The notes beneath the pieces were generated by a model. The model searched no databases. It was not told the DNA's origin and saw only the letters and a program-made list of their open reading frames with translations. This document shows positions 1-64,000 of a stretch of DNA of 64,000 nt, piece by piece. Numbering within the stretch: the first letter of the stretch is position 1; each line of letters begins with the position of its first letter. The translations under genes and the position numbers were made by a program. The stretch comes from Pseudomonas furukawaii (GTDB lineage Bacteria > Pseudomonadota > Gammaproteobacteria > Pseudomonadales > Pseudomonadaceae), in contig NZ_AP014862.1 of assembly GCF_002355475.1 (NCBI RefSeq), forward strand, positions 1,178,001 to 1,242,000, given 5' to 3'.

Positions 1-58
1 GTTTGGTTTTCATATTTTCTATTAGGATGATTGGTTATTTTGCCTTGGTGGGGTTGAT

Positions 59-865
59 ATGGAGCGTCGATGCTATTTCGTGGTGGGCGATAAGTTCAAG
101 GCTTTCGCTGAGGGAAAGAATGTTCTCACCCTAAGTCAATTAAGGTCGCTGACTGATCTTCCGGATGGATTTATGGATGTCCGCGCCGTACTAAAGTTGG
201 GGCAAGGTGTGCAAGAAGAGGAAGTGCGCGAAATCCTGAATAGGCACGAGAGCAGAGGAGGAGTCAAAGCACTGTTGGAATTATCGGATTTACATCGTGT
301 AAAAGATCGTGCGGATAGTGTTATTAGTCATAAACGTTTTCCATACAACACCCTTATTGGCTCTCCGCAAAAAATCGTCGAGGATGAATTTCTGATTCCG
401 TTGAATATTGATGAGCGTTGCGAGTTGATGGGGGATCACCAGACCGGGCAGCATGTGCAAGGAATGATAGTGATCGAAGCTTTCAGACAGTCCTTCTTGG
501 CTGTTACGGAGGCTTTCTTTCCGCTTGAGAGCAAGAGTAGCTATTTTGTAATCAATATGATGAATGTGAGTTTCACGAGTTTCTTGTTTCCGCTGCCAGC
601 GCATGTGAGTTATCGAGTTCTGGAGGCGAACAGAAGCAGGAAACGTGCACGTTATAAAGTGATCATGTCTGCAGTCCAAAATGAAGTTGCTTGTGCCACT
701 GCTGAGGTGTCTTTTACCGTATATCCTGCCAGCAGTATTGCGCCAAAAGAGGCTGAGCTCGCCTACCAAGTCACTGAGGCTCTGCTTGGGCTCATGCCTC
801 ACACGGTCAACCGTTCCATCCAGCCTGCAGGCGGAAAGACTCTGGCGTTGGAGATTGAGCGATGA
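59..865 (+). CDS. AfsA-like hotdog protein (putative butenolide/butyrolactone synthase)
   Basis: 268 aa. The second half carries the signature of the A-factor biosynthesis (AfsA) hotdog family: a D-H-Q-T-G-x-H stretch near residues 126-132, then V-I-E-A-F-R-Q at 138-144, with the conserved Glu and Arg-Gln of that family. AfsA-type enzymes condense a beta-ketoacyl-ACP with dihydroxyacetone phosphate to start butenolide or gamma-butyrolactone signals. The first ~100 residues are weakly conserved, so whether there are two hotdog domains, as in Streptomyces AfsA, is unclear. No signal peptide is seen, so it should be cytoplasmic. The ATG follows a GGTGGGG stretch. The next gene overlaps by 4 bp. 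G+C is much lower than in the core genes. Family call is good; substrate and product are inference. A dehydratase-type hotdog is the main alternative. Confidence 0.78.
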   Translation: MERRCYFVVGDKFKAFAEGKNVLTLSQLRSLTDLPDGFMDVRAVLKLGQGVQEEEVREILNRHESRGGVKALLELSDLHRVKDRADSVISHKRFPYNTLIGSPQKIVEDEFLIPLNIDERCELMGDHQTGQHVQGMIVIEAFRQSFLAVTEAFFPLESKSSYFVINMMNVSFTSFLFPLPAHVSYRVLEANRSRKRARYKVIMSAVQNEVACATAEVSFTVYPASSIAPKEAELAYQVTEALLGLMPHTVNRSIQPAGGKTLALEIER

Positions 866-1689
866 CCAAGGTCTATTCCCTCAGCGTTACCACCCAGGGA
901 CCGCTTTACCCGCCAAGCGAAATCATGAATGAAGCGGGGGACTTCATCGTGATCGGGCGCATTCCACAAGCGGATGGCACGCTTCCCTGGGGAGGAGCGA
1001 TCGTGTCTTCCGCAACCCAAGCCCCTACATTCAATGAATTAGGTGTGTATGACGTATTGAAGTGGATCGACTTGACGAACTTGGGAAAGTTGGCCGACCA
1101 AGTACTACACACGCTGCCTCTGCCATTGCCGGTCAATAATTACCCAATTTTGTTCGCACCCGAGCAACGGCCTCAGGCGCATAGTGAATTCCGCTCTAGT
1201 TTTCCCCTCCACGAGGCGCCGGTTCCTGACCTTCGTGCCGAGGATGGTCGCAGGCGAAAGTCTCCGATAACTCTGAGGCAGTGGTTGCGAGCAAGCGGGG
1301 AACTAAAGGTCAGTGTGGATAATGGTGGTCGCACTGCCTTGTTTGAACTTGAGTGCAAAAATCTACTGCCAGACAGCCTCTATACCGTCATGAGTTTGCG
1401 CCAAAACGATCTTCGCCCCGAGAACCCCAGCCGGCCAGGACCGCTAGGCATACCCAACGCGTTCATAACAGATGCTGAGGGCAATGGTTACTACTGGGCT
1501 CGCCTGCCCAATCCATTTCCCGATGCAAGCCTTCCCAGTGCAAACCGTATTATCAATGTGGTCGTATTGTACATGAGTTCTCAGATGACTCATGGCGGGG
1601 CTGTCGGTTGGTACGGATTGGGCGCAGATATACATGCCCAGTTGAAGCTAAAGGCCGATAGTTTCTCCAGCCTACTCACATGTGGCTAA
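862..1689 (+). CDS. Unrecognised 275-aa protein coupled to the AfsA-like gene
   Basis: I do not recognise this family. The start ATG overlaps the stop of the AfsA-like gene (ATGA), so the two are probably translationally coupled and used together. There is no signal peptide or membrane segment. Residues ~130-270 look like a beta-sandwich: alternating hydrophobic strands, a Y-T-V-M-S-L strand, a D-A-E-G-N-G turn, and a C-terminal G-A-V-G-W-Y-G-L-G-A-D-I-H-A-Q-L segment reminiscent of extracellular or ligand-binding beta-domains. The N-terminal ~110 residues have no motif I can name. Low G+C like its neighbours. A role in the AfsA-linked pathway is inferred from position only. Confidence 0.7.
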   Translation: MTKVYSLSVTTQGPLYPPSEIMNEAGDFIVIGRIPQADGTLPWGGAIVSSATQAPTFNELGVYDVLKWIDLTNLGKLADQVLHTLPLPLPVNNYPILFAPEQRPQAHSEFRSSFPLHEAPVPDLRAEDGRRRKSPITLRQWLRASGELKVSVDNGGRTALFELECKNLLPDSLYTVMSLRQNDLRPENPSRPGPLGIPNAFITDAEGNGYYWARLPNPFPDASLPSANRIINVVVLYMSSQMTHGGAVGWYGLGADIHAQLKLKADSFSSLLTCG

Positions 1690-1741
1690 ATAAAATTCAA
1701 TTCATTAAAAATAAATTGCATGAGCCTATCGAGGATATTCC

Positions 1742-1972
1742 ATGCCTGTAATACATATCGCTACATGGCCGATTGAGGATGAACGAGTCGCACGAGCCAT
1801 AATCGAGGGAGTGACACGGGTCGTTCATGAATTGAGCGGCGTTCCGCTCGACAAAATATCAGTTTACATATCGGAGATCATGCCCTCCAGATGGGGGGAT
1901 GCCGGAGTACTTGGCACCGATCCAGAGTTCAAAAAGCAGAGTCGGCGTCTGAGTTATGAGGATAGCCAGTGA
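1742..1972 (+). CDS. 4-oxalocrotonate tautomerase-like protein
   Basis: 76 aa, the size of the 4-OT family. After Met removal it begins with Pro (M-P-V-I-H-I), the catalytic N-terminal proline of the tautomerase superfamily. The rest fits the beta-alpha-beta subunit fold, with an L-D-K-I-S-V-Y-I-S-E strand. Relatives tautomerise enols or dehalogenate and usually work as hexamers. A GAGG ribosome site sits 7 bases before the ATG. The stop overlaps the GTG start of the HAD gene by 4 bp (GTGA), which suggests coupled expression. In this context it may act on an enol or lactone intermediate; that is inference. Confidence 0.82.
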   Translation: MPVIHIATWPIEDERVARAIIEGVTRVVHELSGVPLDKISVYISEIMPSRWGDAGVLGTDPEFKKQSRRLSYEDSQ

Positions 1973-2670
1973 ATGGATTGACCGGTTTGGTTTCGGAGCC
2001 CATTGAGCCAGGAAAATGCTTCGCGTTCTTCGATGTGGACGAGACACTTATAACGTTGAAAAGTATGTTCGACTTCTTCCCTTTCTGGTGCGAGCGACAG
2101 AAGAGTCCAGAGTTGAGGCAACGCTTCGATGCGGCATTCGCGGAGGCGCGGGAGGAGGCGCGATCTAGAGAGCATCTCAATAGACTCTATTACGGCTTCT
2201 TTCAACTGGAGTCGATGTCAGCCCTCGAGGCTGCGGGGCGAGAATGGTTCGAGAGTAGGTTCTGCGGACTTCGATCACCTTATATAGAGCAGGTAGTCGC
2301 GCAACTTAAAGCACACCAGAAGGCAGGGGAGGTGCCTGTTCTTGTGTCAGGCTCAATGCTGCCGTTGCTTGAACCACTTGCGATCTCCTTGCAAGTTGAG
2401 CATTGCCTGTGCACGAAGTTGATGGTCGATGCATACGGTCGCTTGACGGGCGATATCGAGTCACCACAGACGATCGGCCAGGGAAAGGCCGAGGCCATCA
2501 GGGTCTTCCTCCAGCAGAACAATGGCGCTGCACAGGACTGCTACGCATATGGCGACGATGTCTCCGATCTCCCAATGCTTGAAGCAGTCGGCAAGCCTGT
2601 CGCCGTTGGCGGTGTCAGTGAGCTGACCGTATTGGCTGTGTCCCGAGGTTGGCGCCATCTGCGTTTATGA
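1969..2670 (+). CDS. HAD-superfamily phosphatase (subclass IB, SerB-like)
   Basis: 233 aa. HAD motif I is F-D-V-D-E-T (nucleophile and acid Asp at residues 22 and 24). Motif II is the L-V-S-G-S strand near 125-130. Motif IV is G-D-D-V-S-D-L-P-M-L near 195-205. The helical cap between motifs I and II is that of subclass IB (SerB/CicA type). The start is a GTG overlapping the tautomerase stop, with GAGG upstream. Family members hydrolyse small phosphomonoesters. HAD-type phosphatases are known partners of AfsA homologues, such as MmfP in methylenomycin furan synthesis, where they remove the phosphate brought in by DHAP. That makes this the likely phosphatase of the island (inference). Confidence 0.8.
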   Translation: MNGLTGLVSEPIEPGKCFAFFDVDETLITLKSMFDFFPFWCERQKSPELRQRFDAAFAEAREEARSREHLNRLYYGFFQLESMSALEAAGREWFESRFCGLRSPYIEQVVAQLKAHQKAGEVPVLVSGSMLPLLEPLAISLQVEHCLCTKLMVDAYGRLTGDIESPQTIGQGKAEAIRVFLQQNNGAAQDCYAYGDDVSDLPMLEAVGKPVAVGGVSELTVLAVSRGWRHLRL

Positions 2671-2708
2671 GAGTGCTGTCCTGATAGAAATACTTTGGAG
2701 TAGTTCAT

Positions 2709-3926
2709 ATGGAACGAAATATGTCGGCGGCACCTGCTAAAGAACTCCCTCGCTGGCGCGTCTGGCTGGCTATCGTGTTACTCGGAGTTGGTGCATTTAC
2801 TATTGTCACTACCGAGTTGGCACCTATCGGACTTCTGTCCCCCATCGCGCTCGAGCTTGACCGCAGTGAGGCCACGGTTGGTCTCACCATCACCCTCTAT
2901 GCATGGATTGGTGCCTTCAGCGCTCTCTTGGCTGCATTCACTTTGAGTCGTCTGCCACGCAAGCCGCTTCTGATTGGTCTCATGCTTGGGTTGGCGCTAT
3001 CCAACATGCTCGCCATGCTTGCGGGCGACTTCGACATGCTGCTCCTGGCTCGTGTGTTCGGCGCCGTTGCACATGGACTGTTCTGGGCCGTGATAGCTGC
3101 TACCGCGGCGCAAATCGCGCCTGCTCGGAGTGTCGGTCTTGCGACTTCGATCGTTTTTGGCGGTGTTTCGGCAGCCAGCGTGCTTGGTGTTCCATTGGCC
3201 AATTTCGTGGGTCAGGTCAGTAGTTGGCGCATTGCCTTTGGTGGCATTGGGGCGCTTGGCCTGATGGTGGCACTCGTTATGGTACCTATTCTTCCAGGCC
3301 TTCCACTCCAATCTGGCCAGGGACGTACCGCGCTTGCCGGAGTGTTGAGAAGGCCCGATCTATTGGGAATCTACGCAGCAACTGCGCTGGCAGTTACGGG
3401 ACATTTCGCAGCCTTTACCTTCATCGAGCCTTTTCTGCGTAGCGTCCCCGATGTGTCGGCAATCCTCGTCGCAGCCTTGCTCTTCGGTTTCGGTGCCGCA
3501 GGCCTGTTTGCCAACCTTCTTGCGGGGATCTTCATCGATCGCTATCTGAAACCGTTCCTGATGCTCGCACTCACTCTGCTGACCCTGGCGTTGCTGGTCA
3601 TGGGGGCGTGGGACGACCGTCTAGGAGGCCTAGGAGTCAGCATCATGCTGGTGCTGTGGGGCAGCTCGGTTTCCGCGATCTTTGTCGGATTCCAGACTTG
3701 GATACTCCGTACAGCGGGAGCCGCGGCAATGTCTGCATCAGCGGTCTACGTCGCGATCTTCAACGCAGCCATCGGAATCGGGGCCATGGTGGGTGCCTGG
3801 GTTCTGAGTCATGCAGGACTCCCCACCGTATTGATGATCGCGGGGCTGGGCGGTGCCCTGGCTCTCTTTCTGGTCGCTGGTCTGGGGCGTCCTGCTCTGG
3901 TGTTCGTGCAGGAGATCAACAAATGA
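2709..3926 (+). CDS. MFS efflux transporter (DHA1 family, AraJ/SotB-like)
   Basis: 405 aa with about 12 hydrophobic segments and no signal peptide. The first segment has the T-T-E-L-A-P-I-G-L-L-S pattern seen in AraJ/SotB/YdhP-type DHA1 exporters, followed by the L-S-R-L-P-R-K-P loop between segments 2 and 3 typical of MFS proteins. These usually export small drugs, sugars or metabolites. GGAG lies 8 bases before ATG 2709; an internal ATG four codons later is also possible. Its stop overlaps the next gene by 4 bp. It probably exports the product of the island, or protects the cell from it (inference). Confidence 0.86.
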   Translation: MERNMSAAPAKELPRWRVWLAIVLLGVGAFTIVTTELAPIGLLSPIALELDRSEATVGLTITLYAWIGAFSALLAAFTLSRLPRKPLLIGLMLGLALSNMLAMLAGDFDMLLLARVFGAVAHGLFWAVIAATAAQIAPARSVGLATSIVFGGVSAASVLGVPLANFVGQVSSWRIAFGGIGALGLMVALVMVPILPGLPLQSGQGRTALAGVLRRPDLLGIYAATALAVTGHFAAFTFIEPFLRSVPDVSAILVAALLFGFGAAGLFANLLAGIFIDRYLKPFLMLALTLLTLALLVMGAWDDRLGGLGVSIMLVLWGSSVSAIFVGFQTWILRTAGAAAMSASAVYVAIFNAAIGIGAMVGAWVLSHAGLPTVLMIAGLGGALALFLVAGLGRPALVFVQEINK

Positions 3927-4333
3927 GCACTCAATCCGAGTCGATGAGCGAAAAGACTCTGCGCGGTCGCCGTCTAATGGATGCGCTGGAACCCAATACA
4001 GCTGAGAGGGTGACGAACAGGTTGTCGGAATTGGACCCACAGCTGGCGAAGCTGATTACCGATTATGCGTTTGCTGACGTACTCGGTCGACCAGGGCTGG
4101 ACCTCAAGACCCGCGAGATGCTGACCGTTGCAGCCCTAACAGCACTGGGCAATGCGCCTTCTCAACTGGAGTTCCATATGCGCGGTGCTCTCAATGTTGG
4201 GGTTCAGCCAGCAGAATTACTGGAAGTCGTGATTCAAATGGCGATCTACGCAGGAGTGCCAGCCTGCATGAATGGATTGACGGCCTATCGAGCCGCGCTC
4301 GCGGGGCACCAGTCCCGCTCAAACAAGGAGTAA
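3923..4333 (+). CDS. Carboxymuconolactone decarboxylase-like protein
   Basis: 136 aa from the ATG that overlaps the MFS stop (ATGA), preceded by AGGAG. The core T-R-E-M-L-T-V-A-A-L-T-A-L, then E-F-H-M-R-G-A-L-N-V-G-V, then A-I-Y-A-G-V-P-A-C matches the PcaC/CMD fold. There is no CxxC pair, so it should not be an AhpD-type peroxidase; the single Cys lies in V-P-A-C. PcaC decarboxylates a butenolide-type lactone in the beta-ketoadipate pathway, but no other pca genes are here. A role in lactone or enol chemistry of the island is inference. Confidence 0.82.
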   Translation: MSTQSESMSEKTLRGRRLMDALEPNTAERVTNRLSELDPQLAKLITDYAFADVLGRPGLDLKTREMLTVAALTALGNAPSQLEFHMRGALNVGVQPAELLEVVIQMAIYAGVPACMNGLTAYRAALAGHQSRSNKE

Positions 4334-4340
4334 GGCAAGT

Positions 4341-5369
4341 ATGAAAACAGTTACTCACCAAGGCATTCTTCCAACGCGTACGCTAGGGGACGGCTTGCGC
4401 GTTTCCGCACTGGGTTTTGGCGCCATGGGCATGAGCGAGTTTTATGGCCCTTCGGATGACGCAGCCTCCAGGTCTCTTCTGCAAGAGGTTGTAGAGCGCG
4501 GTGTCACTTTGATCGATACCGCCGACATGTACGGGCAGGGTCACAATGAGCAGCTCATTGGTGACTTGCTCAAAATGAAGCCTCACATGCATCTGTCCGG
4601 GCAACTCAAAATTTCCACGAAGTGTGGCATAGAACGCTCCGGTGCCTCGTCGTCCTCTCGGCGTATCAACAACACCCCTTCATACATTCGAGCTTCCTGC
4701 GAGGGTTCTCTGAAACGTCTTGGCGTTGACCGAATTGATCTTTATTACATTCACCGGGTTGATCCAGAAGTAAATATTGAAGACACCATGGGCTGCCTTG
4801 CCGAACTGGTAAGGGAGGGAAAGATCGCTCATGTGGGATTGTGCGAGGTGTCAGCCAAAACTCTGGAACGAGCACATCGAGTTCATCCGGTGGCGGCGTT
4901 GCAGACAGAGTATTCACTGTGGAGCCGAGAAGTTGAGCAGGACATTCTGCCAACGGCGAACAAGCTCGGCATCGGCTTTGTCGCATATTCGCCTCTCGGG
5001 CGTGGATTCCTTACTGGCCGCCTGAAAAGCAGGTCAGATCTGGCAGTGGGAGATTTCAGACTAAGCAACCCACGCTTTGAGGAGCAGAACCTTTCGCACA
5101 ATCTGAGGTTGCTCGAGTCGATTCAACATGTTGCTGAGAACTATGGTGTGACTCGAGGCCAGGTTGCTCTGGCATGGTTACTGGCTCAGGGGCCTTGCAT
5201 CGTGCCGATCCCCGGAACTCGCCGCTCAAGTTACTTGCAAGAGAATCTTGGTGCGTTGACGGTGAGCCTAAGTTCTGAGGATCTGAAGTTCCTGGGCGAG
5301 GCTATGACCTCAACCGAGGTACGGGGTGCGCGTTATGGTAGTGCCGGAATGCAGGGGATTGATGCCTGA
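4341..5369 (+). CDS. Aldo/keto reductase
   Basis: 342 aa, a full AKR barrel. The catalytic tetrad is visible: D59 and Y64 in L-I-D-T-A-D-M-Y-G, K94 in I-S-T-K, and H138 in Y-Y-I-H-R-V. The C-terminal I-P-G-T-R-R-S motif binds NADP(H). It resembles the YajO/PLR-like branch that reduces aldehydes and ketones. GGAG precedes the ATG, and it lies 7 bp after the CMD-like gene, so it is the last gene of the plus-strand run. In AfsA-type pathways a reductase acts on the butenolide ring or side-chain ketone; a similar step could be done here (inference). Confidence 0.88.
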   Translation: MKTVTHQGILPTRTLGDGLRVSALGFGAMGMSEFYGPSDDAASRSLLQEVVERGVTLIDTADMYGQGHNEQLIGDLLKMKPHMHLSGQLKISTKCGIERSGASSSSRRINNTPSYIRASCEGSLKRLGVDRIDLYYIHRVDPEVNIEDTMGCLAELVREGKIAHVGLCEVSAKTLERAHRVHPVAALQTEYSLWSREVEQDILPTANKLGIGFVAYSPLGRGFLTGRLKSRSDLAVGDFRLSNPRFEEQNLSHNLRLLESIQHVAENYGVTRGQVALAWLLAQGPCIVPIPGTRRSSYLQENLGALTVSLSSEDLKFLGEAMTSTEVRGARYGSAGMQGIDA

Positions 5370-5388
5370 TACCGGCGACACATTCCGC

Positions 5389-6327
5389 CTAGGGTGCCAA
5401 CCACGAAGCCGATATGGCACGTAAAGCTTGCATCTTGTCCAGAACACTGGCCCTCGCTTCCTGGGCCCGAGTGACCATGTGAATATCAATGGCCAGCAGT
5501 CTTTCCAGTGCCGGTTCAAGCGGGCGGTAGGTAATCCCAACGCGGGATATGCCGCTCATTGACTTGGGGCACAGGGCTACACCTTCGCCTGCTGCTACCG
5601 AAGCCAGCAGCAGGGTGAAGTCCCTAGGCTCAAGTCGCTTGGGCGGTGTGTAACCATAGGTTCTGAATACATTTTCACATTTGTCGTAGAACGCGGGGTT
5701 ATCGGCGCGGGCGAACCAGAGCAATGGAAGTTCGACAAGATCGCTAAATGTGACGACTGGTTTGATTGCGGCTGGATGTACGGTGGGCAGAACTACGACC
5801 ATTGCTTCCGTACCGACTGGTTCGACAACCAGTCCATCCGGCGGGTCAGAAATGTTTCCCACGATGGCTATGTCCAGTTCGCCCTGTAGGACACGTTGTA
5901 CGAGGTGCTTGGAGAAGGCACGTTCCAATGGATATCCACGGAAGAAATCAGGATCGCTTGTCAATGCATGCAGGCTTGGAATCAGCGAGTAGTCGACAAC
6001 ACTGGTCAAACCGATTCTGACCCTATCCGCGTTTTCATCATGATCGGTGAAACGAGTTCGCAGGTTCTCCAGCGCCGAGTCAAGTGCCGCAAGGAAATTG
6101 TGGGCGTCGATCCTGAGCGCTTCTCCTGCAGGGGTCAGGGTCACGTGACTGGTATTCCGCTGGATCAGTTGCACTCCAAGTAGCGACTCCAATCCCTGAA
6201 TCTGGCGCGATAAGGGCGGTTGCGTCATGTGCAAGAGTTGCGCAGCACTGCGAAAGTTCAACTCCTGCGCCACAGCAAGAAAGCACTGCAATGTTCTCGA
6301 ACTGGGCAAGCGTTTGGATAACAACAT
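5389..6327 (-). CDS. LysR-family transcriptional regulator
   Basis: 312 aa from ATG 6327; an upstream ATG at 6402 would add 25 residues but has no ribosome site, while 6327 has GAGG about 10 bases before it. The N-terminal winged helix-turn-helix is clear (F-L-A-V-A-Q-E-L-N-F-R-S-A-A, then T-Q-P-P-L-S-R-Q-I), followed by a periplasmic-binding-like effector domain. The family binds DNA as a tetramer and responds to a small ligand. It converges on the aldo/keto reductase with 19 bp between stops, so control of the island would have to act at a distance, probably at a promoter upstream of base 59. Base composition matches the island. Confidence 0.88.
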   Translation of the reverse strand: MLLSKRLPSSRTLQCFLAVAQELNFRSAAQLLHMTQPPLSRQIQGLESLLGVQLIQRNTSHVTLTPAGEALRIDAHNFLAALDSALENLRTRFTDHDENADRVRIGLTSVVDYSLIPSLHALTSDPDFFRGYPLERAFSKHLVQRVLQGELDIAIVGNISDPPDGLVVEPVGTEAMVVVLPTVHPAAIKPVVTFSDLVELPLLWFARADNPAFYDKCENVFRTYGYTPPKRLEPRDFTLLLASVAAGEGVALCPKSMSGISRVGITYRPLEPALERLLAIDIHMVTRAQEARASVLDKMQALRAISASWLAP

Positions 6328-6674
6328 CGTCTTGGTGTCCTCATCCACCTTCAGCAGGGGATGTCTGATCGTTTTGATGCAGTTTTGTTGGGGCGGATGC
6401 ACTTTCCGTCAATTTGGGGGCGTAGTGTTGTCGACAACGCTGGATTACGAGCGAGTTCGTGGGCAATTACAGGCAGTTGCTGATGCCTTTTCGCGCACTT
6501 CCGAGTCTGGAATGTCGCAATAATCACCGGCGGCGGGAAGTGAACTTGTTCCAAAGTCCGCGTCAGGTTTTTCACTTTCTTTGAGCGGATGCCCGGAAGC
6601 ATATAGGAGCTTCTCCCGCTATGGCCGTTGCTTTTTTGAAATGCAAGTACCTCTGCTGCTCAAGTCGGAGCAAG
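6328..6674. other. Intergenic: LysR upstream region and compositional boundary
   Basis: No gene is supported here. The left part holds the LysR promoter region and a perfect 12-bp palindrome, GTTGTCGACAAC, at 6427-6438, a possible operator. The mixed-composition DNA of the island gives way to the G+C-rich core sequence towards 6680. No tRNA, direct repeat or recombinase marks the junction. Confidence 0.5.
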
Positions 6675-7328
6675 TCAGCTAGTGCCAAGGCGTTCAACCA
6701 CCAGCGTCAGTCGCGCCACGAATCCGGCTCCGTCCTCCACCAGTTCGGCCACCGAGTGTTCGCCGTCCTGCCGGCGATAGATGTAGTCCTGCTCCAGGGG
6801 TGTCCAGTCCTGGCCGGGGTGTGCGTACGGGGGGCGGGCCATGGCGGGGCGGATCAGGGCCTCGGGGAAGTAGAGCTGGCCCGTGTGGATATCGCGCCTG
6901 TCCAGGTGCAGCTTGAGGTGCACGTGGTTGGTGCGGCCCGGGTAGTAGCCCGGAAGGATGCTGCGGAACTCGGCGCGGCCTTCGCCGTCGGTGATCTGCA
7001 CGCCGCGCAGGTAGCGGCTCGCTGCGTCGGCGCCGACGCCCGAATAGGCGCCCTGGGCATCGCAGTGCCAGATCTCCAGGGCGGCGCCATCCAGGGGGCG
7101 GCAGTCGTGCAGTCGCAGCACTTCGAACTGCAGCCGGAGGGGAAGGCCGGGCTTGCCATCGGTGATGTCCTGGCGCAGCAGGGCGTCGTCCAGGTAGAAG
7201 GGACCGGCGGTCTGCTCCGGGGAAAGCCGGCAGGCGCGGGCCGCCTCGGCTCGGCCCAGGCGCGGCCAGTGCAGGACCACCAGGCCGCCGAGGCCGAATT
7301 GCAGCAGCTGTCTACGGGTGGGGAACAT
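6675..7328 (-). CDS. Exported intradiol ring-cleavage dioxygenase-like protein
   Basis: 217 aa. It starts with a twin-arginine-type signal (P-T-R-R-Q-L-L-Q-F-G-L-G-G), so it should be exported folded. The remainder is the protocatechuate 3,4-dioxygenase C-terminal-type domain: A-G-P-F-Y near 40, the L-P-G-Y-Y-P-G-R Tyr pair, and T-N-H-V-H-L His residues, the Tyr/His set that binds non-haem Fe(III). It lacks the N-terminal linker domain of cytosolic PCA or catechol dioxygenases. GGAGG precedes the ATG. It is divergent from a multicopper oxidase also carrying a Tat-type signal. Substrate unknown; a periplasmic aromatic diol is likely from the family. Confidence 0.82.
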   Translation of the reverse strand: MFPTRRQLLQFGLGGLVVLHWPRLGRAEAARACRLSPEQTAGPFYLDDALLRQDITDGKPGLPLRLQFEVLRLHDCRPLDGAALEIWHCDAQGAYSGVGADAASRYLRGVQITDGEGRAEFRSILPGYYPGRTNHVHLKLHLDRRDIHTGQLYFPEALIRPAMARPPYAHPGQDWTPLEQDYIYRRQDGEHSVAELVEDGAGFVARLTLVVERLGTS

Positions 7329-7534
7329 GGACCATTCCTCCCAGTTGTCCGCTTCATCCTACGCCTGGCGATGGGGGGTGGCTGCGCCCATCGGTCGCGG
7401 TCGATGCGGATGCTTCCACTTATCTTTCGCGGCGGTCGGGTGTATCGTGTGCGCCGCGCAAGCCGGCCCGGCAGAGGCCGGCACTATTAGCCGATGGGAC
7501 AGCCCCCGTTTTCCCCAGAGGAGCCTGACCCCCC

Positions 7535-9398
<1,864 letters not shown>

Positions 9399-9645
9399 GT
9401 CGCGGCTATCCGACCATGGTCGGAGCCGGTCCGGCTGGACCTCCGCAGCCAGTGTGCTAAGGTGCGCGCCCGCTCGAAAGGGCGGCCCAGAGCGGTTGTC
9501 CCGTTATCTGGGTGGCCGCTTGGCCGTCGCCAGGAGGCGCCCGCAGTTCCGTTGTCCCGCAATGCCCGTTTCATCGATCGAAGGAAAGGCCATGGCAGTT
9601 CGGTGGTGGCCCTCCTGAATCGTTGAATCCGTTGTAGAGGGTGTT

Positions 9646-10905
9646 GTGATGAGTGATACAGGTGTCCAGTCCGTGCAGGGGCGCCCGGCAGCCGAAGCCG
9701 CCGAGTCGTCGGGGCTGGAGGTCAAGCGGCTGAGCTTCGTCGAAGCCGTGGCCATGATCGTGGGGACCAACATCGGCGCGGGCGTGCTGTCCATGGCCTA
9801 CGCCAGCCGCAAGGCCGGCTTCGTGCCGCTGCTGATCTGGCTGGCGGTGGCCGGGGTCTTCACGACGATTTCCATGCTCTACGTATCGGAAACCGCGCTG
9901 CGTACCCGCGCCCACCACCAGTTGAGCGGCCTGGCCCAGCGCTACGTTGGCTCCTTCGGTTCCTGGGCGATCTTCCTCTCGGTGGCGGTCAACAGCATCG
10001 GCGCCCTGATCGCCTACATGAGCGGCAGCGGCAAGATCCTCGCCGCCTTCCTCGGCATCAGCCCGGCCCTGGGCAGCCTGCTGTTCTTCCTGCCCGCCGC
10101 CCTGGTGCTTTACCTCGGCCTCGGCGCCATCGGCAAGGGCGAGAAGTTCATCAGCATCGGCATGGTCAGCATGATCCTGATCCTGGTGATCGCCACCCTG
10201 CTCAACGAGAACACCGAGGTGGCCCGCCTGCTGGAAGGCGACTGGATCTACATGGTGCCGGTGTTCAACATCGCCGTGTTCTGCTTCTCGGCCCAGTACA
10301 TCGTTCCGGAGATGGCCCGTGGCTTCAGCGACCAGCCGACGCGCCTGCCCAAAGCGGTGATCACCGGCATGCTCGCCACCTTCGTGCTGCTGGCCATAGT
10401 GCCGGCCTCGGTCATCGGCCTTACCGGGCTGGAGAATCAGTCGGAAGTGGCGACCCTGGCCTGGGGCCAGGCCCTGGGGCAGTGGGCCTTCTACACCGCC
10501 AACACCTTCGCCCTGTGCGCCATGATGACCTCCTACTGGGGCCTGGGCGGCAGCTTCCTGACCAACATCTTCGACAAGTTCCACCGCCTGGGCTCGGAGT
10601 CGCAGCCCAAGACCCGTCTGATGGTGCTGGGCCTGGTCTGCGTACCGCCCTTCGTGCTGGCTTACAGCGGCATGGTGGGGTTCGTCAACGCGCTCTACTT
10701 CGCTGGCGCCTTCAGCGGCGTGATCCTGTCGATCATGCCGATCCTCATGCTGCGTTCCGCACGCAAGCACGGCGACCTGCAACCGGCCTGGCAATGCGGC
10801 TGGATCGCCCACCCGGCCATCCAGGTGGTCATCGTGCTGATCTACCTGGCCAGCGCGGCCTACGCCATCTGCAGCGCGCTGGACCTGCTGCCCTCCGGCT
10901 GGTGA
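9646..10905 (+). CDS. Aromatic amino-acid permease (HAAAP family)
   Basis: 419 aa with about 11 hydrophobic segments. The first helix holds G-T-N-I-G-A-G-V-L-S, the substrate-binding motif of the hydroxy/aromatic amino-acid permease family (Mtr, TnaB, TyrP). These are proton symporters for Trp, Tyr or Phe in the inner membrane. The ~40 residues before helix 1 are polar and cytoplasmic. A strong terminator follows. The 247 bp upstream include a 14-bp palindrome, CCGACCATGGTCGG, at 9409-9422 that could serve the end of tadA or control. Exact amino acid not decidable. Confidence 0.88.
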   Translation: MMSDTGVQSVQGRPAAEAAESSGLEVKRLSFVEAVAMIVGTNIGAGVLSMAYASRKAGFVPLLIWLAVAGVFTTISMLYVSETALRTRAHHQLSGLAQRYVGSFGSWAIFLSVAVNSIGALIAYMSGSGKILAAFLGISPALGSLLFFLPAALVLYLGLGAIGKGEKFISIGMVSMILILVIATLLNENTEVARLLEGDWIYMVPVFNIAVFCFSAQYIVPEMARGFSDQPTRLPKAVITGMLATFVLLAIVPASVIGLTGLENQSEVATLAWGQALGQWAFYTANTFALCAMMTSYWGLGGSFLTNIFDKFHRLGSESQPKTRLMVLGLVCVPPFVLAYSGMVGFVNALYFAGAFSGVILSIMPILMLRSARKHGDLQPAWQCGWIAHPAIQVVIVLIYLASAAYAICSALDLLPSGW

Positions 10906-10920
10906 TCCCAGCCCGGAGCG

Positions 10921-10945
10921 AAAAAGCCCGCATCGCGGGCTTTTT
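10921..10945. terminator. Rho-independent terminator (bidirectional)
   Basis: A-run, stem AAGCCCG/CGGGCTT with a short loop, then a T-run. It lies between the convergent permease and mltF genes and can serve both strands. Confidence 0.9.
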
Positions 10946-10963
10946 CCTGGGCGTAGCGGGGAT

Positions 10964-12496
<1,533 letters not shown>

Positions 12497-12596
12497 TCAG
12501 GCGACGCGAGGCAGCGCGGGAGGTGCCGGAAAGCGGCGCTTTGCGCTAGAATGCACGGCCTCCAAGCACACCCCTTCCCCAGAGGCTGTCCCGACG

Positions 12597-15500
12597 ATGT
12601 TGATCCTGCGCGGTGCTCCCGCCCTTTCCGCCTTTCGCCACGGCAAACTGCTCGAGCAACTGACCCAGAAGGTCCCCGCTGTCAGCGGACTCTACGCCGA
12701 GTTCGCCCATTTCGCCGAGGTGACGGGCGTACTCACCGGGGACGAGGAGCAAGTCCTGGCCCGTCTGCTCAAGTACGGCCCCAGCGTCCCGGTCCAGGAG
12801 CCCAGCGGTCGCCTGTTCCTGGTGGTGCCGCGCTTCGGCACCATTTCGCCCTGGTCCAGCAAGGCCACCGACATCGCCCGCAACTGCGGCCTGGCGAAGA
12901 TCGAGCGCCTGGAACGCGGCATCGCCTACTACGTCGCCGGTGAGCTGAGCGAGGCCGACGCCCAGGCCGTGGCCAGCACCCTGCACGACCGCATGACCCA
13001 GCTGGTGCTGGCCGGCCTGGACGAGGCGTCCGGCCTGTTCAGCCATGCCCAGCCCAAACCGCTGACCGCCGTGGATGTCCTCGGTGGCGGCCGCTCCGCG
13101 CTGGAGAAGGCCAACGTCGAACTGGGCCTGGCGCTCGCCGAGGACGAGATCGACTACCTGGTGAAGAGCTTCGTCGAACTGGGCCGCAATCCCCACGACG
13201 TCGAGCTGATGATGTTCGCCCAGGCCAACTCCGAGCACTGCCGCCACAAGATCTTCAACGCCAGTTGGGACATCGATGGCCAGGCTCAGGAAAAGAGCCT
13301 GTTCGGCATGATCAAGAACACCTACGAGATGCACCGCGAAGGCGTGCTGTCCGCCTACAAGGACAACGCCTCGGTCATCGAGGGCTCCACCGCCGGCCGC
13401 TTCTTCCCGGACCCGGCGACCCGCCAGTACGGCGCCACCCAGGAGCCCGTGCACATCCTGATGAAGGTGGAAACCCACAACCACCCGACCGCCATCGCCC
13501 CCTTCCCCGGCGCCTCCACCGGCTCCGGCGGCGAGATCCGCGACGAAGGCGCCACCGGCCGCGGCGCCAAGCCCAAGGCGGGCCTGACCGGCTTCACCGT
13601 CTCCAACCTGCAGATCCCCGGTTTCGAGCAGCCCTGGGAGAAGCCCTACGGCAAGCCCGAGCGCATCGTCACCCCGCTGGACATCATGATCGAGGGCCCG
13701 CTGGGCGGCGCCGCGTTCAACAACGAGTTCGGCCGCCCGGCCCTGACCGGCTACTTCCGTACCTTCGAGCAGGCCATCGACACGCCCCACGGCGAGGAAG
13801 TGCGCGGCTACCACAAGCCGATCATGCTCGCCGGCGGCATGGGCAACATCCGCGCCGAGCACGTGCAGAAGGGCGAGATCTCCATCGGCGCCAAGCTGAT
13901 CGTCCTCGGTGGCCCGGCCATGCTCATCGGCCTCGGCGGCGGCGCGGCCTCCTCCATGGCCACCGGTGCGAGCTCCGCCGACCTGGACTTCGCCTCCGTG
14001 CAGCGTGACAACCCGGAAATGGAGCGTCGTTGCCAGGAAGTGATCGACCGCTGCTGGCAGCTGGGCGCCGAGAACCCCATCAAGTTCATCCACGACGTGG
14101 GCGCCGGCGGCATCTCCAACGCCCTGCCGGAACTGATCAACGACGGCGGTCGCGGCGGCCGTTTCGAGCTGCGCGCCGTGCCCAACGACGAGCCGGGCAT
14201 GAGCCCGCTGGAAATCTGGTGCAACGAGTCCCAGGAGCGCTATGTGCTCTCCGTGGACGCCGCCGACTTCGAGCGCTTCAAGGCCATCTGCGAACGCGAG
14301 CGCTGCCCCTTCGCGGTCGTGGGCGAAGCCATCGAGGAGCGTCACCTGACCGTCAGCGACAGCCATTTCGGCAACAAGCCGGTGGACATGCCGCTCGAAG
14401 TGCTGCTGGGCAAGCCGCCGCGCATGCACCGCTCCGTCAGCCGTGAAGCCGAGCTGGGCGACGACTTCGCCGGCGCGGTGGACATCGACGACGCCCTGAG
14501 CCGCGTGCTGCACCACCCGGCCGTGGCCAGCAAGAACTTCCTGATCACCATCGGCGACCGCACCATCACCGGCCTCGTGGCCCGTGACCAGATGGTCGGC
14601 CCCTGGCAGGTCCCGGTGGCCGATTGCGCCGTCACCGCCACCAGCTTCGACGTCTACACCGGCGAAGCCATGGCCATGGGCGAGCGCACCCCGCTGGCCC
14701 TGCTGAACGCCCCGGCTTCTGGCCGCATGGCCATCGGCGAGACCATCACCAACCTGGCCGCCGCGAAGATCGACAAGCTTTCCGATATCAAGCTGTCCGC
14801 CAACTGGATGGCCGCCGCCGGTCATCCGGGTGAAGACGCCCGCCTCTACGACACCGTCAAGGCCGTGGGCATGGAACTCTGCCCGGCGCTGGGCATCACC
14901 ATCCCGGTGGGCAAGGACTCCATGTCCATGAAGACCCGCTGGCAGGACGAGGGCGTGGACAAGTCCGTCACTTCGCCGCTGTCCCTGATCGTTACCGGCT
15001 TCGCCCCGGTGCAGGACGTGCGCGCCACCCTGACTCCGCAACTGCGCCTGGACAAGGGCGAGACCGACCTGATCCTGGTGGACCTCGGCCGTGGCCAGAA
15101 CCGCCTGGGCGGCTCCATCCTCGCCCAGGTCTACAGCAAGCTCGGCCAGCAGGTACCGGACGTCGACGACGCCGAGGACCTGAAAGCCTTCTTCGCCGTG
15201 ATCCAGGGCCTGAACGCCGATGGCCACCTGCTGGCCTACCACGACCGTTCCGACGGCGGCCTGCTGGCCACCGTGCTGGAAATGGCCTTCGCCGGCCACT
15301 GCGGCCTGGACCTCTACCTCGATGCCCTGGCGGACAACCGCGACGGCCTGCCCGCCGTGCTGTTCAACGAAGAGCTGGGCGCGGTGATCCAGGTGCGCCA
15401 GGACGCCACGCCCGAAGTGCTGGCCCAGTTCAGCGCCGCCGGCCTCGGCGACTGCGTCGCGGTGATCGGCCAGCCGGTCAACGGCGCCAACGTCGCCATC

Positions 15501-16490
15501 AGCTTCAACGGCGAAGCCGTCTTCGGTGGCGAGCGTCGCCTCCTGCAGCGCCAGTGGTCGGAGACCAGCTACCGCATCCAGCGGCTGCGGGACAACGCCG
15601 ACTGCGCCGACCAGGAGTTCGATGGCCTGCTGGAAGAAGACAATCCCGGCCTGTCGGTGAAACTCGGCTTCGACGTCAACCAGGACATCGCCGCGCCCTA
15701 CATCAGGAAGGGTGTGCGTCCGCAGGTGGCGATCCTGCGTGAGCAGGGCGTCAACGGTCAGGTGGAAATGGCCGCCGCGTTCGACCGCGCCGGCTTCGCG
15801 GCCATCGACGTGCACATGAGCGACATCCTCGCCGGCCGCGTCAGCCTCGAAGACTTCAAGGGCCTGGTGGCCTGCGGTGGCTTCTCCTACGGCGACGTGC
15901 TCGGCGCGGGCGAGGGCTGGGCCAAGTCCATCCTCTTCAACGCCCGTGCCCGTGATGGCTTCCAGGCCTTCTTCGAGCGCAAGGACAGCTTCGCCCTGGG
16001 CGTGTGCAACGGTTGCCAGATGATGTCCAACCTGCACGAGCTGATCCCCGGCACCGAGTTCTGGCCGCACTTCGTGCGCAACCGCTCGGAGCAGTTCGAG
16101 GCCCGCGTCGCCATGGTGCAGGTGCAGGAATCGTCCTCCATCTTCCTGCGTGGCATGGCCGGTTCGCGCATGCCCATCGCCATCGCCCATGGTGAAGGCC
16201 ATGCCGAGTTCGAAAGCGAGGAAGCCCTGCTGGAAGCCGACCTGTCCGGTTGCGTGTCCCTGCGCTTCGTCGACAACCACGGCAAGGTCACCGAAACCTA
16301 CCCGGCCAACCCCAACGGTTCGCCCCGTGGCATCACCGGCCTCACCAGCCGCGACGGCCGCGTGACCATCATGATGCCGCACCCGGAGCGGGTCTTCCGC
16401 GCCGTGCAGAACTCCTGGCGCCCCGACGAGTGGCAGGAAGACGCCGGCTGGATGCGCATGTTCCGCAACGCCCGCGTCTGGGTGGATTAA
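12597..16490 (+). CDS. purL: Phosphoribosylformylglycinamidine synthase (PurL)
   Basis: 1297 aa from ATG 12597, the usual length for the large single-chain enzyme of gammaproteobacteria; an in-frame start at 12474 lies in the promoter region. It makes FGAM from FGAR, ATP and glutamine, step 4 of purine synthesis. Order: N-terminal domain, linker, two AIR-synthase-like halves (N-S-E-H-C-R-H-K near 210; [10 protein letters not shown] and G-S-G-G-E-I-R-D near 300), then a C-terminal glutaminase with nucleophile Cys in G-V-C-N-G-C-Q and the H-G-E-G-H motif. A strong terminator follows. The opposite strand also stays open for almost the full length because of codon bias. Confidence 0.98.
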
Positions 16491-16604
16491 CCGGCCGAAG
16501 GCGGTCCGATGACCCTCTCCCACAGGTGGGGGAGGGCGCCAGAAGGGCGGGAAAGGGCTGGTTCAGCCAACCCCCCCGCCGTTTGGCCCATGCGGTCATC
16601 GACA

Positions 16605-16643
16605 GGAAAAGGCGGGAGAAGGCACCCTTCTCCCGCCTTTTTC
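16605..16643 (+). terminator. Terminator after purL
   Basis: Long stem AAGGCGGGAGAAGG / CCTTCTCCCGCCTT with a 3-base loop, followed by a T-run. A weaker hairpin made from CCCTCTCCC...GGGGGAGGG precedes it at about 16512-16536. Confidence 0.9.
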
Positions 16644-16657
16644 ATTCTGGGGCCGCC

Positions 16658-16918
16658 ATGTCGGAACCGCCGCTTCCTGAAGTCCGTCTGCTGCAACCTG
16701 GTGAGCGCTGCCGGCTCTGCCGCTGCGGGGGATCTCCGCTGTTGCCGGATTGCCCGGCGGACTGCCCGGATGGCCTCGCCTTCACCGCCCGCCGCGAGCA
16801 GCGCCTGCTGCTGTGCCGATGCGGCCGGTCTTCGCGCCTCCCCTGGTGCGATGGCAGCCACAGCCCGCCCACGCCCACCCTTGGCCTGCGTTGGCGACGA
16901 TTCTGGAAAGGTGAGTAG
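16658..16918 (+). CDS. CDGSH-type iron-sulfur protein
   Basis: 86 aa from ATG 16658. The C-terminal half has the full CDGSH ligand set C-R-C-x(2)-S-x(3)-P-W-C-D-G-S-H, which binds a 2Fe-2S cluster with three Cys and one His. The N-terminal half has a similar but incomplete copy (C-R-C-G-G-S-P-L-L-P-D-C-P), missing the D-G-S-H, so this is a tandem-CDGSH protein with one degenerate copy. Such proteins are soluble and probably act in electron transfer or redox sensing. It sits just behind the purL terminator, so it needs its own promoter or readthrough. Confidence 0.82.
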   Translation: MSEPPLPEVRLLQPGERCRLCRCGGSPLLPDCPADCPDGLAFTARREQRLLLCRCGRSSRLPWCDGSHSPPTPTLGLRWRRFWKGE

Positions 16919-17066
16919 CGCGTCGCGTTTCTCGACGAATTGCCGTAGAACGCCGGGCCTCGCCATCGGTCAAATCTGCCGACTGTGAAGAACACCACGG
17001 CAGGGATTGATATCGCAGTGCCATTATCGCGAAGCAGTCCCGCCACACGATCCTGCGGAGAACCCG

Positions 17067-17384
17067 ATGTACAAGCTCTCTTTCTATGTGCCGGAAAGCC
17101 ATCTGGAACCGGTGAAAAAGGCCGTGTTCGCCGTTGGTGGCGGCCGTATCGGCGCCTATGACAGCTGCTGCTGGCAATCGCTCGGCCAGGGCCAGTTCCG
17201 GCCGCTCGAAGGCAGCAACCCCTTCCTGGGCCAGAGCGGCGTGGTGGAGCAGGTGGCGGAGTGGAAGGTGGAGATGGTGGTGGCCGACGAACTGATCCAC
17301 GACGTCGTCAAGGCCCTGAAGAAGGCCCATCCCTACGAGACGCCCGCTTTCGAGGTCTGGCGCCTGTCCGACATGGTGTTCTGA
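17067..17384 (+). CDS. NIF3/YqfO-type C-terminal domain protein
   Basis: 105 aa from ATG 17067, with GGAG upstream. It matches the stand-alone version of the CutA1-like domain inserted in YqfO/NIF3 proteins: K-L-S-F-Y-V-P-E-S-H, G-G-G-R-I-G-A-Y-D-S-C, F-R-P-L-E-G-S-N-P, and the A-H-P-Y-E-T-P end. The conserved His/Glu ends suggest metal or ligand binding; function is not established. Its stop is 1 bp from the convergent AraC regulator stop. Confidence 0.85.
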   Translation: MYKLSFYVPESHLEPVKKAVFAVGGGRIGAYDSCCWQSLGQGQFRPLEGSNPFLGQSGVVEQVAEWKVEMVVADELIHDVVKALKKAHPYETPAFEVWRLSDMVF

Positions 17385-17385
17385 T

Positions 17386-18258
17386 TCAGCGCAAGGCCGC
17401 CCGATAGGCCCCGGGCGAGCCGCCCATGGCCGCGCGGAAGCGGTTGCTGAAATGGCTGGCGCTCGAGAAGCCGCAGGCCAGGGCCACCTCACCCAGGGGC
17501 AGCGCCGTCTCTCGCAGCAGCCAACGCGCGCGCTCCAGGCGGCGGGCCAGCACGTACTGGTGGGGAGGCATGCCGAAGCTCTCGCGGAACATCCGCGCGA
17601 AGTGGTACTCCGACAGGGCGGCGAAGGCCGCCAGCTCGCCGAGGCTGATGGGCTCGGCCAGCCGCGAGTCGATGTAATCCATCAGCCGCTTGCGCAGGGC
17701 CGGCGCCAGCCCGCCCTTGAGCCGCAGCCCATCGCGAAGGCCCGCCTGGGTCAGCACATTGTGATGGATCATCTCGAAGCCGATGCTGGTGGCGCGAAGG
17801 CGTTCGGCCGGCTCCTTCCAGTCCAGCTGGATCAACTGGTGGAAGCGCGCGACCTGCTGCGGGTCGTCGAGAAAGGTCCGCTCCTGCAACTGCAATTCCC
17901 GGGGCTCGCGGTCCAGCAGGGTGACCGCCGCCTCGGCGAAGTGCTGGGTGCTGAAGTAGAGGTGGGCCAGGCGGATCTCGCCATTGATCACCCAGGATGA
18001 CTCGTGGCCCGCCGGCAGGATGCACAGCTTGCCGGGCGCACCCTTGGCTTCGGGGCGCTCGCGGCGAAAGGTGCCGGTGCCGCCGGCCAGGTAGCAGGAG
18101 AGGGTGTGCACCTGCGGCCCTGCGTAGTCGCGGGCATCGTGGTGGTTGCTCCAGAGCGCCGCGCCCAGGCCGTCGCCCAGTTCCGCGCTGTGCTCCAGGC
18201 GGGCGTTGGGCGAACTGCTGAGGGACTGGAAGACCTGGTTCCGATCGAGTAGCGACAT
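17386..18258 (-). CDS. AraC-family transcriptional regulator
   Basis: 290 aa. The last ~100 residues hold the two helix-turn-helix units of AraC/XylS proteins (I-S-L-G-E-L-A-A-F-A-A-L-S, then L-P-L-G-E-V-A-L-A-C-G-F-S-S-A-S-H-F). The N-terminal ~170 residues are a cupin-like sensing domain. It is divergent from the DMT exporter with 143 bp between starts, so it most likely controls that gene and itself. The ligand is unknown. Confidence 0.9.
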   Translation of the reverse strand: MSLLDRNQVFQSLSSSPNARLEHSAELGDGLGAALWSNHHDARDYAGPQVHTLSCYLAGGTGTFRRERPEAKGAPGKLCILPAGHESSWVINGEIRLAHLYFSTQHFAEAAVTLLDREPRELQLQERTFLDDPQQVARFHQLIQLDWKEPAERLRATSIGFEMIHHNVLTQAGLRDGLRLKGGLAPALRKRLMDYIDSRLAEPISLGELAAFAALSEYHFARMFRESFGMPPHQYVLARRLERARWLLRETALPLGEVALACGFSSASHFSNRFRAAMGGSPGAYRAALR

Positions 18259-18401
18259 GGGCGGGCCTGTGGGTAACTGCCTGCCATGCTAGCGCGCGCC
18301 TGCCCGCGCGGGCAGCCTCCCGACGAGATAAGCGCAAGATTGTGCAAGCGGCCGGGGCGGGCGGGCGGGAGACTGCAACCTCTGCCACCGGAGCCGCCTC
18401 G

Positions 18402-19319
18402 ATGAACCTCTCGCTCTACCTGCTCACCGTGCTCATCTGGGGCACCACCTGGATCGCCATCAAGCTGCAGATGGGCAGCGTCGCCATCCCGGCGTCCATC
18501 GCCTACCGCTTCGCCCTGGCCGCCGCGGTGCTGTTCGCCGTGCTGCTGCTGTCGCGCCGGCTGCAGAAGCTCGACGGCCGCGCCCAGCTCATCTGCCTGG
18601 CCCAGGGCCTGTGCCTGTTCTGCGTCAACTTCATGTGCTTCTACACTGCCAGCCAGTGGATCCCCAGCGGGCTGATCGCCGTGGTCTTCTCCACCGCCAC
18701 CCTGTGGAACGCCCTCAATGCCCGGCTGTTCTTCGGCGCGCGCATCGCCGCCAACGTGCTGGCCGGTGGCGCCCTGGGGCTGGCGGGGCTGGCCCTGCTG
18801 TTCTGGCCGGAACTCGCCCATCACAGCGCCAGCCGCGAGACCCTGATCGGCCTGGGCCTGGCGTTGTTCGGGACCCTCTGCTTCTCCGCCGGCAACCTGC
18901 TCTCCAGCCTGCAGCAGAAGGCCGGCCTCAAGCCCCTCACCACCAACGCCTGGGGCATGTTCTACGGCGCGCTGATGCTCTCGGCCTGGTGCCTGGCCAG
19001 CGGCACGCCCTTCGGCATGGAGTGGAACACCCGCTACATCGGCTCGCTGCTCTACCTGGCCATTCCCGGCTCGGTGATCGGCTTCACCGCCTACCTGACC
19101 CTGGTGGGGCGCATGGGCCCCGAGCGCGCCGCCTACTGCACCGTGCTCTTCCCGGTGGTGGCCCTGAACATCTCGGCCTTCGCCGAAGGCTATGAATGGA
19201 CCCTGCCGGCGCTGCTGGGCCTGGTCCTGGTGATGGCCGGCAATGTGCTGGTGTTCCGCAAGCCGAAACCCCGGGCAGCGCCCGCCCACACCGAGGGTGG
19301 CTGCGCGCGGCCTTCGTAG
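18402..19319 (+). CDS. DMT-family (EamA) transporter
   Basis: 305 aa from ATG 18402 with GGAG upstream. Ten hydrophobic segments form two EamA repeats; the first helix has L-I-W-G-T-T-W-I-A-I-K, typical of the drug/metabolite transporter superfamily. It probably exports an amino acid or metabolite across the inner membrane. Regulation by the divergent AraC protein is likely. Its stop codon lies inside the left end of a small inverted-repeat element. Confidence 0.9.
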   Translation: MNLSLYLLTVLIWGTTWIAIKLQMGSVAIPASIAYRFALAAAVLFAVLLLSRRLQKLDGRAQLICLAQGLCLFCVNFMCFYTASQWIPSGLIAVVFSTATLWNALNARLFFGARIAANVLAGGALGLAGLALLFWPELAHHSASRETLIGLGLALFGTLCFSAGNLLSSLQQKAGLKPLTTNAWGMFYGALMLSAWCLASGTPFGMEWNTRYIGSLLYLAIPGSVIGFTAYLTLVGRMGPERAAYCTVLFPVVALNISAFAEGYEWTLPALLGLVLVMAGNVLVFRKPKPRAAPAHTEGGCARPS

Positions 19320-19397
19320 GATCAGGCTGAGCGAAGCGATGCCCGTGCGGTGGTGGGGCTGGTCCATGGGGTTCGCAGGCCCGTCTCGTCCTACGAG
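19313..19397. repeat. Small element with terminal inverted repeats between convergent genes
   Basis: About 85 bp bounded by TCGTAGGA (19314-19321) and TCCTACGA (19389-19396), a perfect 8-bp inverted pair. The inner part holds a GGCTGAGCGAAGCGATGCC stretch of the kind repeated in pseudomonad intergenic regions. The stop codons of both convergent genes lie in the two ends. It may act as a bidirectional terminator hairpin. Confidence 0.5.
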
Positions 19398-19771
19398 TGG
19401 CCTCCGGTACGGCGAAGGAGGATGACGCCGGCGAGTACGGGGTAGCAGAGGTAGTGCAGGACGAACAGGGCGATGGCCATGGGGCCGGGGGCGTTCTGCA
19501 GGGTCATCATGCCCAGCAGTCCCAGGTAGAGGACCGCGAGCAGGGCGCCGTAGCCAATGACGATGCGCCAGGCCTCGCCCCGGGTGGGCGGGCGCTTGTG
19601 CAGCAGGCGGAAGGCGAGGGACATGAGCAGGGCGGTGGCGCCGGCGATCACCAGGGTCGCCAGCAGCCCGCCGAGGTGCACCAGGCTGCGCAGGGCGACG
19701 TTGAGCAGCATGGCCAGCGCCACGCCGCCGATCATGATGTAGCGCAGGGCCAGGGGATGAGGCGTGTTCAT
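19391..19771 (-). CDS. Small four-helix membrane protein
   Basis: 126 aa from ATG 19771. Four hydrophobic segments are visible (around 12-25, 32-52, 70-88, 98-118) and no motif I know. Its start overlaps the stop of the short-chain dehydrogenase by 4 bp (ATGA), so the two are probably co-translated. Function unknown. Confidence 0.75.
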   Translation of the reverse strand: MNTPHPLALRYIMIGGVALAMLLNVALRSLVHLGGLLATLVIAGATALLMSLAFRLLHKRPPTRGEAWRIVIGYGALLAVLYLGLLGMMTLQNAPGPMAIALFVLHYLCYPVLAGVILLRRTGGHS

Positions 19772-20607
19772 GGGCGCTCCAGCGTCACATCGAGGCCGAA
19801 GCGCTTCTTCAGCACCCGGTCCAGCAGCGATCGGGGCAGCAGCCGGGCGAGCAGCGGCAGGGCGCGGCTGCCGTTGCCGATGCGTACCAGCGTCGGACGG
19901 GGCGAACGCCGCACGGCGGCCAGCAAGGCACGGGCGAAGTCCTCCGCGGAGGTGGGGTTGTCCTGGGAGGCACGGGCCCGGGTGCGGATGCCCTCGCGCA
20001 CCGGCCACCAGGGCGAGTCCTCGGCGATCAGCGCCTCGGCCTCGCGGGTGGCGCTGGCGCCGAAGCTGGAGGCGATGGCGCCGGGCTGGACCTCCATCAA
20101 TTCGATGCCGAAGGGCGCCAGCTCCAGCCGCAGGGCGTCGGACAGGGCGTGCACCGCCGCCTTGGAGGCGCAGTAGGCGCCGGCGAAGGGGGTGACCAGC
20201 ACGCCGGAGACGCTGCCGATGTTCACCACCAGGCCCCGGCGCGTGCGCAGCAGCGGGAAGCAGGCGCGGGTGACGTCCACCAGGGCGAAGACGTTGGTCT
20301 CGAACTGGCGGCGCATGGCCTCGGCGCCGCCGTCCAGCAGCGGCCCCATGGCGCCGTAGCCGGCGTTGTTCACCAGCACATCGAGGCCGCCGGCTTCCCG
20401 TTCCAGGCGCTGGGCCAGGGTAGCGACGGCGGCGGGGTCGTTGACGTCCAGTTCCACGGCCTTGAACCCGGCGTCGGCCAGCCGTTCCAGGTCGGCGGGT
20501 TTGCGGGCGCTGGCCCAGACGTCGTAGCCAGCGGTCTTGAAGGCATCGGCCAGGGCGCGGCCGATGCCGCTGGAACATCCGGTGATCAGGGCGGTGGGGG
20601 CGGGCAT
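19768..20607 (-). CDS. Short-chain dehydrogenase/reductase
   Basis: 279 aa from ATG 20607. Classical SDR: nucleotide motif T-G-C-S-S-G-I-G near 9-16, N-N-A-G near 87-90, catalytic Ser in I-G-S-V-S-G, and Y-C-A-S-K (Tyr and Lys). The specificity loop follows (V-Q-P-G-A-I). The long C-terminal part (R-I-G-N-G-S-R and after) is like retinol-dehydrogenase-type SDRs of proteobacteria. Substrate not predictable. It is coupled to the small membrane protein downstream. Confidence 0.9.
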   Translation of the reverse strand: MPAPTALITGCSSGIGRALADAFKTAGYDVWASARKPADLERLADAGFKAVELDVNDPAAVATLAQRLEREAGGLDVLVNNAGYGAMGPLLDGGAEAMRRQFETNVFALVDVTRACFPLLRTRRGLVVNIGSVSGVLVTPFAGAYCASKAAVHALSDALRLELAPFGIELMEVQPGAIASSFGASATREAEALIAEDSPWWPVREGIRTRARASQDNPTSAEDFARALLAAVRRSPRPTLVRIGNGSRALPLLARLLPRSLLDRVLKKRFGLDVTLERP

Positions 20608-20650
20608 CCGAGGTCCTTCTGTGCTGGGCGGAGGGGAGAGGGGAGCAGCG

Positions 20651-21112
20651 TCAGTCGACGAATGTGCCACGCAGATCGCTTGCGCGAAACTCCAGGGATC
20701 GTGCGCGATAACCCTGGCGAATGGGCGGCAGGGGCAGGCAGTCGCGCCAGTCGGCGCCCGGCTGGATCTCGCGGGGGCCCAGGTAGCGCGGGTGCTCGTA
20801 GCTGGGCTGGACCAGGTCGATGGTGTCGCCGGGACGCGTGGCCTGGAGCTGCCAGGCGAAGTCCTGGAGCACCGCGTCGGCGCCATTGTGGACGACGATG
20901 GCCAGGGGGCGGTCGGCGGGACAGGTGTCATCCAGGCGCAGCTGGATTTCCAGGCGGGCGAAGCGGCGTTCTTCCACGCGCTCCTGCCAGAGCACCCAGG
21001 CGGCCACCAGGCCCAGGCCGGTCACCGCCGCCATGGACAGCGGCAGGGCCTTGGCCGGGTAGCGCAGCAGGAGGATGAGCCAGGTGAGGATGAGGACGAT
21101 GCCGATGAGCAT
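20651..21112 (-). CDS. Small membrane-anchored protein of unknown function
   Basis: 153 aa. Two hydrophobic segments at ~1-17 and ~24-43 form a membrane anchor; the remaining ~110 residues are polar and would be periplasmic or cytoplasmic. Two Cys (near 64 and 124) could pair. No family recognised. It follows algA on the same strand with 48 bp between, and an imperfect hairpin (GGGAGG.../CCTCCC) lies in that gap, so readthrough from the alginate operon cannot be excluded. Confidence 0.7.
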   Translation of the reverse strand: MLIGIVLILTWLILLLRYPAKALPLSMAAVTGLGLVAAWVLWQERVEERRFARLEIQLRLDDTCPADRPLAIVVHNGADAVLQDFAWQLQATRPGDTIDLVQPSYEHPRYLGPREIQPGADWRDCLPLPPIRQGYRARSLEFRASDLRGTFVD

Positions 21113-21160
21113 GGGAGGACCTCCGTGTGAGGCCTCCCATGCTAACCCAGCTGGACGCCG

Positions 21161-22603
21161 TCAGCGGGCGATGCTGTGTACCGTGGCGCTTTGCGGGGCG
21201 CGGCCGTAGACGTCGTCGAGGCGCTCGATGTCGTCCTCGCCCAGGTAGCTGCCCGACTGCACCTCGATGATCTCCAGGGGGATCTTGCCCGGGTTGGCCA
21301 GGCGGTGGACCGAGGCGATGGGGATGTAGGTGGACTGGTTCTCGGTGAGCAGGAACACCTTGTCGTCGCAGGTCACCTGGGCGGTGCCGGAGACCACGAT
21401 CCAGTGCTCGGCGCGGTGGTGGTGCATCTGCAGCGACAGCTGCGCGCCGGGCTTGACGGTGATGTGCTTGACCTGGAAGCGGCCGCCCATGTCCACCGAG
21501 TCGTAGGAGCCCCAGGGGCGGTACACGGCGCAGTGGTTCTGGGTCTCGCTGCGGCCCTCGGCGTCCAGCTTGTTCACCAGCTTCTTCACGTCCTGCACCC
21601 GGTCCTTGTGGGCGATCATCATGGCGTCCTTGGTTTCCACCACCACCACATCGTCCAGGCCGATCACCGACACCAGCTTGCCGTTGCCGTGCACCAGGCA
21701 GTTGTGGCTGTCCTGGACCACCACATCGCCCTTGGTGACGTTGCCGTCGGCGTCCTTGTCATGCACTTCCCAGATGGAGCTCCAGCTGCCCACGTCGTTC
21801 CAGCCGGCGGTCAGCGGCACCACGCAGGCGCGTGCGGTCTTCTCCATCACCGCGTAGTCGATGGAGTTGTCCGGGCAGCAGGCGAAGGTGTTGGCATCGA
21901 TGGTGACGACGTTGCCGTCGCGCTGGCTGCGTTCCAGGGCCAGCAGGCAGGTGTCGTAGATGTCCACCTCGTGGTGCTTGAGCTCGTCGAGGAAGCGGCT
22001 GGCGCGGAACAGGAACATGCCGCTGTTCCAGAAATAGTCGCCGGAGGCCACGTACTGGCGGGCGGTTTCCTCATCGGGCTTCTCGACGAAGCGTTCGACC
22101 CGGCTGATGCCGTCCGGCAGGGCCGAATCGGCCTGGCTGCGGATGTAGCCGTAGCCGGTTTCAGGCCGCTCGGCGGGCACCCCGAAGAGCACCAGCTCGC
22201 CTTTCTCAGCGGCGAGGGTGGCCAGCGCCAGGGCTTGCTGGAAGGCCCGCTGGTCGCTCATCACATGGTCCGCCGGGAGCACCAGCATCAACTCGTCGCG
22301 GCCCTCGGCCAGCAGCTGCATGGCGGCCATGGCCACCGCCGGCGCGGTGTTGCGGCCGAAGGGCTCCAGCAGCATCGACTGGGCTTCCAGGCCGATGGCG
22401 TCGAGCTGTTCCTGGACGATGAAGCGATGGTCCTGGTTGGCCACCAGCACGGCGGGCTGCATGCCCTCGAAGTCGAGGCGCTGCAGGGTCTGCTGGAACA
22501 GGGTCTTCTCGCCGGTGAGGGCGAGGAACTGCTTGGGGTACTGCTTGCGGGAGAGGGGCCAGAGACGGGAGCCGCTACCGCCAGAAAGGATCACGGGAAT
22601 CAT
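21161..22603 (-). CDS. algA: Mannose-1-phosphate guanylyltransferase / mannose-6-phosphate isomerase
   Basis: 480 aa from ATG 22603. The N-terminal ~350 residues are the GDP-mannose pyrophosphorylase (G-G-S-G-S-R-L-W-P-L-S-R, and F-V-E-K-P). The C-terminal ~120 residues are a cupin phosphomannose isomerase (Q-M-H-H-H-R-A-E-H-W and E-V-Q-S-G-S-Y-L-G-E-D-D). It supplies GDP-mannose for AlgD by doing the first and third steps from fructose 6-phosphate. Last gene of the alginate operon, as in P. aeruginosa; a strong hairpin separates it from algF. Confidence 0.98.
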   Translation of the reverse strand: MIPVILSGGSGSRLWPLSRKQYPKQFLALTGEKTLFQQTLQRLDFEGMQPAVLVANQDHRFIVQEQLDAIGLEAQSMLLEPFGRNTAPAVAMAAMQLLAEGRDELMLVLPADHVMSDQRAFQQALALATLAAEKGELVLFGVPAERPETGYGYIRSQADSALPDGISRVERFVEKPDEETARQYVASGDYFWNSGMFLFRASRFLDELKHHEVDIYDTCLLALERSQRDGNVVTIDANTFACCPDNSIDYAVMEKTARACVVPLTAGWNDVGSWSSIWEVHDKDADGNVTKGDVVVQDSHNCLVHGNGKLVSVIGLDDVVVVETKDAMMIAHKDRVQDVKKLVNKLDAEGRSETQNHCAVYRPWGSYDSVDMGGRFQVKHITVKPGAQLSLQMHHHRAEHWIVVSGTAQVTCDDKVFLLTENQSTYIPIASVHRLANPGKIPLEIIEVQSGSYLGEDDIERLDDVYGRAPQSATVHSIAR

Positions 22604-22694
22604 GGTGTTTCTCCTGGAACTGTCATGGGTTGAGAGCATTGCTTCCATCGATCACATGTCATTCTTCGCCACCCTCGATCGGGGCGGCTTTTGG

Positions 22695-22718
22695 CCGGCG
22701 CGGTTCGGTCCGCGCCGG
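22695..22718. other. Intergenic hairpin between algF and algA
   Basis: Perfect 9-bp stem CCGGCGCGG / CCGCGCCGG with a 6-base loop in the 137-bp gap before algA. There is no T-run on the operon strand, so it is more likely an RNA-processing or stability element, or a partial attenuator, than a full terminator. Confidence 0.6.
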
Positions 22719-22740
22719 TTGTCGCTCCTTCAGTCGGCGA

Positions 22741-23388
22741 TCAGGTCTCCACCGGGCGCTTGACCCAGACCGGGGCCAGCTTGCCGCCGCTGCCGGTCAC
22801 GTAGAGGCAGACCACCTCGCCCCGTTGCAGGGAAACCGGCTTGAGGTCGCTGACCTTGCGGTCGCCGTCGAACAGGGCCAGGCCCACCTTCACCGGGTTG
22901 ATCTCGCGCTCGCCACGGCCGTCGGGGGCCACGTCCTCCACCACCGGGGTCTTGCCGTCGGCGGTCTTCAGGGTGAGCGTGGCGTCGGACAGGTTCTGCA
23001 CCCGCAGCAGGGCCTTCTGCTTGTTGCGGTAGGGGGGCTCTTCCACCAGGCGCGGTTGTTTGCCGGTCTCGTTCACCAGGGTGTAGTAGCGGTCGGCCTC
23101 CAGTTTCACCGAGAGGTTGCCGCTACCGACCTGGGCGCTGTAGTTGCCGGCGGGCAGGAACTTGAAGTCGCTGGAGCCCTGGGGCGGTACGTCCGTCAGC
23201 GCGGTGTTGCCGACATTCACACTGAGTTCGGTGCTGCTGGCGTTGTAGGCGCGGACGAAGGCGGACCCCTTGGGCGCCTGCGGGCCGTACAGGCCGCCTT
23301 CGTCGGCCTGCACGCCCTGCAGGGCGCCGATACCGAGCACCAGGGCGCAGGCGCAGGACATCCAGTGGCGATTTTTCTGTCGGTTCAT
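22741..23388 (-). CDS. algF: Alginate O-acetylation protein AlgF
   Basis: 215 aa from ATG 23388. A cleavable signal peptide ends near A-D-E (about residue 29). The mature part is the AlgF family, rich in beta strands (G-L-Y-G-P-Q-A-P-K-G-S-A-F-V-R). AlgF is a periplasmic partner of AlgI and AlgJ, needed to acetylate mannuronate residues of the polymer. It sits between algJ and algA in the normal place. Confidence 0.95.
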   Translation of the reverse strand: MNRQKNRHWMSCACALVLGIGALQGVQADEGGLYGPQAPKGSAFVRAYNASSTELSVNVGNTALTDVPPQGSSDFKFLPAGNYSAQVGSGNLSVKLEADRYYTLVNETGKQPRLVEEPPYRNKQKALLRVQNLSDATLTLKTADGKTPVVEDVAPDGRGEREINPVKVGLALFDGDRKVSDLKPVSLQRGEVVCLYVTGSGGKLAPVWVKRPVET

Positions 23389-23455
23389 GAGGTGTACCTC
23401 CATCTTCTCTCTTGAAAGGGGCCGGTTGCGGCCCCGTGCTGCCCCTGAGGGGCAT

Positions 23456-24604
23456 TCAGTCGCCCGTGCGCGAGGCCAGGCGTTCGTCACCCGCGCCGGC
23501 CTTGCGCAGCCCGGCGACCCATTCGGGGTCGAACTCGGACAGGTCGCTGTGCATCGGCAGGTAGCGTTCGGGGAATTCCCAGATCACCAGTTGCGGCGGG
23601 GCGCTTTTCAGCTCCTCGCTCTTCAGGTACTTGAGCATCGGCAGGATCGGGCCGTGGCCATCCTCGGCGTGGTTCACCAGGTCGCGCTGCAGGGCCTGAC
23701 GCAGGGCGCCGGCGAAGTTCCAGCGCTCGTTGGCGCTGTAGCTGGTGCCCACCAGGGCCACCGGTACCCGGTGCTCGGCGAACAGGGCATCGGCGCCGGC
23801 CTCACCTTCGTCGAGGCTGCGGGTGCTGCGCTTCTGCAACTGGTCCGGCGCGGGCATCAGCGAGGCGAACAGCGGGTCCAGGGGCAGGAAGCGGGTCAGG
23901 TCGCCCTTGTAGGGCTCCTGGCCCTGGACTTCCGTCACATAGGCGCGGTGCTCGCCGTCAAGGGGCGGCAGCGAGCCCACCGCCTGGCCGAGGCGTCCGG
24001 CCGCCGCCTCGGCGCCCAGGGGCGTCCAGTGGGTGTCGGTGCGCAGGAATACCTGGCCCTGGTCCTTGGCCGCTTCCAGCGTGCTCAGCAGGTCCGGTGC
24101 GGTGATGCCGGCGCGGCGTACGGCACCGTGAAAACGCTGGTAAAGGTCCTGGCGCAGGGCGGTGGGTTCGGCCTCGCCGACGTGCTCGGGGTAAAGGCGC
24201 GACTTGGCCGGAACTATCGCCAGCACCAGTTGCACGTCGCGGCGGGCCAGTTCGTCGCGCACGCCCTTGATCAGCGCCAGGTTGTCACGCAGGTGGCGCG
24301 TGCCATCGGCCACCGGGTCGAATTCCTCGTCCGAGTAGAGCCAGCCGTCCTCGCCAATCACCACCCCCTGGCGGCCCTCCTCGAACAGGGCGAAGTCCAC
24401 CAGGGCCCAGAGGTTGGTGCCCAGTTGCTTGACCGGGAAGGCCTCGTCGTAGTGCGACTCGAAGGCCTGGGCCAGCTTGCCATTGAGCACCGGCGTGTCC
24501 TTGGCCACGGCGAAGCCGGTCATCCCGGCGAGGGACCAGAGGCAGAGCCCCCCCAGGAGTCCGGTGAAGGCGCCGACGTAGAGCAGGTCATGGGTTCGAT
24601 TCAT
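23456..24604 (-). CDS. algJ: Alginate O-acetyltransferase AlgJ
   Basis: 382 aa. An N-terminal signal anchor is followed by an SGNH-like acetylesterase/transferase domain: the D-T-H-W motif gives the catalytic Asp and His, and G-T-S-Y-S gives the nucleophile Ser. AlgJ accepts acetyl groups from AlgI in the periplasm and works with AlgX and AlgF. It starts 13 bp after algI and resembles AlgX in architecture. Confidence 0.95.
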   Translation of the reverse strand: MNRTHDLLYVGAFTGLLGGLCLWSLAGMTGFAVAKDTPVLNGKLAQAFESHYDEAFPVKQLGTNLWALVDFALFEEGRQGVVIGEDGWLYSDEEFDPVADGTRHLRDNLALIKGVRDELARRDVQLVLAIVPAKSRLYPEHVGEAEPTALRQDLYQRFHGAVRRAGITAPDLLSTLEAAKDQGQVFLRTDTHWTPLGAEAAAGRLGQAVGSLPPLDGEHRAYVTEVQGQEPYKGDLTRFLPLDPLFASLMPAPDQLQKRSTRSLDEGEAGADALFAEHRVPVALVGTSYSANERWNFAGALRQALQRDLVNHAEDGHGPILPMLKYLKSEELKSAPPQLVIWEFPERYLPMHSDLSEFDPEWVAGLRKAGAGDERLASRTGD

Positions 24605-24616
24605 GGTGCGGTTCCG

Positions 24617-26083
24617 TCAGAACTGGAAGTAGAGGAAAGGGGAGAAGCTCTGCGCCGAGAGTTTCAGTACCGAGGCGATGAACAGGCCCAGCAGGGCGAA
24701 GCGCAAGGCGAAGGCCTGCAGGCCGATCGCCAGGGGCTGGCGCAGCGCGAGGCTGCCGTCGGGGTTGGCCACCAGTTGGCCTTCGACCGGCGCTTCTGCG
24801 CGGAACTGGCTGCGGCCGAACCAGGCCAGCACGGCCCAGGCGAGTAAGAGCGTGGCGATCTGCAGTTCGTTGATCTGTGCGCGGTTGAGCTCGGAGAGCT
24901 GCCAGCCGTTGAAGCTGAACAGCGCGACATAGATGCGACCGGCCACTTCCAGGTTCTCGGCGCGGAAGATCACCCAGCCGAGCATTACCAGGAACAGGGT
25001 GAAGGCCCAGCGCAGGGGCCGGAACACGCGGGGGGCGGCGTTGACGCCCAGGGCCCGCTCGATGGAGAGCCAGAGGCCGTGCCAGGCACCCCAGATCAGG
25101 AAGGTCCAGTTGGCGCCATGCCAGAAACCGCCCAGCAGCATGGTCAGGAACAGGTTGCGATAGGTCCTGAGGGTCCCGTGGCGATTGCCGCCCAGGGGGA
25201 TGTAGAGGTAGTCCCGCAGCCAGGTGGAGAGGCTGATGTGCCAGCGGCGCCAGAACTCGGTGATGGACTGGCTGATGTAGGGCTGGTTGAAGTTTTCCAT
25301 GAAGCGGAAGCCCATCATCAGGCCGAGTCCGATGGCCATGTCGCTGTAGCCGGAGAAGTCGAAGTACAGCTGCGCGGTATAGGCCAGCATGCCCAGCCAG
25401 GCGTCGCCGGTGCTCGGGTCCTGCAGGGCGAAGCTGTGGTCCACCAGGGGCGCGAGGCTGTCGGCGATGAAGACCTTCTTCACGAATCCCTGCATGAAGC
25501 GGGTGGCGCCTTCGGAGAAGGTGTCGAGGCTGTGGCTGCGCTGGGTGAACTGGTCGGCCAGGTCCTTGTAGCGCAGCACGGGGCCGGCGATGAGTTGCGG
25601 GAAGAGGGCGATGAACGCGGCGAAGTTGATCAGGTTGCGCGTGGGTTCGGTGTCACGGCGGTACACATCCACCAGGTAGCTGATGGACTGGAAGATGTAG
25701 AAGGAGATGCCGATGGGCAGGATCACCTGGGTCAGCAGCATGGGCTCCCAGCCCAGGGCTTCCAGCAGGCGGTTGAGGTTGTCCGCGCCGAAGTTGGCGT
25801 ACTTGAAATAGCCCAGGGTGAGCAGGTTGCCCACCACGCCCCAGAGCACCCAGCGCTGGGCGCTCCGGGTGCCCTGGCCGGCCCCGTGGATGGCCAGGCC
25901 GAAACCGTAGTTCCAGAGGGTCACCGCGATGAACAGGGCGAGGAAGTCCACTCGCCACCAGGCATAGAACAGGTAGCTGCCCACGAGGATCAGCAGGTTT
26001 CGGTAGCGGTTCCCGATCAGGTAGTAGAGGCCGAGGAAGCTCGGCAGGAACAGGAACAGGAACACGTTGGATGAGAAGACCAT
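24617..26083 (-). CDS. algI: Alginate O-acetyltransferase AlgI (MBOAT)
   Basis: 488 aa from ATG 26083, which has GGAG 9 bases upstream; a start 7 codons earlier is less likely. It is an MBOAT integral membrane protein with about 10-12 helices. Family motifs are R-W-H-I-S-L-S-T-W-L-R-D-Y-L and G-F-W-H-G-A-N-W-T-F, the latter with the catalytic His. It passes acetyl groups from the cytoplasm to the periplasmic AlgJ/AlgX/AlgF. It is unusual here that a 570-bp tandem-repeat array lies between it and algL. Confidence 0.96.
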   Translation of the reverse strand: MVFSSNVFLFLFLPSFLGLYYLIGNRYRNLLILVGSYLFYAWWRVDFLALFIAVTLWNYGFGLAIHGAGQGTRSAQRWVLWGVVGNLLTLGYFKYANFGADNLNRLLEALGWEPMLLTQVILPIGISFYIFQSISYLVDVYRRDTEPTRNLINFAAFIALFPQLIAGPVLRYKDLADQFTQRSHSLDTFSEGATRFMQGFVKKVFIADSLAPLVDHSFALQDPSTGDAWLGMLAYTAQLYFDFSGYSDMAIGLGLMMGFRFMENFNQPYISQSITEFWRRWHISLSTWLRDYLYIPLGGNRHGTLRTYRNLFLTMLLGGFWHGANWTFLIWGAWHGLWLSIERALGVNAAPRVFRPLRWAFTLFLVMLGWVIFRAENLEVAGRIYVALFSFNGWQLSELNRAQINELQIATLLLAWAVLAWFGRSQFRAEAPVEGQLVANPDGSLALRQPLAIGLQAFALRFALLGLFIASVLKLSAQSFSPFLYFQF

Positions 26084-26150
26084 CCGCGTCTCTCCGTTGA
26101 ACATGGGTTGTCTGGCCCGCCGTGGTGGCGGTGTTTATTTCTCCCCTCTA

Positions 26151-26722
26151 GAGGGGGTTGTCCGTGCCAGGGCCTGGTCCGGCGCTGGCGCTGTTGCTCC
26201 CCTCGCCCTTCGGGAGAGGGGCCGGGGGAAAGGGATGCCGGGCTCCGTGCGGCGTCGACTTCCCTCACCCCAGCCCTCTCCCAGGGGGAGAGGGGGTTGT
26301 CCGTGCCAGGGCCTGGTCCTGCGCTGGCGCTGTTGCTCCCCTCGCCCTTCGGGAGAGGGGCCGGGGGAGAGGGATGCCGAGCCTCGTGCGGCGTCGACTT
26401 CCCTCACCCCAGCCCTCTCCCAGGGGGAGAGGGGGTTGTCCGTGCCAGGGCCTGGTCCTGCGCTGGCGTTGTTGCTCCCCTCGCCCTTCAGGAGAGGGGC
26501 CGGGGGAGAGGGATGCCGAGCCTCGTGCGGCGTCGATTTCCCTCACCCCAGCCCTCTCCCAGGGGAGAGGGGGTTGTCCGTGCCAGGGCCTGGTCCCGCG
26601 CTGGCGTTGTTGCTCCCCTCGCCCTTCGGGAGAGGGGCCGGGGGAGAGGGATGCCGGGCTCCGTGCGGCGTCCGACTTCCCTCACCCCAGCCCTCTCCCA
26701 GGGGGAGAGGGGGTTGTCCGTG
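26151..26722. repeat. Tandem array of a 139-bp hairpin-rich repeat
   Basis: The GAGGGGGTTGTCCGTG segment recurs with its TTG at 26158, 26297, 26436, 26574 and 26714, giving four full units of 139, 139, 138 and 140 bp plus the start of a fifth. Each unit holds two inverted repeats: CCCTCTCCC/GGGAGAGGG and CCCCTCGCCC/GGGAGAGGGG. The array fills the algL-algI gap and ends one base from the algL stop. Copies differ at few bases. It makes open frames on both strands that are not genes. Bases 26084-26150 hold only the algI ribosome site. Confidence 0.93.
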
Positions 26723-26723
26723 G

Positions 26724-27821
26724 TCAGCTCCCGCCCTCCCGTTTCGGGTGGAACACCCGGGTCACGTCGCCGCCCAGGCGGAAGGTGGTGTAGGGCCCCA
26801 TCTCGTCCTTCCAGGCCAGGGTCTTCGGTTCGCAGCCGTAGAGGGCGCACCAGGGTTCCAGCCAGGCGAACTTGGTGTGCTTCTTCAATTCGCCCATATC
26901 CTGGTTCTCGCCTGTCCGGTCCTCGAAGGCGTCCTGGTCGTCGACGCCCTCCAGCACCCGTTCGCCGAGGCGTTTCAGGGCGCCGTCGTTCTCGTCCTGC
27001 AGGTCCTGGCCGTTGGCCTGGGCGAAGCTGGCGATCATGGCCAGCGGCGGCAGGGCGTAGTTGTGGTAGGCCAGCGCGCGTTGGCGGCGCTTGAGTTCGT
27101 TGGGCAGGAAGCCCTGGTCGTCCACCTGGGCGGCGGCCACGCGGAACTGGTCCACCGACCAGTCGTAGAGGTCGCGGCGGTTGGTCGCCACGGCGGTGGC
27201 CATGATCGACCAGGCGGCCCAGTAGGCGTGGTTGTTGACCTTCTTCAGGGGCAGGCCGCTCCAGTCCTTCACCACCTGGTCGGCCAGGTGCGAGAACCAG
27301 GACTCGATCAACCGCGCCTGGCTGCCGTAGGCGGCCAGTGGCCGGGAGTCGGAGAACTTCAGCTGCAGGTAGGCCGAGGCCATGCTGCCCAGGGCCCATT
27401 TGCGCATGGACTTGCCGGTGTGGTTGTACTCGGTGCTCAGCAGCGCGTTGGCCTGGGCCCAACTGCCCAGCCACTGCAGGCTGCACTCCAGCTGGGTGCG
27501 CTGTCCCTTGCGCAGGTAGTCCGTGACCATCTTGCTGACGCCGCGCTCCATGTCGGTGATGTCGGCGGTCTTTTCGCGGAAGGCCTTTTCCGCTTCGGGG
27601 TTGAGGGTGGCCCGGGCCTTGTCGGAGCCCTCGTACTTGCTGCGGAACTCCAGCTTGGCGGTATAGGGCTTGGGCGGCGCCTTGCAACTGCCGCCGTCCT
27701 TGCCACGGACCTCCACCGGGGCGTAGTAGCCGGGTGGCGGTACCAGCTGCGACGCGGTTGCCTGGCCGGCGAGCAGGATGCCGGCCATCAGGGGGGCCAG
27801 GTGCCAGGTTCGGGTGCTCAT
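26724..27821 (-). CDS. algL: Poly(beta-D-mannuronate) lyase AlgL
   Basis: 365 aa from the second of two adjacent ATGs, 5 bases after AAGGAGG (27824 is the alternative). A signal peptide ends near A-T-A-S; the mature start is L-V-P-P-P-G-Y-Y. This is polysaccharide lyase family 5, with N-N-H-x-Y-W-A-A-W holding catalytic residues and the R-A-L-A-Y-H-N-Y-A motif. It degrades stray alginate in the periplasm and is part of the export scaffold. Operon position between algX and algI is standard. Confidence 0.97.
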
Positions 27822-27835
27822 CATCTCCTCCTTCC

Positions 27836-29263
27836 TCAATCGGCGCGCGCCGTGAGGGGGCTTTCGCCCTTGGCGGGCCGGGCGCAGACGCTCACCTCGA
27901 CGCTGAGGTCCTGGGGAATCTGCTCGGGGCCGTGGATTTCCACCGCGAGCAGGTTCAGGTCGGCCCAGTCGGGGTCGTTGCGCAGCTCGAAGACGTAGCG
28001 TCCACCGGTGTCGACCCGGTCGCTCTGTTCCAGCTTGAAGTTCTCGCGGCGGCCGTTGAGGTACCAGAGGGTCGCCTTGGCCTCATGCACCGAGGGGTCG
28101 CTGAAGCGGAGGTCCACCTGGTAGTCGCCGCCGCGCAGGTCCCGGAGCGGGGCGCCCTTGCCATTGACCACCACCTCGTTGGCGCCGGCGTGGAGCTTCA
28201 CCTTGTTCTTCAGGGCCACGGGGCGGCCCTCGCAGCCGTTGTTCACCAGCGGCACGGCCTGGCGGTAGAAGCTCTGCTGGGCCATGTCGTAGTGGGTGGC
28301 GAACTCCCAGATCAGCACCTTGGGCGGGTTGTCGTGGAAGTCCTGGCTGCTCATGTACTGCAGCAGGGCGCTGTCGAAGCCGCCGCCGCTGACCGCCAGG
28401 TTGAGCACCTCGACGCCGGCGTGCTGCTGGAGGAAGCCGGCGAAGTTGTAGGCCGGGCCGCTGTTGCTGGTGCCCACCAGGGCCACCCGAGGGGTGGATT
28501 CATCGCCGAACAGGCTGTCGCCGCTGGCCTCGCCGGCGGCTTCCGTCTCGTAGCGCGGCACGTACTGGGTGGCGTAGCTGGTGCCGCAGAGCTGGCCGGC
28601 GGTCTTGTGCAGGGTGCCGGCCTTGGGCAGCAGGCCCACCACCTTGCTCTCGAAGCGCTGGGTGGGAATCTCGTCGAAACCGGGGATCTGCTTCAGGGTC
28701 TCGGCCACCCGTTTCGCCGTGCGATCGGCGCCGGCCGGGGTCCAGTGATGGTCGGCCTTGAAGTAGTAGTCGGTGCCCAGGTCCCGTTCGTCGAACAGCG
28801 GCGAGAGGTCGGTGACCCAGATGCCGGCCTGGCGGAATTGCGCCACGGCGGCCAGGTAGTTCTTCTTCGCCAGGTCGTAGTCGAAGCGGGCCTTTTCTTC
28901 GGGGGTCAGCTTGTCGCGGTTCACCAGGCCCCGGGTGGGCTGGTAGACCACCATCAGCTCCACGCCCCTGGCCTTCAGGGCATCCCGCAGCCGGCGCAGC
29001 TCTCGCCAGCCCAGGGCCGTGGTGCCGAAGTCGGTGCGCAGGTCGTAGCGCGTGCGGAACAGCCAGTCGCCCTGGCCCTGCACCAGGGCCGCGAAGAAGT
29101 CCAGGTACTTGGTGTTGTAGCTCGCCGGGTCCTGGGCGATGGCGCAGAGCGGCCCGGTGCGTTGCACGCTGTACTCGGGGGCGGCCTGTGCGCTCCCCGT
29201 GGCGGCCAGGAGGCTGGCGGCGAGGGCCGAGGTGGCGAGGCGGAGTCGGGTGGAAGTGTGCAT
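27836..29263 (-). CDS. algX: Alginate biosynthesis protein AlgX
   Basis: 475 aa from ATG 29263 with AGGA upstream. Signal peptide to about residue 28 (A-Q-A). An SGNH-like acetyltransferase domain carries D-H-H-W for Asp/His and G-T-S-N-S for Ser; the C-terminal ~130 residues form the carbohydrate-binding module of AlgX. It acetylates alginate terminally in the periplasm and bridges acetylation to the export complex. Its stop lies 14 bp before the algL ATG chosen here. Confidence 0.96.
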
Positions 29264-29274
29264 GTCGGGGTTCC

Positions 29275-30834
29275 TCAATCCTGGAGCTCGGCCTGGCTTT
29301 CGACGGGGTCGATCAGCACCGCCTGCTTGCGGCGCACCATCAGGTCGAGGATCTCGTCCTGCTTTTCGCCCAGGATGCCGGCGAAGCTGATGCCGGTGGA
29401 CTTGCTCGGGGCCAGCAGCTCGACGTCGTAGAGTTCCACCGAGAGTGGCGAGTCGATGGACAGGGGGCTGGAGCCGTTGCCGGCGAGCTTGCCGCCCACC
29501 AGGATCAGCGAGACCTTGGTGTCGAAGGGGTCCAGTTCGACGTTTCGGTCGGTGTTGGAAAGGTCCTTGATGTGGCCGTAGACGCCGGTCAGGCCGTTGG
29601 CCGCCGAAAGGTTCTCGTAGAGGCGGATGTTCACGCTGTTGCGCACGCGGATGCCGTGGCGCTTGTTGCTGAGGATCTTGTTGCCCCAGAGCAGGTTGTT
29701 GGAGCTCTCGTAGAGGGTGATGCCGTCGGCGTGGTTGCGGTACACCTCGTTCCAGGCCACCAGGTTGTTCACCGAGTTGCGGTCGATGACGATGCCCGAG
29801 AGCTTGTTGTCATAGCTCCGGTTGTTGACGATCCAGCTGTCGTCCACCTCGCGGGAGATGATGATGCCGTGCTTCTTCTTCGTCCCGTGGACGGTGTTGT
29901 CGGCGATGATCAGGCCGTGGGAGCGGTCGTGGGGGTCGATGCCGTAGACGATGTTGTCCCGGTAGGTGTTGCCCTTGATCACCACGTTGGCCGCCTCGTA
30001 GCAGTAGAAGCCGTACCAGTGGTCGACGAACTCCGAGTCCAGCAGCCAGCCGGTGGGTTCCGCGCGCTTCAGCCGCGCGTGCATGCCCGGGGTGTACTGG
30101 GTGATGGAGACGCCGTAGGACTTGGAGTTGTCGTAGCCCAGGCTGGTGACGGTGCTGCCGACGATGTAGAGCTCGCTGCCGCCCCAGGACACCAGGAAGG
30201 GGCGGAATTCCGACGGCGAGCGGAAGTGGGCCGGGGCCTTGTCCTTTTCGCGCCAGGCGGTGAGCCGGCTGTCCTTGATGAACAGCTTGCCGTCGTTGAC
30301 CAGGAAGGCACCGCGTTCCTGGGACAGGCGGAAGTCACGGGTGGCCTTGCCGATCTCCAGGTTGGCGTCCTGGGCCACCACCAGCGGCAGGCGGGACAGG
30401 TAGACGCCCGGCTCGACCTCGGCGAATTGGTGGTCGGGCAGCGCGCGGGCGATGTCCGCGGGGGTGACATGGCCGCCTTCGATGAAGATCGCCTGGGGCA
30501 TGCCCTGCTGGCGCTTGACCCATTCCCGCAGGCGTTCGTCGCCGCCGATGAAGTCCTTCAGGGCGTCCTGCTGGAGCATGCGCCGGACCACGACGCGGCC
30601 GGGCCGCGAACGGTCGATCTTCGCTTCCACCGCCTCGGCGGTGTAGCCGGAGAGGTCCGGCACCTTGGGCGTCTCGAGGTGCAGTTGATCCACCGGTGCG
30701 GTGGTGACGGTGTAGTTGCGGGTTTCCTTGAGCCCCCGGGCGGGCTCGGCGCCCTGGACCCAGGGGGCGGCGAACTGCAGGGCACCGAGTACGATGCCGC
30801 TCGCCAGTAATGTGGTTCCCATGCCGCGTTTCAC
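29275..30834 (-). CDS. algG: Mannuronan C5-epimerase AlgG
   Basis: 519 aa from GTG 30834, which has GGAGGA 6 bases before it; ATG 30864, overlapping the algE stop by 4 bp, would add 10 residues and is the alternative. A signal peptide is followed by a right-handed beta-helix of repeated N-rich turns (about 240-470). The catalytic D-P-H-D motif lies in Y-G-I-D-P-H-D-R-S-H. It converts mannuronate to guluronate in the polymer in the periplasm. Confidence 0.95.
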   Translation of the reverse strand: MKRGMGTTLLASGIVLGALQFAAPWVQGAEPARGLKETRNYTVTTAPVDQLHLETPKVPDLSGYTAEAVEAKIDRSRPGRVVVRRMLQQDALKDFIGGDERLREWVKRQQGMPQAIFIEGGHVTPADIARALPDHQFAEVEPGVYLSRLPLVVAQDANLEIGKATRDFRLSQERGAFLVNDGKLFIKDSRLTAWREKDKAPAHFRSPSEFRPFLVSWGGSELYIVGSTVTSLGYDNSKSYGVSITQYTPGMHARLKRAEPTGWLLDSEFVDHWYGFYCYEAANVVIKGNTYRDNIVYGIDPHDRSHGLIIADNTVHGTKKKHGIIISREVDDSWIVNNRSYDNKLSGIVIDRNSVNNLVAWNEVYRNHADGITLYESSNNLLWGNKILSNKRHGIRVRNSVNIRLYENLSAANGLTGVYGHIKDLSNTDRNVELDPFDTKVSLILVGGKLAGNGSSPLSIDSPLSVELYDVELLAPSKSTGISFAGILGEKQDEILDLMVRRKQAVLIDPVESQAELQD

Positions 30835-30863
30835 GGTTGTTCCTCCCATGCGCCGGGCACTCA

Positions 30864-32309
30864 TCAGAAGCGCCAGATGAAGTCGACGAAGGCGCGGTGC
30901 ATCAGCGAGTCGGTGCCGGCGCCATAGGCGTCGCCCGGCTTGAACAGGCCGCCACGGAAGCGCACCAGCGCCGAGCGCTCGTCCAGGTGCTCGGCCATGG
31001 AGGCCGGCAGCAGGCCCTGCTTGAAGTAGCGGGTCACCACCAGGTCCACTTCCTGGCCGATGTCTTTCTCGCCGTCTTCCAGGGGCGCGATGATTCCGCT
31101 CTGGCCGACATCCTGGTTGTCGTCGACGCGCCAGAAACGGTGGTAGACCAGGCTGGCGTCGTAGTCCTCGCCGAGTTGCCAGGAGGTGAAGGCGGTGGCC
31201 ACCTGCAGGTTGCTCAGCTCGCCACGGAAGGCCTCGCCGAAACGGTGCAGGCGGGCTTCGGTGCCGGTGAAGTTGGAGCGGTTGCTTTCGAGGCCGGTCT
31301 GGCGGAACTGCTCGGAACTGTCGTCATCGCCGCCACCGCTGCCCCGGGCGTAGGCGCCGCCCACTTTCCACTGGTCATCGAGCGTCCAGCGCAGGCCCAG
31401 GTCCAGGGCCCAGGCGTCGACGTCGACCTGGCGCTGGCCACTGGCGATGGCCTGGTCGCCCACCACCGTCTGTTGCAGTTCATCGGCGTCACCGGTGAGC
31501 CAGGTGGCCTGCGCCCAGTAGTTGAGGGGCAGGGTGGAGCGGCGGTCGAAGAAGCCGCCATCGGCTTCCAGGCCGAGCCAGGTGAGGTCGCCGGTGCTGC
31601 GCTTGGAGCCTTCGTCCACGGCTTCGCCGGGGGCCGGCAGGTCCCCGCTGTCGCGGCTGTGGTGCAGCTTGGCGCCGACCCAGTGGCCAGGCTTCCACTG
31701 GGTGGAGATGTCGCCGAAGAGGTGCTGGCGGTCTTCGTCCTCGGGGGCCAGCTCGTCGATGTCGGTGCGGTATTCGCTGAAGCGTTCGGCGATGCCGGCA
31801 TGGGCGCGCAACAGGGTGGTGTCGAAGCTCCAGCGCAGGGCCTCGATGTTGGTGTCCCACCAGGTGCCCTCGTCGCTGCGCACGCGCTGGCGACCGAAGC
31901 GCAGGTGTTCGCCGGGGTAGGCGGTGAGGCCGCCGTAGTCGACCCAGAACTCCCGCAGGGCCAGGTAGCTCTTGTCCGGCTCGCGGCCGCTGTTGGCCTG
32001 CCCGGCGTCCGCGTCGATATCGCCGGATTCCAGGGTGTCGGTTTCGACGGTGTCGGTGGCGGTGACCGCCTGGCCCAGGGCCAAGGCGCTCCAGTCGCCG
32101 CGTTCGCCGTAGACCCAGGGGCGCACGTCCAGGCCGATGCCGTTGACGTCGCCGCCATCGCGGGTGCCCAGGTCGCGGTCGTCTTCCGACTGGGCGGTGA
32201 TCTTCACATCGAGGCCGAAGTTGCGGGCTTCGGGCTCGGCGGCGTGGGCGATGCTCGCGGCCAACAGGGACAGGCCCAGGCCGGCCTTGATCCAGGGGTG
32301 CTTGTTCAT
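30864..32309 (-). CDS. algE: Alginate outer-membrane porin AlgE
   Basis: 481 aa from ATG 32309. Signal peptide ends A-H-A. The mature chain has the alternating aromatic pattern of an 18-strand beta barrel and ends in the outer-membrane signature W-R-F. AlgE is the channel through which alginate leaves the cell, assembled with AlgK. Family length about 490 aa. Confidence 0.97.
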
Positions 32310-32371
32310 CTGTTTCTCTTCTCTCTCGTTCCTCCGGCCACGGTTCGGTCCGACGTGGCGGGGAAGGGGGC

Positions 32372-33733
32372 TCATAGGCTGCTCATCTGGGTGTCGGGCG
32401 CGGTCAGGCCGCGGGCGGCGCGTTCCTCGCGCAGCAGGCGTTCGGCACGTGCGCGCTGTTCCGGGCTGAGCTGCTGCTCGACCTGCTGCGCCAGTGCGAG
32501 GGCCTGCGGGGTGTTCTTGGGCAATGCCAACTGGCTGAAGACATAGGCGTTGACCGGGTTCGGCTGGATGCCCTTGCCCTGGGAAAACATCTGGCCGAGG
32601 GCGAAGTCGGCGTTGATCTGGCCGTTGCGCGCCGCGTCCAGCAGGTATTCCAGCGCCTTGTCCGGGTCGATGTCGCCGAGGTAGCCGCGCAGGTGGATCT
32701 GCCCCAGCAGGTAGCGGGCGGCGGGCTCGTTGGGGGCGGCCCGCAGCAGGTGCTCAACGGCCTTCTGCGGGTCCTGGGGCACCAGCTTGCCTTCGTAGTG
32801 GAGGCGACCCATGAGCAGTTCGGCGCGGGGCAGGGAGGCGGCTCGGCCTTTCTCCAGGTAGCCCAGCATCTGCTCGGTGTCCCCGAGGCCAGGGTAGTCA
32901 TAGAGCAGCTTGGCGAGGCTGACCCAGGCGGCGGGATGGGCCGGGGCCACGGCTTCCAGCAGTTCCCGGGCCTTGGCTTCGGCCGGCTGGCCCAGTTCGG
33001 CGTCCGCCAGCACCTGGGCCACCGAATCCACGCGCTGGGCGGGGATGCGGCCGGCACGGTAGCCGGCCATCAGCTGTTCCAGCAGCGTGTCGCGGGCTTC
33101 GCCGTTGCCTTGCTTCTGGTACACCGTGGCCAGTTCCACGTAGCAGACATCGGCGCTGGCCAGGCTGGCGGTGCAGATGCGTTCGATTTCCGCCAGGTGC
33201 TGATCGTAGGTGCCCTGGGTGCGGTAATAGAGAATCTGCGCCAGGGCGGCCTGTGGATAACCCTCGGCGCGCCAGCGGGCGATGCGTGCGGGCAGGTTCA
33301 CCTCCGGGAAGTCCTGGGGGTATTGCAGGTAGAGCATCGCCAGGGGCAGCAGGCTGCTGGCCTCACCGGCGGTGAAGGACGCTTCCAGCAACTGTGCGGT
33401 TTCCTGGCGCTCGGCAGGGGAAAGGTCGGTCTTGCGCGCCAGCAGCTTGCCCAGGCGGGCCTTGGCCCGGGGCGACTGGTCCATGGCCTGGCGATAGGTG
33501 GCTTCGGCCTGTTCCAGTTGCGCCGGGTCGCCGCTGGCCACCTGCAGGTCGGCCAGGCCGACGGCGGCATCGGCGTAACCCAGTTCGGCGAGCTGGCGGA
33601 AGTTGCGTTCGGCGGTGGCGTTGTCGCCGCGTTGCAGGGCTTCGCGGGCCAGGCGCTCGTCCGGCAGCCCGGCGCAGCCGGCCAGGGCGACGGCGGCGGC
33701 CAGCAGCAGGACGGGAGTGGCGTGATGGGCCAT
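32372..33733 (-). CDS. algK: Alginate export lipoprotein AlgK
   Basis: 453 aa. Lipobox A-L-A-G-C near residues 16-20, so it is an outer-membrane lipoprotein. The rest is Sel1/TPR-type helical repeats (for example [12 protein letters not shown] and R-Y-L-L-G-Q-I-H). AlgK helps place AlgE and links inner- and outer-membrane parts of the export machine. It lies 12 bp after alg44. Confidence 0.96.
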
Positions 33734-33745
33734 GGCTGCGCCTCC

Positions 33746-34906
33746 TCAGAAGCCGGCGGCCAGGGCGCGGTCGATCAGCCAGTCCAGGGACGGACCCCGG
33801 TCGACGCTGACTTCCACCGGCTGGCCGGCGAGGCTGCTGGGCAGCGGCTCGTCGGGCTGGATGGTGGCGCGGATGTCGGCGGACAGGCTGCCGTCATGCA
33901 GGTTGCTGCTGACGATCTGGCCGTGGCGCGGGTGGTTCTCGCCGGCCACCTGGAAGGTTACCCGGGCACCCGGCTTGGCCTGGGCGAGGTTGCGGAAGGG
34001 GAAGCGCGCCTGCACCGTGGCCAGGCTGTCCTGGGGCACCAGCTCGAAGATCACGTCGCCCTTGCTGGCGAACTGGCCGTCGGCCACCAGCTGGCGCGCC
34101 ACTTTGCAGTTGCAGGGGCTGGTGAGGGTGCCCTGCATCTGTTTGCCGAAGAGTTCCTCGACATTGGCCGGGGTGAGCTGATCGTCGGTGAGGTGGCCCT
34201 TGAGCATCTCCAGCATGGTGGCGTTGAAGGAGGCGATGGGCGCGCCCTTCTCGATGCTGGCGTCCGGTCCCACCAGGCTCTGCACCGTGCCCTCGCGGGG
34301 CATGGTCACCTGCATGGAGGGCACCGCCACCAGGGCCGAGTCGGCGTGGGTGACGAAATAGAGGCCGTAGAGGGACTTGGCGATGTAGCCGAAGGCGCCG
34401 ATCCCCACCACGAAGATCCCGAGGCTGAAGGTCACGGCCTTGAGGCGACCCAGGGCGCCCATGCCGCCACCGCCGCCTTGCTTGCGTGGCTTGGTGAAGT
34501 TTTCCCGTTGCAGGGTGCTGAGCAGGTCGCCGGCCGTGACCAGCTCGCCGGACAGGTGGGCGCTGATGAGGTAGCGCAGGGTGGCGATGTCCCGGGGCGC
34601 CAGGCTGTGGAAGACGCAACCGGCGCGGTGGTTGCGGCTGTCGATGCTGCGCACCTGGAACTCCACGTCCAGACCCAGGCTGAGACCGTCGATCTGGAAC
34701 AGCAGGCGCCCCTTGTGGTGGTCGCCGACGCTGGCCGAGTGACGATCGGTGGTGAAGGCGAAACCACCGGCGGACACGTCCAGCAAGGAGGCTTCGACGC
34801 GCTCGCCCCGGGCGATGAAGAGGATCCTGCCGGGGATCTTCACCCGCGCGTGCTGGCGCTGGGCTTCGGATTCATGGACCACATTGAGGTTGACGGCTGT
34901 ATTCAT
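33746..34906 (-). CDS. alg44: c-di-GMP receptor and copolymerase Alg44
   Basis: 386 aa from ATG 34906. N-terminal PilZ domain: R-Q-H-A-R gives the RxxxR half and D-V-S-A-G-G the second half of the c-di-GMP site. A transmembrane helix near 155-175 is followed by a periplasmic domain like membrane-fusion proteins. Alg44 activates polymerisation by Alg8 when c-di-GMP binds. The PilZ residues look intact, so alginate should be under c-di-GMP control. Confidence 0.97.
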   Translation of the reverse strand: MNTAVNLNVVHESEAQRQHARVKIPGRILFIARGERVEASLLDVSAGGFAFTTDRHSASVGDHHKGRLLFQIDGLSLGLDVEFQVRSIDSRNHRAGCVFHSLAPRDIATLRYLISAHLSGELVTAGDLLSTLQRENFTKPRKQGGGGGMGALGRLKAVTFSLGIFVVGIGAFGYIAKSLYGLYFVTHADSALVAVPSMQVTMPREGTVQSLVGPDASIEKGAPIASFNATMLEMLKGHLTDDQLTPANVEELFGKQMQGTLTSPCNCKVARQLVADGQFASKGDVIFELVPQDSLATVQARFPFRNLAQAKPGARVTFQVAGENHPRHGQIVSSNLHDGSLSADIRATIQPDEPLPSSLAGQPVEVSVDRGPSLDWLIDRALAAGF

Positions 34907-34935
34907 GGCTTCGATTCCTGTCGGGTTCCTGTGGC

Positions 34936-36417
34936 TCACACGATGGCCAGCAGCGTGGCGATGAAGACGCTGGTGGCGGAGAAGGTCATGGCGTGGGAGG
35001 ACCAGGTGTTGAACCAGCGCGTGAAGCTGGCGAGGTCACGGTTGAGCTTGGTGTTCTGGCGGGTCCAGGACTGCTGGTCGAGGCGGAAGAAGACCTGGAT
35101 CTTCACCAGGGCCCCGACGATCTGGTTGTAATAGAGGATCAGTGGGTAGGCCGGGCCGATGCGGTGCCCGGTGACGGACAGCAGCAGGGTCAGCACCAGG
35201 CGGGTCAGGCCGATCCAGAGCAGGTACACCAGCAGGTAGGCGATGCTGTACTTGAGGCTGGCGATGATGGCCACCGCCAGGCCCAGCAGGCAGGTCCACA
35301 TGGAGGCGCGCTGGTCGGCCAGCACCACCGTGGTGAAGGCGCCCAGGCGGCGCGGTCCCAGGGCCAGGGCCCGGGCGTTCTGCCGCAGGTTGTTGCCGTA
35401 CCAGCGGAACATCAGCTTGCGGCTGGCCTTGACGAAGCGCTTCTCCGGCGGGTGCTCCACGGTGTTGATGGCGGCATCCGGCACGTAGAAGGTGTCGTAG
35501 CCCAGGCGCATCAGGCTGTACCAGCTGGACTTGTCGTCCCCGGTGAGGAACTGGAAGCGACCCAGTCGCCAGTGGTCCAGGTAGTCGCTTTCCACGTCGG
35601 TGATGAAGTCCGGGTCGGTCACCACCTGTGCGCGGAACACCGACATGCGTCCGGTCATGGTCAGCACGCGCTTGGACAGGGCCATGGAGCACATGTTGAG
35701 GTGGCGCTGGGCGAAGCGCAGCTTGTGCCACTCGCTCATGATGTAGCTGCCGCGCACCTCGCAGAACTCATTGGTGGTGAGGCCGCCGACGTTGGGGAAG
35801 AGCTTGAACCAGGGCACGGTCTTCTTCACCACGCCCTCGTTGAGCACGGTATCGCCGTCGATGACCGCCACCACGGCGTTCTCGTCCGGCAGCTGCCGCG
35901 AGATGGCACGGAAGCCGTAGGCCAGGCCATCGCGCTTGCCGGTGCCGGGAATCCGCACGAAGTCCAGCTTGACCCGCTCCGGCGGCGCCATCCGCGCCCA
36001 GAGGTTCTTCACCAGCAGCTCGTCCGACAGCTCGACGATGGAGCAGACCACCGTGGTGGGGTAGCCGCAGTCGATGGCCTCACGGATCACCGAGCGATAG
36101 ACCATGGCGGTGGTCAGCGCCTCGATGCGGAAGCTGGTGACCAGCAGGAATACGTGGGAGGGATCGGCGGCGCTGCCCAGCTTCGCCAGGCGGCGCTTGT
36201 ACCAGGGGTAGACGACGTAGAGGAACAGCGTGCCGCGCACGAAGTGCAGGGCGCCCATGGAGTAGCGCCACACGCCGACGATGCCGATGAGCAGGAGGAA
36301 GTGCTTGGAGTCCGGGTCGAACACCGACTTGGGCAGGGCGAGCGCCAGCAGCATCAGCGCGATGACATAGAACACCCAGCCCGAGGCTTCGAGCAGACCT
36401 TTGTTGAGCTTTTCCAT
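34936..36417 (-). CDS. alg8: Alginate polymerase Alg8
   Basis: 493 aa. Family 2 glycosyltransferase with two N-terminal and several C-terminal membrane helices. The cytoplasmic domain has the D-G-D-T motif for metal/GDP binding (about 187-190) and the T-G-D-D-K-S segment. It polymerises mannuronate from GDP-mannuronate and moves it across the inner membrane with Alg44. A GC hairpin lies in the 57-bp gap before it. Confidence 0.97.
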
Positions 36418-36445
36418 AGGGATGCTTCCTGGCGGTTGCGGGCGG

Positions 36446-36469
36446 TCCCCCTCCCCGGAGGGAGGGGGA
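36446..36469. other. Intergenic hairpin between algD and alg8
   Basis: Stem TCCCCCTCCC / GGGAGGGGGA with a CGGA loop, a perfect 10-bp stem. There is no T-run on the operon strand. It may set the algD to downstream mRNA ratio. Confidence 0.6.
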
Positions 36470-36474
36470 GGCGC

Positions 36475-37785
36475 TTACCAGCAGATGCCCTCGGCGTTGC
36501 CGTGGGTGCCCTTGGGCATGAAGCCCACCAGGTCGATCACCTGCTTGCCCTGCGGCGCGGCGCTGGCCAGGGGGGCGAAGAGTTCGTCGCGGTTGCCCAG
36601 GACGATGATGTCGGCCTTGTCCACCACCGCTTCGAGGTCGCTGTTCAGCAGCGAGGAGACGTGGGGGATCTTCGACTCGATGTAGTCCTTGTTGGCGCCG
36701 TGGACGCGGGCGTACTCGACGTTGCGGTCGTAGATGGACAGGTCGAAGCCCTTGCCGATGAGCATTTCCGCCAGTTCCACCAGCGGGCTTTCCCGCAGGT
36801 CGTCGGTGCCGGCCTTGAAGGACAGGCCGAGCAGGGCGACACGACGCTTGTCATGGCTGGCGATGATCTCGAAGGCCTTCTGCACCTGGGCCGCGTTGCT
36901 GCGCATCAGCGAGCCGATCAGCGGCGACTCGACGTCCAGGGAGGTGGCGCGGTAGTTCAGGGCGCGCACGTCCTTGGGCAGGCAGGAGCCGCCGAAGGCG
37001 AAGCCCGGGCGCATGTAGTACTTGGAGAGGTTGAGCTTGTGGTCCTGGCAGACCACGTCCATCACCTCGCGGCCGTCGACGCCCACGGCCTTGGCGATGT
37101 TGCCGATCTCGTTGGCGAAGGTGACCTTGGCGGCATGCCAGACGTTGCAGGTGTACTTGATCATCTCCGCCACTTCCACGGGCTTGCGGATGATGGGGGC
37201 ATCCAGCTCGCGGTAGAGGGTTTCCAGCAGGTCGCCGGAGGCCTTGTCCAGCTCGCCGATGACGGTCATGGGCGGGAAGTCGTAGTCCTTGATGGCCGTG
37301 CTCTCGCGGAGGAACTCCGGGTTGACCGCCACGCCGAAGTCGACGCCGGCGCGCTTGCCGGAGCAGTCCTCGATGATCGGGATCACCACGTCCTTGACGG
37401 TGCCCGGCAGCACGGTGCTGCGGACCACCACGGTGTGGCGCTCGGCCTTGTCGCGAAGGGCGAAGCCGATCTCGCGGCAGACACCTTCGATGTAGTCCAG
37501 GGACAGGTCGCCGTTCTTCTTGCTCGGCGTTCCGACGCAGATGAAGGACACCTGGGTTTCCTGTACGGCGGCGGAAACATCGGTCGTTCCGCGCAGCCGG
37601 CCGGACTTCAGTCCCTGTTGCAGAAGTTCTTCGAGGCCGGGCTCCACAATCGGGGATTTACCGTGGTTGATCAGGTCGATCTTGGTGCGGGAAACATCCA
37701 CGCCGACAACTTCATGTCCACGGGCAGAGAGGCAACCAGCACATACTGCACCTACATAGCCCAAACCGAAGATGCTGATTCGCAT
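36475..37785 (-). CDS. algD: GDP-mannose 6-dehydrogenase AlgD
   Basis: 436 aa from ATG 37785 with GAGG 9 bases upstream. Rossmann motif G-L-G-Y-V-G-A-V at the N-terminus; the catalytic Cys lies in F-G-G-S-C-L-P-K-D. It oxidises GDP-mannose to GDP-mannuronate in two NAD steps and commits carbon to alginate. First gene of the 12-gene operon; its long leader and promoter are described separately. Confidence 0.98.
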   Translation of the reverse strand: MRISIFGLGYVGAVCAGCLSARGHEVVGVDVSRTKIDLINHGKSPIVEPGLEELLQQGLKSGRLRGTTDVSAAVQETQVSFICVGTPSKKNGDLSLDYIEGVCREIGFALRDKAERHTVVVRSTVLPGTVKDVVIPIIEDCSGKRAGVDFGVAVNPEFLRESTAIKDYDFPPMTVIGELDKASGDLLETLYRELDAPIIRKPVEVAEMIKYTCNVWHAAKVTFANEIGNIAKAVGVDGREVMDVVCQDHKLNLSKYYMRPGFAFGGSCLPKDVRALNYRATSLDVESPLIGSLMRSNAAQVQKAFEIIASHDKRRVALLGLSFKAGTDDLRESPLVELAEMLIGKGFDLSIYDRNVEYARVHGANKDYIESKIPHVSSLLNSDLEAVVDKADIIVLGNRDELFAPLASAAPQGKQVIDLVGFMPKGTHGNAEGICW

Positions 37786-37796
37786 CGCATTCACCT

Positions 37797-37804
37797 CGTC
37801 CATT
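37797..37804 (-). promoter_or_regulatory. RsmA/CsrA-like site next to the algD ribosome site
   Basis: On the mRNA strand AATGGACG directly precedes AGG of the GAGG ribosome site; the RsmA consensus is CANGGAYG, so only the first base differs. RsmA repression of algD mRNA is known in Azotobacter. Function here is inferred. Confidence 0.45.
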
Positions 37805-37820
37805 CAGCACGCTGTTAAAT

Positions 37821-37840
37821 AAGTGGCGTTATTGCCACTT
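37821..37840 (-). other. Leader hairpin upstream of algD
   Basis: Perfect 7-bp stem AAGTGGC / GCCACTT with a 6-base loop, ending 36 bases before the algD ATG. It could present or mask the nearby GGA site. Confidence 0.55.
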
Positions 37841-38175
37841 CCGTTTGCACTGTCATGTTGTTATTGCAACTTCAAAGTGCGCAGGCATGAGTAATACCGG
37901 ACGCCAATATCAGGGCGCCTGAACCGGGCATGTCATTACGCTTGCCCCAGTAAAGTCCTGAGCTGATCGCCGCGAGGGCTCTGGCTCTTTGGTTTTGTCC
38001 AGTGGGTCGGGTCTGTCGTAGTTCTCCTCAATCAACTTGTTCGGCTTTCGCCAGATAAAGTCTGCCCCTCGGCTTTACGCCGACAGTCATCAAGGCAGTT
38101 TGGAATCACACCGAAGCATGGTGTGAAGAATTAAGTCACGGGGGGTATGAGTGTCCGTCTTTTCGGATAGTTCCT

Positions 38176-38185
38176 ACCGTTCGTC
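38176..38185 (+). promoter_or_regulatory. AlgR binding core
   Basis: ACCGTTCGTC, identical to the AlgR core known from the P. aeruginosa algD promoter. It lies about 58 bp downstream of the -10 element, inside the predicted transcribed leader. Confidence 0.75.
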
Positions 38186-38242
38186 CTTGAATTTCAGTGT
38201 TGCAGTTTCTTGACTGAGTTCCGTGATTTTCTCGTGGCACTC

Positions 38243-38270
38243 TCAGAGTTGGCCTGTCCCGGAAAAGTTC
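38243..38270 (-). promoter_or_regulatory. AlgU (sigma-22/RpoE-type) promoter of the alginate operon
   Basis: On the minus strand GAACTT (38270-38265), a 17-base spacer, then TCTGA (38247-38243), which matches the AlgU consensus GAACTT-N16/17-TCtgA exactly. Transcription should begin near 38236, giving a leader of about 450 nt before algD. Confidence 0.85.
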
Positions 38271-38282
38271 CAGTCAGTGCGA

Positions 38283-38346
38283 TTTGCAAGTTTTCGATGA
38301 TTGCATTTTGCAAGTTGGCCAGTATTTGAAAACAACTTGGCCAGTA
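38283..38346. repeat. Short direct repeats upstream of the AlgU promoter
   Basis: TTTGCAAGTT occurs at 38283 and 38307 (24 apart). CAAGTTGGCCAGTATT at 38311 recurs as CAACTTGGCCAGTATT at 38333 (22 apart, one mismatch). Spacing near two helix turns, just upstream of the -35, suggests cooperative protein binding; an AmrZ-like factor is possible. Confidence 0.55.
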
Positions 38347-38397
38347 TTCATTAGCCCGAAATACAGGCCATATGATCTTGAAGTGATATTGATGATT

Positions 38398-38421
38398 GCG
38401 ATGCCATTTGAATGGCATCGC
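38398..38421. promoter_or_regulatory. 24-bp perfect palindrome upstream of algD
   Basis: Arms GCGATGCCATT and AATGGCATCGC around a TG centre. There is no T-run, so it is a likely operator, about 130 bp upstream of the algD -35. GATGATTGC next to it also occurs at 38296. Confidence 0.5.
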
Positions 38422-38493
38422 AGGGAGGGCAGGGTGCGTTGCGCACCCTCGGGACGGGCGGTATCGGGAGCGGGGCGCGGAGGGGGAAACGAG

Positions 38494-38515
38494 AACCCCG
38501 CCGGGTGGCGGGGTT
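38494..38515. terminator. Hairpin after yaaA
   Basis: Stem AACCCCGCC / GGCGGGGTT with a GGGT loop, 9 bases beyond the yaaA stop. The T-run is short, so termination may be partial. Confidence 0.6.
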
Positions 38516-38523
38516 TCCTGTGT

Positions 38524-39303
38524 TCAGTCCCGGGGTTCGTCGCGCAGGAACACCAGGCTGTCGGGACCGGAGTGTTCCGCCGAATAGCGATAGCCCTGGT
38601 CGTTGAAGTCCTTCAGGCCTTCCGGGTCGCGCAGGCGCTCCTTGATCACGTAGCGGGCCATGAGCCCCCGGGCTTTCTTGGCGTAGAAACTGATGATCTT
38701 GTACTGGCCGTTCTTCAGGTCCTTGAACTCGGTGTCGATGATCCGCGCATTGAGGGCCTTGCGCTTCACCGAACTGAAGTACTCGTTGGAGGCCAGGTTG
38801 AGCAGGATGTCGTCGCCCTGGGCCGCCAGGGCCTCGTTGAGCCAGCCGCTGATGCGATCGCCCCAGAAGGCGTAGAGGTCCTTGCCGCGCGCGTTGGCGA
38901 GCCGGGTGCCCATTTCCAGGCGGTAGGGTTGCATCAGGTCCAGCGGCCGGAGCAGGCCATAGAGGCCGGAGAGCATGCGCAGGTGCTGCTGGGCGAAGTC
39001 GAAGTCATCCTCGCTGAAGTCCTCGGCGTTCAGGCCGGTGTAGACGTCGCCCTTGAAGGCCAGCAGGGCCTGCTTGGCGTTGTCGGGGGTGAAGTCCGGG
39101 TGCCAGCTGCCGAAGCGGGCGGCGTTGAGGCCGGCCAGCTTGTCGGACAGGTGCATCAGCTCGGCGATCTGCGCGGGGCTCAGCTCGCGCAGTTGCTGGA
39201 TCAGCTCCTGGGCATGGTCGAGGAACTGCGGCTGGGTATGGCGCGCGGTCGCCGGCGGGGTGTCGTAGTCCAGGGTCTTGGCGGGGGAAATCACCAGCAG
39301 CAT
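38524..39303 (-). CDS. yaaA: Peroxide-stress protein YaaA (DUF328)
   Basis: 259 aa, full length. Begins [12 protein letters not shown], the YaaA signature, with later [17 protein letters not shown] and [10 protein letters not shown]. YaaA binds DNA and lowers free iron damage under peroxide stress. It lies on the same strand upstream of algD, as next to algD in P. aeruginosa. Confidence 0.95.
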
Positions 39304-39361
39304 CGAATCGTCTCCTTCGGGAATGCGGGGGATTCTAGGGATTTGCCGGCTTCGGCTCCAC

Positions 39362-40333
39362 CTATCCCGCCGATAGGCGTTGTTCGAGGGGCACCCGTTC
39401 CAGGTGCTGGCGCAGTTCGTCGAGGAAGGTGCGCTCGGCGACGGAGTGCTTCTGCTCGCGATTCCACAACAGGTGGATGTCGACGTCCGCGATGCCCTCG
39501 GCCGGCGGCAGGCGCCAGAGCCGGCCGGCCGCCAGGTCGTCGCGGACGATGTGCTCCGGCAGGCAGCCGACGCCGAAGCCGCAATGCACCAGGCGACGGA
39601 TCTCTTCCAGGCTGGGGGAGCTGGCGACGATGCGCCCGGCGAAGCCCTGCTGGTCGCGGAAGATGGTCAGGGGCGAGAGGCTGCCACCGATCTGGTCGCT
39701 GCTGAAACTGACGAAATGCTCGCCCTTGAGGTCGTCCAGGGTCAGGTCGTCGCGGCCGAACAGCTGGTGGTGGCGGCCGCAGAAGAAGGCGTAGCGCTGG
39801 CGCATGACGCGGATGCGCTCCAGCTTCGCCACTGGTACGCGGCACAGCGACAGGCCGAGGCTGGCGGTCTGCTGCTGCAGGGCGCTGATGATGTCGGCGC
39901 TGCGCATCACCTCCACCTCCAGTTCCACCCTGGGATGGCGCTTGTGGAAGGCGCTGAGGAACTCGTCGTAGGCGGCGGATTCGATACGGCTGATGCACAG
40001 CAGCCGCACCTTGCCCAGCACCTGTTCCGGGTGCTCGTCCATGGCGATGCCCAGGCGCGAGACGTTGGCGTTGATCTCCTCGGCGATGCGCAGGGCTTCC
40101 TCGCCCGCTTCGGTGATGTCGAAACGCGGGCCGCGTCGGGCGATCAGGGGGGTACCCAGTTGTTCCTCCAGACGCTTCAACGCCTGGCTGATGGCCGGCT
40201 GGGTCAGGTGCAGGCGCGCGGCGGCACGGCTGATGCTGCGCTCCTGGCCGATCACCAGGAAGGTACGCAGCAGGTTCCAGTCCAGCCGCTCGTTGAGGGC
40301 GCGGCGGTTGAGGTGGGGGCGTCTGTCATCCAT
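39362..40333 (-). CDS. LysR-family transcriptional regulator
   Basis: 323 aa. N-terminal [13 protein letters not shown], then [20 protein letters not shown]; the rest is the LysR substrate-binding domain. It is divergent from the amidase/carbamoylase gene with 135 bp between starts, so it probably controls it. Ligand unknown. Confidence 0.9.
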
Positions 40334-40468
40334 GGTCCGGTCCGAATATAAGCTGACGTTATTCTAATGATAAGGATTAGAAATTTGCTTGATTATCAGG
40401 TGCCGGCGATAAAAGGCCAGGGCGCCGAGCAGGCGTCGTATCGCCTGATCGGACACGAGGAATGCGTC

Positions 40469-41707
40469 ATGTTGAAAATCAACGGCCCCCGCTTGTGGGC
40501 CAGCCTGATGGCCATGGCCGAAGTCGGCGCCACGGCCCGCGGAGGCAGCCGTCGCCTCGCCCTTTCCGAGGAGGATGCCGCCGGCCGCGAGCTGTTCGGG
40601 CAATGGTGCCGCGAGGCGGGCATGAGCCTGTCCAGGGACGCGGTGGGGAATCTGTTCGCCCGCCGTGCCGGGCGGGACGATGCCTTGGCCCCGGTGATGA
40701 TGGGCAGCCACCTGGATACCCAGCCCGAGGGCGGCCGCTTCGACGGCGTCTATGGCGTGCTGGCCGGGCTGGAGGTGGTGAGGACCCTGAACGACCTGGG
40801 CATCGAGACCGAGAAGCCCCTGGAGATCGCCGTCTGGACCAACGAGGAGGGTGCCCGCTTCACCCCGGCGATGCTGGGGTCGGCGGCTTTCACCGGCGCC
40901 ATGTCCCTGGAGGCCGCGCTGGCCTCGCGGGACGCCGAGGGCATCAGCGTGGCCGAGGCCCTGGCCGCTTGCGGACAGGCCGGTGAGCGCCCGCCGGGCG
41001 TGCCGCTGGACGCTTACTTCGAGGCCCATATCGAACAGGGGCCGGTGCTGGAGGACAACGGCAAGGTGATTGGCGTGGTCACCGGCGGGCAGGCGATCTG
41101 TTGGCTGGATATCCAGGTGGAAGGGCAGGCCGCCCATGCCGGCACCACGCCCATGCCGTTGCGCCGCGACGCGCTGTTCGGCGCCGCCGAGATGATCCAG
41201 GGGCTGGAGCGCCTGGCGGCGCGATTCGCCCCCGCCGGTCTGGTCACGGTCGGGCAGCTGGAGATCGCCAAGTCCTCGCGCAACACCATCCCCGGCGACA
41301 TGAGGTTCACCCTCGACCTGCGCAATCCGGATGACGCCGTGCTGGCGCGGATGGAGCGCGAGGCCCGTGCGCTGATCGCCGCCGTCGCCGAGGGGCGGGG
41401 ACTGGCCGCACGGGTCGAGCCCCACTGGTTGAGCCCGGCGACACCCTTCGACGCCGACTGCGTGGCGGCGGTACGCGCTGCCGCCCAGGCCCTGGGATAC
41501 AGCCATCAGGACATCGTCAGCGGTGCGGGCCACGACGCCATCCACCTGGCGCGTTTCTGTCCCACGGCCATGGTGTTCATTCCCTGCGTGGGCGGCCTCA
41601 GTCACAACGAGGCGGAAGACGCCCTGCCCAGTGATGTGGCCCAGGGGGCGGACGTGCTGTTGAACGCGGTGCTGGCGAGGGCCGGACGCGCAGATGGCGT
41701 CTGTTGA
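40469..41707 (+). CDS. Zn-dependent amidase/carbamoylase (M20 family)
   Basis: 412 aa from ATG 40469 with GAGG upstream; the earlier in-frame start at 40367 is in the promoter area. Binuclear metal motifs of the hydantoinase/carbamoylase family are present: G-S-H-L-D-T-Q-P-E-G-G-R-F-D-G, T-N-E-E-G-A-R-F, H-I-E-Q-G-P, and the final H-N-E. Relatives are N-carbamoyl-L-amino-acid hydrolase, beta-ureidopropionase and allantoate amidohydrolase. No other hydantoin, pyrimidine or allantoin gene is near, so the substrate stays open. Control by the divergent LysR is likely. Confidence 0.9.
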   Translation: MLKINGPRLWASLMAMAEVGATARGGSRRLALSEEDAAGRELFGQWCREAGMSLSRDAVGNLFARRAGRDDALAPVMMGSHLDTQPEGGRFDGVYGVLAGLEVVRTLNDLGIETEKPLEIAVWTNEEGARFTPAMLGSAAFTGAMSLEAALASRDAEGISVAEALAACGQAGERPPGVPLDAYFEAHIEQGPVLEDNGKVIGVVTGGQAICWLDIQVEGQAAHAGTTPMPLRRDALFGAAEMIQGLERLAARFAPAGLVTVGQLEIAKSSRNTIPGDMRFTLDLRNPDDAVLARMEREARALIAAVAEGRGLAARVEPHWLSPATPFDADCVAAVRAAAQALGYSHQDIVSGAGHDAIHLARFCPTAMVFIPCVGGLSHNEAEDALPSDVAQGADVLLNAVLARAGRADGVC

Positions 41708-42022
41708 TCGTCGGGGAAAGGAGGTATTCGGGAGAAGCGGGACTTTCGACTTTAACGGGCTGATTTCCGGGCGCCAAGGTCTTTTTCTCCTGGTGTGAAA
41801 AAAGATCCGGTAGGGAAAAAAAGTCTTTTTCCTGTCATCCCGAATGGAGTATTAAAAAGCCAAGACCGCCGAATCCTGCAGACAGGTGGCGGCCAATGGC
41901 CCTCACCTCGTTGGCACCTTCCCTCGCTCCGGCATGACCCGGAGCGAGGAGGTTGGCGGTCCCCCGCGGCGGAGCGCCTCCCTGGCATTCCGTCGCCTGG
42001 CCCGATAAGAAGGTGAACGAGT
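41708..42022. other. Intergenic region with two A/T hairpins
   Basis: No gene is supported. It contains GGTCTTTTT...AAAAAAGATCC (about 41778-41809) and GGAAAAA/TTTTTCC (41814-41832), A/T-stem hairpins that could end transcription of the amidase. The right end holds the AAGGTG ribosome site of the PhoH gene. Confidence 0.5.
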
Positions 42023-43414
42023 ATGGATGACCACGGACGCTCCCGCCCTACCGCTCCAACCTTGTATGCGCTCGACACCAATGTCCTGATTCACGATCCC
42101 AACGCCCTGTTGAATTTCCAGGAACACCACGTGGCCATTCCCATGACCGTGCTGGAGGAACTGGACAAGCTCAAGACCGGCAAGCAGGGGGTCGCCGCTG
42201 AATGCCGGCAGGCCATTCGCAACATCGACAAGATCCTCAGCGGTGCCACCCCTGAGGAAGTGGAGCACGGAGTCCCCATCCAGCGAGAGAAGAGCGGCCC
42301 CTGCGGCTTTCTCTCGATCCTCATGAGCAAGCGCGCAGCCCCTATCACCTGGCTGCCGGAAGACCTCAACGACAACAAGATCATCAACCAGTTGGTGGAG
42401 CTGAAGAGTCGTCGCCCGGGCATGTCCGTGGTGCTGGTGACCAAGGACATCAACATGCGCCTGAAGGCGCGTGCCTGCGGGATCGACTCGGAGGACTACC
42501 ACACCGACCAGTTGGTGGACGACGTCTCCCTGCTGTCCCGGGGCTACCACGACATGACGGGCTCCTTCTGGGACCGCGTGAGCAAGGTGGAAACCCGCCA
42601 GGATCATGGTCGGACCTGGCACCGGGTGCAGCTTACCGACAACCTGCCGGCGGTCCATGTCAACGAGTACATCGTCGATGAACAGGGCTTCGTCGGCTGG
42701 ATCAAGGGCATCCGCAACGACGAACTGCTGATCCTCGACCTGCACCAGGAGCCGTTGCTGCACCAGGAAGCCTGGGGCCTGCGTCCCCGTGACGTGTACC
42801 AGGCGCTGGCGCTCTACGCGCTGCTGGACCCGGATATCCACCTGGTCAACCTCACCGGCGCGGCGGGCTCGGGCAAGACCATCCTGGCGCTTGCCGCCGC
42901 CATCGAGCAGACCATGGTGAGCAAGCGCTACCGGCGCATCATCGCCACCCGCAGCGTACAGGGGCTCGACCAGGAGATCGGCTTCCTGCCGGGTACCGAG
43001 GCCGAGAAGATGGAGCCCTGGCTGGGGGCGATCACCGACAACCTCGAAGCCCTGCACATGGACGACGAGAACACCCATGGCAGCGTGGACTACATCCTCA
43101 GCAAGGTGCCGCTGCAGTTCAAATCCCTCAACTACATCCGTGGCCGCAGCTTCCAGCAGAGCCTGATCATCATCGACGAGTGCCAGAACCTGACGCCGCA
43201 CCAGATGAAAACCATCATCACCCGTGCCGGCACCGGCTCCAAGGTGATCTGTCTGGGCAACCTGGCGCAGATCGACACCCCTTACCTGTCGGCCCCCAGC
43301 TCGGGCCTCACCTACCTCACCGAACGCTTCAAGGACTTCCCCCACGGCGTGCACATCACCCTCCAGGGTGTGCCGCGCTCCGTGCTGGCCGAGTACGCCG
43401 AAGCCCACATGTGA
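42023..43414 (+). CDS. PIN domain-PhoH family ATPase (YlaK-like)
   Basis: 463 aa. The N-terminal ~150 residues are a PIN nuclease domain (Y-A-L-D-T-N-V-L-I-H-D, and V-L-E-E-L-D). The C-terminal half is the PhoH ATPase: Walker A G-A-A-G-S-G-K-T near 285-292 and Walker B I-I-I-D-E-C-Q-N near 385. PIN-PhoH proteins are RNA helicase/nucleases. It stands 81 bp before moaC, as in P. aeruginosa. Confidence 0.92.
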   Translation: MDDHGRSRPTAPTLYALDTNVLIHDPNALLNFQEHHVAIPMTVLEELDKLKTGKQGVAAECRQAIRNIDKILSGATPEEVEHGVPIQREKSGPCGFLSILMSKRAAPITWLPEDLNDNKIINQLVELKSRRPGMSVVLVTKDINMRLKARACGIDSEDYHTDQLVDDVSLLSRGYHDMTGSFWDRVSKVETRQDHGRTWHRVQLTDNLPAVHVNEYIVDEQGFVGWIKGIRNDELLILDLHQEPLLHQEAWGLRPRDVYQALALYALLDPDIHLVNLTGAAGSGKTILALAAAIEQTMVSKRYRRIIATRSVQGLDQEIGFLPGTEAEKMEPWLGAITDNLEALHMDDENTHGSVDYILSKVPLQFKSLNYIRGRSFQQSLIIIDECQNLTPHQMKTIITRAGTGSKVICLGNLAQIDTPYLSAPSSGLTYLTERFKDFPHGVHITLQGVPRSVLAEYAEAHM

Positions 43415-43461
43415 CCTTCACCTCCCGCCGGGCGGCCCCTGCCGCCCGGTGAGGATTTCTG

Positions 43462-43469
43462 TATACAAT
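43462..43469 (+). promoter_or_regulatory. Possible -10 element before moaC
   Basis: TATACAAT, 26 bases before the GTG of moaC. No good -35 is seen at the right spacing, so this is a weak call. Confidence 0.3.
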
Positions 43470-43495
43470 CGGTCTCCTGCCCGAGGAGACTTGCT

Positions 43496-43966
43496 GTGCT
43501 AACCCATCTCGATTCCGAAGGTCGCGCCAACATGGTCGACGTCACCGAAAAAGCGGTGACGGCCCGTGAGGCGACGGCCGAAGCCCGTGTGCGCATGCAT
43601 CCGGAAACCCTCGCCATGATCCAGTCCGGCGGCCACCCCAAGGGAGACGTATTCGCCGTGGCGCGCATCGCCGGCATCCAGGCGGCGAAGAAGACCTCCG
43701 ACCTGATTCCCCTGTGTCACCCCCTGATGCTCACCAGCGTCAAGGTGGAGCTGGATGCCGAGGGCGATGACTGCGTGCGCATCGTCGCCCGTTGCAAGCT
43801 GGCGGGGCAGACCGGGGTGGAAATGGAAGCCCTGACCGCCGCCAGCGTCGCGGCGCTGACGATCTACGACATGTGCAAGGCGGTGGATCGCGGCATGACC
43901 ATCGAACAGGTGCGCCTGCTGGAGAAGCTGGGCGGCAAGAGCGGCCACTACAAGGCCGGGGAGTGA
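43496..43966 (+). CDS. moaC: Cyclic pyranopterin monophosphate synthase MoaC
   Basis: 156 aa from GTG 43496, after a GAGGAG ribosome site. M-V-D-V-T-E-K near 13-19, I-P-L-C-H-P-L near 70, and the G-V-E-M-E-A-L-T-A motif with K-A-V-D-R-G-M are the MoaC active-site elements. It forms cPMP from the MoaA product in molybdenum cofactor synthesis. moaA is not in this window. Confidence 0.97.
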
Positions 43967-43968
43967 AG

Positions 43969-44217
43969 ATGATTCGCGTGCAGTATTTCGCCCGTTACCG
44001 TGAAGCGCTCGGCATCGACGGCGAGCAACTCAACTGGGACTCGGCCTTCGCGAAGCTGGATGACCTGCGTCGGCACCTGCTGGCCCGTGGCGGCGTCTGG
44101 GACGTGCTGGCGGAGCAGAACCTGATGTGCGCCCGCAACCAGGAGCTGTGCAGCCTGGACGAGGCCCTGGTCGACGGTGACGAGGTCGCCTTCTTCCCCA
44201 CCGTGACAGGAGGCTGA
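43969..44217 (+). CDS. moaD: Molybdopterin synthase small subunit MoaD
   Basis: 82 aa, ubiquitin-like fold, ending in the required diglycine (T-V-T-G-G) whose C-terminus carries sulfur as a thiocarboxylate. It starts 2 bp after moaC and ends 1 bp before moaE, so the three form one operon and D and E make the MPT synthase. Confidence 0.95.
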   Translation: MIRVQYFARYREALGIDGEQLNWDSAFAKLDDLRRHLLARGGVWDVLAEQNLMCARNQELCSLDEALVDGDEVAFFPTVTGG

Positions 44218-44218
44218 C

Positions 44219-44668
44219 ATGGCCATTCGCGTGCAGGAATCCGCCTTCGATCCGGGCCGGGAGCTCAATGCCCTGCACGCCGCCAACGTGGGGATTGGTG
44301 CGGTGGTGGGGTTTGTCGGCTACGTGCGGGATTTCAATGATGGCCAGGACGTGGCGGGCATGTACCTCGAGCACTATCCCGGCATGACCGAGAAGGCCCT
44401 GGAGAAGATCGCCCTTGAGGCCGGCGAGCGCTGGCCGTTGCTCAACGTGGAGATCCTCCACCGCATCGGCCGGCTGGAGCCGGGCGAGCCCATCGTCTTC
44501 GTCGGCACCGCCAGCGCCCATCGCCAGGCGGCATTCGACGCCTGCAACTTCATCATGGACTTCCTCAAGACCCGCGCTCCCTTCTGGAAGAAGGAAGACA
44601 CCCCCGAGGGCCCCCGCTGGGTGGAAGGGCGCTGCAGCGACAAGGCGGCCGCCGAACGCTGGAAATGA
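44219..44668 (+). CDS. moaE: Molybdopterin synthase large subunit MoaE
   Basis: 149 aa. G-F-V-G-Y-V-R-D-F-N, H-R-I-G-R-L, and F-W-K-K-E (active-site lysine region) are the MoaE motifs. With MoaD it puts two sulfurs into cPMP to make molybdopterin. Last gene of the moaCDE set; a terminator follows. Confidence 0.97.
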   Translation: MAIRVQESAFDPGRELNALHAANVGIGAVVGFVGYVRDFNDGQDVAGMYLEHYPGMTEKALEKIALEAGERWPLLNVEILHRIGRLEPGEPIVFVGTASAHRQAAFDACNFIMDFLKTRAPFWKKEDTPEGPRWVEGRCSDKAAAERWK

Positions 44669-44719
44669 TGCATCGCCGGGGTGGATGAGCGCGCCTCGAC
44701 AAGCTGCTGGTCCCTTCCG

Positions 44720-44743
44720 AAGCCTGGTTCGCCGGGCTTTTTC
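44720..44743 (+). terminator. Terminator after moaE
   Basis: Stem AGCCTGG / CCGGGCT (one T-G pair) with a short loop, then a T-run. Confidence 0.7.
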
Positions 44744-44760
44744 ATGGGCGATTGACGATG

Positions 44761-44795
44761 TGTACATTTGAGTCCAGTATGGACTCACAAGTACA
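44761..44795. promoter_or_regulatory. Large palindrome upstream of an orphan binding-protein gene
   Basis: Two 16-base arms (TGTACATTTGAGTCCA and TGGACTCACAAGTACA) around a GTA centre, matching at 14 of 16 positions. TTGACG at about 44753-44758 just before it is a good -35, so the palindrome would overlap the promoter as an operator. An RNA hairpin is the alternative. Confidence 0.5.
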
Positions 44796-44943
44796 AAACG
44801 GCGGCATCCACGATGACCCAGCATCAGCCAACGCCCCCTCGAAACCGCCTCGGCGCGGTTTCCTTCGCTGCCTCGCACATCCATTTCGAACCGGTTCGTC
44901 ACGCACCGTGGCGGACCCCATTCCGTACTGCGGGAGCCACACC

Positions 44944-45720
44944 ATGAAGAAGTTCGTCCTCCTGGGCAGCCTTGCCCTCGGCCTCATCGCCTCCAGCGCC
45001 TTCGCCGCCGACAATGCCCTGCGCATCGGCATCGAAGCCGCCTATCCGCCCTTCGCCTTCAAGACCCCGGACGGCCAGATCGCCGGTTTCGACTACGACA
45101 TCGGCAATGCCCTGTGCGAGGAAATGAAGGTCAAGTGCCAGTGGATCGAGCAGGAGTTCGACGGGCTGATTCCCTCCCTCAAGGTGAGGAAGGTGGATGC
45201 GGTGCTGTCGTCCATGACCATCACCGAGGAGCGTCGCAAGTCGGTGGATTTCACCGGCAAGTACTACTACAGCCCGGCGCGCCTGGTGATGAAGAAGGGC
45301 AGTGCGGTGGATCCGGAGTTCAAGAGCCTGGTGGGCAAGACCGTCGGTACCCAGCGCTCCACCACCACCGATCGCTTCGCCACCGAGGTGCTGGAGCCCA
45401 AGGGGGTGAAGGTGGTGCGCTACAGCACCCAGAACGAGATCTACCTGGACGTGCTGTCCGGCCGCCTGGATGCCGTGCTGGCGGATGTCTTCCCCCTGAA
45501 CGAAGGCTTCCTGAAGACCGATAACGGCAAGGACTACGAGTTTGTCGGGCCGGTGCTGAACGATCCCAAGTATTTCGGCGAGGGCGCCGGGATCGCCGTG
45601 CGCAAGGGTGATGACGCGCTCCGTGAGCAGTTCGATGGGGCGATCAAGGCCCTGCGGCAGAATGGCAAGTACCAGGCGATCCAGGCCAAGTACTTCGATT
45701 TCGATATCTACGGCGACTGA
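44944..45720 (+). CDS. Cationic amino-acid ABC transporter binding protein
   Basis: 258 aa from ATG 44944. Signal peptide ends S-A-F-A-A-D. SBP family 3: [22 protein letters not shown], and S-S-M-T-I-T-E-E-R. It is close to lysine/arginine/ornithine proteins such as AotJ and ArgT. No permease or ATPase gene lies beside it; the adjacent aap genes read the other way and have their own binding protein, so it must share a transporter coded elsewhere. Confidence 0.88.
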
Positions 45721-45758
45721 TGAGGGTGCGTACCGCGGGCCAATCCGCGAAGCCATGA

Positions 45759-45785
45759 AAAAGGGAGCCCGAGGGCTCCCTTTCT
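45759..45785. terminator. Bidirectional terminator
   Basis: A-run, stem GGGAGCCC / GGGCTCCC, then T-rich bases, between the convergent binding-protein and aapP genes. Confidence 0.85.
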
Positions 45786-45802
45786 CATTCGGCCATCCGT
45801 AC

Positions 45803-46564
<762 letters not shown>

Positions 46565-46574
46565 GGGGTGACTC

Positions 46575-47672
46575 CTAACGCTTGTGGCCGGTGTCCAGCT
46601 TGCGCTCCAGGCTCATGGAGTAGCGGGACATGCCGAAACAGAAGATCCAGAACACCAGGGCGGCGAAGACGTAGCCTTCGGTGGCCATCCCCAGCCAGGC
46701 CGGGTCGGTGGTGGCTTGCTTGATGCTGTTGAGCAGGTCGAACAGGCCGATGATGATCACCAGGCTGGTGTCCTTGAACAGCGCGATGAAGGTGTTGACG
46801 ATGCCGGGGATCACCAGTTTCAGGGCTTGCGGCAGTATCACCAGGCCCATCATCCGCCAGTAGCCCAGGCCCATGGCCCCGGCCGCCTCGTACTGCCCCT
46901 TGGGGATGGCCTGCAGGCCGCCCCGCACCACTTCGGCGATGTAGGCCGACTGGAAGAGGATCACGCCGATCAGGGCCCGCAGCAGCTTGTCGAAGGACAG
47001 GCCTTCCGGCAGGAACAGCGGCAGCATCACCGAGGACATGAAGAGCACGGTGATCAGCGGCACGCCCCGCCAGAATTCGATGAAGGTCACGCAGATGACC
47101 TTGATCGCCGGCATATTGGAGCGTCGTCCCAGGGCCAGCATGATGCCCAGCGGCAGCGCGCCGACGATGCCCACGGCGGCGATCACCAGGGTCAGCATCA
47201 GGCCGCCCCAGCGGCTGGTGGAGACGGTTTCCAGCCCCAGGAATCCACCATGCAGCAGCCAGTAGGCCACCAGCGGGTAGATCACCAGGAAGGCCAGGCC
47301 GTACTTCACCTTGAACTGGAACCGGGGGACGAACAGCGGTGCGGCACCGATGATCGCCACCCAGACGGCCAGGTCCACGCGCCAGCGCAGGGCTTCCGGG
47401 TAGAAGCCGTACATGAACTGGGCGAAGCGCACCTTGATGAAGACCCAGCAGGCGCCCTCGCTGGTGCAGTCGGCGCGGGTGGTGCCGGTCCAGTCGGCCT
47501 GGAAGAAGGCCCACTGCAGCAGCGGCGGCACGATCAGCCACACCAGGTAGATGGCGAGCAGGGTCAGCAGGGTGTTGAACCAATTGGAGAAGAGGTTGCT
47601 GCGCAGCCAGCCGACGGCGCCCACGGTGGTCCGGGGTGGCGGCTGGTCGGGCTTGAATACATGTGTCGTCAT
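46575..47672 (-). CDS. aapM: Amino-acid ABC transporter permease AapM
   Basis: 365 aa, longer than simple HisM-type permeases, as usual for AapM. About eight helices with an inserted periplasmic loop; the EAA loop is in [12 protein letters not shown], which docks the ATPase. It pairs with AapQ. Lies 10 bp from both neighbours. Confidence 0.93.
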
Positions 47673-47682
47673 GGTTCGGGCC

Positions 47683-48870
47683 TCACCGCTCGATCAGCGC
47701 GATGCGCTTGTTGTACCAGTTCATCAACATCGAAATGCTGATGCTGATGGCCAGGTAGACGCTCATGGTGATGGCGATCACCTCGATGGCCTGTCCGGTC
47801 TGATTCAGCACGGTGCCGGCGAACAGCGAGACCATGTCCGGGTAGCCGATGCCGGCCGCGAGCGACGAGTTCTTGGTCAGGTTCAGGTACTGGCTGGTGA
47901 GCGGCGGGATGATGACGCGCATGGCCTGCGGAATGATCACCAGGCGCAGGGTCTTGCCGCCGGGCAGGCCGAGGGAGCGCGCCGCTTCGGTCTGGCCGTG
48001 GCTCACCGACTGGATACCGGAGCGCACGTTCTCGGCGATGAAGGCGGCGGTGTACACGGTCAGCGCCAGGGTCAGGGCGATCAGTTCCGGGATCACCACC
48101 CAGCCGCCGCGGAAGTTGAAGCCCTGCAGCGCCGGCATGCTCCAGGTGAAGGGCGAGCCGAACGCCAGGGACGCCAGCCCCGGGATCACCACCAGCAGCG
48201 CCAGGGCGCTGAGCAGCACCGGGAAGCGCTGGCCCGTGGCTTCACGCTTGGCCTTGGCCCAGCGGGCGATGGCGATGATGCCGAGCAATGCCAGCGCCAC
48301 GGCGACGAGGAAGGGCCAGAAGCCTTCGGCCATGGTGGGGGCCGGCATGTACAGGCCGCGGTTGTTGAGGAAGAAGTGCTCGCCGAGGGCCAGGCTCTGG
48401 CGCGGCCCCGGCATGGGCAGCATCACCGCGAAGTACCAGAAGAAAATCTGCAGCAGCGGTGGGATGTTGCGGAAGACTTCGATGTAGACGGTGGCGAGCT
48501 TGCGGATCAGCCAGTTCGGCGACAGGCGCGCCACGCCCAGCAGGAAGCCGAGCAGGGTGGCGAAGAAGATGCCGATGCCCGACACCAGCAGGGTGTTGAG
48601 CAGGCCGATGACGAAGACCCGGGCGTAGCTGTGGCTCTCGTTGTAGTCGATCAGGTGTTGGGAGATGCCGAAGCCGGCGCTCTGCTCGAGGAAATCGAAG
48701 CCGGAAAGGATGCCGCGTTGTTCGAGGTTGTGCTGGGTGTTCTGGAACAGGTACCAGCCCATTGCGACGACCGCGATGACGGCGATGATCTGGAATAGCC
48801 ACGCGCGCGCCTTGGGGTCGGTCAGGACCGAGCCTTTCGGGGCACGCGGGGCGGTAGCGGGTTTTTGCAT
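47683..48870 (-). CDS. aapQ: Amino-acid ABC transporter permease AapQ
   Basis: 395 aa with about eight helices and an extra periplasmic segment near 130-250. EAA loop is T-E-A-A-R-S-L-G-L-P-G. Forms the membrane channel with AapM. It is separated from aapJ by 111 bp with two hairpins, so it is probably made in smaller amounts than the binding protein. Confidence 0.93.
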   Translation of the reverse strand: MQKPATAPRAPKGSVLTDPKARAWLFQIIAVIAVVAMGWYLFQNTQHNLEQRGILSGFDFLEQSAGFGISQHLIDYNESHSYARVFVIGLLNTLLVSGIGIFFATLLGFLLGVARLSPNWLIRKLATVYIEVFRNIPPLLQIFFWYFAVMLPMPGPRQSLALGEHFFLNNRGLYMPAPTMAEGFWPFLVAVALALLGIIAIARWAKAKREATGQRFPVLLSALALLVVIPGLASLAFGSPFTWSMPALQGFNFRGGWVVIPELIALTLALTVYTAAFIAENVRSGIQSVSHGQTEAARSLGLPGGKTLRLVIIPQAMRVIIPPLTSQYLNLTKNSSLAAGIGYPDMVSLFAGTVLNQTGQAIEVIAITMSVYLAISISISMLMNWYNKRIALIER

Positions 48871-48889
48871 GACAGCCCTCTAGGAACCG

Positions 48890-48975
48890 CTGGCCGGCCG
48901 GATGGGGGACGGCCGGCCAGGGTTCACGTCTTGTATGGAACTCAGACCCGGCGGCGACTTCATGTCACCGCCGGG
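48890..48975. other. Tandem hairpins between aapJ and aapQ
   Basis: 48890-48920: perfect 11-bp stem CTGGCCGGCCG / CGGCCGGCCAG. 48947-48975: stem CCCGGCGG / CCGCCGGG. Neither has a T-run on the operon strand. Such structures after binding-protein genes protect the upstream mRNA from decay and set SBP levels above permease. Confidence 0.7.
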
Positions 48976-48981
48976 CGACGG

Positions 48982-50010
48982 TCAGCGCACCGGCGGTGCG
49001 TACTGCAGACCGCCCTTGTTCCACAGGGCGTTGAGACCACGTTCGATCTTCAGCTCGCTGCCGGCACCGACGTTGGCTTCGAAGATCTCGCCGTAGTTGC
49101 CGACCTGCTTGACGATCTGCACCGCCCAGTCCTTCGGCAGCTTCAGGTCCTTGCCGAACTCGCCTTCGGTGCCCAGCAGGCGGGCGATGTCCGGGTTCTT
49201 GGTGGTCTTGGCCATCTCCTCGACGTTCTTCGAGGTGATGCCCAGTTCCTCGGCGTTGACCATCGCGAACAGCGACCAGCGCACGATGTCGAACCACTCC
49301 TCGTCACCCTGGCGCACGGACGGGCCCAGGGGTTCCTTGGAGATCACTTCCGGCAGCACCACGTACTCGTCCGGTGCGGCCAGCTTGATGCGCTGGGCAT
49401 AGAGCTGGGACTGGTCGGAGGTCAGCACGTCGCAACGACCGGACTCGAGGGACTTGGCGCTCTCGTCGGAGGTGTCGTAGGTGATGGGGGTGTACTTCAG
49501 GTTGTTGGCGCGGAAGTAGTCGGACAGGTTCAGCTCGGTGGTGGTGCCGGCCTGGATGCAGACGGTGGCGCCATCGAGTTCCTTGGCGCTGGAAACGCCG
49601 AGCTTCTTGTTCACCAGGAAGCCCTGGCCGTCGTAGTAGGTCACGCCGGCGAAATTCAGGCCCATGGCGGCATCGCGGGAACTGGTCCAGGTGGTGTTGC
49701 GGGACAGCACATCCACTTCGCCGGACTGCAGGGCGGTGAAGCGTTCCTTGGCGGTCAGCGGGCTGTACTTGACCTTGCTGGCGTCGCCGAACACGGCGGC
49801 GGCGACGGCGCGGCACACGTCCACGTCGATGCCCTTGTAGTTGCCCTTGCCATCGGCGTAGGAGAAGCCCGGGAGGCCGTCACTGATGCCGCACTGCACG
49901 TAGCCCTTCTTCTTCACCGCGTCCAGGGTGGCGCCCGCCTGAGCGAAACCGCTGACACCGAGAACGGTTGCCGCGGTCAGCACGGCCAGGGTGGATTTCA
50001 CCATCTTCAT
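48982..50010 (-). CDS. aapJ: General L-amino-acid binding protein AapJ
   Basis: 342 aa from ATG 50010, with GGAGG 5-6 bases upstream (a TTG one codon earlier is not needed). Signal peptide ends A-Q-A-G-A. SBP family 3 with V-Q-C-G-I-S-D-G-L-P-G-F-S and D-V-C-R-A-V-A-A-A-V-F-G. It is the longer AapJ subtype with a C-terminal extension. First gene of aapJQMP. Confidence 0.94.
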   Translation of the reverse strand: MKMVKSTLAVLTAATVLGVSGFAQAGATLDAVKKKGYVQCGISDGLPGFSYADGKGNYKGIDVDVCRAVAAAVFGDASKVKYSPLTAKERFTALQSGEVDVLSRNTTWTSSRDAAMGLNFAGVTYYDGQGFLVNKKLGVSSAKELDGATVCIQAGTTTELNLSDYFRANNLKYTPITYDTSDESAKSLESGRCDVLTSDQSQLYAQRIKLAAPDEYVVLPEVISKEPLGPSVRQGDEEWFDIVRWSLFAMVNAEELGITSKNVEEMAKTTKNPDIARLLGTEGEFGKDLKLPKDWAVQIVKQVGNYGEIFEANVGAGSELKIERGLNALWNKGGLQYAPPVR

Positions 50011-51146
<1,136 letters not shown>

Positions 51147-51514
51147 TCCCGCCTCCCGGACCTGACCCGCCCGGTGGACTGTGGCGCGAAGTTCCGACTG
51201 ATGGCCAGGAGCTATCTATACTCCAGGCGCGGGCCGCCCTTCCGGGCGGCTCTCCATCGCCTCCATCCATTGAACCGTCGCGCTCGGGGACGCTCGCCCG
51301 GGTACCGTTGCGCGCCCTGAAACCTGTTGCAAAACGGTTGCGAATGAACGGAATCGTCGCGTTCCTGACAGTGATCCGGCCGTCTGTCGGTCAGCTGGGG
51401 GGCAGGCATTGCCAGACAAAAAGTGCGGGAATACTGTCGCACCGGGTTAACACTTGAGACAGGGATGGTCAGCGGTGTCGTCCGCTTCGACTGCCTCCCG
51501 AGGTCGTTGCAGCC
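51147..51514. other. Intergenic region with one hairpin
   Basis: No gene supported. 51233-51250 has stem GCCGCCC / GGGCGGC with a TTCC loop and no T-run, a possible weak terminator for the esterase. The right end carries the promoter region of the next gene; I see no sure promoter. Confidence 0.45.
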
Positions 51515-52453
51515 ATGAAGCATGTCCATTGGCAAGAAGACCTGGCGCTGTTGAGTCGCCTGCGCCTGTTCCAGAACGTCGCCGCAAGCAACCTCCAGCT
51601 GTTGCTGAAGGAGTTTCACGCCTGCGACCTGGAGGCGGGCGAGGTCGTGCTTTCGCCCTTCAATCGCAACCAGTACCTCTACCTGGTGCTCAAGGGGCGG
51701 CTGAAGGTCTACCTGGGGTCCCTGGACAACAGCCCGGTGAGCACCGTCGAGCCCGGGGAGTGCGCTGGCGAGATCAGTTTCATCGACAACGACCGCCCCT
51801 GCGCCTACGTGGTCGCCAGCGAGCCCACCAGTGCCCTGCGCCTGCATCGACACTCCCTGGCCAGCCTGTTCCAGCAGGCGCCGCAACTGATGCAGAACCT
51901 GCTGGAGGTGCTCTGCGAGCGCGTGCGCCAGGGGAACCGGGTCATTCTCGACACCGAGCAGAGCGCCAAGATCGATACCCTGACCGGGCTCTTCAACCGC
52001 CGCTGGCTGGAGCATATCTACCAGCGGGAGAGCAACCGCTGCGCCTTCAATGAGCAACCGTTGTCGCTGCTCATGCTGGATGTCGACCACTTCAAGGCCT
52101 ACAACGACTGCCACGGCCACCTGGCCGGCGACTACGCGCTCTGCCTGGTGGCCCATACCCTGCGGAACCAGTTGAGGCCCAAAGACAGCATGGCCCGTTT
52201 CGGAGGCGAGGAGTTCGTCATCCTCCTGCCGGAGATAGCCGGTGACGAGGCCCGCGTCATCGGCGAGCGACTGCGCCACAGCCTGGCGCAGATTCCTTCC
52301 TTCTATTCCCCGCTGGGGGTCCTGCCCGGCATCACCGTGTCCATCGGGCTGGCGGAGATGCGCCGCCCGGACAGCCTCCAGGCCCTGATCGGAAGGGCCG
52401 ACGAAGCGCTTTACCAGGCCAAGCAGGACGGCCGGAATCGTTTGAGTGGCTAG
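51515..52453 (+). CDS. Cyclic-nucleotide-binding-like/GGDEF diguanylate cyclase
   Basis: 312 aa. Residues ~12-130 are a CAP-type cyclic-nucleotide domain (G-E-V-V-L-S-P-F, then P-G-E-C-A-G-E-I-S-F); the phosphate cassette is only partly like cAMP binders, so the ligand is uncertain. Residues ~145-310 are a GGDEF domain with G-G-E-E-F (active form) and an RxxD inhibitory site (R-P-K-D) exactly five residues before it. It should make c-di-GMP under feedback control. c-di-GMP is the activator of Alg44 in this same window. No membrane segment. Confidence 0.9.
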   Translation: MKHVHWQEDLALLSRLRLFQNVAASNLQLLLKEFHACDLEAGEVVLSPFNRNQYLYLVLKGRLKVYLGSLDNSPVSTVEPGECAGEISFIDNDRPCAYVVASEPTSALRLHRHSLASLFQQAPQLMQNLLEVLCERVRQGNRVILDTEQSAKIDTLTGLFNRRWLEHIYQRESNRCAFNEQPLSLLMLDVDHFKAYNDCHGHLAGDYALCLVAHTLRNQLRPKDSMARFGGEEFVILLPEIAGDEARVIGERLRHSLAQIPSFYSPLGVLPGITVSIGLAEMRRPDSLQALIGRADEALYQAKQDGRNRLSG

Positions 52454-52579
52454 TGATGCCGACAGCCCATGGTCCGCGCTGGAGAGGAGGCGGGTGCCAG
52501 GTTCGCGCCGGAGCGCGAGCCATCCGGTCATCAACGGTCTGCTAGAGTCGCCGCACAATGACAAAGCCGGGATGCTGTT

Positions 52580-53737
52580 ATGCGCAAACTCTTGATCGCT
52601 CTGCTGGTGCTGCTCCCCGTGGGGCTGGGCCTGTTCTTCTTCCTGCCGCAACTGATCGACCGCAACATGAACACGGTGGCGACGCCGCCGCCCTACCAGG
52701 CGTCCGGTGCAGCCGAGAACCTGCACAAGACCCTGTTCGTCGCCGACCTGCATGACGATGCGCTGCTCTGGAACCGCGACCTGCTGGAGCGCCACGACTT
52801 CGGCCACAGCGACCTTCCGCGACTGCTGGAGGGGCGCGTGGGCTTGCAGGTGTTCTCCACGGTCACCAAGACTCCGCGCGGGCTGAATTACGAACGCAAC
52901 GGCGCCGACAGCGACAACATCACCCTCCTGGTGTTGGCGCAGCGCTGGCCCAAGTCGACCTGGAACAGCCTGCTGGGACGTGCGCTCTACCAGGCGCAGC
53001 GCCTGCAGGATGCCGCCGCCCGCAGCCAGGGCAAGCTGGTCCTGGTGCGCAGCCGCCAGGACTTCGCCGACTACCTGGCGGCCTGGGAGCGGGACCCCAA
53101 CCGGGTCGCCGCCCTGCTCGCCACCGAAGGCCTGCACCCCCTCGAGGGCAGGCTGGAAAACGTCGACCGTCTCTATGACGCGGGATTCCGTATCGCCGGC
53201 CTAACCCACTTCTTCGACAACGAGGTGGGAGGCTCCGCCCATGGCCTGGAAAAAGGAGGCCTGACCCCCTTCGGGCGTCGTGTCATCGCCCACCTGGAAG
53301 AGAAGAAGGTGCTGGTGGACCTGGCCCATGCGTCCCGGGCCCTCATCGACGATGTACTGAAGATGGCCGAGCGCCCGGTGCTGGTGTCCCACACCGGTGT
53401 CGAAGGCACCTGTCCCGGGACGCGCAACCTGAGCGACGCCCACTTGCGGGGCATCGCCGCCACCGGCGGGGTGATCGGCATCGGCTATTGGGACACCGCC
53501 GTCTGCGACACCTCGGTCAAGGCCATCGTCCGCGCCATCCGCTACACCGCCGACCGGGTAGGGGTGGCCCATGTCGCCCTGGGCTCGGACTTCGATGGCA
53601 CCGTGCATACGCCCTTCGATACCAGCGGCCTGGCCCTGCTGACCCAGGGGCTGAAGGAGGATGGCTTCAGCGATGCCGATATCGCCGCGATCATGGGCGG
53701 CAATGTACGTCGGCTGCTGCTGGAGACACTTCCATAG
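52580..53737 (+). CDS. Membrane dipeptidase (peptidase M19)
   Basis: 385 aa. A single hydrophobic segment (about 4-25) anchors it or acts as a signal. Metal motifs of renal-dipeptidase-like M19 enzymes: D-L-H-D-D near 56, T-E-G-L near 180, L-V-S-H-T-G near 273, and G-S-D-F-D-G near 335. Cleaves dipeptides with zinc; many pseudomonad members are exported. Confidence 0.92.
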   Translation: MRKLLIALLVLLPVGLGLFFFLPQLIDRNMNTVATPPPYQASGAAENLHKTLFVADLHDDALLWNRDLLERHDFGHSDLPRLLEGRVGLQVFSTVTKTPRGLNYERNGADSDNITLLVLAQRWPKSTWNSLLGRALYQAQRLQDAAARSQGKLVLVRSRQDFADYLAAWERDPNRVAALLATEGLHPLEGRLENVDRLYDAGFRIAGLTHFFDNEVGGSAHGLEKGGLTPFGRRVIAHLEEKKVLVDLAHASRALIDDVLKMAERPVLVSHTGVEGTCPGTRNLSDAHLRGIAATGGVIGIGYWDTAVCDTSVKAIVRAIRYTADRVGVAHVALGSDFDGTVHTPFDTSGLALLTQGLKEDGFSDADIAAIMGGNVRRLLLETLP

Positions 53738-53753
53738 GCCAAGTCAAGAGCGG

Positions 53754-53790
53754 AGATGCCCGTGGCATTTCGCCTGGCGGGCATCTTGCT
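53754..53790 (+). terminator. Likely terminator after the dipeptidase gene
   Basis: Stem AGATGCCCG / CGGGCATCT with a 15-base loop, then a T-rich end. It lies 45 bp before the rhlB start. Confidence 0.6.
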
Positions 53791-53835
53791 TTACACTGGC
53801 AGCCGTTCATTCCTTAATCAATCGACGAGATCACC

Positions 53836-55311
53836 GTGCTCAAGGCACTCAAGAAGATTTTCAGCAAGGGCGAGGCCCCCCAGGCCGCTCCGGCTCCTAC
53901 CGCTCCAACCCCCACTCAGGCCCCGAAGGACGAGCGTCCGGCCAAACCTAAGAAAGCGCCCCGCGAGGCCGGTGAAAAGGCCCAGGACGCGGGCGAACGT
54001 GCGCCACGCGCTGAGAAAAAACCGCGCAGCGACAAGCCCAGGTCCGATAAACCGCGTCGTGAGCGTCCGGCCAAGGCTGCGGCGCAGGTCGACACCTGGA
54101 AGCTCGAGGACTTCGTGGTGGAGCCCCAGGAAGGCAAGACCCGCTTCCATGACTTCAACCTCGACCCTCGGCTGATGCATGCCATCCACGACCTGGGCTT
54201 CCCCTACTGCACCCCGATCCAGGCCCAGGTGCTCGGCCATACCCTCAAGGGCAAGGACGCGATCGGCCGTGCCCAGACCGGCACCGGCAAGACCGCCGCC
54301 TTCCTCATCTCGACCATCACCCAGCTGCTGCAGACTCCGCCGCCGAAGGAGCGCTACATGGGCGAGCCCCGTGCGCTGATCATCGCGCCGACCCGCGAGC
54401 TGGTGGTGCAGATCGCCAAGGATGCCGAGGGCCTGACCAAGTACAGCGGGCTCAACGTCATGAGCTTCGTGGGCGGCATGGACTTCGACAAGCAGCTCAA
54501 GCAGCTGGAATCCCGCTTCTGCGACATCCTCGTGGCCACGCCCGGTCGCCTGCTGGACTTCAACCAGCGCGGCGAGGTGCACCTGGACATGGTCGAGGTG
54601 ATGGTGCTGGACGAGGCCGACCGCATGCTGGACATGGGCTTCATCCCCCAGGTTCGCCAGATCATTCGCCAGACTCCCTACAAGGGCGAGCGCCAGACCC
54701 TGCTGTTCTCCGCGACCTTCACCGAAGACGTGATGAACCTCGCCAAGCAGTGGACCGTCGACCCGGCCATCGTCGAGATCGAGCCGGAGAACGTGGCCAG
54801 CGAAACCGTTGAGCAGCATGTCTACGCCGTGGCCGGCAGCGACAAGTACAAGCTGCTCTACAACCTGGTGGCCCAGAACAACTGGGTGCGGGTGATGGTC
54901 TTCGCCAACCGCAAGGACGAGGTGCGCCGCATCGAGGAACGCCTGACCAAGGACGGCATCAGTGCCGCCCAGATGTCCGGTGACGTGCCCCAGCACAAGC
55001 GCATCCGCACCCTGGAAGGCTTCCGCGAAGGCAAGATCCGCGTGCTGGTGGCCACCGACGTGGCGGGCCGTGGCATCCACATCGACGGCATCAGCCACGT
55101 GATCAACTTCACCCTGCCGGAAGACCCGGACGACTACGTGCACCGCATCGGCCGTACCGGCCGCGCCGGCGCCAGTGGCACCTCCATCAGCTTCGCGGGC
55201 GAGGACGATGCCTTCGCCCTGCCGCCCATCGAGGCGCTGCTGGGGCGCAAGATCAATTGCGAGACCCCTCCGGCCGAGTTGCTCAAGCCGGTGCCGCGCA
55301 AGCACCACTGA
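53836..55311 (+). CDS. rhlB: DEAD-box ATP-dependent RNA helicase RhlB
   Basis: 491 aa from a GTG. The first ~90 residues are a Lys/Pro/Ala-rich, low-complexity tail (K-P-R-S-D-K-P repeated), a likely RNA-binding arm. Helicase motifs follow: [20 protein letters not shown], and H-R-I-G-R-T-G-R. RhlB unwinds RNA in the degradosome. A strong terminator follows. Confidence 0.94.
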
Positions 55312-55340
55312 GTGTCCGGTTCACGGATATGACGAATGAG

Positions 55341-55371
55341 AAAGGCGAAGCCGGTGGCTTCGCCTTTTTTT
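55341..55371 (+). terminator. Terminator after rhlB
   Basis: Stem AAAGGCGAAGCC / GGCTTCGCCTTT with a short loop and a T-run. Confidence 0.93.
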
Positions 55372-55380
55372 CGTCGCAGG

Positions 55381-55660
55381 AGCGGGCTTGCCCGCGAAGC
55401 GCTCCGCGTCATTCGCCGGCGAGCCGGCTCCTACGAAACCAGGCCACGCCGCAGCCCTGTAGGAGCGGGCTTGCCCGCGAATAGGTCCGCGTCATTCGCC
55501 GGCGAGCCGGCTCCTACGAAACCAGGTCACGCCGCAGCCCTGTGGGAGCGGGCTCGCCCGCGAATAGGTCCGTGTCATTCGCCGGCGAGCCGGCTCCTGC
55601 GAAACCAGTTCACGCCGCAGCCCTGTAGGAGCGGGCTTGCCCGCGAAGCGGTCCGCCGGC
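55381..55660. repeat. Array of REP elements, exact 83-bp period
   Basis: The AGCGGGCTTGCCCGCGAA core starts at 55381, 55464, 55547 (GGGCTCG variant) and 55630. Between copies lies a partner in opposite orientation, TTCGCCGGCGAGCCGGCTCC, so each unit is a REP pair able to fold into hairpins. This is the classic Pseudomonas REP, GTAGGAGCGGGCTTGCCCGCG. The last copy is partial and stops next to the DUF58 gene. Confidence 0.93.
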
Positions 55661-55668
55661 TCCCGGGG

Positions 55669-57000
55669 TTACAGGGCTCCCGCCTTCTTCCAGGCCAGGT
55701 AGCGGCTCACCAGCTCCGGCCCCAGCTCGCTGGGGCGGGCGTCCAGCACCGGGACGCCGTGGGCGACGAGGCGTTCGTGAAGGCCGTTGCGGGCGTTGAG
55801 GTAGTCCACCGTACCGCAGTAGGCCAGGGCGTCCTCGAACCCTTGCACCGGGGCTTGGCGCAGGTGGTCGAGCACCTCTTCGCGGAGGCTCACCACCAGC
55901 AGGCGATGCTGGCGGCCCAGCCGTTTGGCCGCGTTGAACAGCTCGGCGTCGTCCTCGTCCCGCAGGTTGCTCACCAGGACCACCAGCGCGCGGCGGTGCT
56001 GGCGGGCCAGCAGGGTGTCGGCGGCGGCGGTGAAATCGGCTGGGCGCAAGGTGCTGTCCAGGTCGTAGACGCCATTGAGCAATACATTGAGTTGGGCCGG
56101 CCCCTTGACCGGGGGCAGGTAGCGGTCCCGGTCGGCGGCGAAGGTGGCCAGGCCGACCGCATCGCCCTGGCGCAGGGCGACGTAGCTCAGCAGCAGACTG
56201 GCGTTGAGGGCGTGATCGAAGTGGGACAGGTCGCCGTCCCGGCTGCGCATACGACGACCGCAGTCCAGCAGGAAGACGATCTGCTGGTCCCGCTCGTCCT
56301 GGTACTCCCGGGCGATGGGGGTGCGTTTGCGGGCGGTGGCCTTCCAGTCGATCTGGCGCAGGGTGTCGCCATCACGGAAGTCCCGTAGCTGGTGGAATTC
56401 CAGGCCGAGGCCACGGCGCGGCCGCTGGCGCACGCCGATCTGGCTCAACCAGTCATCCACCGCCTTCAGCTGGGCGCCATAGAGGCGGGCGAAGTCGGGG
56501 TAGACGCGGGCTTCACCGGGCAGTTCGAGTGCGCGCCGCTGTCGCCACAGGCCCAGGGGGCTGGGCAGTTGCAACTCGCAGGCGGGGAAGTGGAAGTGCC
56601 CTCGCCGTACAGGGCGCACCCGGTAACCGAAGTCGGTGTGCTCGCCCGGGTGCAGCGCCACCCGTCTTGGCAGGTCTTCGAACGCCATGGCGCCCGGTAC
56701 CTGGTCGAACAGCTCCACCTGCACGGAGCGGTCGTAGTCGTGATGCAGGGTCAGGCGCACCTCGCTCCAGCGTCCCAGGGCCAGGTTGCCCGGCAGGGTG
56801 CGTTCTAGGCGTGGCGAGGGCAGGCGGCGCAGCCAGAGGGCATCCAGCAGGGCGAGCAGGAGCAACGCCCCCAGCAGGCCCCACCAGAGGGGCTCCAGTT
56901 GTGCCGGCACGCGGACGCCCAGGGCCGACGTGACGCCCAGTGCCAGGGCCAGCGCCAGCAAGCCTCCGGTCAGCGCCAGCAGCGTGGAGGAAGGCTTCAT
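55669..57000 (-). CDS. DUF58 protein
   Basis: 443 aa. Two N-terminal hydrophobic segments, a beta-rich part, then the DUF58 core D-F-R-D-G-D-T-L-R-Q-I-D-W-K-A-T-A-R and a von Willebrand A-like fold starting F-L-L-D-C-G-R-R-M. The usual D-x-S-x-S metal site reads D-C-G-R-R, so it is changed. DUF58 proteins are always tied to MoxR ATPases; its start overlaps the moxR stop by 4 bp. Last gene of the six-gene set. Confidence 0.9.
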   Translation of the reverse strand: MKPSSTLLALTGGLLALALALGVTSALGVRVPAQLEPLWWGLLGALLLLALLDALWLRRLPSPRLERTLPGNLALGRWSEVRLTLHHDYDRSVQVELFDQVPGAMAFEDLPRRVALHPGEHTDFGYRVRPVRRGHFHFPACELQLPSPLGLWRQRRALELPGEARVYPDFARLYGAQLKAVDDWLSQIGVRQRPRRGLGLEFHQLRDFRDGDTLRQIDWKATARKRTPIAREYQDERDQQIVFLLDCGRRMRSRDGDLSHFDHALNASLLLSYVALRQGDAVGLATFAADRDRYLPPVKGPAQLNVLLNGVYDLDSTLRPADFTAAADTLLARQHRRALVVLVSNLRDEDDAELFNAAKRLGRQHRLLVVSLREEVLDHLRQAPVQGFEDALAYCGTVDYLNARNGLHERLVAHGVPVLDARPSELGPELVSRYLAWKKAGAL

Positions 57001-58022
57001 AGGCGGGGTGCCGGCACCTGGTCGAGCAGTTGTTGCAGCACCTGGTCCACCGACAGGCCCTCGATATCCAGTTCCGGCGACAGGCGCACGCGGTGGCGCA
57101 GCACGGCCAGGGCGCAGCCCTTGATGTCGTCAGGCAGCACGAAGTCCCCGCCCCGCAGCAGCGCGCGGGCGCGGCCACCACGTACCAGGGCGATGGAGGC
57201 GCGGGGGCCGGCTCCCATGACCAGCCCCGGCCAACTGCGGGTGGCGCGCGCCAGGCGCACCGCGTAGTCCAGCACCTGGTCATCCACCGGCAGTTCGCTG
57301 GCGATCTTCTGCAGGGCCAGCACGTCCCGGGCCTGGAGCAGGGTGCGCAGGGGCGTCACGTCCAGCATGTCGGCCCTGGCGGAGCGGGTGACCTGGCGCA
57401 CCAGACTGAGTTCTTCGTCGGCGGCCGGGTAGTCCATGCGCAGCTTGAGCATGAAGCGATCCAGTTCCGCCTCCGGCAGGGGGTAGGTGCCCTCCTGCTC
57501 GATGGGGTTCTGGGTGGCCAGCACCAGGAAGGGCTGGGGCACCGGTAGCGCCCGGCCCTCCAGGGTCACCTGGCGTTCCTGCATCACTTCCAGCAGGGCG
57601 GCCTGGGTCTTGGCCGGGGCGCGGTTGATCTCGTCCGCCAGCAGCAGGTGGGTGAAGACCGGCCCCTTGCGCAGCTTGAACTGTTCGCTCTGCATGTCGT
57701 ACACGGCGTGGCCGGTGACATCGCTGGGCATCAGGTCCGGGGTGAACTGGATGCGCGAGAACTCGCCACCGAAGCAACGGGCGAGGGCGCGTACCAGCAG
57801 GGTCTTGCCGAGTCCGGGGACACCTTCCACCAGCACGTGGCCGCCGGCGAGCAGGGCGGTCAGCACGTCGTCGATGACCGCAGCCTGGCCCACCACGGCC
57901 TTCTGCAGTTCCTGGCGCAGGGCCTGGGCCAACTGGGTCGCGCGGGCTCGCTGGGTGGCGGCCGAGGGAACGGCGCCGCCGGTTTCGGAGGGCGACGGGT
58001 CGGGTATCTGTTCGCTCGTCAT
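56997..58022 (-). CDS. MoxR-family AAA+ ATPase
   Basis: 341 aa from ATG 58022, which overlaps the stop of the DUF4350 gene. Walker A G-V-P-G-L-G-K-T, Walker B L-L-A-D-E-I-N-R, sensor A-T-Q-N-P-I, and the C-terminal lid L-P-D-D-I-K. MoxR proteins act as chaperones that mature vWA-domain partners, here the DUF58 protein beside it. Confidence 0.95.
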   Translation of the reverse strand: MTSEQIPDPSPSETGGAVPSAATQRARATQLAQALRQELQKAVVGQAAVIDDVLTALLAGGHVLVEGVPGLGKTLLVRALARCFGGEFSRIQFTPDLMPSDVTGHAVYDMQSEQFKLRKGPVFTHLLLADEINRAPAKTQAALLEVMQERQVTLEGRALPVPQPFLVLATQNPIEQEGTYPLPEAELDRFMLKLRMDYPAADEELSLVRQVTRSARADMLDVTPLRTLLQARDVLALQKIASELPVDDQVLDYAVRLARATRSWPGLVMGAGPRASIALVRGGRARALLRGGDFVLPDDIKGCALAVLRHRVRLSPELDIEGLSVDQVLQQLLDQVPAPRL

Positions 58023-59233
58023 AGGGCATTCCTGAGGGTTTGCAGGTGGGCGACCTGGCGGGTGAATTCGGCGGCGTTGAGCCGTTGCTTCGGCAGCGGG
58101 CGCATGGCCTGGCTGATGGCGCTCGGTGGCAGGCGGGTCAGGCGACCCAGCACCTGCCACTGGTCGGCCACGGGCAGCCGCTCGAAACCGGGGTGGCGGT
58201 GCCGGGCGCGGCGCTGGATGTCTTTCTGCAGGCCCTGTAGCAGGCCGGCCTGGCCACTGTGGCGGAGGCGGAAGTCGGCGCTGCCGCGCAGGTGCTCCTC
58301 CAGTTGCCGACGGGCGAGGCTGGCGGGAGCCTGCAGGGGGCCCTGGCGCTGGCCAAGGTGCCAGAGCGACAGGATCAGGAGCAGTCCAAGGGCCACCAGG
58401 GCTTCGGGAAAGTGGCGGCCGAGCAGGGTAGCGAGGCTGTCCCGTTCGGCGCGATAGAGCAGGGTGACGGCGCTGTCCTGGCTGAGGTACCAGAGCAGCC
58501 AGGCGTTGTCGTACTGGTCGATCTCGTTGTTCTGCCAGATCCAGCCGTCGGTGAGCACGGTGACCACTCCGTCGCCCTGGTTGAGCTGGAGCATGTGGGT
58601 CGCATGGGCGCTGTTGGCCCAGGCGTGGGCACGGTTCTGGCTGTCGTAGAGGTGGAACCCGGTGTCGAAGCTGACGTAGGCGGGGGCCCGTTCGTTCTCC
58701 AGGTAGAGCTTGGTCAGCTCGGGGAAGGGGTCGTGCTCGGCCCGCTCCCCGTCCTTATCGGCTGGGGCGGCATCGCCATCCGCCGATTCTTCGCCCTCAG
58801 CGTCTTCCTTGAGGTCGGAGCTTTCGTACTGCTGGACGCCCAGGCGGTCCGCCAGGAGGTCGCCGCTCTTGCCGGTGTCCTCGTCGTAGAGCCGTTCGGC
58901 GATGAACAGGAGGTGGCCGCCGCGACTGGTCCAGTCCAGCAGGCGGTCGGCCTGGCGCGGGGTCATCCGTTCACGGCTGCCGAGCAGCAGCAGGGTATGG
59001 CCGGCGCTTGGCAACCGGTCCAGCACCTCCAGGCCGTCGGCGCGGTTCACGTCCAGCCCCTGTTTGCGCAGGAAGTGTTCGGCGGCGAGGTAGGGGTTGC
59101 CCCTGGCCTCGGGCGAGGGGCCGTGCTCGAGGGTTTCGGTGTAGGGCTCCAGGCGCCCGACGATGTAGACGAGCGCCAGCCCCAGGAGCAGCAGCACGGT
59201 GGTGCCGATGAGGAAACGCGGTCGCAGGCTCAT
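58019..59233 (-). CDS. DUF4350 membrane protein
   Basis: 404 aa from ATG 59233. Transmembrane helix near 8-25, a soluble part with a GATase-like fold (L-L-L-L-G-S-R-E-R-M-T-P, R-G-G-H-L-L-F-I), an acidic stretch near 150-180, and a second helix near 290-310. Found in MoxR-DUF58 clusters; function unknown. Overlaps both neighbours by 4 bp. Confidence 0.85.
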   Translation of the reverse strand: MSLRPRFLIGTTVLLLLGLALVYIVGRLEPYTETLEHGPSPEARGNPYLAAEHFLRKQGLDVNRADGLEVLDRLPSAGHTLLLLGSRERMTPRQADRLLDWTSRGGHLLFIAERLYDEDTGKSGDLLADRLGVQQYESSDLKEDAEGEESADGDAAPADKDGERAEHDPFPELTKLYLENERAPAYVSFDTGFHLYDSQNRAHAWANSAHATHMLQLNQGDGVVTVLTDGWIWQNNEIDQYDNAWLLWYLSQDSAVTLLYRAERDSLATLLGRHFPEALVALGLLLILSLWHLGQRQGPLQAPASLARRQLEEHLRGSADFRLRHSGQAGLLQGLQKDIQRRARHRHPGFERLPVADQWQVLGRLTRLPPSAISQAMRPLPKQRLNAAEFTRQVAHLQTLRNAL

Positions 59234-60810
59234 GGCGTGGCCGCCGTGGCGAATACGCGCCGCCAGCCGTCGCAGAGGTCCTGGCGCAGTGTCGACTCGG
59301 GCAGGCGGTGGCCGTAGGCCAGGTCCTGCCAATGGCGGGTAAGTGTCCGACTGTACGCTTCCAGTTCATCCTGGCCGAGGCTGCCCACCAGTTGCAGGAC
59401 TTCGCCTTCGGTGTGGGAGGGCCTGAGGGGCAGGCGGAAGTCATGCAGCAATCGGCTCAGCAGGGCGCGATAGAGCAGGCCCAGGGCTGCCCGGGGATGC
59501 TCCGCCCAGAGCCGCTCGGCTTCACCGGCGACATCCTCGGGCAGGCTTTCGGGAGCCAGTTCCAGCCCGAAGAGCACGGCCGGGGCTTCGCGGGTTCGCC
59601 GTCGGGGCAGGCCGACGCGTTCGGCGAAGGCGCTGATCCAGTCCCGGTAGCGCCACAGCAGCAGGACCAGCAGGCCGATAACCAGGCCCCAGAGCAGGGC
59701 CTTGGCCACCAGGGTGACGCTGTCCAGGCCCCGGGCGTATTGGGCGAAGTCGAAGAGGCGGCGGATGAAGTCGCGCCAGCCCTGGTTGTCGTCGCTGCCT
59801 TCCGCTGCGGGCCGGTCACCCCCGAGGCGCCAGAGGGTGACGGTCTCACGGTTCTGGAAGGGCGGCTGGTCCAGCAGGGCCTGGATGTCCGCCTGGGCCT
59901 GGGCGCCGGTCAGGGCCTGTTGGGTCAGGCGCTGCGCCGAGGGGCCGTCGAGGAAGGCCTGGGGCGCGGGGCAGGTGGCGATGGGGGAGGCCGCCAGCGC
60001 CGGTGGGGGCGCCTGGGCCAGCAGCAGACCCAGGCCCAGCAGCACGGCATAGGCGGTTCCGGTGAGGCGCTGGCGCAGTCGGCGGAACTGCAGCTCGATG
60101 TCCCAGGCTTCCAGCGCGGTACGGCGGTTGAGGTAGAGGGTGAAGCCGCACGCCACGTAGATCGGCCCCCAGAGCACCAGCGCCAGGGCGTAGAAGCCGT
60201 TGGACAGGTGCTCCAGCCAGAGCCAGTCGCCGGAGGCCATTTCCAGGAGTTTCTGCCAGCTCCATTCCTCGGTGACCTGTTCCGGCAGCATCAGGTACAG
60301 CAGGCTGGTGAGGCCGAACCAGAGCACCAGTTCCAGGTGGACGCCGATCAGGGTCAGCCAGGTGGCGCCACCGGCATCGCGCTGGCCCAGCACCACCAGG
60401 CGCTGACTGCGGGCCTGCCCGGAAAGCCCCTCCAGTTGCAGCACCGGCAGGTCGAAGCTGCGGGTGGGGCTGAGTCGACGCCAGGTGAGGCTGGCGATCA
60501 GCTGCGGTTTCAGCAGGCGTGGGAAGGCGCGCAGCGCCTCCTTCAGGCTGGGGGTGTCGCCGAACAGAGCGCGGGAGAGGATGTACAGCGGGAGGCGTTC
60601 GTAGGCCGGCTTCAGCAGCCAGAAGAGGAACACGGCCAGGCCTGGGTAGCTCCAGCAGAGGGCGCTGAGCAGGGCGAACAGCGGAAGGGTCACCAGGGCC
60701 CAGCTGCCCATCAGCAGGCCGAAGTGCCGGCGCGCCAGCAGCACGCCCAGGTCCAGGGCCTCCCAGCTGGTTCGGGGGCGAATCGCGACGCTGGCGTCAG
60801 TCAGCCGCAT
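59230..60810 (-). CDS. DUF4129-type membrane protein
   Basis: 526 aa. About six hydrophobic segments (near 35-60, 65-85, 150-170, 205-225, 255-270, 360-380). The C-terminal ~110 residues match DUF4129 (R-A-A-L-G-L-L-Y-R-A-L-L-S-R-L). Such domains occur with transglutaminase-like and MoxR systems. It may hold the periplasmic part of the complex; inferred. Confidence 0.83.
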   Translation of the reverse strand: MRLTDASVAIRPRTSWEALDLGVLLARRHFGLLMGSWALVTLPLFALLSALCWSYPGLAVFLFWLLKPAYERLPLYILSRALFGDTPSLKEALRAFPRLLKPQLIASLTWRRLSPTRSFDLPVLQLEGLSGQARSQRLVVLGQRDAGGATWLTLIGVHLELVLWFGLTSLLYLMLPEQVTEEWSWQKLLEMASGDWLWLEHLSNGFYALALVLWGPIYVACGFTLYLNRRTALEAWDIELQFRRLRQRLTGTAYAVLLGLGLLLAQAPPPALAASPIATCPAPQAFLDGPSAQRLTQQALTGAQAQADIQALLDQPPFQNRETVTLWRLGGDRPAAEGSDDNQGWRDFIRRLFDFAQYARGLDSVTLVAKALLWGLVIGLLVLLLWRYRDWISAFAERVGLPRRRTREAPAVLFGLELAPESLPEDVAGEAERLWAEHPRAALGLLYRALLSRLLHDFRLPLRPSHTEGEVLQLVGSLGQDELEAYSRTLTRHWQDLAYGHRLPESTLRQDLCDGWRRVFATAATP

Positions 60811-61774
60811 GGGACCTCCTGCCGGCCAGGCCGAAGTAGAGCCCCACCAGCAGCCAGAGCGCGGCGCCCACGGCGTACTTCACCTGGGGCGTCACCTGGG
60901 TCATGGACGACCAGTAGGCCTCGACGAAGGCTGCGATCACCAGCAGCAGGATGACGCCCGCTACCAGCTTGATGCTGCGTGCGGCGGCCAGGCGCAGGGC
61001 CTCGCCGCGACTCAGGCGCCCCGGCGCGAGCAGGGCCCAGCCGAGCTGCAGCCCGGCGCCCCCGGCGAAGGCGATGGCGGTCAACTCGAAGGCGCCGTGG
61101 CCTATGACGAAGGACCAGAAGGTCTGGCCGAAGCCGATCTGCGTCAGGTGGCCGGCCACGGCGCCGATGTAGAGCCCGTTGAACAGCAGGAAGAAGAGGC
61201 TGCCGACGCCGAACAGCAGGCCGCCGGCGTAGGTGCGGAAGGCGATGCCGATGTTGTTCATGATGTAGTGGCCGAACATCATCCAGTCATCGCCGGAGTC
61301 GCGCTCGCTCATGGGGCCGATCCGGCGGGCGTCCGGGTCGTACATGCTTTCCATGGAGGACACCTGTTCCGGGTCCATCAGGCTGTAGACCAGGTCCGGC
61401 CAGGTGTGGACCAGCAGGCCCATGAGCAGCAGGCTGCCGTAGAACAGCAGGCTCGCGGCGAGGATGCTGCGCCACTGGCTGCGCACCAGACGCGGAAAAC
61501 CACCAAGGATGAAGCCCAGCAGCCGCGAGCCGAGGTGGCTGCGATGGCGGTAGAACTGCTGGTGGCCGCGCATGGCCAGGCCTTGCAGGTACTCCACCAG
61601 GTGACTGCTGTAGCCACGCTCCTGGGCCAGGGCGAGGTGCTGGCAGAGTTGCCGGTAGTCGGCGGCGAAGTCGTCCAGTCGGCGCGCGGCCTTGCCCTTC
61701 TCCAGGCGTGCCAGGGTTTCGGCGAAGGCGTTCCAGCGGGCCTGGTGCTGGCGCTCGAAGAGGACCTGCTTCAT
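60797..61774 (-). CDS. SpoIIM-like (DUF95) membrane protein
   Basis: 325 aa. A charged N-terminal ~100 residues precede about five to six helices with H-G-A-F-E-L-T-A-I, the signature of the stage II sporulation M/DUF95 family. The organism does not sporulate; in Gram-negatives the family stands in MoxR clusters. Overlaps DUF4129 by 14 bp and RDD by 4 bp. Confidence 0.87.
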   Translation of the reverse strand: MKQVLFERQHQARWNAFAETLARLEKGKAARRLDDFAADYRQLCQHLALAQERGYSSHLVEYLQGLAMRGHQQFYRHRSHLGSRLLGFILGGFPRLVRSQWRSILAASLLFYGSLLLMGLLVHTWPDLVYSLMDPEQVSSMESMYDPDARRIGPMSERDSGDDWMMFGHYIMNNIGIAFRTYAGGLLFGVGSLFFLLFNGLYIGAVAGHLTQIGFGQTFWSFVIGHGAFELTAIAFAGGAGLQLGWALLAPGRLSRGEALRLAAARSIKLVAGVILLLVIAAFVEAYWSSMTQVTPQVKYAVGAALWLLVGLYFGLAGRRSHAAD

Positions 61775-62499
61775 GGCGTCTCCGTCCCCATCAGCCCGCG
61801 TGCGATGCCATTGATCCGGGCCTGGGCCTGTTCCGCCGAGGTGCCCAGGGGCTCGGCGAGCAGGGCGGCCAATTCCGTCCGGCGGGCCGGCGAAAGGCTC
61901 GCCTGGCGTTCGGCGAAGCCGATCAGGGCGCGCTGGTCGGCGAGGGTCAGGGAGAAGGGCGCGCGTTCCGCCGTCGCCTCGGGCAGGGCCGGCCGTTCGC
62001 CGCGACCCTCGCGGTAGACCACCAGGCTGCCGGCGGCGATATCGCCCAATCGCTTGAAGGCCGGGTGCAGCAGGCTGCTGACCAGGCCCACGCAGTAGCC
62101 GAAGGGCAGGAGGTCGACCACGCGCAGCAGGTTGCGCACCAGGGAGGAGGCCCAGCCGATGGGCGTGCCGTCGTCATGCACGACGCGCAGTCCCATGATG
62201 TGCTTGCCGGGTGAGCGTCCCTGGTTGAGCACCTCGAAGAGCACCATGTACCACCAGTTCAGCAGGAACATCAGGATCAGCCCGAGACCGAAGCCGAACT
62301 GCCCGAGCAGGGCGAGCACGACGAACAGGACCAGCATGATGACGCCACGCAGGCCCAGGTCGATCGCGTAGGCGAGCGCACGTGGCAGGACCCCGGCCGG
62401 CCGCAGCACCAGGTCGATGCCTTCGGGCGTTTCCACCTGGTAGCGCGTATCCAGGGGGAAGGACGGCGTGTCGGCGTGGTCTGGTCGGGTGGCGGGCAT
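61771..62499 (-). CDS. RDD-family membrane protein
   Basis: 242 aa from ATG 62499; a start at 62580 would add 27 residues and neither has a clear ribosome site. The RDD signature is in R-A-L-A-Y-A-I-D-L-G-L-R and the S-P-G-K-H-I-M-G-L-R-V loop, with about three helices. RDD proteins are thought to help transport or ion exchange. First gene of the minus-strand six-gene set; divergent from sbcB. Confidence 0.85.
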   Translation of the reverse strand: MPATRPDHADTPSFPLDTRYQVETPEGIDLVLRPAGVLPRALAYAIDLGLRGVIMLVLFVVLALLGQFGFGLGLILMFLLNWWYMVLFEVLNQGRSPGKHIMGLRVVHDDGTPIGWASSLVRNLLRVVDLLPFGYCVGLVSSLLHPAFKRLGDIAAGSLVVYREGRGERPALPEATAERAPFSLTLADQRALIGFAERQASLSPARRTELAALLAEPLGTSAEQAQARINGIARGLMGTETP

Positions 62500-62793
62500 C
62501 GGCGGGGCGTCGAGGGGAAAGCCCGATGCTAGCGAGCGGCCGGTATCGAGGCAACCGGCAGGGGCGGGGCTGGGCGTCATGCCGTGAGAGGACTGCAGAG
62601 GCGACCGGCGATACGCCCGGAGCGAGAGGTGCTCGTCGCGTGGGGGAGTCTGGGCATGGGGCCTTCCTTGTCCTTGGAGATCGTCGGGTGGCGGCGATTC
62701 TAGGGGTGGGCCGATCCGCTCGGCAACCGCTCCGGCCGTGGGGCGCCCGGGCCCCGGTGTTAGACTGCGGCCTCACCAACAAGGGGGGACGCC

Positions 62794-64000
62794 GTGACTT
62801 CCAGCATCTTCTGGCACGACTACGAAACCACCGGCATCAATCCGCGCTGCGACCGGCCGCTGCAGGTGGCGGGCATCCGCACCGACGAAGCGCTCAACGA
62901 GATCGGTGAGCCGATCAACCTCTACTGCCGGCCGAGCGACGACATCCTGCCTCATCCCGCCGCCTGCCTGGTGACCGGCATCCTGCCGGGCACCCTGGCG
63001 GAGAAAGGCCTGGGCGAGGCCGAGTTCATGCACCGGGTGCATGCCGAACTGTCGCTCCCGGGAACCTGTGGCGCCGGCTACAACAGCTTGCGCTTCGACG
63101 ACGAGGTCACCCGCTACAGCCTCTACCGCAACTTCTACGACCCCTATGCCCGCGAATGGCAAGGGGGTAACAGCCGCTGGGACCTGATCGACCTCATGCG
63201 CACCGCCTACGCCCTGCGCCCGGAGGGCATCGAGTGGCCGCAGCAGGACGGGCGGGTCAGCCTGCGCCTGGAGCTGCTCACCGCCGCCAACGGCATCGAC
63301 CATGGCCAGGCCCACGATGCGCTGTCCGACGTGCGCGCCACCATCGCGCTGGCGCGCCTGGTGCGCCAGCGCCAGCCGAAGCTGTTCGATTACCTCTTCC
63401 AGTTGCGCAGCAAGCACAAGGTCCAGGATCAGGTCCGCCTGCTGCAGCCTTTGGTTCATATCTCGGGGCGCTTCTCGGCGGAGCGGCATTTCCTGTCGGT
63501 GTCCCTGCCCCTGGCCTGGCATCCGCGCAATCGCAACGCGCTGGTCGTGCTCGACCTGCAGGCCGATCCGGCGCCCCTGCTGGAGCTGTCCGCCGAACAG
63601 CTGCGGCAGCGCCTCTATACCCGTCGCGACGAGTTGGCCGAGGGCGAGTTGCCGGTGCCCCTCAAGCTGCTGCACATCAATCGTTGTCCGGTGGTGGCGC
63701 CCTTGAACGTGCTGCGGGAGGGCGATCGCCAGCGCCTGGGCGTCGACCTGGAACTCTGCCAGCGCCGCGCCGCCCTGCTGGTGGAAGAAGCTCCGCTCTG
63801 GCAACCGAAGTTGCCGATCCTTTATGCCGAGGAAGCGTTCACGGCCCTGGATGATCCGGAGCAGCAGTTGTATGACGGATTCCTCGGGGATCGCGATCGT
63901 CGATTGTGCGAACAAGTTCGACGCGCCGACCCACAGCGCCTTGGTCTGGAGAACTGGCCATTCGATGATCCGCGCTTGCCGGAGTTGCTATTCCGTTACC
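62794..64000 (+). CDS. sbcB: Exodeoxyribonuclease I (partial, runs off the window)
   Basis: The first 402 codons from GTG 62794, with AAGGGGGGA just before it; no stop is reached at base 64000, and the family is about 475 aa. ExoI motif W-H-D-Y-E-T-T-G-I-N-P, then C-G-A-G-Y-N-S-L-R-F-D-D-E, and H-D-A-L-S-D-V-R-A-T are the three DEDDh exonuclease parts. It digests single-stranded DNA 3' to 5'. Confidence 0.96.
   Translation, partial: MTSSIFWHDYETTGINPRCDRPLQVAGIRTDEALNEIGEPINLYCRPSDDILPHPAACLVTGILPGTLAEKGLGEAEFMHRVHAELSLPGTCGAGYNSLRFDDEVTRYSLYRNFYDPYAREWQGGNSRWDLIDLMRTAYALRPEGIEWPQQDGRVSLRLELLTAANGIDHGQAHDALSDVRATIALARLVRQRQPKLFDYLFQLRSKHKVQDQVRLLQPLVHISGRFSAERHFLSVSLPLAWHPRNRNALVVLDLQADPAPLLELSAEQLRQRLYTRRDELAEGELPVPLKLLHINRCPVVAPLNVLREGDRQRLGVDLELCQRRAALLVEEAPLWQPKLPILYAEEAFTALDDPEQQLYDGFLGDRDRRLCEQVRRADPQRLGLENWPFDDPRLPELLFRY

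Follow-up and report, generated by a model that had tools for sequence, protein, structure and literature searches.

The low-GC block that follows guaA in Pseudomonas furukawaii is probably an acquired cluster of the killing kind, whose product, derived through AfsA, would be an antibacterial of the butenolide class and may double as an inducer of the cluster. Judged from its sequence, the block reads best as a further member of the known but chemically unsolved system of Ruegeria pomeroyi, since it carries the same kinds of genes. R. pomeroyi is a model marine bacterium for which a broad killing activity was published in 2020; the same gene set is now placed in a distant host. Throughout, the window denotes the whole 64,000-nucleotide stretch of P. 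furukawaii DNA that was analysed.

Organization of the gene run

All eight genes named from the sequence between positions 59 and 6327 of the window are open reading frames at or near those positions. A ninth, up200, is the first gene of the run and lies outside the window (L002:14381-14983, on the same strand as afsA); it was identified from the open reading frame list and translation, encodes 200 residues and ends 76 bp before afsA, and positions 1-58 (forward strand) belong to the spacer. The AfsA-type hotdog protein (59-865, forward), the proposed phosphorylated butenolide synthase, scores 44.3 bits against PF03756 (cut-off 24), and a Pfam scan of this protein at E values up to 0.01 gave no other family. 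It is followed on the same strand by h275 (862-1689), a conserved cluster marker of 275 residues that is 54% identical to a Ruegeria protein and occurs in 58 further loci. The 4-oxalocrotonate-tautomerase-like protein (1742-1972, forward) has 76 residues with a proline after the initial methionine, and its match to PF01361 is marginal (23.3 bits, cut-off 22). The HAD-IB phosphatase (1969-2670, forward; PF12710, 105.7 bits), proposed to dephosphorylate the AfsA product, also passes the subfamily cut-off (TIGR01490, 131.4 bits versus 98.3). The next gene, again forward, encodes an MFS protein (2709-3926; PF07690, MFS_1, 112.9 bits) proposed to act in export and self-protection. The carboxymuconolactone-decarboxylase-like (CMD) protein (3923-4333, forward; PF02627, 75.1 bits) resembles PcaC but falls short of the PcaC equivalog cut-off (TIGR02425, 79.8 bits versus 155.7), so that by this score it is a relative of PcaC and not PcaC itself. 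The aldo/keto reductase (AKR; 4341-5369, forward; PF00248, 253.8 bits) is 53% identical to a Ruegeria protein. Three adjacent pairs (afsA/h275, tautomerase/HAD and MFS/CMD) overlap by 4 bp. Finally, a convergent LysR-type regulator (PF03466 and PF00126, HTH_1 76.8 bits) occupies 5389-6327 on the reverse strand when read from an internal ATG, within an open reading frame that extends over 5389-6402 from a GTG.

An earlier note had described this layout, an AfsA-headed run with an unknown protein, tautomerase, HAD, MFS, CMD and AKR genes and a convergent LysR gene, and both the open reading frames and the Pfam matches agree with it. The PF03756 search bears out its AfsA assignment, and the partner families support its logic of an AfsA enzyme followed by a phosphatase, a reductase and an exporter, by which the run would make a butenolide or lactone.

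When 42 homologues from such clusters are aligned, residues D126, H127, H132, E140 and R143 of AfsA prove invariant. The protein scores far below the NCBIfam equivalog cut-off for ScbA/BarX (NF041195, 24.1 bits versus 200), and therefore its substrate may differ. Regarding the remaining proteins, h275 has no Pfam or NCBIfam match and up200 has no match to curated families. Four residues of h275 (H117, D123, D256 and H258) are invariant, and the structure model of up200 predicts a tandem ferredoxin-like fold, like that of antibiotic-biosynthesis monooxygenases in a VIA-align comparison. For this kind of cluster, h275 and up200 emerge from the analysis as the enzymes that merit study.

Insertion site and regulatory region

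By GC profile and blastn, the cluster block is an insert of about 7.8 kb with low GC content located after guaA. The insertion site is unoccupied in three of the four relatives examined (L081-L083, blastn). Comparison with these relatives and the GC profile place the right-hand end of the insert at 6328-6693, and DNA common to the relatives starts again at 6694. A search of L002 12000-18001 gave no tRNA. The block is best read as foreign DNA, a putatively horizontally acquired cluster.

The LysR protein is 59% identical to that of locus L010 and groups with the LysR proteins of the L010, Erwinia and Vibrio loci. A palindrome, ATTGC-N7-GCAAT, about 100 bp before up200 was considered as a LysR box but is not proposed as one; it is not conserved in L010. 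A 15-base stretch adjoining it is common to L010 (E 0.055). Promoter-like sites were rarer than in shuffled sequences, with one site versus a mean of 4.0 in the first scan and one versus 3.4 in the second.

Relationship to the killing cluster of R. pomeroyi

All nine gene families are common to P. furukawaii and the cluster of R. pomeroyi DSS-3 (SPOA0342 and its neighbours, PMC7426152). The genes up200, afsA, h275, tautomerase and HAD have the same order and strand in both, whereas AKR, CMD and MFS, whose products are 49-53% identical, lie on the other side and strand in R. pomeroyi. The cluster is chromosomal in P. furukawaii and is carried on a megaplasmid in R. pomeroyi. The earlier note had taken the partner set to match nothing known; that view does not hold, as eight of the nine proteins are 44-54% identical to their R. 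pomeroyi counterparts. The exception is LysR, which matches the Ruegeria protein (SPOA0344) over 69 residues only. The two are not full-length orthologues, and thus regulation may differ between the hosts.

Mutants of the R. pomeroyi cluster no longer show the diffusible killing, dependent on cell density, that the parent strain displays (Sharpe, Gifford and Septer 2020, PMC7426152). In the portions of that report drawn on here, the cluster is a putative GBL cluster whose product is left unidentified, and killing needs AfsA, h275 and a LysR; the insertions may be polar. Among the open-access papers listed, none names the molecule. Since the published mutants lose killing, the stress on signalling in the earlier proposal of a signal or metabolite system was too narrow, and a toxin, an inducer or both all fit.

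Signal synthesis is the best-known role of AfsA enzymes, and a cluster that makes only a gamma-butyrolactone or butenolide autoinducer, with the killing agent, if any, made elsewhere in the genome, deserves to be weighed first. Sharpe et al. give this as one of their two options, it is also the first option of the earlier note, and it agrees with the requirement for afsA in the transcription of 10 cluster genes in R. pomeroyi, by 4- to 60-fold (PMC7426152). However, loss of afsA in R. pomeroyi affected just 21 of 4,252 genes, 10 belonging to the cluster, and the six full non-killers of the screen all map there, although both results are still compatible with a constitutive agent made elsewhere (PMC7426152). 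We consider a purely signalling role unlikely and prefer a cluster whose own product would kill.

Distribution of h275 loci

An alignment of h275 used as bait gave 58 further loci in the genome contigs searched, 61 in all, and no locus in the viral contigs searched; a single AfsA sequence used as query gave no relative in either set of contigs. The families were tallied by domain coordinates, and a family was scored wherever it fell in the stretch, to at most 10 kb on each side, so the counts for LysR, AKR, MFS, HAD and KAS can include unrelated members. On this basis AfsA is present in 59 loci, HAD in 58, up200 in 53, AKR in 30 and MFS in 24; the core four (h275, AfsA, HAD and up200) occur together in 51 of the 61, and 14 loci have all nine families. 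The distance from h275 is at most 2.5 kb for AfsA in 54 loci (near-identical Streptomyces loci included) and at most 3.5 kb for HAD in 53. Of 398 genomes sampled from the phylum, only 3 contain a PF03756 match (two above the cut-off; one is the P. furukawaii genome), and the pairing of AfsA with h275 in 54 of 61 loci exceeds chance. Distances of h275, AfsA, HAD and up200 are also correlated (r 0.76-0.88 for the five pairs tested), and none of 2000 permutations gave values as high.

The earlier expectation that partner genes stay with the AfsA homologues is upheld in the 26 proteobacterial loci found with the h275 bait, window included, where HAD is present in 24, AKR in 20 and MFS in 19. The few AfsA genes found without this bait speak against it, as their set is smaller. 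The genus scan gave an MFS-AfsA-HAD set (G008) and a long open reading frame with two AfsA matches (G003), and the phylum scan gave AfsA-HAD alone in the 3.4 kb covered (G577). Taken together, the 61 loci, from two phyla, show which genes tend to stay linked.

Proposed mechanism

In the killing cluster that we propose, AfsA would condense a 3-ketoacyl thioester with dihydroxyacetone phosphate to give a phosphorylated butenolide, as has been shown for other AfsA-family enzymes, and the HAD-IB protein would then take off the phosphate. The AKR, the tautomerase, the PcaC-like CMD protein, up200 and h275 would remodel the lactone, with no order or reactions assigned, and the MFS protein would export the product. 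At high density the product would kill other bacteria, an activity that others have shown in R. pomeroyi, and the product or a precursor would also switch on the cluster via LysR, a double role as toxin and inducer that we infer. This scheme would accommodate the R. pomeroyi mutants. First, afsA mutants would have no toxic intermediate, and the product of the parent would induce them to export that product. Second, induction would take place in h275 mutants, yet these would be blocked. Lastly, the LysR mutant would be unable to induce the exporter.

The first step could also use another partner. AfsA might join an acyl unit to a sugar phosphate, for example a pentulose phosphate, as proposed for AvrD/MmyD enzymes, which would give a sphydrofuran- or methylenomycin-like furan or cyclopentanone. 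The sphydrofuran cluster has a similar partner list (PMC11195616), and an intermediate lactone of methylenomycin is antibacterial (PMC12593393). However, the likeness to the sphydrofuran cluster lies in family names only, and the window AfsA protein matches PF03756 with no second Pfam family at E values up to 0.01; we regard this substrate as improbable. It is hardly credible that the cluster serves not biosynthesis but the catabolism or detoxification of a lactone or of an aromatic breakdown product. In favour of this reading, the tautomerase, the PcaC-like CMD protein and the LysR matches to the BenM, CatM and AlsR models (each under its cut-off) are characteristic of degradation, a dioxygenase_C gene adjoins the insert, and a Shewanella locus carries h275, AKR, MFS, CMD and tautomerase, where 4.0 Mb of sequence searched gave no AfsA. 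Against it, nearly all h275 loci contain AfsA and HAD, the dioxygenase gene belongs to DNA beyond the insert that is also present in relatives without the insert, and the R. pomeroyi mutants lose killing (PMC7426152).

Returning to the butenolide-class antibacterial, a more far-reaching version can be advanced only tentatively. In it, h275 and up200 would each represent an enzyme family not yet characterised, and together they would mark a so far unrecognised cluster class common to Proteobacteria and Actinomycetota; the product would be a new antibacterial scaffold derived from a phosphorylated butenolide. This one molecule would be both weapon and autoinducer, and the LysR proteins that sense it would differ from one cluster lineage to another. 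Here h275 would act where a toxic intermediate is made safe, and thus its loss would both stop killing and make the cell vulnerable. Several producers with different LysR regulators could be compared for one shared afsA-dependent compound, which makes the identity of the product and the question of toxin versus signal directly testable.

Comparison with known systems

The Streptomyces pathways for GBL, AHFCA and AHMB (AfsA/ScbA, MmfL and SabA), as far as described in the sources used, combine an AfsA-family enzyme with a phosphatase and a reductase, as in P. furukawaii, which differs in having the additional h275, up200, tautomerase and CMD proteins. The P. furukawaii cluster also has a LysR where those signal systems have a TetR-type receptor. 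The AfsA-like PBS domain of the gladiostatin PKS, for which DHAP condensation was reconstituted in vitro, is likewise a Gram-negative AfsA-family enzyme (PMC7756379); however, it forms the terminal domain of a PKS, whereas the P. furukawaii AfsA is free-standing and there is no PKS in the run. In the sphydrofuran cluster of Streptomyces ambofaciens (SAM23877_3924-3936), AKR, CMD, antibiotic biosynthesis monooxygenase, phosphatase, ACP and KAS III proteins surround an AvrD/MmyD homologue (PMC11195616); the partner families are similar by name only, and the butenolide synthase is of the AvrD/MmyD type. Finally, the plasmid cluster of Streptomyces sp. YIM 121038 (L008), in whose stretch tautomerase, CMD and MFS were not found, adds KAS III, ACP and a TauD-like protein and holds homologues of AfsA, HAD, up200, h275 and AKR together, at 28-48% identity.

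Gene content and genomic setting

Judged from sequence, the cluster is of the same kind as the killing cluster of Ruegeria pomeroyi, which is published but chemically unsolved. All eight genes named in the earlier note are present in the window with open frames, and the AfsA assignment is upheld by a PF03756 match of 44.3 bits against a cut-off of 24. Upstream genome sequence (L002) adds a first gene to the run, up200 (L002:14381-14983), which encodes 200 aa and ends 76 bp before afsA. Three pairs of neighbouring genes in the run overlap by 4 bp. When 42 of the 59 cluster AfsA sequences were aligned, D126, H127, H132, E140 and R143 of the window protein were among the invariant residues. The HAD protein belongs to HAD-IB (TIGR01490). 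The 275-aa protein encoded at window 862-1689, h275, has no match in Pfam or NCBIfam; its 48-row profile, searched against the PDB with E up to 10, returned one chain, a ribosomal protein with E 0.47, which we take as chance. A distant 316-aa relative (L085, genome G495) matches nothing in Pfam and, by eye, begins with what resembles a signal peptide; from it, h275 may be part of a wider family including secreted members. For up200, the predicted model of an orthologue from a lake-metagenome proteobacterium (L010) has a tandem ferredoxin-like fold near putative monooxygenases, a fold also common to haem enzymes and sulfur oxygenase reductase.

Measured in 600-base windows, GC content falls from 0.63-0.71 in the flanking DNA to 0.42-0.59 in the run; a single window, at the right-hand end, is mixed. 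In three of the four relatives fetched (L081-L083), the match stops at L002:13871-13877, directly after guaA, and resumes at window 6694; the window genome therefore has about 7.8 kb extra, where these relatives have 117-130 bp of other sequence. The fourth (L084) has different DNA at the site, and an unoccupied site is not visible there. The guaA-tadA distance among 18 genomes is about 2.4 kb in ten, 4.3 kb in four, 10.1 kb in the window genome, 19.1 kb in G013 and about 34.9 kb in G010, while G014 has the two genes on separate contigs; thus, the content of the interval is variable and, given their lengths, G010 and G013 probably hold other inserts at this place. The cluster of the window genome is real, foreign and intact.

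Distribution and core of the cluster

Scanning the genus for PF03756 gave matches in three of 18 genomes. Besides the window genome, these are G008, where MFS, AfsA and HAD genes accompany a DUF2165 protein and h275 is absent from the stretch seen (L004), and G003, where two AfsA-domain matches (L005, contig C8, about 78426-79217) fall within a single 1148-aa open frame. To the eye, this translation is polyketide-synthase-like. In the phylum sample, three of 398 genomes matched, two of them above the cut-off: the window genome and G577 (L086), where the 3.4 kb seen has AfsA followed by HAD and no further cluster gene, h275 included. All 14 control genomes were negative. Since the AfsA genes met without h275 as bait have a smaller gene set, AfsA and the HAD phosphatase look like a smaller module, to which the cluster appears to add h275, up200, tautomerase, CMD and AKR, as far as this small sample goes.

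h275 itself was found in one of 398 genomes of the family sample, namely the window genome, and in two of 398 of the phylum sample, the second a distant 64-bit match to a 316-aa protein. An AfsA search of plasmids gave 18 records, with R. pomeroyi DSS-3 at the top (46%). The h275-alignment scan gave 58 loci in alpha-, beta- and gammaproteobacteria and actinomycetes; together with the window genome, R. pomeroyi (L007) and a Streptomyces plasmid (L008), 61 loci were scored with profiles, a family being present if found anywhere within the fetched stretch. In this set, where some Streptomyces loci are nearly identical and some loci are truncated by contig ends, AfsA is present in 59, HAD in 58, up200 in 53, tautomerase in 40, CMD in 31, AKR in 30, LysR in 26, MFS in 24 and KAS in 23. 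Of the 61 loci, 54 have AfsA no more than 2.5 kb from h275 and 53 have HAD no more than 3.5 kb from it; the core four (h275, AfsA, HAD and up200) are present in 51, and all nine families in 14. AfsA was not found in two loci, L020 and L024; the L024 contig stops 2.7 kb past h275, and its genome has two AfsA matches elsewhere.

A quick-method tree of 59 h275 rows, which has several long branches, groups the window protein with L010 (support 97) and has the actinomycetes to one side of a branch supported at 93. Distances of the core four correlate (r 0.76-0.88 in the five pairs tested), with none of 2000 permutations as high. Immediately ahead of the cluster in an uncultured member of the Alteromonadales, L034:3959-8110 encodes a second, distantly h275-like protein (393 aa) along with two proteins of metallo-beta-lactamase fold, one of which is fused to an alpha/beta hydrolase; these could conceivably act on lactones.

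Proposed biosynthesis

An AfsA-like domain of the gladiostatin pathway was shown to convert 3-ketothioesters and DHAP into a phosphorylated butenolide (PMC7756379). The window AfsA would catalyse the same condensation, the HAD-IB protein would dephosphorylate its product, and the AKR would then carry out a reduction. The substrate of PcaC is a muconolactone, and the tautomerase and the PcaC-like CMD protein may serve in lactone rearrangement or decarboxylation. With a Streptomyces seed, 23 of the 35 loci from actinomycetes gave a KAS III match and the 26 from proteobacteria gave none; thus, the acyl donor for the window cluster probably comes from general metabolism. The lactone product proposed in the earlier note is plausible, though unproven.

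Regulation and immunity

Of the 26 proteobacterial loci, 23 have a LysR-family gene, and the cluster LysR proteins form at least two lineages, one with the window, L010, L011, L017, L022, L023, L026, L033 and L044, another with R. pomeroyi and eleven further loci. From gene order (the record bears newer tags), we infer that SPOA0341 is h275, SPOA0343 up200 and SPOA0344 LysR. In the screen of Sharpe, Gifford and Septer (2020; PMC7426152), seven of 10,000 R. pomeroyi mutants were kept; one was a slow grower with its insertion mapped elsewhere, and all six full non-killers were in the cluster, three in afsA (SPOA0342), two in SPOA0341 and one in the regulator gene SPOA0344. According to the same paper, afsA mutants are still immune, SPOA0341 mutants are sensitive to the parent to varying degrees and the SPOA0344 mutant is wiped out; relative to an afsA mutant, the wild type has 4- to 60-fold more transcript of 10 cluster genes, and SPOA0339-0343 are cited there as 1-6% of the proteome.

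These phenotypes would fit if the product or a precursor were the co-inducer: afsA mutants would lack the toxic intermediate and, induced by the product of a neighbour, would export that product, mutants in h275 would be induced yet blocked, and the exporter of the LysR mutant would not be inducible. Possibly, polar effects of the insertions lie behind the phenotypes instead, or h275 is directly protective.

At L020:5225-11065 (Shewanella sp. SR44-3), GMC oxidoreductase, AKR, MFS, CMD, h275 and tautomerase genes stand together. AfsA was not found in 4.0 Mb of this genome by a search that was positive in three other genomes, and up200 gave no match there in a search run without a positive control. 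This one case could be a protection-only set, possibly a remnant.

Comparison with the R. pomeroyi and Streptomyces clusters

The R. pomeroyi activity passes a 0.22-um filter, appears only above about 1e8 CFU/ml and reaches targets including roseobacters, Vibrio fischeri, Alteromonas, E. coli and Micrococcus; against Microbacterium, the cluster gives no competitive advantage (PMC7426152). That paper did not identify the product. Homologues from both gammaproteobacteria and actinobacteria were described there, together with a proposal of horizontal transfer, and our 61 loci extend this distribution. Interest centres on this product and on the two uncharacterised families, h275 and up200.

The Streptomyces plasmid carries AfsA and HAD with homologues of up200, h275 and AKR, and also KAS III, an ACP and a TauD-like protein. 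On the R. pomeroyi DSS-3 megaplasmid, MFS, CMD and AKR lie on one strand, and LysR followed by up200-AfsA-h275-tautomerase-HAD on the opposite strand. Identities to the window genome are 49% (up200), 46% (AfsA), 54% (h275), 53% (tautomerase), 44% (HAD), 49% (MFS), 53% (CMD) and 53% (AKR), whereas the two LysR proteins are alike across 69 residues only. The partner set, which had seemed to match no known system, is thus that of the R. pomeroyi killing cluster.
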